Assembly (NCBI GenBank): GCA_016177575.1
Contig: JACOVA010000120.1
Span: 1-39,092, forward strand
Source: Betaproteobacteria bacterium
Lineage (GTDB): Bacteria > Pseudomonadota > Gammaproteobacteria > Burkholderiales > SG8-39
Length of the DNA stretch: 39,092 nucleotides
Direction: 5' to 3'
Positions 1-39,092 of this stretch are shown here, piece after piece; position 1 is the first letter of the stretch, and the number at the start of each line of letters is the position of its first letter. A program made the position numbers and the translations under genes. The notes beneath the pieces were generated by a model. The model saw nothing but the letters and a program-made list of their open reading frames with translations. It had not been told where the DNA came from and made no database searches.

Positions 1-318
1 GATGAGCGCGCCGGCCTGGTGCAGATCGTAGGTCGAGCCGAAGCCGATGATGCCGCCCTCGTTCTTCGCCAGGCGGTACACCCAGCCGCGCGTGGCGCGG
101 TTGAAGGGCATCTCGTCGCGGTCGCCGGCGAAGAAGTACTGCCGGAAGTACTCGCCCATCTGCTCGAAGAAGTAGCGCAGCCGCCCGACGATCGGATAGT
201 TGCGCAGCACGCTGTGCTTCTTCTGCGTGATGTCGGAGATGAAGACGAAGACCAGCGCGATGATCGCCGCGAAGCCGATCAGCGTGCCGATGCCGTACGA
301 CAGGACGTCCATCACCAT
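1..318 (-). CDS. FMN-binding glutamate synthase-family protein, N-terminal fragment
   Basis: The gene runs off the left edge; only the first 106 codons are visible. The N-terminus has one hydrophobic segment (about residues 5-27, rich in Gly, Ile, Ala, Val and Phe). It is followed by the motif RNYPIVGRLRYFFEQMGEYF and then a DRDEMPFNRATRGWVYR-type stretch. From memory these are characteristic of the membrane-anchored FMN glutamate synthase-like family, whose catalytic domain resembles the GltB alpha/beta barrel. The true substrate of these stand-alone proteins is not settled. Two start codons are possible, at 318 and at 312; GGGGGAG just upstream suits 318. It lies 42 bases downstream of the bcp-like gene on the same strand and may be co-transcribed with it. 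Family is fairly sure, activity is not. Confidence 0.8.
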   Translation of the reverse strand, partial: MVMDVLSYGIGTLIGFAAIIALVFVFISDITQKKHSVLRNYPIVGRLRYFFEQMGEYFRQYFFAGDRDEMPFNRATRGWVYRLAKNEGGIIGFGSTYDLHQAGALI

Positions 319-360
319 GGCCTGCTCCCCCAGGCCGCCATGATAGGCCAAAAAGACGAA

Positions 361-831
361 TCAGGACTTCAGCTTGCGGACGAAGTCGTAGATCTCGGCG
401 GCGTGGTGGCGCGGATTGACGCCGTAGGCGGCGTGGCGGATGACGCCTTTCTTGTCGATGACGAAGGTCGAGCGCACCAGGCATTCGCGCCTGACGCCGT
501 CGGTCTCCCTCTCCTGCAGCACGCCGTAGCGCCGGCACACCTCGCCCTCCGGGTCCGACAGCAGGCCGATCGACAGGCCGTGCTTGTCGCGGAATGCGGC
601 ATGGGTCAGGCAGTCGTCGCGCGATATCCCCAGGATCACGCAGTTGCAGCGCCCGAACTCGCTCTCGTGGTCGGAGAACTCGGCCGCTTCCAGCGTGCAG
701 CCGGGCGTGTTGTCGCGCGGGTAGAAGTAAAGCACGATGCGCTTCTTGCCGATGAACGACGCCAGCTCCACCGTCTGCATGTCGGCATCCGGCAGCGCGA
801 ACACAGGCGCGGTTTGTCCTGGTTGCAGCAT
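361..831 (-). CDS. bcp: Thioredoxin-dependent thiol peroxidase (Bcp/PrxQ-type peroxiredoxin)
   Basis: This 156-residue protein has the size and fold signature of Bcp peroxiredoxins, which reduce hydrogen peroxide and organic hydroperoxides in the cytoplasm using thioredoxin. The peroxidatic cysteine is Cys45 in the motif YFYPRDNTPGCTLEA, with Thr42 and Pro43 in the expected places. In E. coli Bcp the resolving cysteine is five residues later; here position 50 is Ala. The enzyme is therefore either 1-Cys-like or uses another of its cysteines (Cys62 and Cys64 are close). No strong ribosome binding site precedes the ATG. A good sigma70-like promoter lies at 849-876 on this strand, giving a leader of only about ten bases. 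The gene is divergent from the RoxA-like gene. Confidence 0.93.
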   Translation of the reverse strand: MLQPGQTAPVFALPDADMQTVELASFIGKKRIVLYFYPRDNTPGCTLEAAEFSDHESEFGRCNCVILGISRDDCLTHAAFRDKHGLSIGLLSDPEGEVCRRYGVLQERETDGVRRECLVRSTFVIDKKGVIRHAAYGVNPRHHAAEIYDFVRKLKS

Positions 832-848
832 GAGCGTGGCTGCGATCG

Positions 849-876
849 ATTTTATTCAAGCGAGCTTGCTTGGCAA
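849..876 (-). promoter_or_regulatory. Candidate sigma70 promoter for bcp
   Basis: Read on the minus strand, TTGCCA (876-871) and TAAAAT (854-849) each match the sigma70 consensus at five of six positions and are separated by 16 bases. The predicted transcript start is about ten bases before the bcp ATG. The inverted repeat at 864-878 covers the -35 box. Confidence 0.45.
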
Positions 877-878
877 GC
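864..878. promoter_or_regulatory. Perfect 6-3-6 inverted repeat (candidate operator)
   Basis: GCTTGC, spacer TTG, GCAAGC form a perfect 15-base dyad in the bcp/roxA divergent intergenic region. The right half overlaps the -35 box of the predicted bcp promoter, a position suited to a repressor. No cognate regulator is visible nearby, so the assignment is inference from position and symmetry. Confidence 0.3.
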
Positions 879-923
879 CCCGCGCGTGCGGTTTGTCGCG
901 ACACGGCTACAAATCGGCGCCGA

Positions 924-929
924 TATAAT
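924..929 (+). promoter_or_regulatory. Perfect TATAAT -10 box close to the roxA start codon
   Basis: TATAAT ends only six bases before the ATG at 936. A transcript starting the usual 6-8 bases downstream would begin at or next to the start codon, giving a leaderless mRNA. No Shine-Dalgarno sequence precedes that ATG, which fits. No convincing -35 box is seen 16-18 bases upstream, which weakens the call. Confidence 0.35.
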
Positions 930-935
930 CAATCG

Positions 936-2045
936 ATGGAGGAAGCGCCGCTAGGGGGCTTGTCGCCGCAGGAGTTTTTGCGCCGCCATTGGCAGAAGCG
1001 TCCGCTTCTCGTGCGCGGCGCGCTGCCCGGCTTCCGCGGCGTGATCGCAAAGCGTGCACTCTTCGCGCTCGCTGCGCGCAGCGATGTCGAGTCCCGCTTG
1101 GTGGAACGGCGCGACGGCCGCTGGCAGGTGGCGCAAGGTCCTCTTGCGGCGAGTCGTTTGCGGAAGGCCGGCGCGCGCGGCTGGACTGTGCTGGTGAACG
1201 GCGTCAACCACCACTGCGCGGCAGGCGAACAGCTGCTGCGGCGCTTCGCCTTCGTGCCGCAGGCCCGCCTCGACGACCTCATGGTGAGCTACGCCGTCCC
1301 CGGGGGCGGCGTGGGACCGCACTTCGATTCCTACGACGTATTTCTGCTGCAGGGGCCGGGACGGCGGGTCTGGCGCCTCGCCCGCGCGCGGCGCTTCGCG
1401 CTGGCGGCCGGCGCGCCGCTCGCGCGCATCGCCGGCTTCCGTGCCGAGGAGGAACTGCTGCTCGAGCCGGGCGATCTGCTGTACCTGCCCCCCGGCTGGG
1501 GTCACGACGGCATCGCGCTCGATGCGTGCTTCACCTGCTCGATCGGGTTTCGCGCGCCGCGCGGCACCGAGCTCGCGGCGGCGTTCCTCGACTTCCTGCA
1601 CGAGCGCGGATTCGCCGACGCCACCTATCGCGATCCGGGACTGCGGCCGGCTGCGCGCCCGGCGCGCATCAGCAGGGAGATGGCCGACTTCGCGGCGGCG
1701 CAGCTCGCGCGCGTGCGCTGGAGCCGGGCCGACGTCGAGACCTTCCTCGGACGCTTCCTGAGCGCGCCGAAGCCGCACTTGGTTTTCTCGCCCGGGTCTT
1801 TTTTCAAGACGTCCCTGGAGAAAACCAGCATAGAGTTGAACCCGAAGACGCAGTTGCTCTATCGCGGCAGGCGCTTTTTCATCAACGGCGAGGTCCTGAT
1901 CCCGCGTCCCGGTCAGCGTAAGGCGCTTGCAGTCCTCGCCGACCGGCGGCGCGCCTCCGGCCGCGTGCTTGCCCGCGCCGGCTTGGAGGATCTAATCTTG
2001 CAATGGCACCGGCACGGCTTCCTGCGGCCGGCGCGCGGCCGATGA
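936..2045 (+). CDS. roxA: RoxA/YcfD-like JmjC-fold 2-oxoglutarate oxygenase (ribosomal protein L16 arginine hydroxylase family)
   Basis: The 369-residue product belongs to the cupin/JmjC oxygenase family of E. coli YcfD, which hydroxylates an arginine of ribosomal protein L16 using 2-oxoglutarate, O2 and Fe(II). The N-terminal motif FLRRHWQKRPLLVRGAL is characteristic. The iron triad is visible as His129 and Asp131 (GPHFDSYDVF) with His190 (PPGWGHDG). The C-terminal third should be the dimerisation and winged-helix region. The start at 936 is chosen because it puts the conserved N-terminus in register. An in-frame ATG at 870 would add 22 residues overlapping the regulatory region. The last four bases overlap the next gene (ATGA), so translation is probably coupled. 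Confidence 0.88.
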   Translation: MEEAPLGGLSPQEFLRRHWQKRPLLVRGALPGFRGVIAKRALFALAARSDVESRLVERRDGRWQVAQGPLAASRLRKAGARGWTVLVNGVNHHCAAGEQLLRRFAFVPQARLDDLMVSYAVPGGGVGPHFDSYDVFLLQGPGRRVWRLARARRFALAAGAPLARIAGFRAEEELLLEPGDLLYLPPGWGHDGIALDACFTCSIGFRAPRGTELAAAFLDFLHERGFADATYRDPGLRPAARPARISREMADFAAAQLARVRWSRADVETFLGRFLSAPKPHLVFSPGSFFKTSLEKTSIELNPKTQLLYRGRRFFINGEVLIPRPGQRKALAVLADRRRASGRVLARAGLEDLILQWHRHGFLRPARGR

Positions 2046-2539
2046 GCGACGACAAGCCGAAAGCCGAATACCTGCGCTTCGAAAGCGAAGCCGACTGGCA
2101 CCGGGCGATCGAACGGCTGGTGGCGCTGCCCGGCCGCGAGCTGCGCATCTTCGATCCGGACCTGTCGGCGCTGCGCCTCAACGCGCCCGAGCGCGTCGCG
2201 CTGCTCGAGCAATTCCTGCAGACGAGCCGCACGCGCCGGCTCTATTTCGCGGCGCACGACACCGAGCACCTGACGCGCTACTGCCCGCGCATGATGCGGC
2301 TGCTCGCGCGCTACGCGCACGTGATCCAGATCAACCGGACGCACGAGGAGATCCGCCACATCCAGGACTCGTTCCTCGTGCTCGATGCGCAGCACTACGT
2401 GCGCCGGCCGGTGGCCGATTTCTATCGCGGCGCGGCAGGCCTCAACGACGACGCCGAGGCGCTCGCGATGCGCTCGCGCTTCCTGGAGATCTGGGCCGCG
2501 TCATTCCCCGCCGTTTCGAGCACCACGGCGGGGCTGTAG
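2042..2539 (+). CDS. Conserved hypothetical protein
   Basis: A 165-residue soluble protein with no signal peptide or membrane segment, translationally coupled to roxA by an ATGA overlap. It alternates charged helices with short strands. Notable stretches are REIRIFDPDLSALRLN-like (about 35-50), RRLYFAAHDTEHLTRYCPRM (about 78-97) and DSFLVLDAQHYVRRP (about 122-136). The pattern of a strand-borne D/H pair and a late D-x-Q-H-Y-V-R-R segment vaguely recalls the small phospholipase D-like domain (DUF7931 type) found behind some GNAT proteins. That link is from memory and weak. Coupling to roxA suggests a cytoplasmic role in the same process; no function is assigned. Confidence 0.75.
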   Translation: MSDDKPKAEYLRFESEADWHRAIERLVALPGRELRIFDPDLSALRLNAPERVALLEQFLQTSRTRRLYFAAHDTEHLTRYCPRMMRLLARYAHVIQINRTHEEIRHIQDSFLVLDAQHYVRRPVADFYRGAAGLNDDAEALAMRSRFLEIWAASFPAVSSTTAGL

Positions 2540-2549
2540 GCGCCGCCCG

Positions 2550-3329
2550 CTAGCGCAGCTCGCGCCAGCCGAAGCCCTCCTCCTGGGTGGCGAGACCGAT
2601 CCACGCCGGCTCGCAGCCCATGGCGGCGGCGAGCGCCGCGCGCGCGAGCTCCGGCCGGTTGTTCCGTTGCGACAGGTGCGCCGCGACGACGTGCCGCAGG
2701 CGCGAGCGGTCGAGCGACGCGAGCAGCCGCCGCGAAGTGCCGTTGTCGAGGTGGCCGAAGGGGCCGGCGATGCGCTCCTTGAGCCACTTCGGATAGTCCC
2801 CGGCCCAGAGCAGGTCGAGGTCGTGGTTGCACTCGAGCACCAGCGCGTCGCAGCTCGACAGAGTCGCCTCCACGTGCGCAGTCGTCGCGCCGATATCGGT
2901 GAGCACGCCGAGCCGGAACGCGCCGTCGGAGAGCACGAACTGGACCGGCTCGCGCGCGTCGTGCGGCACGGTATAGGGCTGCACCTCGATGTCGCCCGCC
3001 GCAAAGCACGCACGGCCTTCGATGGTGCGCGTTTCGACCTCGTCCGCGAGCCTGCGCGACTCGGCGAGCGCGGCGCGCGTGCCGCAGGTCATCCACACCG
3101 GCAGCCGGTGCTGCGCCGCGAACGGGTAGGCCTGGCCGGCGTGGTCGTCGTGCTCGTGGGTGACGAGGATCCCGGCCAGATCGGCGGGCGCGAGGCCGAT
3201 GCGCGCCAGGCGCCGCTCGGTCTCGCGCGGCGCGAGGCCGCAGTCGAGCAGCAGGCGCGTCCCGCCCGCTTCGACCACGAGGCAATTTCCCTTCGACCCG
3301 CTGCCGAGGGAGGCGAACCGAAGGCTCAC
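2550..3329 (-). CDS. MBL-fold metallohydrolase (YycJ/WalJ-like)
   Basis: This 259-residue protein is a metallo-beta-lactamase-fold hydrolase of the YycJ group. It opens with [16 protein letters not shown], typical of that group. The metal-binding motif is THEHDDH (His58, His60, Asp62, His63); further ligands are expected in LECNHD and in the C-terminal HLSQRNNRPE. YycJ/WalJ proteins are linked in other bacteria to DNA-end processing or cell-wall control, so the substrate here is uncertain. It is the last gene of the methyltransferase-dapA-bamC operon and overlaps the bamC stop codon by four bases (ATGA). Confidence 0.9.
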   Translation of the reverse strand: MSLRFASLGSGSKGNCLVVEAGGTRLLLDCGLAPRETERRLARIGLAPADLAGILVTHEHDDHAGQAYPFAAQHRLPVWMTCGTRAALAESRRLADEVETRTIEGRACFAAGDIEVQPYTVPHDAREPVQFVLSDGAFRLGVLTDIGATTAHVEATLSSCDALVLECNHDLDLLWAGDYPKWLKERIAGPFGHLDNGTSRRLLASLDRSRLRHVVAAHLSQRNNRPELARAALAAAMGCEPAWIGLATQEEGFGWRELR

Positions 3330-4479
3330 CTCAGCTGCTCGTACAGCAGCGAGACGATGCGCTTGGTGGTCTGCGAGTTCTCCGCGGTGCCGTCCTTGTT
3401 CAGGACCTGCACCACGCTCTTGCCGGCGAACTGGCGGATGTGGACGCGATACTGCTCGGCCTTGACGCCCTTGTCGGTCGAGCGCCAGAACGCGAGCTTC
3501 GAGAGCAGCCCGGTATCGCCCGCCTTTTTCGCCATCTCGGCGTCGGAGTCGGCGTAGCGCACGAAATACTGGCCCTTCTGCCGGTCGCGGTCCTCGACCG
3601 TGAAGCCGACGCGGTCAAGCGCCAGGCCGACCCGGCGCCAGGCGCGGTCGAAGGGCTCGTAGACTTCCAGCATCTCGAAGCCGCCGATCCCGGTCTGCAC
3701 CGCCGCGCGCGCGGGCTGCGGCGCGCTGGTGGCGACCTGCTGCTTGGCCTTCTCCTCCTGCGTGCCGAGGCGGACCATCAGGCGGCGCAGGAACTCCGCC
3801 TCCAGCTCGGGGTCCGACTGCCGCGGCTGCCAGATGCTCCCCTGTCCGCCGGCCGGCGTGCGCTGCTGGAGGTCGGTCACCACTTCGATCATGCCGCGGT
3901 GGCTGATGAAGATCTCGGTGCCGCCCTCGGCGCCGCGCTCCAGGCGGGTGCGGAACTTGTCGCGCTCGGCGGTCGAGTAGAGCTGGTCGAGCAGCTTGCC
4001 GAGCGCCTCGCGGATGAAGTCCTGCGGGATCTTGGCGCGGTTCTCCGCCCAGTCGGTCTCCATCACGCCCGCCTCGGGCAGGCTGAGCGCGATCAGGAAG
4101 CCGTTCTCCTGCCAGAAGTCGCGCACCAGCGGCCAAATCTTCTCGGGCGTCTCGTCGACCACCAGCCAGCGCTGGCTGCCGGCGCGCTCGACGCGCATCT
4201 TGTCCACCTGCGGCAGCACCCCGGTGCCCGGCGCGCCGGCCTTCGCCTGCAGCGCGCGGTCGGCCTGGTAGCCCGAGAGCGTGGCCGAGCCCCTGCCCGT
4301 GTCGGGAAGGACGTAGCGGTTGTCGCGCGCCGGCGTAGTCAGGTCGGGCGGAATCTCGAGCGGCGGCAGCTGGCCGGCGGACTTGTAGTCGACCTTCTTG
4401 CCTTCGAGCAGGTTGGAGGCGGAGCTGCAGGCCCCGAGCAGGGCAAGCGCGCCGAGCGCGAGCGCGGCACGCGCCTTCC

Positions 4480-4483
<4 letters not shown>
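3326..4483 (-). CDS. bamC: Outer membrane protein assembly factor BamC
   Basis: A 385-residue lipoprotein of the BAM complex, which folds beta-barrel proteins into the outer membrane. The N-terminus [19 protein letters not shown] is a lipoprotein signal with the lipidated Cys at 19. It is followed by the unstructured BamC segment with [20 protein letters not shown] (about 29-48), the part known to bind BamD, and then two helix-grip domains. The first carries [20 protein letters not shown]; the second begins near [21 protein letters not shown]. The ATG at 4483 is chosen because it gives the signal peptide; an open frame continues upstream but lies inside dapA. The dapA-bamC order, with an ATGA overlap, matches that in many proteobacteria. 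Confidence 0.95.
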
Positions 4484-5385
<902 letters not shown>

Positions 5386-5422
5386 GACTGTCGCTCCGTT
5401 CTGAAAAGCGTAACCGGAGATT

Positions 5423-5932
5423 TTATCCCTTAGCCTCTCGCACGGCGCAAAGTCTTTGAATCAGCGCCGGTTTCGGCTCGCTCACCTCGCCCTCCTCGAA
5501 CCCCAGCACCCGCAGCCCGCGGAACGCCTCGAGCAGCTCCCCGGGGTGCAGCAGAAACTCGGGATTGGACGGCCTGCCGAAGCGTTCGTTCCCCACCATG
5601 AAGGTCTCGTAGATGAGGATCCCGTTCCCGGCGAGGCTGTCGTTGACGATGCTCAACAAGGGGCGGTACAGGTAGTTGGTGACGACGATGCCTTCGAACT
5701 TCTCGCCCGGGAGCGGCCAGGGGCTGCCGTCCTCGAGGTCGGCCTGCACGAAGCGCGCGCCGGGAATGTCCTGCGGCTTGCGGTCGATCGCGACGACCTT
5801 CAGGCCCCGCTCCAGAAACAGCTTCGCGTGCCTTCCCCTGCCGCAGGCCACATCCAGCACCGTCCCGTGCGTAATGCGCGGCGCCCAGCGCACGACCCAG
5901 GCGGAGGGCGGCACAATGTCGTGCTGTTCCAT
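5423..5932 (-). CDS. Class I SAM-dependent methyltransferase
   Basis: A 169-residue cytoplasmic methyltransferase of unknown substrate, close to the TehB-like and methyltransferase-25 groups. Motif I is [15 protein letters not shown] (about 25-39), the acidic strand-2 end is VVAIDRKP, and motif IV is [12 protein letters not shown]. The C-terminal half contains [24 protein letters not shown], a conserved feature of a common betaproteobacterial family. It is somewhat short for that family, mainly between the second and third strands. It precedes dapA by 37 bases. Its start is only 17 bases from the divergent hydrolase-OsmC gene, so the two promoters must overlap or lie inside coding sequence. 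Confidence 0.85.
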
Positions 5933-5949
5933 CCGCCCGAGTCTAATTC

Positions 5950-7125
5950 ATGCCCACCGAGACGATCCGATTCGCCAACGCGCGCGGCGCCGCGATTTCC
6001 GCGCGCCTCGACACGCCCGCCGGCCCGACGCGCGCCTACGCGCTCTTCGCGCACTGCTTCACCTGCTCCAAGGACAGCAAGGCCGCGGCCTACGTCAGCC
6101 AGGCGCTCGCCGGCCAGGGCGTCGCCACCCTCAGGTTCGACTTCTCCGGGCTCGAGTTCACCTCCAATGTCGAGGACCTGATTGCCGCCGCGGCCTGGCT
6201 GCGCGAGCAGCGCGCCGCGCCGCAGATCCTCGCCGGCCACAGCCTGGGCGGCGCCGCGGTGCTCGCCGCCGCGGGGAGGATTCCCGAAGCGCGCGCCGTG
6301 GCGACCATCGGCTCGCCTTTTGATCCTTCCCATGTTTCGCACCTGTTTTCGTCCTCGATTCCCGAAATCGAGTCCAGGGGCGAAACCGAAGTGAATCTCG
6401 GCGGCCGTCCGGTGCGCATCAGCAAGCAGTTCCTCGACGACCTGAAGGCGCAGAAGGCCGCCGAAGCCATCGGCGCGCTGCGCAAGCCCTTGCTCGTCTT
6501 CCACTCGCCGCGCGACACCATCGTGGATATCGAGAACGCCTCGAAGATCTTCCTCGCCGCCAAGCACCCGAAGAGCTTCGTGTCCCTGGACCGCGCCGAC
6601 CACCTGCTCACCCGGCACGAGGACGCGCAATACGTTGCCACCGTCCTCGCGGCCTGGGCCTCGCGTTACATGGATGTTTCCACCGAAGACCCGCAAGCCG
6701 TTGCAGGCGTCCGCGTCGTGGAAGCCGGCGAAGGCAGGTTCGCGCAGATCATCCAGGCCGGCCGCCACCGCCTGCGCGCCGACGAGCCGGCCTCCGTCGG
6801 CGGCGACGACTCCGGCCCGGGCCCCTACGACTTTCTGCTCGCGGCGCTCGGCGCCTGCACCTCGATGACCGTACGCATGTACGCCGAGCAGAAGAAATGG
6901 CCGCTGGCGCGCGTCTCCGTAGAGTTGAAGCACGACAAGGTCCACGCCACCGACTGCGCCGAGTGCGAGACCAAACAAGGCAGGATCGACCAGATCGAGC
7001 GCGTCCTCACCCTCGAAGGCAACCTCGACGAGGCGCAGCGCCAGCGCCTATTGGAGATCGCCAACAAGTGCCCGGTTCACCGGACGCTGCACAGCGAAGT
7101 CTGGATCCCTACCCGGCTGGCGTGA
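5950..7125 (+). CDS. Bifunctional alpha/beta hydrolase - OsmC-family fusion protein
   Basis: The 391-residue product joins an alpha/beta hydrolase (about 1-240) to an OsmC/Ohr-type peroxidase domain (about 250-390), a known fusion in proteobacteria. Hydrolase: nucleophile Ser98 in AGHSLGGAA, acid Asp189 in HSPRDTIVD, His218 in RADHLL. OsmC part: redox cysteines Cys303 (LGACTSMTVRMYAEQ) and Cys374 (NKCPVHRTL). The role is probably organic hydroperoxide detoxification, with the hydrolase acting on an ester substrate; this is inference from the families. One oddity: at residues 63-72 the sequence reads FDFSGLEFTS. As I recall relatives, roughly ten residues (a GxGxS/GGDF-like loop) lie between GL and the F-S/T-S-N segment, so an in-frame loss is likely. 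Confidence 0.9.
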   Translation: MPTETIRFANARGAAISARLDTPAGPTRAYALFAHCFTCSKDSKAAAYVSQALAGQGVATLRFDFSGLEFTSNVEDLIAAAAWLREQRAAPQILAGHSLGGAAVLAAAGRIPEARAVATIGSPFDPSHVSHLFSSSIPEIESRGETEVNLGGRPVRISKQFLDDLKAQKAAEAIGALRKPLLVFHSPRDTIVDIENASKIFLAAKHPKSFVSLDRADHLLTRHEDAQYVATVLAAWASRYMDVSTEDPQAVAGVRVVEAGEGRFAQIIQAGRHRLRADEPASVGGDDSGPGPYDFLLAALGACTSMTVRMYAEQKKWPLARVSVELKHDKVHATDCAECETKQGRIDQIERVLTLEGNLDEAQRQRLLEIANKCPVHRTLHSEVWIPTRLA

Positions 7126-7138
7126 CCGCGCGGACGGT

Positions 7139-7489
7139 TCAGGCCGCCGCGCGCTTTTTGCGGCGGAACAGGATCTCGTTCTGATTGCTTACGGAAACGC
7201 CGACATTCGCCGCGGACAGGTCGACGAGCTGGCCCTGGGTGTTGTAGGCGAATCTCGCTTCGCCGCCGTCGACGAACCTCACGAAGTGCGAGATCAGCCC
7301 CGCCACGCGCTCGATGTTGTGCTCGGCGACATCCGCCAGATTGTGAATGCCGACGGACTCGATCCGCTGCAGATTGATGGAGACGTTGCCCTGCTTGTCG
7401 ATGGCATAGACGCCGCCGCTCTTGGTCGAGAAGGACGCGCTGCCATCCGGGTTCAGCTTGATATTCGCATCGTTGCCTTCGAGTTCCAT
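7139..7489 (-). CDS. Hypothetical protein
   Basis: A 116-residue protein of unrecognised family. The first third reads like repeated short beta-strands with Asp/Asn-Gly turns (LNPDGSASF, DKQGNVSINL). The middle has a helix (DVAEHNIERVAGLISHFVRF). The end returns to strands before a basic Arg/Lys tail (RRKKRAAA). There is no signal peptide or membrane segment. It follows the DinB gene by 23 bases on the same strand and is convergent with the hydrolase-OsmC gene, 13 bases away. Probably real, because its codon use matches its neighbours and the operon is compact. Function unknown. Confidence 0.65.
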   Translation of the reverse strand: MELEGNDANIKLNPDGSASFSTKSGGVYAIDKQGNVSINLQRIESVGIHNLADVAEHNIERVAGLISHFVRFVDGGEARFAYNTQGQLVDLSAANVGVSVSNQNEILFRRKKRAAA

Positions 7490-7512
7490 GGCTTGCCCTG
7501 CCCAGTAGTGGA

Positions 7513-8022
7513 TCAGTCCAGATTCTGCGGGACGTCGCGGACGTAGACGGTGAAGTCGGTGGCGGGGGGCGTCGCGGGGACGCGGTAGACCATTTCGGCG
7601 ACGAAGCCGCGATGGTAGGTGGTGTGGTTGACGACGTGGAGCAGGATCTCGCCGCGCGTCATCACGCCGTCGCCGCCGCCGACGTACTGGAAGGCGACTT
7701 TCTCCTGCATCGCCGCGGGCGTCAGGCGGTCGCTCCAGGCGACGTACCAGGCGTCGATGTCCTGCTGCGCGGCCCGGAGCTCCTCGAGCGGCGGGTGGTC
7801 GGGGGTGTTGCGCGCGCCGTAGCCGTGCGGCCGCCCTTCGAGGTGCGCCTGGAAGATGCGGTCGATGACGTAGATGTGGTTGAGCATGTGGACCATGTTC
7901 TTGAACAGGCCCTGGCGCGGCTTGGTCGCCTCGCCCGGCGGCAGCGCCGCGACGGCATCGAAGATGAGCCTGTTGGCCCAGGCGCTGTAGCGCGTGAGCG
8001 TGCGCGCGGTGCGGATGTCCAT
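7513..8022 (-). CDS. DinB-family putative metal-dependent enzyme
   Basis: A 169-residue four-helix-bundle protein of the DinB/YfiT family, whose characterised members are metal-dependent thiol transferases or of unknown activity. The three-histidine metal site is visible as His49 (MLNHIYVID) with His133 and His137 (HVVNHTTYHRG). The N-terminus TLTRYSAWANRLIFDAV is typical. The ATG at 8022 overlaps the stop codon of the preceding GNAT remnant (TGATG), so translation is probably coupled. It is the penultimate gene of the minus-strand methyltransferase-APC-MFS operon. Confidence 0.9.
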   Translation of the reverse strand: MDIRTARTLTRYSAWANRLIFDAVAALPPGEATKPRQGLFKNMVHMLNHIYVIDRIFQAHLEGRPHGYGARNTPDHPPLEELRAAQQDIDAWYVAWSDRLTPAAMQEKVAFQYVGGGDGVMTRGEILLHVVNHTTYHRGFVAEMVYRVPATPPATDFTVYVRDVPQNLD

Positions 8023-8144
8023 CAGCGGGCCTCCATCGGCGGCCATGCCGCGTTCGCGAGCACGACCGAGGTCTCGGCCTGCGCTGCGTCGTTGATGATC
8101 GCGTACAGCGCAGCAGTATCGGCCTCGGTGCAGCGCCGGATCAT
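8022..8144 (-). pseudogene. Remnant of a GNAT acetyltransferase (40 codons)
   Basis: The frame starts MIRRCTEADTAALYAIINDA, which is the normal beginning of a GNAT N-acetyltransferase. After about 23 residues it jumps to ETSVVLANAAWPPMEAR and stops. The second part resembles, from memory, the extreme C-terminus of the same family. That would mean about 120 residues of the catalytic core, including the acetyl-CoA loop, were lost in frame. The open frame survives, overlaps the upstream small gene (ATGA) and ends inside the DinB start (TGATG), so it may persist for translational coupling. Alternatives are a genuine 40-residue peptide or an assembly collapse. Confidence 0.55.
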
Positions 8145-8293
8145 CTGAGCAGCGTAGCGCAGAATGCCAACAGATCGCCGAACGCGGCCAGCATGTCCGG
8201 CCGCAGGTAGGCGGAGAACGCCGCCGCCGCGGCGAACGCCAGCACGGCCACGCCGGCTGCTTTCCACCACAGGCGTCTCGCAGGCGCGTCCAT
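8141..8293 (-). CDS. Small single-span membrane protein (50 residues)
   Basis: This short gene encodes MDAPARRLWWKAAGVAVLAF followed by a run of alanines and FSAYLRPDMLAAFGD, then LLAFCATLLR. It has a basic N-terminus, one clear transmembrane segment (about 12-27) and an amphipathic C-terminal helix. Its ATG lies one base after the MFS stop codon and its stop overlaps the GNAT remnant ATG. It is thus packed into the operon like a real gene. It could be a small partner of the MFS transporter; I cannot name a family with confidence. Confidence 0.6.
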   Translation of the reverse strand: MDAPARRLWWKAAGVAVLAFAAAAAFSAYLRPDMLAAFGDLLAFCATLLR

Positions 8294-8294
8294 G

Positions 8295-9521
8295 TCAGGC
8301 GGGCGCCGCTGCCGCCCTGCGCTGCGCGATCGGGGTCTCGTTGACCGGCAGGTTGACGATCGCCGCGAACACGCCCAGGCCGATGGAGGCGAGAAAGGCT
8401 CCAGCGTACGAGCCGGTGCTGTCGTAGAGGTAGCCGGCGAGCCAGACGCCGGTGAAGCTGCCGATCTGGTGGCCGAAGAACACGATCGAGGCGAGCAGCG
8501 CCGCGTAGCGCATGCCGAAGATCTGGGCGACGAGGCCGTTGGTGAGCGGCACGGTGCCGAGCCAGAGCAGGCCGATGCCGCAGGCGAAGACGTAGAGCGT
8601 GAGCGGCGTGAGCGGCAGGAACACGAGCATCGCGATCAGCGCCGCGCGCATCGAGTAGATCGTCGAGAGCAGGTATTTCTTGCTGAAGCGCCCGCCCAGC
8701 AATCCGGCGCCGAGCGTGCCGACGATGTTGAACAGGCCGATCAGCGCCAGCGCCGTCATGCCGTGCTCGACCTTGAGGCCGGCGTCGGTGACGAAGGACG
8801 GCAGGTGCACGGTCAGCATCGCGATGTGGAAGCCGCACACGAAGTAGCCCCAGAAAAGCAGGTGGAAGCCTCTCTCGCGCATCGCCTCGTGCAGCGCCTC
8901 GCCGATCGACTGCTGCGCGCCGCTCTCTGCGGCAGGCTTGCCGGCGAGCACCGCCGAGAGCGGGATGATGAGCGCGACCACCCCGGCGAGCACCAGCAGC
9001 GCGACGTGCCAGTCGAAGCTCGAGATCAGCGCCTGCGCCACCGGCAGCAGCGCGAACTGGCCGAACGAGCCGGCGGCGGTGGCGACCCCCATCGCCAGGC
9101 TGCGCTTCTCGGGCGCTACCGCGCGGCCGATCACCGCGAGCACGATGCCGAAGGAGGTGCCGCCGAGCGCCGCGCCGATCAGCAGCCCGGAATTGATGTG
9201 CATGCCGAGCGGGGTGCCGACGTAGGCCATGCCGATCAGCCCGGCCACGTAGCAGGCTGCGCCCGCGGCGACCACGCGCCCCGGCCCGTAGCGGTCGGCG
9301 AGGCCGCCGGCGATCGCGCCGAGCGCGCCCCAGGCGAGGTTCTGCAGCGCGATCGAGAAGGAGAACACCTCCCGGCCCCAGCCGTACTCCAGGCTCATCG
9401 GCTGCAGGTACAGGCCGAACCCGGCGCGCACGCCGAAGGAGATGCACATGATGAGGCAGCCGCACGCCAGCACCATGGTGGGAGACCGCAATCCAGATGC
9501 GGCCACGACCTGCGGTCTCAT
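8295..9521 (-). CDS. MFS transporter
   Basis: A 408-residue major facilitator with about twelve hydrophobic segments, probably acting in the inner membrane. It resembles the oxalate/formate antiporter and YhjX-like branch (monocarboxylate or small organic anion transport). The loop GGLADRYGPGRVVAAG after the second helix is the usual MFS signature, and GGRFSKKYLLS is its counterpart in the second half. The ATG at 9521 overlaps the APC permease stop by four bases. The open frame extends upstream but that part is antisense-like and overlaps the permease. Substrate unknown; the adjacent amino acid permease and methyltransferase do not settle it. Confidence 0.88.
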   Translation of the reverse strand: MRPQVVAASGLRSPTMVLACGCLIMCISFGVRAGFGLYLQPMSLEYGWGREVFSFSIALQNLAWGALGAIAGGLADRYGPGRVVAAGAACYVAGLIGMAYVGTPLGMHINSGLLIGAALGGTSFGIVLAVIGRAVAPEKRSLAMGVATAAGSFGQFALLPVAQALISSFDWHVALLVLAGVVALIIPLSAVLAGKPAAESGAQQSIGEALHEAMRERGFHLLFWGYFVCGFHIAMLTVHLPSFVTDAGLKVEHGMTALALIGLFNIVGTLGAGLLGGRFSKKYLLSTIYSMRAALIAMLVFLPLTPLTLYVFACGIGLLWLGTVPLTNGLVAQIFGMRYAALLASIVFFGHQIGSFTGVWLAGYLYDSTGSYAGAFLASIGLGVFAAIVNLPVNETPIAQRRAAAAPA

Positions 9522-10858
9522 TTCCCCCTCGTCAGGAAGAACAGCGGGACGCCGACGAGCATCACCACGACCCCGATCAGCACCATGTTGCCGAACTTCG
9601 GTCCGTAGTCCGCGAGCGCGTAGCTGACCGTCGAGTAGATCATGTACAGGCACATGAGGCAGAAGACGATCGGAATGACCGGATACAGGGGCACCCGGAA
9701 CGCCGGTGCCTCGGCGGCGCGGTGCCGGAACACGAACAGGGTCAGGCCCGCGAGCAGGAAGAAGGTCCAGAACACCGGCGCGGTGTACTCCACCATCGCC
9801 TGAAAGCCGTCGCGGGTGAACGATGCGGCCCACACCAGCAGCAGCGCGATCGCCCCCTGCAGCAGCAGCGCGTTTGCCGGCGTGCTGCCCGACTCGCGCC
9901 AGCTGCCGAGCCGGGTGAAGGCGGCGAAGTCGCGCCCGAACGCCCAGGTGGTGCGCGCCCCGGTGAATATGGCGGCGTTCATGGTCGTGAGCGCGGACAG
10001 GCACACCACGAGCGCGATCAGCTCGGCGCCTCTGGTGACCGGGAGCAATCGCATCACGTCCGCCGCCACCGCCTTGGAGTCGCGCATCCCGGCGAGCCCC
10101 AGCGCGCTCAGGTAGCCGGCGTTGACGAGCAGGTAGAGCGCGGTCACCGCGACAATGCCCCAGACAAGGATCCGCATCATGTTGCGGCGAGCTTCGCGCA
10201 CCTCGCCGGCGAGGTAGGCGGCCTCGTTCCAGCCGCCGTAAGTGAACAGCACGAAGATCATCGCCAGGCCGAAGGACCCGGCCTGCCCACCGGCCGGCGC
10301 CGGCTTGGCACCGCCACCCACGGCGATCGCGGCGAGCGCGAGCAGCACCATCGCCGCAATCACCGCCAATTGCGCCAGCTTCTGCAGCGTCTTGGATGGC
10401 ACCGTACCGGCGACGTTGAGCGCGGTAAGCGCGGCGATGCCTAGCGCCGCGTAGATCGCGGAGCTCTTCTCGCCCAGGCGCAGGATCTCGGAGGCGTAGT
10501 CGCCGAAGGCAAATGCGACGGCCGCGATGGCGCCGGTCTGGATCACGGTCATGCGCGACCAGGCGAACAGGAACGCCGCGCCCGGTCCCAGCCCGCGCGC
10601 GAGGAAGCTGTACTCGCCGCCCGTCTCGGGGTGGCGCGCCGCGAGCTCGGCGTAGACGAGCGCCCCGCACAGCGACACCGCGCCGCCGAGAAGCCAGGCG
10701 AGCAGGAACTCGGTCGCACCCGAGGTATTGCCCGCGACCAGCGAGGGCAGCTTGAAGATGCCGACGCCGATCACCATCCCTACGGTGAGGAAGATGCCGT
10801 CGGGCACCGAGAGCAGCGGTTTGGGGGCCCCGCCTATCGCACCCGTGTCGCTTGCCAT
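9518..10858 (-). CDS. APC-superfamily amino acid permease
   Basis: A 446-residue inner-membrane permease with about twelve transmembrane segments. The first unwound helix motif is GMVIGVGIFKLPSLVAG (about 27-43), the sodium- or proton-coupled amino acid binding element of the APC fold. It continues with ELAARHPETGGEYSFLARGL, which is typical of the amino acid/polyamine permease group. The start codon lies inside the last 25 bases of the methyltransferase gene and the stop overlaps the MFS start. The encoded transporter probably imports or exchanges an amino acid; which one is not visible. Confidence 0.9.
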   Translation of the reverse strand: MASDTGAIGGAPKPLLSVPDGIFLTVGMVIGVGIFKLPSLVAGNTSGATEFLLAWLLGGAVSLCGALVYAELAARHPETGGEYSFLARGLGPGAAFLFAWSRMTVIQTGAIAAVAFAFGDYASEILRLGEKSSAIYAALGIAALTALNVAGTVPSKTLQKLAQLAVIAAMVLLALAAIAVGGGAKPAPAGGQAGSFGLAMIFVLFTYGGWNEAAYLAGEVREARRNMMRILVWGIVAVTALYLLVNAGYLSALGLAGMRDSKAVAADVMRLLPVTRGAELIALVVCLSALTTMNAAIFTGARTTWAFGRDFAAFTRLGSWRESGSTPANALLLQGAIALLLVWAASFTRDGFQAMVEYTAPVFWTFFLLAGLTLFVFRHRAAEAPAFRVPLYPVIPIVFCLMCLYMIYSTVSYALADYGPKFGNMVLIGVVVMLVGVPLFFLTRGK

Positions 10859-11691
10859 GTCAGCGTCCTCTCGTCTCCTCCGTCGGAAATCCGCACCTCG
10901 CCCTCGATGCGGTCCCCGGCCACGCGGCCGCGGAACAGGTGGTTCCAGGCCCTGCCAGCGACCGTGCCGCTGACCGCGAGGCTGATCTGCTCGCCGCGCA
11001 GGCGCGCGCCGCGCACGGCCAGCGCGCCGGAGGGCGTGCGCGCGTCGACGTCGAGCAGCTGGTAGCGCTGCGCGATCGCGAACTCCCAGCGGCCGCCGTG
11101 CTCCGGCAGCTCGGCGATCCAGCGGCCGCGCGCGTCCGCCGGCACGACCCAGAGGAAGATGCGCGAGCGCCCGAGCGGGCCGACCATCTTCTCCGCCAGC
11201 GTCACCTCGATCATCTCGTCGTAGGGCCAGGGCCCCATGTCGTAGTCGTGCGAGACCACCCGCGCTCCGGGCTTGAGCTGCTCCAGCAGCCGCGGCATGA
11301 GCTTGCGGTTCACCTCGGGCAGCAGGTACATGGTAACGACCCCGGCGCCGCGCAGATCGGTCTCGAACAGGTCGCGCACCTCGAAGCGGGCGAGCGACTC
11401 GACGCCGGCGCGCTTCGCGTTCTGGTGCGCGAGATCGACCAGGCGCGGCTCGATCTCCACGCCCAGGCCCTGGGCGCCGTAGCGCCGCGCCGCCTCGATC
11501 ACGATGCGGCCGTCGCCCGAGCCGAGATCGATGAGGCGCTCGCCCGCCTTCGGCTCGGCGAGCCGCAGCATCCGGTCCACCACCATCTCCGGCGAGACCA
11601 CGTACGGCGTCGTGCCGTCGTCCCAGGCCCAGGTCTGCGCGAGCGCCGTGGCGGCAGTGAGAGCGAATGGCAGAAAGAAAAAGAATCTCAA
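10834..11691 (-). CDS. Secreted or membrane-anchored SAM methyltransferase-like protein
   Basis: A 285-residue protein with a Sec-type signal peptide (LRFFFFLPFALTAATALAQ) followed by a Rossmann methyltransferase domain. Motif I is RLIDLGSGDGRIVIEAARRY, followed by GVEIEPRLVDLAHQNAKRAG and VVTMYLLPEVNRKLMPRL. The C-terminal part (from about 200) is beta-rich and contains a second domain. Exported SAM-methyltransferase-like proteins are common in proteobacteria and of unclear function, because SAM is not expected in the periplasm. The signal may instead act as an anchor. The start is TTG at 11691, chosen because no ATG or GTG fits the signal peptide; no good Shine-Dalgarno is seen. It lies head to head with tRNA-Arg, 18 bases away. 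Confidence 0.8.
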   Translation of the reverse strand: MRFFFFLPFALTAATALAQTWAWDDGTTPYVVSPEMVVDRMLRLAEPKAGERLIDLGSGDGRIVIEAARRYGAQGLGVEIEPRLVDLAHQNAKRAGVESLARFEVRDLFETDLRGAGVVTMYLLPEVNRKLMPRLLEQLKPGARVVSHDYDMGPWPYDEMIEVTLAEKMVGPLGRSRIFLWVVPADARGRWIAELPEHGGRWEFAIAQRYQLLDVDARTPSGALAVRGARLRGEQISLAVSGTVAGRAWNHLFRGRVAGDRIEGEVRISDGGDERTLTWQATRVR

Positions 11692-11709
11692 GGGTAAAAT
11701 CCGCTTCGC

Positions 11710-11782
11710 GCCCCGGTAGCTCAGTGGATAGAGCAGTCCCCTCCTAAGGGACAGGTCGCACGTTCGATTCGTGTCTGGGGCG
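11710..11782 (+). tRNA. tRNA-Arg (anticodon CCT)
   Basis: The sequence folds as a complete cloverleaf. The acceptor stem GCCCCGG pairs with CTGGGGC (one G-U), the D stem is GCTC/GAGC, and the anticodon stem is GTCCC/GGGAC with loop CTCCTAA and anticodon CCT at 11743-11745. The T stem GCACG/CGTGT (one G-U) has loop TTCGATT. The discriminator is G; the 3' CCA is not encoded (CCT follows). TAAAAT at 11695-11700 is a plausible -10 box, without a clear -35. The tRNA reads AGG codons. Confidence 0.97.
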
Positions 11783-11809
11783 CCTAGTATAGCCGGGGGG
11801 CGCGCCGCG

Positions 11810-13747
11810 CTATGCGACCGCGCGCACCAGCGCGTTGCGCCGCCGCAGGACCCAGTAGAGCACGAACAGGCCGATGGGCACGCAGGCCATCGCCGCCACC
11901 TGCTGGTCGGGATGAACCAGCACGACCATGGCGAAGGCGGCGAGCGTGATGCGCAGCGCCACGTCGAGCGCTCGCCCCTCCGCAAACTGCGCCTGGATGC
12001 TGAAGCTCACGCCGATCGTCGAGGCCATCAGCAGCAGCATGGCGCCGAGCTGCGCGACGCCGGGCTCCAGCACCAGCTCCGGGCGCGTGAACACGCCGAC
12101 CATCAGGATGAAGAGCGAGATGCAGATGGTGATGGCGTGGAACAGCACGCGCATGAACGGCGCGTCCGCGATCTTGGCGGTTACCGCGGCCACCACCGAG
12201 GTGGGCGGCGTGAGCTCGCCCCACACCGCGAGGAAGAAGGCGAAGAAATGCACCACCCAGGGATCGACACCGACCCGGATCATGGGCGGCGCGATGACCA
12301 GCGCCGTGATGATGTAGGTGGGCGCCGGCGGCAACCCGGTGCCGAGCAGCGCGCCGAAGAAGAAAGCGACGGCGACCATGGCGGCGAGGTTCACTCCCGC
12401 CGTTTCGATGAGGATGGCGCCGATCTTGGTCGGCACGCCGGTGATGACCAGCGCCCCGGTCATGATGGAGAGCGTGGCGAGCAGCAGCGTCAGGTCGGAC
12501 GTCATGTCGGCGAAGCTGTCGATCAGGCGTGCGAGCGGCGCGAACAACGCGCGCCACGACCAGCGCGGAGCCTGCACGCTCGCCACCAGGTGCGCCGCGA
12601 CCAGCACCGCGGTCACGGCGATGAACACGTAGAGCGCGGCGAACATGGGCGCGAGGTGCAGCACGGCCATGAGCCCGATCAGGCCGCCGATGACCGTGGC
12701 GAAGATGCCGATGTTGGTCCAGTCGATCCACTGCATGCGCTCGGCCGCGACCGCGCCGAGGCGGCCCTTGAAGCGCGAGGACAGCAGGTACACCGAGACG
12801 CTCACGCCCGCGAAATAGACGAGCGCCGGCGCGTAGCCGCGCGCCACCACGTCGAAATAGCTGCGCCCGAGGAACTCCGCCATCAGGAACGCCGCGATGC
12901 CCATGATCGGCGGCAGCAGCTGGCCGCCGAGCGAGGACGCAGCCTCGATCGCCGCCGCGGTCACCCGCGGCATGCCGGCGCCGATCATGGCGGGGATGGT
13001 CGCCGAGCCGGTAGTGATGGCGTTGGCCGCGCTGCTGCCGCTCACCGCCGCGACGCCCATCGAGCCCAGCACTGCGGACTGCGGCAGCGCGTGCGGCGAG
13101 CGCACCGCGATCTGCGTGGAGCCCCTGAGGATCGAGTCCACGCAGCCGAACGCGCGCAGCGCCGAGAGCACGAGGATGAACGAGCCGATGAGGGTGAGCG
13201 CGAGCGCCGGCAGGTTGGAAAAGATGCCCGTGGACATCTCCACGCTCATGGCGCTCACGATGCGCTCCCAGGTGAGCCCGGGATGGAAGAACATGCCGGG
13301 CACGTGGCGGCCGTACACCGCGTAGACGATGAGCAGGATGTTCAGGACGAAGAGCGCAAAATAGCGCCGGCGCGCGTACTCCATGACGAGCAGCGCCATG
13401 GCGCCGCCCATGGCGAGGTCGGTCGCGCTCCAGATTCCCGCGCGCACGGTGCCGATCTCGAAGTACTCGATGTGCATGTAAACGGCCACCGCCACGGACA
13501 CTGCGATGTAGAGCGCGGCGAGGACGTAACCGGCGGCCGCCGGCAGGCGCGGATAGAACTCGCCTCGGCGCAGCTCGTTCAGCGCGTACAGGATGAAAGT
13601 CACCGGCACCAGCGTGATGGCGAGCAGGGTCGGCCCGCCTGCGCTCGTCCAGTAGTAGGCGAACAGATAGACGAAGAAGAACAGCGCGCTCAGGGTATAC
13701 AGCCACCCCGCGGCACGCCGCGGCAGCGGCAGGCGATCTTCGGTCAT
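11810..13747 (-). CDS. TRAP transporter fused permease (TAXI type, 4TM/12TM)
   Basis: A 645-residue inner-membrane protein combining the small (DctQ-like) and large (DctM-like) TRAP subunits. With the TAXI binding protein encoded upstream it should drive sodium-coupled uptake of a carboxylate. Multiple hydrophobic helices run through the whole length. Conserved DctM loops include SGSSAANAITTGSATIPAMI, IEAASSLGGQLLPPIMGIAAF and the second-half GTGLPPAPTYIITALV. There is no C-terminal DUF3394. The ATG at 13747 is preferred; an in-frame ATG at 13801 lies inside a very stable hairpin and leaves no room for a ribosome binding site. The substrate may be the acid activated by the CoA ligase of the same operon. 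Confidence 0.9.
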   Translation of the reverse strand: MTEDRLPLPRRAAGWLYTLSALFFFVYLFAYYWTSAGGPTLLAITLVPVTFILYALNELRRGEFYPRLPAAAGYVLAALYIAVSVAVAVYMHIEYFEIGTVRAGIWSATDLAMGGAMALLVMEYARRRYFALFVLNILLIVYAVYGRHVPGMFFHPGLTWERIVSAMSVEMSTGIFSNLPALALTLIGSFILVLSALRAFGCVDSILRGSTQIAVRSPHALPQSAVLGSMGVAAVSGSSAANAITTGSATIPAMIGAGMPRVTAAAIEAASSLGGQLLPPIMGIAAFLMAEFLGRSYFDVVARGYAPALVYFAGVSVSVYLLSSRFKGRLGAVAAERMQWIDWTNIGIFATVIGGLIGLMAVLHLAPMFAALYVFIAVTAVLVAAHLVASVQAPRWSWRALFAPLARLIDSFADMTSDLTLLLATLSIMTGALVITGVPTKIGAILIETAGVNLAAMVAVAFFFGALLGTGLPPAPTYIITALVIAPPMIRVGVDPWVVHFFAFFLAVWGELTPPTSVVAAVTAKIADAPFMRVLFHAITICISLFILMVGVFTRPELVLEPGVAQLGAMLLLMASTIGVSFSIQAQFAEGRALDVALRITLAAFAMVVLVHPDQQVAAMACVPIGLFVLYWVLRRRNALVRAVA

Positions 13748-13760
13748 TTTGCCCAGGGCG

Positions 13761-13805
13761 CCCTTCGACAAGCGAAGGGGACGGGCGGCCGCGCCGCCCA
13801 TCCCC
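13761..13805 (-). promoter_or_regulatory. Two overlapping RNA hairpins between TAXI binding protein and permease genes
   Basis: Hairpin 1 (13777-13805): a 13-pair stem whose arms, on the minus strand, begin GGGGATGGGCGGC and GCCGCCCGTCCCC. It has one U-G wobble and a three-base loop. Hairpin 2 (13761-13779): CCCTTCG and CGAAGGG arms with a five-base loop. They share three bases, so full formation is mutually exclusive. Neither is followed by a T run. In TRAP and ABC operons such structures can protect the upstream binding-protein mRNA or limit translation of the permease; that role here is inference. Confidence 0.6.
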
Positions 13806-13834
13806 TCGCGATCAGCTGCAACAGCCCCGCTTCC

Positions 13835-14854
13835 CTACTTCGCGATGCGCGCGTCCCACTTCGCGTCCCAGACGCCTTTCTCGCGCATGTACTTGGCCAG
13901 TCCCGGATGCACCGGCACGAAGTCGATCGACGAGGCGACGCCCAGGCGCTGCATCCCGGGCATGTCTTTCGCGATCTGCGAGAAGCCCGCGTCGGACTTC
14001 ACCAGGCTGCCGACGTTCTTTTCGATCACTTTCAGCATCCGGTACAGGTCGTCCGCCGGCACCTCGAGGCCGACGTGGAAGCCGTAGTAGAACGGCAGCA
14101 GCACCACCTTGGCGGCGTGCACGTCGCGCTTGAACGCATCGGGCTTCACCTCGATGACCGCGAATCCGGCGTTCTTGAGCGCGGCGATCTCGGCCGCGCT
14201 CGGATTGAGCGCTGCCCAGTCGCTCGCCAGCGACGCCTCGGTGATCCAGGGCGCGGTGGTCGCCTCGCCGTTGGTGTAGATGATGAAGCTGTCGATGCCT
14301 CCGCCCTGCAGGAGCGACCCGGCGGCCGAAAGGTCGACCTGGCGATACTGGTGCTTCACGCCCAGAGCCGCGTACGCGCGCTCCAGGTGCGCGCGCACGT
14401 CCCAGGGCAGCGGGCCGGTGAACACGGGCTTGCCCGCGAGATCCTTCCAGCCGCTGAACTTGCCGAGATCCTTCGCGCGCACGGCGCTGCCGACCTCCAC
14501 GGTGAACGTCCAGAACGACTGCAGCGGCTGGCGCTTCATGCTCGACTTGAAGCCCTTGAAGCGGTTGGTGTCGTTGGCGAGCTCGTAGAAGGCGATGTCG
14601 GCGCCGTAGTAGCCCTCGAACTGCCCGGTGGCATAACCCTTCACCGTGATGATGGCGCCGGGCGCAGGCTGCACGGTGACCCGGTAGCCCGTCCACTCGC
14701 GGTTCAGCACTTCGGCCAGCACGACGAGGGCCTTGTGCCCCGAGGATCCGACCGCGGAGGTGCCCCACGGAATCTCCTTGACCTGGGCAAGAGCCGATGT
14801 GCCCAGTGCCGCCAGCAGCCCGGCGGCGAATAGCAAACGCATACGCTTGAACAT
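13835..14854 (-). CDS. TAXI-family TRAP transporter solute-binding protein
   Basis: A 339-residue periplasmic binding protein with signal peptide MFKRMRLLFAAGLLAALGTS plus ALA, cleaved before QVKEIPWGTS. The family pattern is clear: VQPAPGAIITVKGYATGQFEG in the first lobe, YYGADIAFYELAND, and the closing HPGLAKYMREKGVWDAKWDA motif. TAXI proteins deliver ligands to fused TRAP permeases; the ligand is usually a dicarboxylate or amino acid but is not predictable here. AAAGGAGG eight bases before the ATG at 14854 is an excellent ribosome binding site and decides the start over an in-frame ATG at 14983. The next gene is the permease, separated by the hairpin region. Confidence 0.93.
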   Translation of the reverse strand: MFKRMRLLFAAGLLAALGTSALAQVKEIPWGTSAVGSSGHKALVVLAEVLNREWTGYRVTVQPAPGAIITVKGYATGQFEGYYGADIAFYELANDTNRFKGFKSSMKRQPLQSFWTFTVEVGSAVRAKDLGKFSGWKDLAGKPVFTGPLPWDVRAHLERAYAALGVKHQYRQVDLSAAGSLLQGGGIDSFIIYTNGEATTAPWITEASLASDWAALNPSAAEIAALKNAGFAVIEVKPDAFKRDVHAAKVVLLPFYYGFHVGLEVPADDLYRMLKVIEKNVGSLVKSDAGFSQIAKDMPGMQRLGVASSIDFVPVHPGLAKYMREKGVWDAKWDARIAK

Positions 14855-14884
14855 TGACGAGCCCTCCTTTGTGCGACGTTCAGG

Positions 14885-14900
14885 GGGGCACCATCGCCCC
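14885..14900 (-). promoter_or_regulatory. Short GC-rich hairpin upstream of the TAXI binding protein gene
   Basis: GGGGC and GCCCC arms enclose a six-base loop in the 125-base gap between the CoA ligase and the TAXI binding protein gene. There is no U tract, so it is not a typical terminator. It may influence expression of the strongly translated binding protein. Nothing else recognisable is seen in this gap. Confidence 0.25.
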
Positions 14901-14979
14901 TCCCGCTGGCCAGATTGCAAGCCCCGTCTCCCGCGAGGCTGCTTCATGATAGGCCATGTTGCCCTGAAATGGTACCGGT

Positions 14980-16617
14980 TCATTGCGCGCCCTGCTTCAT
15001 GCGCGCCTCCTCGCGCCTGCGCAGCTCCTTTCTCTGCACCTTGCCGGTCGTGGTCATCGGCAGCGCGTCGATGAACTCGATCTCGCGCGGATATTCGTAG
15101 GGCGCCAGCCGGCCGCGGACATGGGATTGAATCTGCTCGACCAGTTTTTCAGACGGAGAATGCCCGGTTTGCAATACCACGAAGGCCTTCACGATCTGGC
15201 CGCGCGCCGCGTCGGGCTTGCCGATCACCGCGGCGTTGGCGACCGCGGGGTGCTTGACCAGGCAGGACTCGATCTCCGCCGGCCCGATGCGGTAGCCCGC
15301 GGACTTGATGACGTCGTCCGAGCGCCCCTGGTACCAGAGGTAGCCGTCCTCGTCCATGCGTCCCTGGTCGCCGGTGCAGCCCCAGTCGCCGATGAACTTC
15401 TCGCGCGTGGCGTCGGGATTCTTCCAGTACTCGAGAAAAAATACGGGGTCATTCCTTCTGTCTATCGCGATTTCGCCCAGTTCCCCGCGCGGCACTTCGT
15501 GTCCCTTGTCGTCGACCACCGCGACCTTGTGCCCCGGATACGGCCGGCCGATCGAGCCCGGCTTCACCGGCCAGGCGCTCTGGCAGTTGCCGACCACGTA
15601 ATTGATCTCGGTCTGGCCGAACATTTCGTTGATCGTCACGTTCAGCTGCTCGCGTGCCCATTCGATGACGGTGACCCCGACCGATTCGCCCGCGCTCATG
15701 ATCGATCGCAGGTTCAGCGCGTATTTCTTCCCCGGCTCGGGAACGGCCTTCATCATCAGCTTGAGGGCGGTCGGAAACAGAAACGAGTTGCGGATGCCGT
15801 ATTTCGCGAGCAGGTAATAGGCCTTCTCGGCGTCGAACTTGCCCCGGTAGCCGAGAATCGGCAGCCCGAACGACCAGGTCGGAAGCAGCGCGTCGAACAG
15901 GCCGCCCGCCCAGGCCCAGTCCGCTGGCGACCAGAAGACATCGCCGGGCTGGGGAAAGAAATCATGCGAGTAGATGAAACCGGGCAGGTTGCCGGGCAGC
16001 AGCCGGTGCGCCTCGAGCGCGCCCTTGGGCGCGCCGGTCGTGCCGCTGGTATAGATGATCAGCGAAGGATCCTCCGCTTTCGTGTCCAGGCATGAAAACT
16101 CCGGCGAGGATTTCGCAAGCAGATCCTCCCAGACATGAACCTCCGACTCGCGGGCGCCCCCGACCCCGATCACGTGCCGCAGATGCGTCAGCCTGTCCTT
16201 GGCCGCCCACAGATTCGCGATCGTCGTCGGCTCGACGATGGCGACGCTGGCTTGCGCGTTGTTGAACCTGAATTCCAGGGCGTCGGGGCCGAACAGGTGC
16301 GAGAGCGGCAGCGCGATCGCGCCCATCTGGAAGATCGCCATGTAGGCGATCGCGGTCTCGGGCCGCTGCGGCAGGATGATCGCGACGCGCTCGCCGCGCT
16401 TGACGCCGAGCGCGGCGAGCGCATTCGACAGCCGGTTCGCCTCCCGCTGGATGTCCCAGAACGAGTACGCCGCGGTGGCGCCGGCTTCGTCCTCCCAGTA
16501 CAGGGCGAAGCGCGAGCGGTCCGCTGCCCAGCGGCCGCAGCAGGCGCGCGCGATGTTGTAGCGCTCCGGCACCTGCCAGCGCCAGCTGCGATAAAGCTCG
16601 TCGTATCGGTCGTTCAC
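14980..16617 (-). CDS. Acyl-CoA synthetase (AMP-forming, ANL superfamily)
   Basis: The 545-residue enzyme should activate a carboxylic acid with ATP to an acyl-adenylate and then to an acyl-CoA. The P-loop motif YTSGTTGAPKGA is at 189-200, the A5-like motif at INEMFGQTEINYVVGNC, the A8 hinge region at GRSDDVIKSAGYRIGPAEIE, and the catalytic C-terminal lysine is Lys526 in TTTGKVQRKEL. It is closest in style to the acetyl/medium-chain acyl-CoA synthetases rather than long-chain enzymes. The start is GTG, overlapping the stop of the small membrane protein (GTGA). It precedes the TAXI-TRAP genes on the same strand, suggesting that the imported acid is its substrate. Confidence 0.93.
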   Translation of the reverse strand: MNDRYDELYRSWRWQVPERYNIARACCGRWAADRSRFALYWEDEAGATAAYSFWDIQREANRLSNALAALGVKRGERVAIILPQRPETAIAYMAIFQMGAIALPLSHLFGPDALEFRFNNAQASVAIVEPTTIANLWAAKDRLTHLRHVIGVGGARESEVHVWEDLLAKSSPEFSCLDTKAEDPSLIIYTSGTTGAPKGALEAHRLLPGNLPGFIYSHDFFPQPGDVFWSPADWAWAGGLFDALLPTWSFGLPILGYRGKFDAEKAYYLLAKYGIRNSFLFPTALKLMMKAVPEPGKKYALNLRSIMSAGESVGVTVIEWAREQLNVTINEMFGQTEINYVVGNCQSAWPVKPGSIGRPYPGHKVAVVDDKGHEVPRGELGEIAIDRRNDPVFFLEYWKNPDATREKFIGDWGCTGDQGRMDEDGYLWYQGRSDDVIKSAGYRIGPAEIESCLVKHPAVANAAVIGKPDAARGQIVKAFVVLQTGHSPSEKLVEQIQSHVRGRLAPYEYPREIEFIDALPMTTTGKVQRKELRRREEARMKQGAQ

Positions 16618-16886
16618 TTCCTGTCCGCGCTCTCCGGCTCCGGCGCCGTGATCGTATCGGAAAGCCTCAGCTTCTCCACGTTCACCGGCGGCTCGGCCGG
16701 TCTCGGCGCCGGCGCGATGCGTCCGCGCGCGCTTTGCGCCGCCTTCGCCTTGGCCGCCGCCTCGAACGCCGCACTCGTCACCAGCGGGGGCGCGTTAAGC
16801 TGGTAGAAGATCCACATCGCCCACCCGACCGCGAACAGCATCACTGCCGCCAGGAAGCGCCAGAACCACTCGCTCACTTTACCCAT
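16614..16886 (-). CDS. Small membrane protein
   Basis: A 90-residue protein with one N-terminal transmembrane helix (about 8-28, WFWRFLAAVMLFAVGWAMWI), then an alanine- and proline-rich tail ending in acidic residues. It has no recognised domain. The topology predicts a cytoplasmic N-terminus and a periplasmic tail, or a simple membrane anchor. It is the first gene of the CoA ligase-TAXI-TRAP operon and overlaps the ligase start by GTGA. It is divergent from the haloacid dehalogenase gene across 59 bases. Function unknown. Confidence 0.7.
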   Translation of the reverse strand: MGKVSEWFWRFLAAVMLFAVGWAMWIFYQLNAPPLVTSAAFEAAAKAKAAQSARGRIAPAPRPAEPPVNVEKLRLSDTITAPEPESADRK

Positions 16887-16945
16887 GGTCCGAAATCAGT
16901 TTACCATCGAATGGAATTTTCCCTAAAGATACCGGAGCTTACGCG

Positions 16946-17596
16946 ATGACCGACGCCTTGGTTTTTGACGCCTACGGCACTCTGTTCAACGTCCACTCGG
17001 TGCTCGCGCGCTGCGAGCAGTTCTGGCCCGGCAAGGGCGCGCAGCTGTCGCAGCTGTGGCGCGCGAAGCAACTCGAATACACCTGGCAGCGCAGCCTGAT
17101 GAGGCGCTACCTGCCTTTCTCGCAGTTGACGAAGGATGCGCTCGAATACGCTTGTGAGTTTCTGCAGCTTCCCCTGGAAGAAAAGCAGACCGAGCTGCTG
17201 ATGCGCCAATACCTGGACCTCGAGACTTTTCCCGACGTGCCCGCCGCGCTGCGCGCCCTCAAGGGCCACAAGCTCGCCATCCTCACCAACGGCTCGCCCG
17301 ACATGATCGGGCCGCTGGTGGCGAATCGCGGCATGGAAATGAGCTTCGACGCCGTCCTGAGCGTCGATGCGCTGCAGGTCTTCAAGCCCGCGCCGCAGGT
17401 CTACGAGCTCGCGGTGACCAGCCTGAAGACGCCACGGGAGCGGATCGGGTTCGTGTCGTCGAACTGCTGGGATGCGCTCGGCGCCAAGTGCTACGGCTTC
17501 ACCGTCTACTGGATCAACCGCGCCGGCGCGCCGGTGGACCGGCTGGGATTTCAACCGGATAAGATCGTGACCGGCCTGAATGAAATACTGCCCTAA
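16946..17596 (+). CDS. (S)-2-haloacid dehalogenase type II (HAD superfamily)
   Basis: The 216-residue HAD hydrolase fits the L-2-haloacid dehalogenase family, which removes halide from 2-haloalkanoic acids by an Asp nucleophile. Visible residues, aligned by eye to L-DEX, are Asp8 and Thr12 (FDAYGTLF), Arg39, Thr114-Asn115 (LTNGSPD; Ser in L-DEX), Lys147 and Tyr153 (FKPAPQVYELA), Ser171, Asn173 and Asp176 (SSNCWDALGAK). All but the conservative Ser-to-Thr change are kept, so dehalogenase rather than generic phosphatase activity is likely. GGAG precedes the ATG by ten bases. The gene overlaps the Nudix gene by 17 bases. Confidence 0.9.
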   Translation: MTDALVFDAYGTLFNVHSVLARCEQFWPGKGAQLSQLWRAKQLEYTWQRSLMRRYLPFSQLTKDALEYACEFLQLPLEEKQTELLMRQYLDLETFPDVPAALRALKGHKLAILTNGSPDMIGPLVANRGMEMSFDAVLSVDALQVFKPAPQVYELAVTSLKTPRERIGFVSSNCWDALGAKCYGFTVYWINRAGAPVDRLGFQPDKIVTGLNEILP

Positions 17597-18107
17597 CTGC
17601 GCATCCCCGCTCGCCAGGCGCGTGCCGCCGGGCGACTCGCTGCCGCGCTGGCTGTGCGACGCCTGCGGCAGCATCCATTACGAGAATCCCAGGCTGGTGG
17701 TCGGCACGGTGCCGGAATGGGAAGGCCGGCTGCTGCTATGCCGCCGCGCCATCGAGCCGCGCTACGGCTACTGGACGCTGCCCGCCGGATTCATGGAGAA
17801 CGACGAGACCGCGGGCGACGCTGCACTGCGGGAGACGGTCGAGGAGGCGGGCGCGCACATCGAGCTGGCGCCGCCGTTCAGCCTGATCTCGGTGCCGCGG
17901 GTCAACCAGGTGCACCTCTTTTACCGGGCGCGGCTGATCGATCTCGAGTTCAAGCCGGGCGCCGAGACGCTCGAGGTGGCCCTGTTCGAGGAAGCGCAGC
18001 TGCCCTGGAAGGAGATCGCCTTCCGCACCGTGGGACAGACGCTCCGGCACTGGTTCGGCGACCGCGGCCGCGGGGCCTTCGGCTTCCACTCTGAAGACAT
18101 AAAGTAA
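17580..18107 (+). CDS. Nudix hydrolase with N-terminal zinc ribbon
   Basis: A 175-residue cytoplasmic hydrolase. The N-terminus is a zinc ribbon with Cys4, Cys7, Cys26 and Cys29. The Nudix box spans residues 70-92 (GFMENDE then REtvEEAGA), with all the glutamates needed for metal binding. The overall layout resembles the C-terminal half of NADH pyrophosphatase NudC and the small ADP-ribose or NADH pyrophosphatases of betaproteobacteria, so cleavage of a dinucleotide diphosphate is likely. The start overlaps the end of the dehalogenase gene by 17 bases; TGAATGAAA-type spacing supports coupling. The ammonium transporter gene follows after 52 bases. Confidence 0.9.
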   Translation: MKYCPNCASPLARRVPPGDSLPRWLCDACGSIHYENPRLVVGTVPEWEGRLLLCRRAIEPRYGYWTLPAGFMENDETAGDAALRETVEEAGAHIELAPPFSLISVPRVNQVHLFYRARLIDLEFKPGAETLEVALFEEAQLPWKEIAFRTVGQTLRHWFGDRGRGAFGFHSEDIK

Positions 18108-18125
18108 CTGGGGTATGCTTCCTTC

Positions 18126-18143
18126 CGGTGCGGTCATGCACCG
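18126..18143 (+). promoter_or_regulatory. Inverted repeat before the amt ribosome binding site
   Basis: CGGTGC and GCACCG form a 6-pair stem with loop GGTCAT, ending a few bases before the GGGAGG ribosome binding site at 18148-18153. It could act as an operator or as an mRNA hairpin affecting amt translation. An alternative pairing (GCGGT with ACCGC) overlaps it. Only the symmetry is observed. Confidence 0.3.
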
Positions 18144-18159
18144 CTATGGGAGGCCTTGC

Positions 18160-19467
<1,308 letters not shown>

Positions 19468-19470
19468 GGC

Positions 19471-20169
19471 ATGCAGCGCCGCGAGTTCATCCAGTTCTGC
19501 GCGGCCTCGGCCGCCGCGACCGGGGCGCCGGCCGCCGTAGCCGCCGACGCGCGGCCGCAGTTCTACTCGCGCGCAAGGCTGGTGGATCCTTCCGGGACGC
19601 CGCTGCGCGCGAGCGCCGTCCCGCCGCAGCGCAACCTGATCTTCCTCTACCCGTACGCGAGCACGCCCTGCTTCCTGCTCAACCTCGGACGGCCGGCAAA
19701 GGAATCGGCGCAGCTGCTGACGGCCGACAAGCGCAGCTACCGATGGCAGGGCGGGGTCGGCGCGCGACGCTCGATCGTCGCCTACTCGGCGATCTGCGCG
19801 CACCAGCTCGCCTACCCGACGCGCGAGATCAGCTTCATCAGCTACCGCACCGAGAAAAGCGCCCGCAACCGCATCGCCAACGTGATCCACTGCTGCGCCG
19901 AGCACAGCCAGTACGACCCGGCCGAGGGCGCGCGCGTGGTCGCCGGCCCGGCGCCGCAGCCGCTGGCCGCGATCCTGCTCGAGCACGAGGCCGAAAGCGA
20001 CGCGCTGTACGCCGTCGGCACGCTGGGCGGCGAGATGTTCAACAAGTTCTTCGCCAAGTACAGTTTCCGGCTCTCGCTCGAGAACGGCGAGGCGGCGCGC
20101 CGGCAGGCCGCCGGCACCTGCGTGGTGCACGAGCTGGAAGACTACTGCCGGCAGCAGGTGAAATGCTGA
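19471..20169 (+). CDS. Tat-exported Rieske-type [2Fe-2S] protein
   Basis: A 232-residue protein starting with a twin-arginine signal ([20 protein letters not shown]). The Rieske cluster motifs are Cys109-Ala-His111 ([11 protein letters not shown]) and Cys142-Ala-Glu-His145 ([10 protein letters not shown]), with the usual downstream acid/proline. The protein is therefore a periplasmic, Tat-folded iron-sulfur protein. There is no cytochrome b or molybdopterin oxidase subunit nearby, so the electron partner is unknown. It starts three bases after the amt stop and overlaps aat by seven bases, so it is embedded in a translationally coupled cluster. A role linked to ammonium transport is not evident. 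Confidence 0.85.
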
Positions 20170-20852
20170 CGTGGCTGGAGGGCGACGATCCCTTTCCGCC
20201 GGTAGAGACTGCGCTCAAGGAACCCAACGGACTGCTGTGCGCCGGCGCCGACCTCTCGCCGCGGCGCCTGCTCGAGGCCTACCGGCGCGGCATCTTCCCC
20301 TGGTATTCGGGCGGCGAGCCGATCCTGTGGTGGTCGCCCGATCCGCGCATGGTCCTTTACTGCGACGAGCTGAAGGTCTCGCGCTCGCTTGCGAAAAGCA
20401 TGCGCAACAAGGGCTTTGAGGTGAGAATCGATTCCGCCTTTTCCCACGTCATAGCGGCCTGTGCGGAGCCGAGAAAAGGCGCGGCCGGAACCTGGCTGGG
20501 CAAGGACATGCGCCGCGCCTACCTGACGTTGCACCGCGAAGGTCACGCGCATTCCTTCGAGACCTGGCAGGGCGGTCGGCTGGTCGGCGGGCTCTACGGC
20601 ATCGCGATCGGCAGGATGTTCTACGGCGAATCGATGTTCGCGCGCGCCACCGACGCCTCCAAAGTCGCGCTGGTCGCCCTGGCCGGCGAGCTGGCGGCGC
20701 GCGGCTTTCCGCTCATCGATTGCCAGCAGCGCACGCCGCTGCTCGCCTCGCTCGGCGCACGCGAGATTCCGCGGCGCCAGTTTTTGCGCCGGGTCGCGGC
20801 ATTGGTAAACTATGCGGAACCGACCGGGAAATGGGCTCGTGTCCAAGCTTAA
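20163..20852 (+). CDS. aat: Leucyl/phenylalanyl-tRNA--protein transferase
   Basis: The 229-residue enzyme transfers Leu or Phe from tRNA to the N-terminus of proteins beginning with Lys or Arg, marking them for ClpS/ClpAP. Family motifs are [41 protein letters not shown] (about 42-61), [40 protein letters not shown] and [19 protein letters not shown]. The length is normal. The ATG at 20163 lies inside the last codons of the Rieske gene, and the stop lies just inside the start region of ate. The aat-ate pair is the standard arrangement of the bacterial N-degron pathway. Confidence 0.97.
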
Positions 20853-21576
20853 CGACCTGCCGCACGCAGTACTGCAGTTCTACGTAACTGCGCCCTACCC
20901 GTGCAGCTACCTGCCCGAGCGCATGGCGCGCTCGCAGGTGGCGACGCCGAGCCACCTGATCAATACCGAGCTCTACGGCGAGCTGGTCAAGGCCGGCTTC
21001 CGGCGCAGCGGCATCTTCACCTACCGGCCGCACTGCGACAGCTGCCGCGCCTGCGTTCCGGTCCGCATCCCGGTGCTCGAGTTCCGTGCCAGCCGCTCGC
21101 AGCGGCGCGCCTGGAACCTGCACGCCGAGCTCGGCTCGCAGGCGCAGCCGCTCAAGTTCCGGCTCGAGCACTACGCGCTCTACCTGCGCTACCAGTCGCG
21201 CCGCCACTCCGGCGGCGGCATGGACAACGACAGCCGCGACCAGTACTCGCACTTCCTGCTGCAGAGCCGCGTCGACACGCGGCTGGTGGAGTTCCGCGAC
21301 CGCGGGCAGCTGGTCATGGTGTCGATCGTCGATTACCTGCCCGACGGCCTGTCCTCGGTGTACACCTTCTTCGAGCCGGACCGCAGGAGCGCGAGCTTCG
21401 GCACCTTCAACGTGCTGTGGCAGATCGAGTCGTGCCGGGCGCTGGGGCTGCCCTATCTCTACCTCGGCTACTGGATCAAGGAGAGCCCGAAGATGGCGTA
21501 CAAGTCGCGCTTCACGCCGATCGAGGGCTTCGTCGGCGGCGAGTGGCGCCGGCTCTCGCCCGGGGACCTGGGGTGA
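20839..21576 (+). CDS. bpt: Aspartate/glutamate leucyltransferase (Bpt-type, arginyl-transferase family)
   Basis: A 245-residue GNAT-fold transferase that adds Leu to proteins with N-terminal Asp or Glu; the family is often named ate in bacteria. Cysteines of the N-terminal region are present: Cys in [20 protein letters not shown] and the pair CDSCRAC. The motifs [32 protein letters not shown] and [21 protein letters not shown] are family hallmarks. I prefer the GTG at 20839, giving (M)[14 protein letters not shown] as in relatives; an in-frame ATG at 20812 would add nine residues and overlap aat by 41 bases. pyrD follows 13 bases downstream. Confidence 0.94.
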
Positions 21577-21589
21577 GACTCTAACGCGC

Positions 21590-22618
21590 ATGTGGTATGC
21601 GCTGGCGCGGCCGCTCTTGTTCGCGCTCGATCCAGAAACCGCTCACCGCCTTGCGCTTCAGTTTTCGGGGTTTGCAGGATTTCTAGGCAAGCAACCCCCT
21701 GCCTGTCCCGTCAAGGCGATGGGCCTCGATTTCGCGAACCCGGTCGGCCTCGCCGCCGGCTTCGACAAGCAGGCCGAGCATGTCGAGGCGCTCGCCGCGC
21801 TCGGGTTCGGCTTTCTCGAGCTGGGCGGCGTGACGCCGCGCCCCCAGCCGGGCAATCCGCGCCCGCGCCTGTTCCGCATTCCGCGCGCGCGCGCGATCAT
21901 CAACCGCTATGGCTTGAACAGCGTTGGTGTGGACGCCTTCGCCTCGAATCTCTCCCGTTGTGAAAGAAATTGCGTAATCGGGGTGAATATCGGAAAGAAC
22001 AGCGACACGCCGAACGAGCGGGCGCCCGAGGACTACGAGCGCTGCCTCGAGGCACTCTACCCCCACGTCGACTATGTGTCGCTCAACGTCTCCTCGCCCA
22101 ACACCGCGGGGTTGCGCGAGCTGCAGGAGGCGGAAGCCTTGAGCTTTCTGCTGAAGAGAATTCACGCCAGGCGCGAGGCGCTGCGCCAGAGCCACGGCCG
22201 CCACGTCGCGATCGCGGTGAAGATCTCGCCCGATCTCGAGGACGCGGCGCTGGCGCAGATGGCGGCGGTTCTGCGCCGCGAGCGCGCCGACGCGGTCATT
22301 GCCACCAACACCACGCTCGCGCGCGCGGGCGTCGAGCACCTTCCCGGGTCGGCGCAGGCGGGCGGGCTCTCGGGCGCGCCGCTGCGCGCGCGCGCCACCC
22401 GGACGGTAAGGATCCTGGCCGAGAACCTCGGCGGCGAGGTCCCGATCATCGGCGTCGGCGGCATCCTGCGCGGCGAGGATGCGGCCGAGAAGCTCGACGC
22501 CGGCGCGACGCTCGTCCAGCTCTATACCGGCCTCGTCTACCGCGGCCCGGGACTCATCTCCGAATGCGTATCGGCCTGCCGAAAGAGATCAAGGACGGCG
22601 AGTTCCGCGTCGCGCTGA
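21590..22618 (+). CDS. pyrD: Dihydroorotate dehydrogenase (quinone), class 2
   Basis: The 342-residue enzyme oxidises dihydroorotate to orotate in pyrimidine synthesis, passing electrons to ubiquinone at the membrane through its N-terminal helix (about 1-30). FMN and substrate motifs are GLAAGFDKQ, INRYGLNSVG, GVNIGKNSDTP and SLNVSSPNTAGLR, with the catalytic base Ser169. Others are IATNTTLAR, the closing GVGGILRGEDAAEKL and LYTGLVYRGPGL. The last 55 bases overlap the start of the alanine dehydrogenase gene in another frame. They encode an odd Cys/Arg/Ser-rich tail instead of a normal family C-terminus, which suggests the original stop was lost. Confidence 0.96.
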   Translation: MWYALARPLLFALDPETAHRLALQFSGFAGFLGKQPPACPVKAMGLDFANPVGLAAGFDKQAEHVEALAALGFGFLELGGVTPRPQPGNPRPRLFRIPRARAIINRYGLNSVGVDAFASNLSRCERNCVIGVNIGKNSDTPNERAPEDYERCLEALYPHVDYVSLNVSSPNTAGLRELQEAEALSFLLKRIHARREALRQSHGRHVAIAVKISPDLEDAALAQMAAVLRRERADAVIATNTTLARAGVEHLPGSAQAGGLSGAPLRARATRTVRILAENLGGEVPIIGVGGILRGEDAAEKLDAGATLVQLYTGLVYRGPGLISECVSACRKRSRTASSASR

Positions 22619-23625
22619 CGCCCGCCGGCGTGCGCGCGCTGGCGAGCGCCGGCCACCAAGTGACCGTGGCGGACGGTTTGGGGATTGGCGTCGGTTTTGC
22701 CGATGAGGAGTACCTGGAAACAGGAGCAAAAAAAGGCAGCCCCTGGGACTGCGAGCTGGTCGTCAAGGTAAAGGAGCTGCAGCCGCCGGAGTACCGCCTG
22801 CCGCGCAAGGGCCAGATCGTGTTCTCGTTCCAGCACTTCGGCCCCGAGCCCGAGCTGCTCGATGCCGCGCTCGCCTCGGGCGCCACCTTCGTCGCTTTCG
22901 AGACCGTCGGCCAGGCCGACGGCAGCCTGCCGATCCTCGCGCCGATGTCGGCGATCGCCGGCCGGCTCGCGGTGCAGGTCGGCGCCTGGTGGCTGCAGAA
23001 GCAGAACGGCGGCAGCGGCGTGCTGCTCGCCGGCCTCCAGGGCATCGCGCCCGGCAAGGTGGTGATTCTCGGCGCGGGCAACGTCGGTGCCAACGCGCTC
23101 GCGGTCGCACACGGCATCGGGGCCGCGGTGACTGTGTTTGCGAAAAGCGATCGGCGCATCTCGTTTTTGCAGAAGGAATTTCCAAACGCAAAGTTCAAGA
23201 TCGAAACCCGGGCACTGCCCAGCGACATCTCATCCGCCGATCTCGTCATCGGCGCCGTGCTCACGCCCGGGCAGATGTCGCCGAAGCTGATCACGCGCGC
23301 GATGCTGCGCGGCATGCGTCCCGGCTCGGTGCTGGTCGACGTCGGCATCGACCAGGGCGGGATCGCCGAGACCTCGCGCCCTACCCGGCACAGCGCACCG
23401 ACCTACGTCGAGGAAGGCGTGGTGCACTACTGCGTGCCGAACATGCCCGCCGCCTGCGCGCGCACCGCGAGCCTGGCGCTGGAGCAGGCCGTGCTGCCAT
23501 TTGTCTTTGAAATTTGCGCGAATTCCTTTTCTGATTCCTTGAAGACCGGAATTCAGATAAAGAACAAAAAAATAACCCATGAGTCCCTGGCCCGCGATAC
23601 CGGGCGGGCGTTCCACCCGCTATGA
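22564..23625 (+). CDS. ald: Alanine dehydrogenase
   Basis: The 353-residue NAD-dependent enzyme interconverts alanine with pyruvate and ammonia. It begins [20 protein letters not shown] with Arg15 in place. The substrate lysine is in LVVKVKELQ (Lys68/Lys70), a histidine corresponding to His96 lies in FSFQHFG (His91), and the acid is Asp263 in DVGIDQGG. The Rossmann turn is GAGNVG at 170-175. The usual [27 protein letters not shown] follows. It is slightly shorter than the roughly 370 residues typical, with a compact segment near 55-65 and a divergent, lysine-containing C-terminus. The start overlaps pyrD by 55 bases and the stop overlaps the ferredoxin gene by four (ATGA). Confidence 0.9.
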
Positions 23626-23963
23626 AGCGCGGCGCGGTCGCGCTGATCGACGAGCCGCGCTGCATCGGCTGCACGCGCTGCATCGACGCCTGCCCGGTGG
23701 ATGCGATCAGCGGCGCGCGCGGGCTGATGCACGCCGTGATCGCGCCCTGGTGCACCGGCTGCGAGCTCTGCCTGCCCGCCTGCCCGGTCGATTGCATCGA
23801 CATGGTTTCACGTCCGGCACGGTGGACGCAGGCGGACGCGAGGGACGCGAAGCGGCGCGCAGCCTTGCGCAAACAGCGAATCTCCGCACAATTGCCGAGA
23901 AGCACGTCTTCCGATCGGCAGGCGGTCATCGCCGCGGCGCTGAAGCGCAGGCAGGCCCGATGA
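23622..23963 (+). CDS. RnfB-like 2[4Fe-4S] ferredoxin (short form)
   Basis: A 113-residue iron-sulfur protein. Two complete 4Fe-4S binding motifs are present: Cys14, 17, 20 with Cys24-Pro, and Cys44, 47, 50 with Cys54-Pro. The sequence [19 protein letters not shown] and the tail of basic helices match the C-terminal half of RnfB, the electron-input subunit of the Rnf/Rsx complex. The membrane anchor and the N-terminal extra cluster domain of RnfB are absent. It sits directly before nth with an ATGA overlap, as rnf genes do in E. coli, but no other rnf subunit is here. It may be a stand-alone electron carrier. Confidence 0.85.
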
Positions 23964-24598
23964 GCCCGCACCAGCGGCGCCTGATCTTCGAGCGGCTGCG
24001 GGCGGCGAATCCTCACCCGAGCACCGAGCTCGCCTGGCGCACGCCCTTCGAGCTGCTGGTCGCGGTGGTGCTCTCGGCTCAGGCGACCGACAAGTCGGTC
24101 AACCTGGCGACCGCGAAGCTCTTTCCTGTGGCCGGAACGCCCGAGCAGATTGTCCGCATGGGCGAAGAAAAGCTGATCGAATACATCAAGACCATCGGGC
24201 TTTTCCGGAACAAGGCGAAGAACGTCGTGGCGCTCTCGCGGATTCTTCTCGAAAAGCATGGCGGCGAAGTTCCGCAAACCCGCGAGCAGCTCGAAAACCT
24301 CCCCGGCGTGGGGAGAAAGACGGCGAATGTCGTGCTGAACACCGCCTTCGGCCAGCCTACCGTCGCCGTGGACACGCACATCTTCCGGGTCGCGAACCGC
24401 ACCGGGATCGCACCGGGCAAGGAGCCGCTGGAGGTGGAACTCAAGCTCCTGAAGTTCACGCCGCCGGAGTTCCTCAAGGACGCGCACCACTGGCTGATCC
24501 TGCACGGCCGCTACGTGTGCGTCGCGCGCCAGCCGAAATGCCCGCAGTGCCTGCTGAAGGACCTTTGCGGCTACCGGTCCAAGACCAGGTCGCCCTGA
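23960..24598 (+). CDS. nth: Endonuclease III
   Basis: The 212-residue DNA glycosylase/AP lyase removes oxidised pyrimidines in base-excision repair. The helix-hairpin-helix [15 protein letters not shown] carries the catalytic Lys120, and Asp138 lies in [15 protein letters not shown]; both are at E. coli positions. The C-terminal 4Fe-4S loop is Cys187, Cys194, Cys197 and Cys203 with the standard 6-2-5 spacing. The length is normal. The ATG overlaps the stop of the ferredoxin gene by four bases, and the DUF1841 gene follows after two bases. Confidence 0.98.
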
Positions 24599-24600
24599 GC

Positions 24601-25032
24601 ATGTTCGATCCATCGCGCGACCAGGCGAGGGCCCTGTTCTTCGAAACCTGGCGCAAGTACCGCGCCGGGCTCCCCCTGGCCGGCATCGAGAGCCTCGTTC
24701 TCGACATCGTTCTCCTGCACCCGGAGTATCACGCCCTGCTGGCTGACCGGGACAAGAGCTTCGGCAAGGACTTCTTTCCGGAAGCGGGAGAGACCAATCC
24801 GTTCCTGCACATGAGCCTGCACCTCGCGCTCGAGGAGCAGCTCTCGATCGATCAGCCCCCGGGAATCGTGCAGCGCTTCAACGCCCTGCTCGCCCGATCC
24901 GGCGAGCGCCACGCCGCGCTGCACGAGGCGATCGAGTGCCTGGCCGGGATGGTGTGGCGCTCGCAGCGCGACCGCGCACCGCCGGACGCGGCGGCTTACC
25001 TCGCCTGCCTCGAGAAGCGCGCGCAACGCTAG
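24601..25032 (+). CDS. DUF1841 family protein
   Basis: A 143-residue soluble protein matching the DUF1841 family, known mainly from beta- and gammaproteobacteria next to nth. Its hallmarks are the N-terminal MFDPSRDQARALFFETWRKY, the central HPEYHALL, and ETNPFLHMSLHLALEEQLSI with conserved histidines, followed by HEAIECLAGMVWRSQR. Its function has not been determined; histidine placement hints at a metal site. The stop codon TAG shares the sequence CTAG with the stop of the convergent FecR-domain gene. Confidence 0.93.
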   Translation: MFDPSRDQARALFFETWRKYRAGLPLAGIESLVLDIVLLHPEYHALLADRDKSFGKDFFPEAGETNPFLHMSLHLALEEQLSIDQPPGIVQRFNALLARSGERHAALHEAIECLAGMVWRSQRDRAPPDAAAYLACLEKRAQR

Positions 25033-27359
25033 CGCTTGAAGGCGCCCGCGAAGGTGACCGCCGGCGCCGGCGAAAAGAGGTTGCCGGCCACCGCGAGCCC
25101 CCCTGCCGCCGGCCCGACCAGGAAGGCGGCGCCGCTTCCCGAAGCCGCGGACGAAACGGAGCAGGCTCCGCCGGTGCAGGTGCCCTGCAGGTTCATGTTG
25201 CCGAAGACCACGTCGCCACCGGAATTGGTGCAGCCCGCCACGCACGTACCGATGTTGTAGCTTACGCCGCCGACCAAAAACTGGAGCGGCGAAGCGACCG
25301 AAATGGATTGAGTCGCGCCGAAATTCACCTGGAACGCGCCCGAGGTCAGCGGTCCGCCCACGACGCCCGTGTTCGTCACGACGTTCGGTCCCCCGGCGAG
25401 GTTGTAGACGAACGATCCGCTGGTAGGGACGGTGGTGTTGGCATTTCCGACGACGAACGGCACGCCTGAGTTCACCGTTACGACACCATAGGTGGGGTCG
25501 GTAATCTGTCCGCCTTGCCAGCGGCCCCAGTTCATGATGCCGCCGTCCACCAGCGAGGCGCTTCCGGTCTCTACGATCGAGCCCGTGCCGAGGCTGCCTT
25601 GCGGTACCCCGCTCAGCAGCGTGTTGAACGAGATCGGCTGGTTGGATGAGTTGTAGACCGTGTTGGAGGTCGCCAGGCTCCAGGTTCCGGCGAGCGAGGG
25701 CGAGTCGTGCGACCAGGCCACCTGGCCGGCGAGCGGCCCGGTCGGCGCCGGGCCGGGCGTGAAGGTGTTCACCGTATACGCATTGAGGAAGGCGACGTCG
25801 CCAGCTTGCGTGCCGAAGACGACGCCGGGAACTACCGCGAACTCATAACCCTGCGTCCCGGTAAAGCCTACGTCGAAGAAGCCGCCCGGATTGCTCGAAA
25901 TGCACCCGCTGCCCGAGCAGGTGCCGCTCAGGACGCCGATGAAGTCGCCGCCGTCGCTGGTGGAGAGAAAGGTCGAGGCGTGCACCCCGGTTCCGCTGAC
26001 CGAGAAAGTCGCGGATCCCGTGTTCGAGCCGGAAACGAGCACCGTCGGAAAGCTCATTCCGAGCGCGTAGTTCGCGGTGAGCTGCGTGAAGTTGATCGTC
26101 AGGCTCGAGCTGGTGATGCTGCCGACGTTGCCGCCCGCGTCCACCGGCTTCGGGCCGCCGGCATAGTTGTACGTGGCGTTGCCTCCCACCGTGCCGACGA
26201 AGTTGTTGTCCTGCTGCAGTCCGCTTGCCGTGCCGAACAGCACCGGTACGCCGCTCAGCGTCGGGCCCTCGAAGATGGTCACCTGCGTATTGCCCGTCCA
26301 CCTTCCCCACGCGAACGTCTGCCCGTTCTCCAGGAGCAGGCCGCCCGTATCGGTGATCGTTCCGCCGGCGAGCGAGCCCGAGGGATACGTGCCCAGAGTC
26401 CCGTACGAGAGCAGATGGTTCTGGCCGTTGAAAGTCGCGGTGGTCACGTCGTCGTCGAAGATCACGTCGCCGAACGGCTGGCTCGGCGCAAGCGGATACA
26501 CGGCGACGAAGCCGTTCGCCGGCGGCAGCACCACCGGCGTGCCCGTCGGATTCAGCTCCTGCGTGATTCGATACGGTTCCGTGATCACCGGGGTCGTCAC
26601 GGCGACGTCGGTCGTCGTCGCCGGCCGGCTTTCGGCGGCTGCGCCGCTCGAGCCGCCCGCCTGCTCGTCGCCCGTGCCGCTGCCGCCCTGCTGGGCCGCC
26701 TGCGCCTTGCCCTGCGGGCGCACGGCGACGAACGAAGGCGGCTGCAGCAGCGGCTGCGGACGCGAATTGACGTCGGGCACGTGGAAATGCTGGTTGATAC
26801 CGAACACGTGCTCGCCGGTGTTGTTGTCGAGCGTGACCTGGTTGGTGCCCGAGGACATGCCGAGCACCGTGCCGTACAGGCCGTCCTTCACGCCCGCGCC
26901 GCAGTCGCCCCGGCAGTCGCGCACCGCGTAGTCGGTGCCGCGGATGCCGATGGTCGCGGTCTCGGCGCGCACCTTGTAGTTGTCGTGCTGCGTCCGGCCG
27001 ATCAGGCCGGTGACGGCGCGGAAGCCGCCGCGCACCAGGCGGAAGAAGCCGCGCTCGCTGCCGTCTTCCTTGCCGGTGAAGCGGTACTCCTCGATCGCGA
27101 ACTCGCTGTTCTCGCGCAGCGAGATCAGCCCCTCGTCGGCGAAGCGCACCTGCAGCGAGCTGGCCGCGCCCGTGCGCAGCACGTCCTTCGCTTCGATCGT
27201 CGAATTGAACGCCAGGCGCACCTGCTTGCCGTCGCGCACGGCGAACGTATCTCCGGCGGCGAGCAGCACGCGGCCCACCGTCTCCGCATGCGCCAGCATC
27301 GCGCCGGCGGCGAGGCTGGCTCCGAGAACCCAGCGCAGAACCGAATTGCGCACGGCCAT
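25029..27359 (-). CDS. Large secreted FecR-domain protein with duplicated beta-rich C-terminal domain
   Basis: A 776-residue exported protein. A Sec signal (about 1-25, ending AHA) precedes a FecR domain: GRVLLAAGDTFAVRDGKQ, LRTGAASSLQVRFADEGLIS and RAETATIGIRGTDYAVRD (about 27-200). A low-complexity Gln/Gly/Ala/Ser/Pro linker (about 200-280) leads to two copies of a beta-rich domain of about 240 residues (about 282-515 and 542-776). Both copies carry GSLxxGxIxxTG, WGRW (351-354, 611-614), YNxAGGP (near 398, 652) and a later Gly/Ser-rich strand region ending PGVVFG or AGAFKR. The layout resembles the beta-barrel lobe of TbpB-like Slam passengers. There is no lipobox, transmembrane helix or sigma-factor partner, so it is unlikely to be a FecR anti-sigma regulator. 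GGGGGA precedes the ATG. It lies ten bases after the TPR-barrel gene. Confidence 0.85.
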   Translation of the reverse strand: MAVRNSVLRWVLGASLAAGAMLAHAETVGRVLLAAGDTFAVRDGKQVRLAFNSTIEAKDVLRTGAASSLQVRFADEGLISLRENSEFAIEEYRFTGKEDGSERGFFRLVRGGFRAVTGLIGRTQHDNYKVRAETATIGIRGTDYAVRDCRGDCGAGVKDGLYGTVLGMSSGTNQVTLDNNTGEHVFGINQHFHVPDVNSRPQPLLQPPSFVAVRPQGKAQAAQQGGSGTGDEQAGGSSGAAAESRPATTTDVAVTTPVITEPYRITQELNPTGTPVVLPPANGFVAVYPLAPSQPFGDVIFDDDVTTATFNGQNHLLSYGTLGTYPSGSLAGGTITDTGGLLLENGQTFAWGRWTGNTQVTIFEGPTLSGVPVLFGTASGLQQDNNFVGTVGGNATYNYAGGPKPVDAGGNVGSITSSSLTINFTQLTANYALGMSFPTVLVSGSNTGSATFSVSGTGVHASTFLSTSDGGDFIGVLSGTCSGSGCISSNPGGFFDVGFTGTQGYEFAVVPGVVFGTQAGDVAFLNAYTVNTFTPGPAPTGPLAGQVAWSHDSPSLAGTWSLATSNTVYNSSNQPISFNTLLSGVPQGSLGTGSIVETGSASLVDGGIMNWGRWQGGQITDPTYGVVTVNSGVPFVVGNANTTVPTSGSFVYNLAGGPNVVTNTGVVGGPLTSGAFQVNFGATQSISVASPLQFLVGGVSYNIGTCVAGCTNSGGDVVFGNMNLQGTCTGGACSVSSAASGSGAAFLVGPAAGGLAVAGNLFSPAPAVTFAGAFKR

Positions 27360-27369
27360 GGAATCCCCC

Positions 27370-28677
27370 TTACTTGAACTCGTAGCGCAGCTTGAGCATG
27401 AACAGGTGGCGGTCTGACTCGTATAGCGCAATGTTGGACTTGTTGTCTGTGAACTGGTACTCGCCGCGCACGCTCCAGTTGCGCGTCAGCGCATAGCTCA
27501 CGAACGCGTCCAGGCCGTAATAGCTGTCCTTGCGCACCACGCCCAGCAGCGGGTCGGGGCCATCGTACTTGCTCGACTGGTAGGTCGCCCCCGCCGAGAG
27601 CGACCAGCGTGGGGCGGGCGTCGTCGCGAGCGCGGCGCGCCCGCCGTAGAACCTGCGCCCGAGGTCGGGACGGCTCTGCTGGTTGCGCTCCTCGCCGATG
27701 CTTGCCTGCAGGGTCATGAGGGGCTGCCATTTGCCGATGAATGCCCGGCGGTACCCCGCGCCCAGCGCCAGCAGATCGGCGTTGCGCGGCCGGTTCGCGC
27801 CCGGGTAGTCGAGCCTTGCGACCTGCACGTAGCCATTGAGCATTTGCAGTTCGTCGAGCTGGTGGCTGACTTCGCCCGTGGCGCCCGCGACCTTGCGGAA
27901 GGTATCGTTTTCCAGTGCGAGCTCGCCGTACGTGCCGGTGAGCCGGAACAGGTTCCTGTCTCTGAGGTAGCTCACGCCACCCGCAAGATTGACGTTGGTC
28001 TGGTCGAACGCGCTGTCGTGCCGGTTGAATTTGCCGTCGGCGCTCGCGCTGCCGAACAGCGCCACGCCCGGCACGACGGGGTAGCTGACGTTGCCGCCCG
28101 CGGCGAAATAGCTGAACGTGTCGCCGGTCTTCACGCCGCTCAGCAGCGTGACGGGACCGAACACCGGCAGATTGATGTTGGCCGAGCCGACGCCGCCGTT
28201 GACGTTCGAGTCGGTGCCGACCCCGGCCTCGGCGTAGAAGCCCGCGGTGGTCCGGTAGCGCGACTCGCGCGCGCGGATCGAATCCATGAAGCGCTGGATG
28301 TTCGCCTCGACATCCGCGGGCGGGCTGGTCTTGCGTACCGCGTCGAATTCCTCGCGCGCGCGCGCATCGTCGCCGAGCACGAAATACCCCCGCGCGAGCT
28401 CCAGGCGCGCCTGCCGGTTGTCGGGAAAGTTCGCGATGTAGCGCTCGAGCGCGAGCACGCCCTCGCCGGCGTGGCCGGCGTCGATCGCCGCGACGCCGAA
28501 ATAGAAATCGAACGCCGGATTGCCGAGCTGGTCGGGATGCTGCCGGCCGAGGGCGTAGGCCTCGGCGGCCTTGCCCTGGTCGAGGAGCGCCTTCAAATCG
28601 TCGGCGGGCGCGGCCTGCGCCGGGAGTGAAATCGCCGCAGCGAGCGCGGTCGCGGCGAGCAAGCGGAGAGTCTGCAT
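27370..28677 (-). CDS. TPR plus outer-membrane beta-barrel protein (Slam/DUF560-like)
   Basis: A 435-residue exported protein with a signal peptide (to about residue 22, LPAQA). Helical TPR-like repeats cover about 24-135 (AYALGRQHPDQLGNPAFDFYFGVAAIDAG, RLELARGYFVLGDDARAREEF). The remainder is a series of alternating amphipathic strands that ends in LRYEFK, as outer-membrane barrels do. This layout matches the surface lipoprotein assembly modifier (Slam) family, whose members move specific proteins to the cell surface, although it is shorter than classical Slams. The neighbouring FecR-domain protein, ten bases downstream, is the obvious candidate passenger. A plain TPR-containing porin is the alternative. 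The ATG is three bases from the cytochrome c stop. Confidence 0.8.
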   Translation of the reverse strand: MQTLRLLAATALAAAISLPAQAAPADDLKALLDQGKAAEAYALGRQHPDQLGNPAFDFYFGVAAIDAGHAGEGVLALERYIANFPDNRQARLELARGYFVLGDDARAREEFDAVRKTSPPADVEANIQRFMDSIRARESRYRTTAGFYAEAGVGTDSNVNGGVGSANINLPVFGPVTLLSGVKTGDTFSYFAAGGNVSYPVVPGVALFGSASADGKFNRHDSAFDQTNVNLAGGVSYLRDRNLFRLTGTYGELALENDTFRKVAGATGEVSHQLDELQMLNGYVQVARLDYPGANRPRNADLLALGAGYRRAFIGKWQPLMTLQASIGEERNQQSRPDLGRRFYGGRAALATTPAPRWSLSAGATYQSSKYDGPDPLLGVVRKDSYYGLDAFVSYALTRNWSVRGEYQFTDNKSNIALYESDRHLFMLKLRYEFK

Positions 28678-28680
28678 TTT

Positions 28681-29013
28681 TCAGCGCTGGAAGTGCAGGC
28701 TCGACTTCTGGGCCGAGAACCACGCGGCCAGGTCTTCGATCTCCTTTTTCGACAGCGGGTCGGCGAAAGCCTTCATGATCGGGTTGGCGCGCTTGCCCGA
28801 CTTGTAGTCCGAGAGCGCCTTGACCAGGTAGTCGTAGTACTGCCCCGCCAGGATCGGCTGCTCGGGCCCGCTCGGCTTGGCGCCGTCGGCGCCGTGGCAT
28901 GCAGCGCAGACCTGCGTTGCCTTCGCCTTGCCGTTTTCAGGATTGCCTCTTGCATCAACCGCCGTAGCAACGGCAAGCGAGACGATAGCGAGACCCAGAA
29001 CAAGAAGTCTCAC
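28681..29013 (-). CDS. Monohaem c-type cytochrome
   Basis: A 110-residue exported class I cytochrome c. A signal peptide precedes the haem motif Cys36-Ala-Ala-Cys39-His40, and the axial Met is Met80 (ANPIMKAFADPLS). The closing helix EIEDLAAWFSAQ is typical of the cytochrome c4/c5 half-domain. The GTG start at 29013 overlaps the stop of the upstream cytochrome gene (GTGA) and has GGAGG seven bases upstream. Two single-haem halves side by side look like a cytochrome c4 split into two genes, or a duplication. It is followed after three bases by the TPR-barrel gene. Confidence 0.93.
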   Translation of the reverse strand: MRLLVLGLAIVSLAVATAVDARGNPENGKAKATQVCAACHGADGAKPSGPEQPILAGQYYDYLVKALSDYKSGKRANPIMKAFADPLSKKEIEDLAAWFSAQKSSLHFQR

Positions 29014-29351
29014 TTGCGACCTCCGGAGTAGTAGGCCGCGAGGTCGAGGATGTCCTTGTCCGAGAGGCTGGCCGCGATGCCGCGCATCGACGGGTGGCTG
29101 CGCTGGCCGGACTTGTAGGCGTGCAGCGCGGCGGCGATGTAGGCCGCCTGCTGCCCGCCGAGCATCGGCACGTGGTAGACCTGGGGATAGGCGGTCTTGT
29201 AGCCCGGAATTCCGTGGCAGCCTTCGCACATCGCGATCCGGTTGTGCGCTTTCTTCGGGTCGCCCACGTACGCGGGCTGTTGCGCAAGCGCGGCGCCGGC
29301 CGATACCGCGAGCAGGATTGCGGCGAGGCATTTAAGCGAGCGGCTTTGCAT
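29010..29351 (-). CDS. Monohaem c-type cytochrome
   Basis: A 113-residue exported cytochrome c, first gene of this minus-strand operon. Its signal peptide is MQSRSLKCLAAILLAVSAGA plus ALA, the haem motif is Cys42-Glu-Gly-Cys45-His46, and the probable axial Met is Met89 (HPSMRGIAASLSD). The family resembles the N-terminal half of cytochrome c4. The segment VPMLGGQQAAYIAAALHAYKSG is close to the matching part of the next cytochrome (QPILAGQYYDYLVKALSDYKSG), so the two genes probably arose by duplication. The start faces the MoxR gene across a 63-base divergent promoter region. Confidence 0.93.
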   Translation of the reverse strand: MQSRSLKCLAAILLAVSAGAALAQQPAYVGDPKKAHNRIAMCEGCHGIPGYKTAYPQVYHVPMLGGQQAAYIAAALHAYKSGQRSHPSMRGIAASLSDKDILDLAAYYSGGRK

Positions 29352-29383
29352 TCTGATTTCGCCGTGGGCCGGAAGACCGGGCG

Positions 29384-29391
29384 ATTATAAT
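29384..29391. promoter_or_regulatory. Shared -10 box for divergent promoters (cytochrome operon and moxR operon)
   Basis: ATTATAAT contains a perfect TATAAT on the plus strand (29386-29391) and another on the minus strand (29389-29384). The predicted starts are about 17 bases before the moxR ATG and about 26 bases before the cytochrome ATG. No good -35 boxes are visible in either direction, so activator dependence is possible. Confidence 0.45.
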
Positions 29392-29414
29392 GCGATTTTG
29401 GCCAAAGGACCCCG

Positions 29415-30260
29415 ATGCGCTTCACCGGCTCCGCCGAATACGTCTCCACCGACGACCTGACGCTCGCGGTCAACGCCGCCATCACGCTGCAGCGGCCGCT
29501 GCTCGTCAAGGGCGAGCCGGGCACCGGCAAGACCATGCTCGCGGTCCAGGTCGCCAAGTCGCTCGGCGTGCCGCTGCTCGAGTGGCACATCAAGTCGACC
29601 ACCAAGGCGCAGCAGGGCCTGTACGAGTACGACGCGGTCTCGCGCCTGCGCGACTCGCAGCTCGGCGATGCTCGCGTGCACGACATCCACAACTACATCG
29701 TCAAGGGCATGCTGTGGCAGGCGCTCACCGCCGACTCGCCGGTGGTGCTGCTGATCGACGAGGTGGACAAGGCCGACATCGAGTTCCCCAACGACCTGCT
29801 GCGCGAGCTCGACCGGATGGAGTTCTACGTCTACGAGACGCGGGAGTTGATCCGGGCGAAGCACCGGCCGATCGTGTTCATCACCTCCAACAACGAGAAG
29901 GAGCTGCCCGACGCGTTCCTGCGGCGCTGCTTCTTCCACTACATCCGCTTCCCGGACAAGGAGACGATGGAGAAGATCGTCGGCGTGCACTACCCGCACC
30001 TGAAGAAGTCGCTGCTGCGCGAGGCGATGGAGGTGTTCTTCGAGGTGCGCGAGGTGCCCGGGCTGAAGAAGAAGCCCTCGACCTCGGAGCTGCTCGACTG
30101 GCTCAAGCTCCTGCTCGCCGAGGACATCCCGCCCGATGCGCTGCGCTCCAAGGACCGCAAGACCATCATTCCGCCGCTGCACGGCGCGCTGCTCAAGAAC
30201 GAGCAGGACGTGCACCTGTTCGAGCGCCTCGTGTTCATGACGCGCGCCAAGGGAGGCTAG
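29415..30260 (+). CDS. MoxR-family AAA+ ATPase
   Basis: A 281-residue AAA+ ATPase of the MoxR group, which works with VWA-domain partners to insert cofactors or activate protein complexes. Walker A is GEPGTGKT (33-40), Walker B is VVLLIDEVDKA (Asp115-Glu116), sensor 1 is VFITSNNEKELPDAFLRRC with the arginine finger region, followed by the lid with FFHYIRFPDKETM. AAAGGA precedes the ATG by a normal spacing. The VWA partner is encoded two genes downstream; the divergent cytochrome operon may contain a client, but that is inference. Confidence 0.95.
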   Translation: MRFTGSAEYVSTDDLTLAVNAAITLQRPLLVKGEPGTGKTMLAVQVAKSLGVPLLEWHIKSTTKAQQGLYEYDAVSRLRDSQLGDARVHDIHNYIVKGMLWQALTADSPVVLLIDEVDKADIEFPNDLLRELDRMEFYVYETRELIRAKHRPIVFITSNNEKELPDAFLRRCFFHYIRFPDKETMEKIVGVHYPHLKKSLLREAMEVFFEVREVPGLKKKPSTSELLDWLKLLLAEDIPPDALRSKDRKTIIPPLHGALLKNEQDVHLFERLVFMTRAKGG

Positions 30261-30276
30261 CGGGACCCGCGTCATC

Positions 30277-30750
30277 GTGAAACCATTGCGCGCCCTTGCC
30301 TGCCTGCTGCTGCTGACCGCGCCGGCCCTCGCGGCCGCGGACCTGGAGGCCGGCGCCGAGGCGGCGCGCGCCGGCGACTACCAGACGGCGCTGCGCCAGT
30401 GGCGGCCGCTCGCCGAGCGCGGCGACCGCGACGCGCAGTTCAATATCGGCCTGCTGTACGAGAACGGGCTCGGCGTCGCGCGCGACGACGCGGAGGCGCT
30501 CGCCTGGTACCGGCGCGCCGCCGAGCTGGGCGATGCCGGGGCGCAGTACAACGTCGGTCTTTTCTACGCCTACGGCCGCGGCGTGGCCCCGAGCGACGTG
30601 CAGGCCTACGCCTGGCTCACGGTGGCGCAGGAGAACGGCGCCAGGCGCGGCGGCATGCTCGAAGCGCTGACGAAGCACATGAGCGCCGCGAGCATCGCGC
30701 AGGCCAGGCGCCTGGTCGACGAAGTGCGCCGCAGCTGCAAGGTCGATTGA
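30277..30750 (+). CDS. Exported Sel1-repeat protein
   Basis: A 157-residue protein with a signal peptide (MKPLRALACLLLLTAPALAA) and Sel1-type helical repeats (RGDRDAQFNIGLLYENGLGV, LGDAGAQYNVGLFYAYGRGV, then AYAWLTVAQENGARRG). Such repeats mediate protein-protein contacts; a periplasmic scaffold is likely. The start is GTG at 30277, chosen because it gives the signal peptide. The gene lies between moxR and the VWA gene with small gaps (16 and 5 bases), so it is part of that operon, though its export puts it on the other side of the membrane from both. Confidence 0.85.
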   Translation: MKPLRALACLLLLTAPALAAADLEAGAEAARAGDYQTALRQWRPLAERGDRDAQFNIGLLYENGLGVARDDAEALAWYRRAAELGDAGAQYNVGLFYAYGRGVAPSDVQAYAWLTVAQENGARRGGMLEALTKHMSAASIAQARRLVDEVRRSCKVD

Positions 30751-30755
30751 GCGCG

Positions 30756-31928
30756 ATGCTGATCGACTTCTTCCTCAAGCTGAAGAGCCACAAGCTCCCG
30801 GTCTCCATCAAGGAGTACCTGACGCTGCTCGAGGCCATGGGCAAGGGCGTGATCGGGCCGTCGGTGAACGACTTCTACTACCTGTCGCGCACCGCGCTGG
30901 TGAAGGACGAGGCCAACTTCGACAAGTTCGACCGCGCCTTCGCCGAATTCTGGGACGGCGTCGAGACCATTCCCGGCATCGAGGCGCAGATCCCGCTCGA
31001 GTGGCTGCTCAAGCAGGTCGAGCTGACGCTGTCGGAGGAGGAGAAGCAGCAGATCGCGGCGCTCGGCGGCTGGGAAAAGCTGATGGAGACGCTGAAAAAG
31101 CGGCTCGAAGAGCAGAAAGGGCGCCACCAGGGCGGCTCGAAGTGGATCGGCACCGGCGGCACCTCGCCCTTCGGCGCCTACGGCTACAACCCCGAGGGCA
31201 TCCGCATCGGCCAGGACCGCAGCCGCAACCGCAGCGCGGTCAAGGTCTGGGACCAGCGCGAGTACCGCAACCTCGACGCTTCGGTCGAGCTCGGGACGAG
31301 GAATATCAAGGTCGCCTTGCGCAGGCTGCGCAAATTCGCCCGCGAAGGCGCGCCGGACGAGTTCGACCTGGACAACACCATCCAGAGCACGGCGAAGAAG
31401 GCCTACCTCGACATCCACATGCGGCCCGAGCGCCGCAACGCCATCAAGGTGCTCATGTTCATGGACATCGGCGGCACCATGGACGACCACATCAAGCTGG
31501 CCGAGGAGCTGTTCTCGGCCTCCAAGACCGAGTTCAAGCACCTCGAGTTCTACTACTTCCACAACTGCCTGTACGACTTCGTCTGGAAGGACAACCGGCG
31601 GCGCCATTCCGAGCGCACCCGCACCTGGGAGCTGCTGCACAAGTACGGCCACGACTACAAGGTGATCTTCGTAGGGGATGCCACCATGAGCCCCTACGAG
31701 ATCCTGCAGCCGGGCGGCTCGGTCGAGTACTTCAACGAGGAGGCCGGCGCAGTGTGGGTGAAGCGCGTCACCGACGTATACGCGAAATGCGTCTGGCTCA
31801 ACCCCGAGCCCGAGGAGATCTGGCCCTACCGGCAGTCGATCCAGATCCTCAAGGAGCTGATGGGCAACCGCATGTACCCGACCACGCTCGAGGGCCTCGA
31901 GCGGGCGATGCGGGTGCTGGCGAAATAG
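30756..31928 (+). CDS. CoxE-like VWA-domain protein
   Basis: A 390-residue cytoplasmic protein of the VWA containing CoxE family, the usual partner of MoxR ATPases. An N-terminal helical region (about 1-120) begins MLIDFFLKLKSHKLPVSIKE. A conserved linker with GTGGTSPFGAYGYNPEGIR follows, then the VWA domain from about 228. The metal-ion site is altered: Asp237-Ile-Gly-Gly-Thr241 replaces the usual DxSxS, as I recall is common in this subfamily. A later motif is VIFVGDATMSPYEIL (Asp308, Thr310), likely part of the same site. It probably acts with MoxR as a maturation chaperone. Confidence 0.92.
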   Translation: MLIDFFLKLKSHKLPVSIKEYLTLLEAMGKGVIGPSVNDFYYLSRTALVKDEANFDKFDRAFAEFWDGVETIPGIEAQIPLEWLLKQVELTLSEEEKQQIAALGGWEKLMETLKKRLEEQKGRHQGGSKWIGTGGTSPFGAYGYNPEGIRIGQDRSRNRSAVKVWDQREYRNLDASVELGTRNIKVALRRLRKFAREGAPDEFDLDNTIQSTAKKAYLDIHMRPERRNAIKVLMFMDIGGTMDDHIKLAEELFSASKTEFKHLEFYYFHNCLYDFVWKDNRRRHSERTRTWELLHKYGHDYKVIFVGDATMSPYEILQPGGSVEYFNEEAGAVWVKRVTDVYAKCVWLNPEPEEIWPYRQSIQILKELMGNRMYPTTLEGLERAMRVLAK

Positions 31929-31949
31929 CGGGCTGCGGCCCCTCCCCGC

Positions 31950-34520
31950 TCAGGCGCCCGTCCGGCGCGCGGAGCGCAGGCGGGCGTGCTGGAGGAACCA
32001 GACCAGCGCGACCAGCGCCAGCGCCGGTATGTAGACCCAGTGCTCCGAGGGACGCTCGGTGGGCACCCTGATCGCCGCCACCCTGAAGCCCTGCTCGAAG
32101 CCCGATTTCTTCGCCCGGCTGCCGAACCTCACCGCCGCGATGCGCACCTGCGAGCCGAACGCCGACACCGTGAGCCCGGCATCGGCCAGGCGCTTGCGCC
32201 CCTCGCCCGGTGCCGCGAGCTGCACCGCCACGGTCTTCCTCACCGCCTCGCCCTCGATCGACGTGCCCTCGATCAGCAGCACCAGCCGGTCGTTCTCGGC
32301 GAGCGCGCCGGCGAGCTTGAAGATCTCCTGCGCCGGCGCCTCGGCGTACGGCGGGTGCAGCTTGTCCATGAAGTAGTCGGGGCGGAACAGCGCGAAGGTC
32401 GCGGCGAGCAGCAGCACGATCTCCCACCACCTGCAGCGCGTGCGGAACCAGCCCAGCGTGGCCGCGGCGAACACCAGGGAGGCGGCAGTGGCGGCGCCCG
32501 CCACCAATGCGACCTCGAACCAGCCGCGCACGTCGATCAGCAGCAGCATGGGATTGAACACGAACACGAACGGCAGCACCACGGTGCGCAGCGCGTACAC
32601 CGAGCCCTGGATGCCGGTGCGGATCGCGTCCTCGCCCGAGATCGCCGCCGCCGCGAAGGTGGCGAGCCCGACCGGCGGCGTGATGTCGCCCATGATGCCG
32701 TAGTAGAAGACGAACAGATGCACCGCGATCAGCGGGATGACGATGCCCGACTGCGCGCCGAGCTCGACGATCACCGGCGCCATCAGCGTCGCCACCAGGA
32801 TGTAGTTGGCGGTGGTCGGCACGCCCAGACCGAGCACCAGGCACACCAGGGCGGTGAACAGCAGCATCAGCAGCACGTTGCCCTGCGACACCACCTCGAC
32901 GAAGTCGGTCATGCGAAAGCCCAGGCCGGTCAGCGTGATGCCGCCGACGATGATGCCCGCGGTGCCGGTGGCGATCGCGATGCTGATCATGCTGCGCGCG
33001 CCGTCGTTGAGGCCGTGCACCACCTCGCCCAGCCCGCGCTTGAATTCGCCGGGCAGGGCTTTCGCCCGGCGGCGGAAGAGCGCGGTGAGCGGCCGCTGCG
33101 TGGCCATGAGCGCGATCAGCATCGCGGTGGCCCAGAACGCCGACAGCGCGGGCGAGAGCTCCTCGATCATCAGGCACCAGATCAGCACGCCGATCGGGAT
33201 CAGGAAGTGCAGGCCGGCCTTGACCGTAGGCCAGGTCTCGGGCAGCACCGGATTGTCGACGTCGATGTCGCTCGGCAGGTCGGGGCACTTCGCCGCGACC
33301 CGGACCGTGTAGACGTAGAGCGCCGCGAGCAGCGCGCCGAGGACCCATGGCGCGGCCGCGCCGAACGCCTGCTTCGCCGCCTGGGCGACGAAATAGATCA
33401 CGCTGCACGCCACGATCGTTCCCGAGACGCCCAGCCCCCAGGCGGTGAGCTTGCGCCGCAGCGGACGGCGGCGCGCGCGCGCCGTCGGCTCCAGGCCGAG
33501 CTTGAGCGCCTCCAGGTGCACGATGTAGAAGAGCGCGATGTACGAGATCAGCGCGGGCAGGAAGGCGTGCTTGACGACGTCGGTGTAGGGGATGCCGACA
33601 TACTCGACCATCAGGAACGCGGCCGCGCCCATCACCGGCGGCATGATCTGCCCGTTCACCGAGGAGGCGGTCTCGATCGCGCCGGCTTTCACCCCTCCGT
33701 AGCCGGCCTTGGTCATGAGCGGGATGGTGAAGATGCCGCCCGACACCACATTGGATACCGACGAGCCCGAGATCAGGCCGTTCAGCGCCGAGGACACCAC
33801 CGCCACCTTGGCCGGCCCGCCGCGCAGGTGCCCCAGCATCGCGAATGAAACCTGCATCATGTAGTTGCCCGCGCCCGCCCGGTCGAGCATCGAGCCGAAC
33901 AGCACGAAGATGAAGATGTAGCCCGAGGACACGCCGAGCGCCACGCCGTACACGCCCTCGGTGGTGAGCCACTGGTGGGTGAGCATGCGATCCCAGGAGG
34001 CACCCTTGTGCGCGATCACGTCCGGCAGGTAGCGCCCGAGCATGATGTAGGCGAGAAATACGACCGCCAGGATGGTCATCGGCAGCCCCACGGCGCGCCG
34101 CGTCGCCTCGAGCAGCAGCAGCAGGCCCGCCGAGGCCACCGCGATGTCCTGCAGATTCGGCTGCCCGGGACGCGCGGCCAGCTCGGCGTAGAAGAGCAGG
34201 AAGTACGCGCCGGCGAAGGCGCCCACCGCGGCGAGCACCCAGTCGTGCGCGGGAATGCGCGCGCTTTGCTTCCTGGAGAAGGGGAAGCAGAGAAACGCGA
34301 GCAGCAGCGCCACGCCGAGGTGCAGCGAGCGCGCCTCGGTGTCGTTCAGAATCGCCCAGCCGAGCTCGAAGGGCAGCGGCGAGGCGTACCAGAGCTGGAA
34401 CAGCGACCAGCAGACCGCGACGGCGAAGATCAGCTTGCCGGCGACGCCCCCCGCGTCGCGGCCGCCAATGTCCGCCTCGGCGACGAGCTGCTGGAGCTCG
34501 GCCGACGGTTTTCGCTGCAC
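31950..34520 (-). CDS. TRAP transporter fused permease (TAXI type) with C-terminal DUF3394
   Basis: An 856-residue inner-membrane protein joining the TRAP small and large subunits. The large-subunit signatures are NGLISGSSVSNVVSGGIFTI, IETASSVNGQIMPPVMGAAAF and VPTTANYILVATLMAPVIVE. The C-terminus (about 700-825) is a soluble domain with FGSRAKKSGFEQGFRVAAIRV, matching DUF3394, found only in some TAXI permeases and PDZ-like in style; a final helix follows. The start is GTG at 34520 with GGGAG six bases upstream. It follows the binding protein gene by 25 bases. The substrate is unknown; the aminotransferase in the operon suggests an amino acid or amine-bearing acid. Confidence 0.92.
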   Translation of the reverse strand: MQRKPSAELQQLVAEADIGGRDAGGVAGKLIFAVAVCWSLFQLWYASPLPFELGWAILNDTEARSLHLGVALLLAFLCFPFSRKQSARIPAHDWVLAAVGAFAGAYFLLFYAELAARPGQPNLQDIAVASAGLLLLLEATRRAVGLPMTILAVVFLAYIMLGRYLPDVIAHKGASWDRMLTHQWLTTEGVYGVALGVSSGYIFIFVLFGSMLDRAGAGNYMMQVSFAMLGHLRGGPAKVAVVSSALNGLISGSSVSNVVSGGIFTIPLMTKAGYGGVKAGAIETASSVNGQIMPPVMGAAAFLMVEYVGIPYTDVVKHAFLPALISYIALFYIVHLEALKLGLEPTARARRRPLRRKLTAWGLGVSGTIVACSVIYFVAQAAKQAFGAAAPWVLGALLAALYVYTVRVAAKCPDLPSDIDVDNPVLPETWPTVKAGLHFLIPIGVLIWCLMIEELSPALSAFWATAMLIALMATQRPLTALFRRRAKALPGEFKRGLGEVVHGLNDGARSMISIAIATGTAGIIVGGITLTGLGFRMTDFVEVVSQGNVLLMLLFTALVCLVLGLGVPTTANYILVATLMAPVIVELGAQSGIVIPLIAVHLFVFYYGIMGDITPPVGLATFAAAAISGEDAIRTGIQGSVYALRTVVLPFVFVFNPMLLLIDVRGWFEVALVAGAATAASLVFAAATLGWFRTRCRWWEIVLLLAATFALFRPDYFMDKLHPPYAEAPAQEIFKLAGALAENDRLVLLIEGTSIEGEAVRKTVAVQLAAPGEGRKRLADAGLTVSAFGSQVRIAAVRFGSRAKKSGFEQGFRVAAIRVPTERPSEHWVYIPALALVALVWFLQHARLRSARRTGA

Positions 34521-34545
34521 GCCGCTCCCTTCGGCGCAGCCAGCC

Positions 34546-35520
34546 CTACTTGACCCAGCCCTTTTCCTTGTAGTACTTCACCGCGCCCGGATGCAGCGGC
34601 GCCGACAGTCCGTCCTTCACCATGTTGGCGGGCTTGAGCGCGCCGAAGGCCGGGTGCAGCTTCTTGAACTCGTCGAAGTTGTCGAACACCGCCTTCACCA
34701 CCGCGTAAACCGTGTCGGCCGGCACCTTCGCGGACGACACCACCGTGGCGAGCACGCCGTAAGTTCTGGTTTCCTGCGGATTGCCGGGGTACAGGCCACC
34801 CGGGATCGCGGCGTGGGCGTAGTACGCATGCTGCTTGACGAGCTTGTCGACCGCCGGCCCGGTGACGTTGACGAGCTTCGCCCCGCACACCGTGGTCGGA
34901 TCCTGGATGTTGGCCGACGGATGGCCGACGAGGTAGAAAAAGCCGTCGATCTTGCCGTCGCACAGCGCCGGACCGTGCTCGTCGGCCTTGAGCTCGGAGG
35001 CGAGCGCGAAGTCGGAGAGCTTCCAGCCCATCGCGGCGAGCAGCTCCTCGAGCGAGGCGCGGGTTCCCGAGCCCGGGTTGCCGACGTTGAAGCGCTTGCC
35101 CTTGAAGTCGGCGAAGCTCTTCACGTTCGCCTCCTTGCGCGCGACCACCGTGACCGGCTCGGGGTGCAGCGCGAACACCGCGCGCAGCTCCTTGAACGCG
35201 CCGTCCTTCTGGAACCCGCCGGCGCCCTTTACGGCGTTGTACTGGACGTCGGACTGCGCCACGCCGAGGTCGAGCTCGCCCGCCTTGATGGTGTTGACGT
35301 TGAACACCGAGCCGCCAGTCGATTCGACCGAGCAGCGGATGCCGTGCTTGGCGCGGTCCTTGTTCACCAGCCGGCAGATCGCGCCGCCGGCCGGGTAGTA
35401 CACCCCGGTCACCCCGCCGGTGCCGATGGTGACGAACTTCTGCTGCGCGCGCGCCGCCGGAGCCGCCGCGAGCAGTCCGGCCGCGGCGAGCGCCGCAGCG
35501 ATGAGCGAGAGCTTTTTCAT
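34546..35520 (-). CDS. TAXI-family TRAP transporter solute-binding protein
   Basis: A 324-residue periplasmic protein. The signal peptide [20 protein letters not shown] is cleaved after ARA before [15 protein letters not shown] hallmarks are [42 protein letters not shown] and [14 protein letters not shown], plus the closing [15 protein letters not shown]. The ATG overlaps the stop of the aminotransferase (ATGA). The other TAXI protein in this window is only distantly similar (different ligand-pocket motifs), so the two systems should have different substrates. Confidence 0.93.
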
Positions 35521-36854
35521 GTCCGTATTTCCTCCGTGAGAGCGACCTGGATTGACGTGCCCAGTTTATCGACAAGCTCGTCGAGCTGGGGCTCCTCGAC
35601 GATGAAAGGCGGCGCAAGCAGCACGTGGTCCCCCTGCCGGCCGTCGATCGTGCCCCCCATGGGGTAGCACATCAGCCCGGCCTCCAGGGCGGCGGCCTTG
35701 ACGCGCGCATGCACGCGCAGCTTCGGATCGAACGGCCTTTTCGAGGCCCGCTCCTCGACCAGCTCGAGCCCCCAGAACAGGCCCCGGCCGCGGATGTCGC
35801 CCACATGGGGGTGCCCGGCGAAGGCGCTCCTGGGCTTGCGCTCGAGCACGCTCCCGAGCGGCGCAACCCTGGCAAGCAGGCCGTCCGCGTGCAGGCGCCG
35901 GTGCACCGCCAGCGCGCCGGCGCAGGCCGCGGCGTGGCCGATATAGGTATGACCGTGCTGGAAGAAACCGCTGCCGCCGGCGATGGCCGCGGAAATATTC
36001 CTGCCGACCAGGACCGCCCCGATCGGCTGGTACCCGGCCCCCAGGCCCTTGGCCACCGCCACCAGGTCGGGAACGACACCCTCCTGCTCGAACGCCCACA
36101 GCGTGCCGCAGCGGCCCATCCCGCACATCACTTCGTCGAGAATGAGCAGGATGCCGTGGCGGTCGCAGATCTCCCGCACGCGCTTGAAGTAGCCGGGCAC
36201 CGGCGGCACCGCGCCGAGCGTCGCGCCGGCCACGGTCTCGGCGACGAAGGCAATGACGTTTGCGGGGCCAAGCTGTTGAATCTGATCTTCCAGCTCTTTC
36301 CCGAGCCGTTCGGCGTACGCCGCGTCCCCCTCCCCCGGCTCCTTCCCGCGATACGCGTAGCACGGCGAGACGTGGGTCGCGGCGACGAGCAGCGGCTCGA
36401 ACTGCCTGCGGCGCCACTGGTTACCGCCGACCGCGAGGGCGCCGAGCGTGTTGCCGTGGTAGGACTGGCGCCGGCCGATCAGCCGCGCGCGCTGCGGCTC
36501 GCCTCGCTCGACGAAGTACTGGCGCGCGAGCTTGAGCGCCGCCTCGATCGCTTCCGAGCCGCCCGAGACGAAATACACCTTGTCGAAAGACTCCGGCGCG
36601 CGTGCGATGAGCGCGTCGGCGAGCGCTTCCATCGGCTCGTTGGTGAAGAACGAGGTATGGGCGAACGGCAGCCTTTCCAGCTGGCGGCCGATCGCCTCGA
36701 TCACCGCGCGGTCGGAATGGCCGAGGCAGGAGACGGCGGCGCCACCCGATGCGTCGAGGTAGCGCTTGCCGTCGCGGTCGACGAGGTACGCGCCCTCGCC
36801 GCGCACCGCGACCGGATAGGACTGGCGCGGGTTGCGATGGAAGACGCGGCTCAC
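35517..36854 (-). CDS. Class III PLP-dependent aminotransferase
   Basis: A 445-residue fold-type I enzyme of the omega-aminotransferase class. The PLP lysine is Lys269 ([17 protein letters not shown]), the pyridine-binding acid is Asp240 ([15 protein letters not shown]), and phosphate contacts come from [16 protein letters not shown] (about 96-111). [12 protein letters not shown] and the [18 protein letters not shown] loop are typical of beta-alanine/pyruvate and diamine-type aminotransferases. The start is GTG at 36854 with a poor ribosome binding site. It is the first gene of the TAXI-TRAP operon and overlaps the binding-protein start; the amino donor could be the transported compound. Confidence 0.93.
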
Positions 36855-36967
36855 CGCGAGATGCTACCGCCAAAACGGGGGCGGATCGAGGCGCCGGCGC
36901 TGACGCCCATGCACGCGCGCAGCCGCGTCCCGGAGGAAGCGGCCTGCCGCGCAATCCTGAAGCGGCG

Positions 36968-37543
36968 CTACTTGGCGCTGTCGATGTCGAGCCCGAGCGA
37001 GCCGGCCAGCTTGCCCCAGCCCTGGCCGTTCACGCGCAGCACCAGGACGCCTTCCAGATCGGCGGACACGCCGGCGCAGGTGGTCACCGTGCCGCCCATC
37101 AGCGAGGCGTGGATCTGGCGCGGCGTCGGCTTGTCGAGCTTGACGCGCACCAGCTGCTCCTGCGCCAGGCGCAGCGCGATGTTGACGATCCCCCAGCCCA
37201 TGTTGCCGGTCGGCGGAGTGAAGGTGACGGGCTCGGGCAGGCTGGGCGGCAGCGAGGGCGGCGGCGGCGGCGGGAGGCCCGGGACCGGCTTGGGCGGCAA
37301 GGGAGCCGGCGGCTTCACCACCGGGCAGCCGGGTGCGGTCGGCAGCAGGGTGATCTCGGCGCCGTTGCGCAGGCCCGCCACCAGCGAAGCCGCGTTCTGC
37401 TGCGAACCCGAGAAGGCGGTGAATCTGTTCACCAGCACGTCCTCGGGACCTTGCGCCGGGGCCGCGAGCGGCGCGGCGAGCGCGGCGCCCAGCAGCGCGC
37501 CCGCGAGCGTTGACTTGAGCATCGGAAATTTCCCCCTAAACAT
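36968..37543 (-). CDS. Exported proline-rich hypothetical protein
   Basis: A 191-residue protein (184 if the second in-frame ATG at 37522 is used). Both starts have a fair ribosome binding site: AGGAAG before 37543 and GGGGGA before 37522. A signal peptide (to about LAAPAQG) is followed by a small domain (DVLVNRFTAFSGSQQNAASL). A proline-rich linker follows, in which a run of six prolines is seen, then a C-terminal domain with TPPTGNMGWGIVNIALRLAQ and LDKPTPRQIHASLMGGTVTT. Two cysteines may form a disulfide. No family is recognised. It lies 160 bases downstream of the kinase gene. Confidence 0.75.
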   Translation of the reverse strand: MFRGKFPMLKSTLAGALLGAALAAPLAAPAQGPEDVLVNRFTAFSGSQQNAASLVAGLRNGAEITLLPTAPGCPVVKPPAPLPPKPVPGLPPPPPPSLPPSLPEPVTFTPPTGNMGWGIVNIALRLAQEQLVRVKLDKPTPRQIHASLMGGTVTTCAGVSADLEGVLVLRVNGQGWGKLAGSLGLDIDSAK

Positions 37544-37620
37544 GGTCTTCCTTTCGGTGCCCTTCAGGTGGGCACCTTTGGAGGCGATCCTAGGGAGCGG
37601 CAGCGTGTGAGAGAAGGTAA

Positions 37621-37655
37621 AAAGTGCACGTTGTGCGCGCGCCACTGCGCACTTT
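37621..37655. promoter_or_regulatory. Interrupted inverted repeat upstream of the proline-rich protein gene
   Basis: AAAGTGC and GCACTTT are perfect complements separated by 21 bases rich in GTGC/GCGC. The element lies about 80-110 bases upstream of the start at 37543, in the 160-base gap after the kinase gene. It could be an operator or part of an mRNA structure; only the symmetry is observed. Nothing else is recognised in this gap. Confidence 0.3.
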
Positions 37656-37703
37656 GTCACGTCCGGCTGCAAATTTGTCGGCTCAGCCCGCCAGGGCGGC
37701 GGC

Positions 37704-39092
37704 TCAGCGGCTCCTGGCGACAGGCACCTCGACTCCGTTCAGGCGCGCGATCTCGTAGTACCGGAGCGCCTCGCCGTAGTCCCGCTGCACGCCCGGCACA
37801 CCCTTCTGCAGCATGTCGCCCAGGCGCTTGGCCGCCTGGCCCGCGGCGTGCCCCTTGCCCTCGCGCACCGCGCGGCTCAGCAGCCGCGAGGCCTCCTTGT
37901 TCTTGCCCTCCGCCTCGAGCGCGATCGCCCGCTGCAGCATCGCTTCGACGGTCATCGGCGCCGGCTCCGGCGCAGGCGAAGGCAGCGGCGCAGCGCTCGC
38001 CGCGGCGAGCTTCACCGGCTCGGGCGCCTTGGCCTCAGGCGCCTTCGGCGCCTCCGCCTTGACCGGCTCGGGCGCCTTCGCCGGCTCGGGGGCTCTGGCC
38101 GTCTCGACTTGCTTTGCGGGTTCCGCTTTCTTCGCGGCGGGCGGTGTTTTCCTCGCCGCCGCCTCCACCTGCTGCCGCGCACGTTCCGCCGCTTCCGCCT
38201 GCCTTCTCAGCGCCTCCGCGCGCTGCCGGGTGAGCTCGGCCTGCCTGGCGGCCTCGGCCTCGCGCTGCCTGACCTGCTCGGCGAGCTCGCGCTGGCGCGC
38301 CAGGTCGCCGCCCTTCTCCGCTTCGGCGACGCGCTGGCGGGCGAGCTCGAGCTCCTTCGCCAGCTCAGCCTCGCGCTGCTTGGACTGCACCAGCTCGGTT
38401 TCACGCCGCTTGGATTCCTCGAGCAGCCTGGTCAGCTCGGCGACGCGTTCGTTGAGCGGATCGGGCGGCTTGAGCGCGTACCAGGCGCCGCCGGCGGCCG
38501 CGGCGAGCGCGAGCGCGGCCAGCACCGGCACCAGCGGCAGCTTGCGCGCGCCCTCGGCCTTCAGCTCGCTCAGCTCGAGCTCGCGCCTGGCCATCTCCGC
38601 CTCGCGCTTCGCCAGCCTCGCTTCGAGCTCCGCCTTTTCCGCAGCCAGCTTCGCCTTCGCCTCGGCCTCGCGCCGCGCCGCCTCCTCGATCTCGCGCCGC
38701 TCCTGCTCCTGCTTGGCCTTGCTCTCGCCGTCCTCGGTGGCGACGCCGCGCAGCTTGGCGCTCTTGCGCTTCGCCAGCGCGGCGTAGATGCCGCTCGGGA
38801 ACTGCTGCACGTACAGGTCGAAGTCGGCCGGGTCGTTGCCGTCCTTGATCGAGCGCCAGAACTCCAGCTCGACCGCCTGCGTGCGCGGCGCGGCCGCGCC
38901 CCCCGGCATCGCCACCGTGGCGTCGGCATCCGCCGCGCTCCTCGGCGCGGGCGCGCCGAGCGCGCCGAGCGCGCCGGGGGCGAGGACGACGGTTCTCTCC
39001 GCCTCGTCGATCTCGGGCAGGCCGTCGAGCGCGCGCTTGAGCGCGAAGCCGAGGTCGCGCGCGGTCTGGTAGCGCTGCGCGACGTCCTTCGC
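37704..39092 (-). CDS. Serine/threonine protein kinase, C-terminal portion
   Basis: The gene runs off the right edge; 462 codons are visible. The first visible residues (AKDVAQRYQTARDLGFALKR) are the end of a Hanks-type kinase domain (the KDPxxRY region). Then come a low-complexity Ala/Gly/Pro stretch and the motif VELEFWRSIKDGNDPADFDL, ending FPSGIYAALAKRK, which often follows kinase or caspase-like domains. A charged coiled coil precedes a transmembrane helix (about 185-207), a second long Glu/Arg/Ala coiled coil, an Ala/Pro/Glu/Lys-rich linker, and a C-terminal Sel1/TPR-like helical domain. The kinase would be cytoplasmic and the tail periplasmic. Confidence 0.88.
   Translation of the reverse strand, partial: AKDVAQRYQTARDLGFALKRALDGLPEIDEAERTVVLAPGALGALGAPAPRSAADADATVAMPGGAAAPRTQAVELEFWRSIKDGNDPADFDLYVQQFPSGIYAALAKRKSAKLRGVATEDGESKAKQEQERREIEEAARREAEAKAKLAAEKAELEARLAKREAEMARRELELSELKAEGARKLPLVPVLAALALAAAAGGAWYALKPPDPLNERVAELTRLLEESKRRETELVQSKQREAELAKELELARQRVAEAEKGGDLARQRELAEQVRQREAEAARQAELTRQRAEALRRQAEAAERARQQVEAAARKTPPAAKKAEPAKQVETARAPEPAKAPEPVKAEAPKAPEAKAPEPVKLAAASAAPLPSPAPEPAPMTVEAMLQRAIALEAEGKNKEASRLLSRAVREGKGHAAGQAAKRLGDMLQKGVPGVQRDYGEALRYYEIARLNGVEVPVARSR

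Follow-up and report, generated by a model that had tools for sequence, protein, structure and literature searches.

A divergent Slam-type outer-membrane barrel gene regularly paired with a gene for a predicted exported FecR protein with TbpB-like modules

Two adjoining genes in a 39,092-nucleotide stretch of betaproteobacterial DNA (assembly GCA_016177575.1, contig JACOVA010000120.1; 'the window' hereafter) encode what sequence comparisons show to be a divergent outer-membrane protein of the Slam/type 11 secretion system (T11SS) type, P0001, and its regular non-lipidated secretory partner, P0002, in which a FecR domain is joined by a flexible linker to two TbpB-like modules. The homology and the gene pairing are firm at the level of sequence comparison, and export of P0002 by P0001 is likely by analogy with Slam and TbpB. 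An original prediction, made from the letters of the window, had read the pair as a Slam-like translocator with a FecR-domain passenger. We infer that this reading is partly supported, the pairing of the genes being upheld and translocation being predicted.

The two open reading frames were found where the original prediction had placed them, ten bases apart (Table 1); an alternative TTG start would extend P0002 to 800 aa. Among relatives the corresponding gap varies from a short overlap to about 180 bp. The window assembly amounts to 1.96 Mb, is 64% complete and holds one SlipAM match at E 0.01, which is P0001 itself. Of the named relatives found, Betaproteobacteria MAGs are the closest.

Table 1. 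Positions of the two genes and of their predicted parts in the window
Feature	Position	Strand	Details
P0001 barrel gene	27370-28677	minus	435 aa, ATG start
TPR-like helical domain	28255-28608	minus	residues ~24-141; AF2 helices, TPR profile match
Predicted 14-strand outer-membrane barrel	27376-28248	minus	residues 144-434; AF2, PF04575, barrel-only profile
Intergenic gap P0001/P0002	27360-27369	minus	10 bp
P0002 FecR gene	25029-27359	minus	776 aa from ATG
Signal peptide of P0002	27285-27359	minus	residues ~1-25, ends AHA; by inspection, hydropathy
FecR region of P0002	26748-27281	minus	residues ~27-204; Pfam FecR 59-160
Low-confidence Gly/Ser/Ala/Gln-rich linker	26517-26747	minus	residues ~205-281; pLDDT mostly <50 from residue 215
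TbpB-like module 1	25794-26516	minus	residues ~282-522; module HMM, fold matches
TbpB-like module 2	25032-25727	minus	residues ~545-776, ends GAFKR; module HMM, fold matches

P0001 has the make-up that had been read from its letters, with a signal-peptide-like N-terminus, TPR-like helices, a strand-rich part and a C-terminus that ends in an aromatic residue plus Lys (YEFK). Its AF2 model (mean pLDDT 92.3) comprises eight N-terminal helices, the first of which lies inside the signal peptide, 14 long strands, and one further short helix inside a barrel loop. Fourteen strands are expected of a Slam; a barrel unlike Slam, such as a closed porin, which would have refuted the original prediction, did not emerge. 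The Pfam family PF04575 (SlipAM, DUF560) matches residues 199-434 with 26.8 bits against a cut-off of 22. BBP2_2 also scores above its cut-off at the C-terminal end, TPR_16 and TPR_19 fall below theirs, and PF24575 (TPR_Slam) is not listed at E values up to 1. Among 34 P0001-type family members, SlipAM is found at E 0.01 in 20 (best 8.6e-16) and TPR_Slam in six, and the ten canonical Slams of our class sample all match both models. The alignments used for profile comparison cover 34 of 37 barrel loci (A2; L073, L096 and L097, broken or cut, were left out) and 10 of 13 canonical Slam loci (A5). Compared by hhalign, the P0001-type profile matches that of the ten canonical Slams at E 2.7e-36 over 385 columns; the barrels alone match at E 7.4e-24 and the TPR domains alone at E 2.2e-14 (probability 98.3), while null controls (one reversed and five shuffled alignments) gave probabilities of at most 2.2. 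The Slam likeness foreseen for P0001 is thereby borne out against DUF560 and by profile, and by these measures P0001 belongs, remotely but clearly, to the Slam/type 11 secretion superfamily.

A tree was built from rows picked by similarity to the two families, some of them on long branches (L095 and L191 among them). In it, 77 FecR-type rows, which take in a few loci lacking a visible FecR (L067, which lies at a contig end, and also L088 and L095), and 12 of the canonical Slam loci split on one branch with support of 100. As judged from this tree, the FecR-linked barrels are a lineage separate from the canonical Slams, which is new here. With the P0001 model, the best of the 50 matches listed by Foldseek was BcsC, and the best of the 50 listed by VIA-align were CymA and OmpG (Z 20-22.6), both of them 14-strand barrels. 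Since neither method lists a Slam structure among its matches, the best templates shown are other barrels. A plain PDB sequence search with P0001 returned TPR and chance matches only.

P0002 likewise agrees with its earlier description as a 776-residue exported protein with a FecR domain and two copies of a further domain. Pfam FecR has one match to it (46.5 bits, cut-off 24), and the module copies are tandem duplicates, 37% identical over 123 aa (BLAST E 3e-11). By inspection its N-terminus is a secretory signal peptide, unlike that of FecR anti-sigma regulators, and the cytoplasmic N-domain and transmembrane helix of such regulators are not in P0002, for which PF04773 is the only match at E up to 1. 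We found no lipobox in P0002 and no convincing one in the FecR+module ORFs, 2 of 71 of which match the pattern, both within the hydrophobic core.

When a profile of the FecR region was compared with PDB sequences, the sole significant match was 5ix9 (E 5e-5; next 0.13), which carries the labels 'Antifreeze protein' and 'Cell surface anchoring domain', resembles the first part of the region, and is part of a giant ice-binding RTX adhesin. The predicted fold agrees with this structure over 74 of 76 residues (VIA-align Z 10.5, rmsd 1.9). In LapA-type adhesins, a retention module keeps the protein in the envelope. At E 0.1, the NCBIfam model retention_LapA is present in 27 of the 31 FecR domains compared (best 2e-10), and models of two other FecR-bearing surface proteins, LipL45 and Lsa33, match 30 and 28 of the 31, respectively. 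P0002 itself scores 17.1 bits with retention_LapA (NF033682), far under the cut-off of 50, and far under the cut-offs for LipL45 and Lsa33 as well, so the likeness to LapA and to these surface proteins is a lead only. The failed membership lowers the claim of kinship with LapA and leaves the functional analogy standing. In the literature searched, no paper brings LapA and FecR together with the term 'retention module'. That LapG cuts within the linker was tested as well and is not supported: 3 of the 71 linkers carry a LapG-like motif, where shuffles lead one to expect 6.3.

The module profile was made from alignment A3, which holds 26 of 29 motif-bearing passengers (L069, L081 and L101 are out) together with a single one of the two P0002 modules. 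The resulting HMM matches both copies in P0002, copy 2 being part of the model and copy 1 not. A wider alignment of passengers (A1) takes in 29 of 39 FecR ORFs and leaves out the truncated L065, L069 and L094, L097 with its cut barrel, and L098-L101, L103 and L105, which no barrel adjoins. Pfam FecR is present in all 29 of these. TbpB_B_D was found in 0 of the 29 by single-sequence search, and phmmer with the modules found no PDB match, from which we judge single-sequence searches to be too weak for the modules. Against 177,635 PDB sequences, the profile of 26 C-terminal modules has TbpB (5kkx) as its best match at 3.5e-6, followed by LbpB (0.0025), LbpB again (0.0093) and hemophilin (0.015). 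The AF2 model of P0002 is moderate (pLDDT 68), and Foldseek gave no match to it at E 0.001 or better (best 4e-3). With VIA-align, run over the top Foldseek chains, 48 of the 50 matches listed, which span both modules, are to proteins of the T11SS-cargo type at Z 8.5-11: fHbp (some of them chimeras), TbpB, LbpB, HpuA, hemophilins, the Slam-dependent PmSLP and a 'surface lipoprotein'; the remaining two are 5ix9 and 3rwx. By profile and by modelled fold, the P0002 modules are thus TbpB-like. The structure prediction bears out this part of the earlier reading within the limits of a moderate model, and the proposed kinship of the 240-residue repeats with the TbpB family holds by profile and fold but not by the Pfam model TbpB_B_D.

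Most of the 71 FecR+module ORFs have one module (62), with two in four ORFs, three in two and four in three. The four-module passengers (L079:9186-13457, L086:8338-12792 and L092:9061-13902) are 1423-1613 aa long, and each adjoins a single barrel gene. The FecR passenger of a close relative (L071:8550-9845) has no module match, and its C-terminal domain is by eye of another kind. Three-module proteins at L251:8635-12255 and L252:8180-11242 adjoin P0001-type barrels; their N-termini are weakly FecR-like and seemingly degenerate (hhalign probability 71, E 3.7e-5, from two sequences only), and they are possibly of the 'Sphingomonas surface protein' type.

The regularity of the gene pair was surveyed in 369 genomes sampled evenly across the class (the class sample), an upstream barrel being one on the same strand within 2.5 kb. 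Because the search here set out from the module by itself, this is a fairer test than the relatives provide. Among 41 FecR+module ORFs of this sample, a barrel gene lies within 2.5 kb upstream of 39 and downstream of one, and one ORF is at a contig edge; a Slam-like gene is within 2.5 kb of all 40 testable FecR+module proteins. At the fetched loci of relatives the barrel is upstream of 26 of 29 such ORFs, L101, L102 and L104 being the exceptions. Barrels were found in 26 of 61 relative genomes, and FecR-protein matches in 41 of the 61. The barrel gene comes first with few exceptions, and because the pair recurs in dozens of genomes, its occurrence in the window is not a matter of chance. Module matches occur in 40 of the 369 class genomes (the window's included), some of them on non-FecR proteins, and the profile, which was derived from barrel-linked passengers, is biased toward finding such passengers; the 50 module places reduce to 45 class loci and the window because neighbouring matches shared a locus. 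This survey confirms the foreseen co-occurrence of the two genes. That the FecR gene should seldom occur without the barrel gene is true of FecR+module proteins, which are nearly always paired, but not of FecR domains by themselves, which are common without a barrel, as expected of a general domain.

A SlipAM search of the same sample matched 26 of 369 genomes. The strong matches, in seven genomes, have no adjoining FecR, and the weak ones examined do. Barrels without an adjoining FecR occur at L088 (G021) and L095 (G031), and at L195-L197 the barrel adjoins a short FecR protein without a module match. Module proteins without a FecR domain were seen at L199:9638-11137 (G322) and L133:5995-7338 (G210), and neither genome yielded a P0001-type barrel.

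Clustering of neighbouring genes brought out a recurrent family of CHASE2 receptors, recognized as such by Pfam in most scanned members, whose output near the barrels is a cyclase (adenylate/guanylate) or a histidine kinase. A CHASE2 profile match lies near the barrel at 15 of the 38 loci of the class sample and 4 of the 36 from relatives, against none of the 13 canonical Slam loci, counts that are lower bounds because flanks end at contig ends; for the class loci the expectation from the CHASE2 density of these genomes is 0.34 (431 kb scanned). An upstream CHASE2 gene on the barrel's own strand, only 6-103 bp away, was seen at L113, L116, L122 and L131. Of 398 genomes sampled from the phylum, 37 gave a match to the barrel profile, and a further set of 37 barrels, some within the class, was assembled from 40 places by removing four already known and adding L248 from a class genome. 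FecR lies within 350 bp of 25 of these barrels. CHASE2 is present within 7 kb of 15 of the 25, against 0 of the 12 others (Fisher 0.0004), although the Poisson and Fisher statistics assume independent loci, which is not fully true here, the 15 class loci falling into 12 coded families. The association of FecR-linked barrels with CHASE2 is far above chance, and is new here.

Eighteen of the 25 FecR-linked barrels lie outside the class. Their FecR partners have no module match (0/18; HMM, E 0.001, with the C-termini of L243 and L244 barrel-like by eye), in 12 of them Pro+Gly make up 36% or more of the C-terminal tail, and CHASE2 is within 7 kb at 11 of the 18 loci. The lack of a module match and the Pro/Gly-rich tails are likewise new here. 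Because the module is thus unmatched where CHASE2 is frequent, FecR probably retains its part in signalling, and it is less likely that a FecR passenger is just another use of the fold. Close to the window the signalling link is at its weakest, since the window assembly, at 64% completeness, has no CHASE2 match and the relative loci have only 4 in 36. A different kind of neighbour, a very long protein with Ig/cadherin/PKD repeats, was seen at L110:2-5983; its cluster is found at five loci, downstream of the barrel and on the barrel's strand.

These observations suggest a mechanism in which both proteins would reach the periplasm by Sec and the P0001 barrel would bring the unfolded C-terminal modules through the outer membrane and onto the cell surface, in the way that Slam handles TbpB. 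By this analogy, export of the modules to the surface seems fairly probable. The N-terminal FecR domain would remain in the periplasm, a placement of which we are less sure; in its favour, P0002 lacks a lipid anchor and the domain resembles a known cell-surface-anchoring domain. It would there report to an inner-membrane CHASE2 receptor with adenylate/guanylate cyclase or histidine kinase output, a step suggested by gene order and put forward tentatively, with some doubt. In such a relay, which would sense the envelope or the surface, the P0001/P0002 pair would form the outer arm, with the barrel exporting or holding the C-terminal part. Taken as a whole, a relay of barrel-exported modules, periplasmic FecR and CHASE2 output falls only a little short of an even balance in our judgement, and it is least certain in the window itself, which shows no CHASE2 gene. 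A more elaborate form, which we consider somewhat unlikely, would make the Slam-type barrel both gate and sensor of a three-layer machine, the FecR protein being threaded through it. The C-terminal part (modules here, often a Pro/Gly-rich tail elsewhere) would lie in the lumen or at the surface, the FecR domain would be held as a periplasmic plug, and failed or reversed export, or a ligand outside, would alter the contact between FecR and CHASE2 and with it cAMP or phosphorelay output. If true, this would be an RcsF-like trans-envelope sensor, separately evolved, with the secretion gate doing the sensing.

The same data can be read more simply as plain type 11 secretion, in which the whole FecR+module protein would be exported to the surface or the medium, FecR and/or the modules would bind a ligand outside like soluble hemophilin, and CHASE2 would be incidental or co-regulated. 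The cargo fold and the gene pairing match known T11SS loci, and P0002, having no lipobox, resembles the soluble T11SS cargo already described (PMC12282271). We nonetheless regard this explanation as unlikely, since the CHASE2 linkage far exceeds chance and is found only at FecR-linked barrels, and since none of the 18 FecR partners outside the class matches the cargo module. Those partners bear also on the converse possibility, a signalling complex without protein export, in which the barrel would serve the FecR protein as its outer-membrane receptor or holder, and the modules would be periplasmic binding domains. Outside the class there are tight barrel-FecR-CHASE2 runs without a module match (e.g. 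L255-L257, L259, L260, L262, L264 and L265), and a CHASE2-FecR-TPR cluster of Campylobacterota has been proposed as one pathway (PMC9239204, in part; 'in part' here and below marks a source used in excerpt). The modules in the class are nevertheless of the Slam-cargo kind and are retained together with the barrel gene, and we think a complex without export quite improbable.

Even further from the data, in our estimate most improbable, is the reading of P0001 as an ordinary porin or a polysaccharide exporter of the PgaA/BcsC type that adjoins a FecR gene by chance. BBP2_2 scores above its cut-off, and BcsC, CymA and OmpG head the structural matches listed. The Slam profile match over the TPR domain and the full barrel, set against null controls of at most 2.2, disfavours both the porin and the exporter, and the FecR partner is conserved.

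With Slam/T11SS outer-membrane proteins, P0001 shares a signal peptide, a TPR domain, a predicted 14-strand barrel and profile homology, and its gene likewise adjoins one for a TbpB-fold cargo. It differs from the 12 canonical Slams in its separate branch (support 100) and in that PF24575 TPR_Slam is unlisted for it, and its loci differ from theirs in the FecR domain of the partner and in the CHASE2 genes near many relatives. P0002, for its part, has TbpB-like modules in common with cargo of the TbpB/LbpB/hemophilin/fHbp type, the module being duplicated as in TbpB, whereas P0002-type proteins have an N-terminal FecR domain, no lipobox and one to four modules. Slam1 moves unfolded TbpB (PMC9090332, in part), and T11SS cargo includes soluble cargo (PMC12282271). 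The surface proteins of Sphingomonas and Psychrobacter (PMC12282271) share with P0002-type proteins the use of several handle-barrel pairs per cargo, but are described as having Pro-Thr-rich N-termini. FecR is absent from the T11SS cargo architectures of that study, the word occurring 0 times in its main text, and it is also absent from the main texts of two further T11SS papers (PMC8406197, PMC5449769). In a literature search for which subscription papers were mostly out of scope, we found no account of a FecR-TbpB-type cargo of Slam. A Lysobacter cluster brings together genes for a sigma factor, FecR, a TonB transporter, a TbpB-like protein and Slam (PMC11233812, in part), but there FecR is a separate regulator, unlike the FecR fused to modules here.

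Precedents for the signalling side are also in print. A Campylobacterota cluster of a CHASE2 adenylate cyclase, a phosphodiesterase, FecR and TPR proteins, already proposed as one pathway, has CHASE2, FecR and TPR in common with the loci described here, and the excerpts used make no mention of Slam or TbpB (PMC9239204, in part). The BiofilmReg operon of Burkholderia, in which a LysM-FecR gene accompanies a CHASE2 histidine kinase, shares the position of FecR beside a CHASE2 receptor and shows no barrel gene in the excerpts used, 'outer membrane' and 'TPR' occurring 0 times in the paper's main text (PMC5192318, in part). These two clusters support the signalling reading. RcsF, a sensor for which it has been proposed that it runs through the inside of an outer-membrane barrel and signals to an inner-membrane partner (PMC9907809, in part), is a works-like analogy only, since the proteins of the RcsF/OMP complex are unrelated and RcsF is a lipoprotein.

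The experimentally verified T11SS, whose cargo are adhesins, haemophores and metal binders, all belong to the animal-associated cluster 1 (PMC12282271, in part), and a 2021 survey stated that for the remaining nine clusters the cargo was not yet known (PMC8406197, in part). One lineage outside cluster 1 would now gain a partner of defined make-up, a fusion of FecR with TbpB-like modules, with module matches in 40 of the 369 class genomes against seven with strong canonical Slam matches. The signals of CHASE2 receptors have been described as not known (PMC5192318, in part), and the pair is a candidate for their arm at the outer membrane and may also supply them with a periplasmic ligand. A signalling use is thereby suggested for an export system hitherto tied to iron-capture and adhesion proteins.

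No promoter-like site was found, and terminator-like sites are at chance level. Six neighbour families occur at four or more of 73 loci by clustering, and among these, with a minority of neighbours annotated individually, none was recognized as a TonB receptor that would indicate a haem/TonB context. Two small c-type cytochrome genes, both with CXXCH in translation, lie on the barrel's strand at 28681-29351 of the window, the nearer one stopping 3 bp ahead of the P0001 start. An operon of cytochrome c and barrel was considered and rejected: among 89 loci searched by tblastn, relatives of the nearer cytochrome are present at three only (L069, L073 and L074) and at none of these lie upstream of the barrel on its strand, and the window's cytochrome genes are therefore taken as incidental. 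Elsewhere in the window, at 5950-7125, is a gene for an alpha/beta hydrolase fused to an OsmC-like domain.
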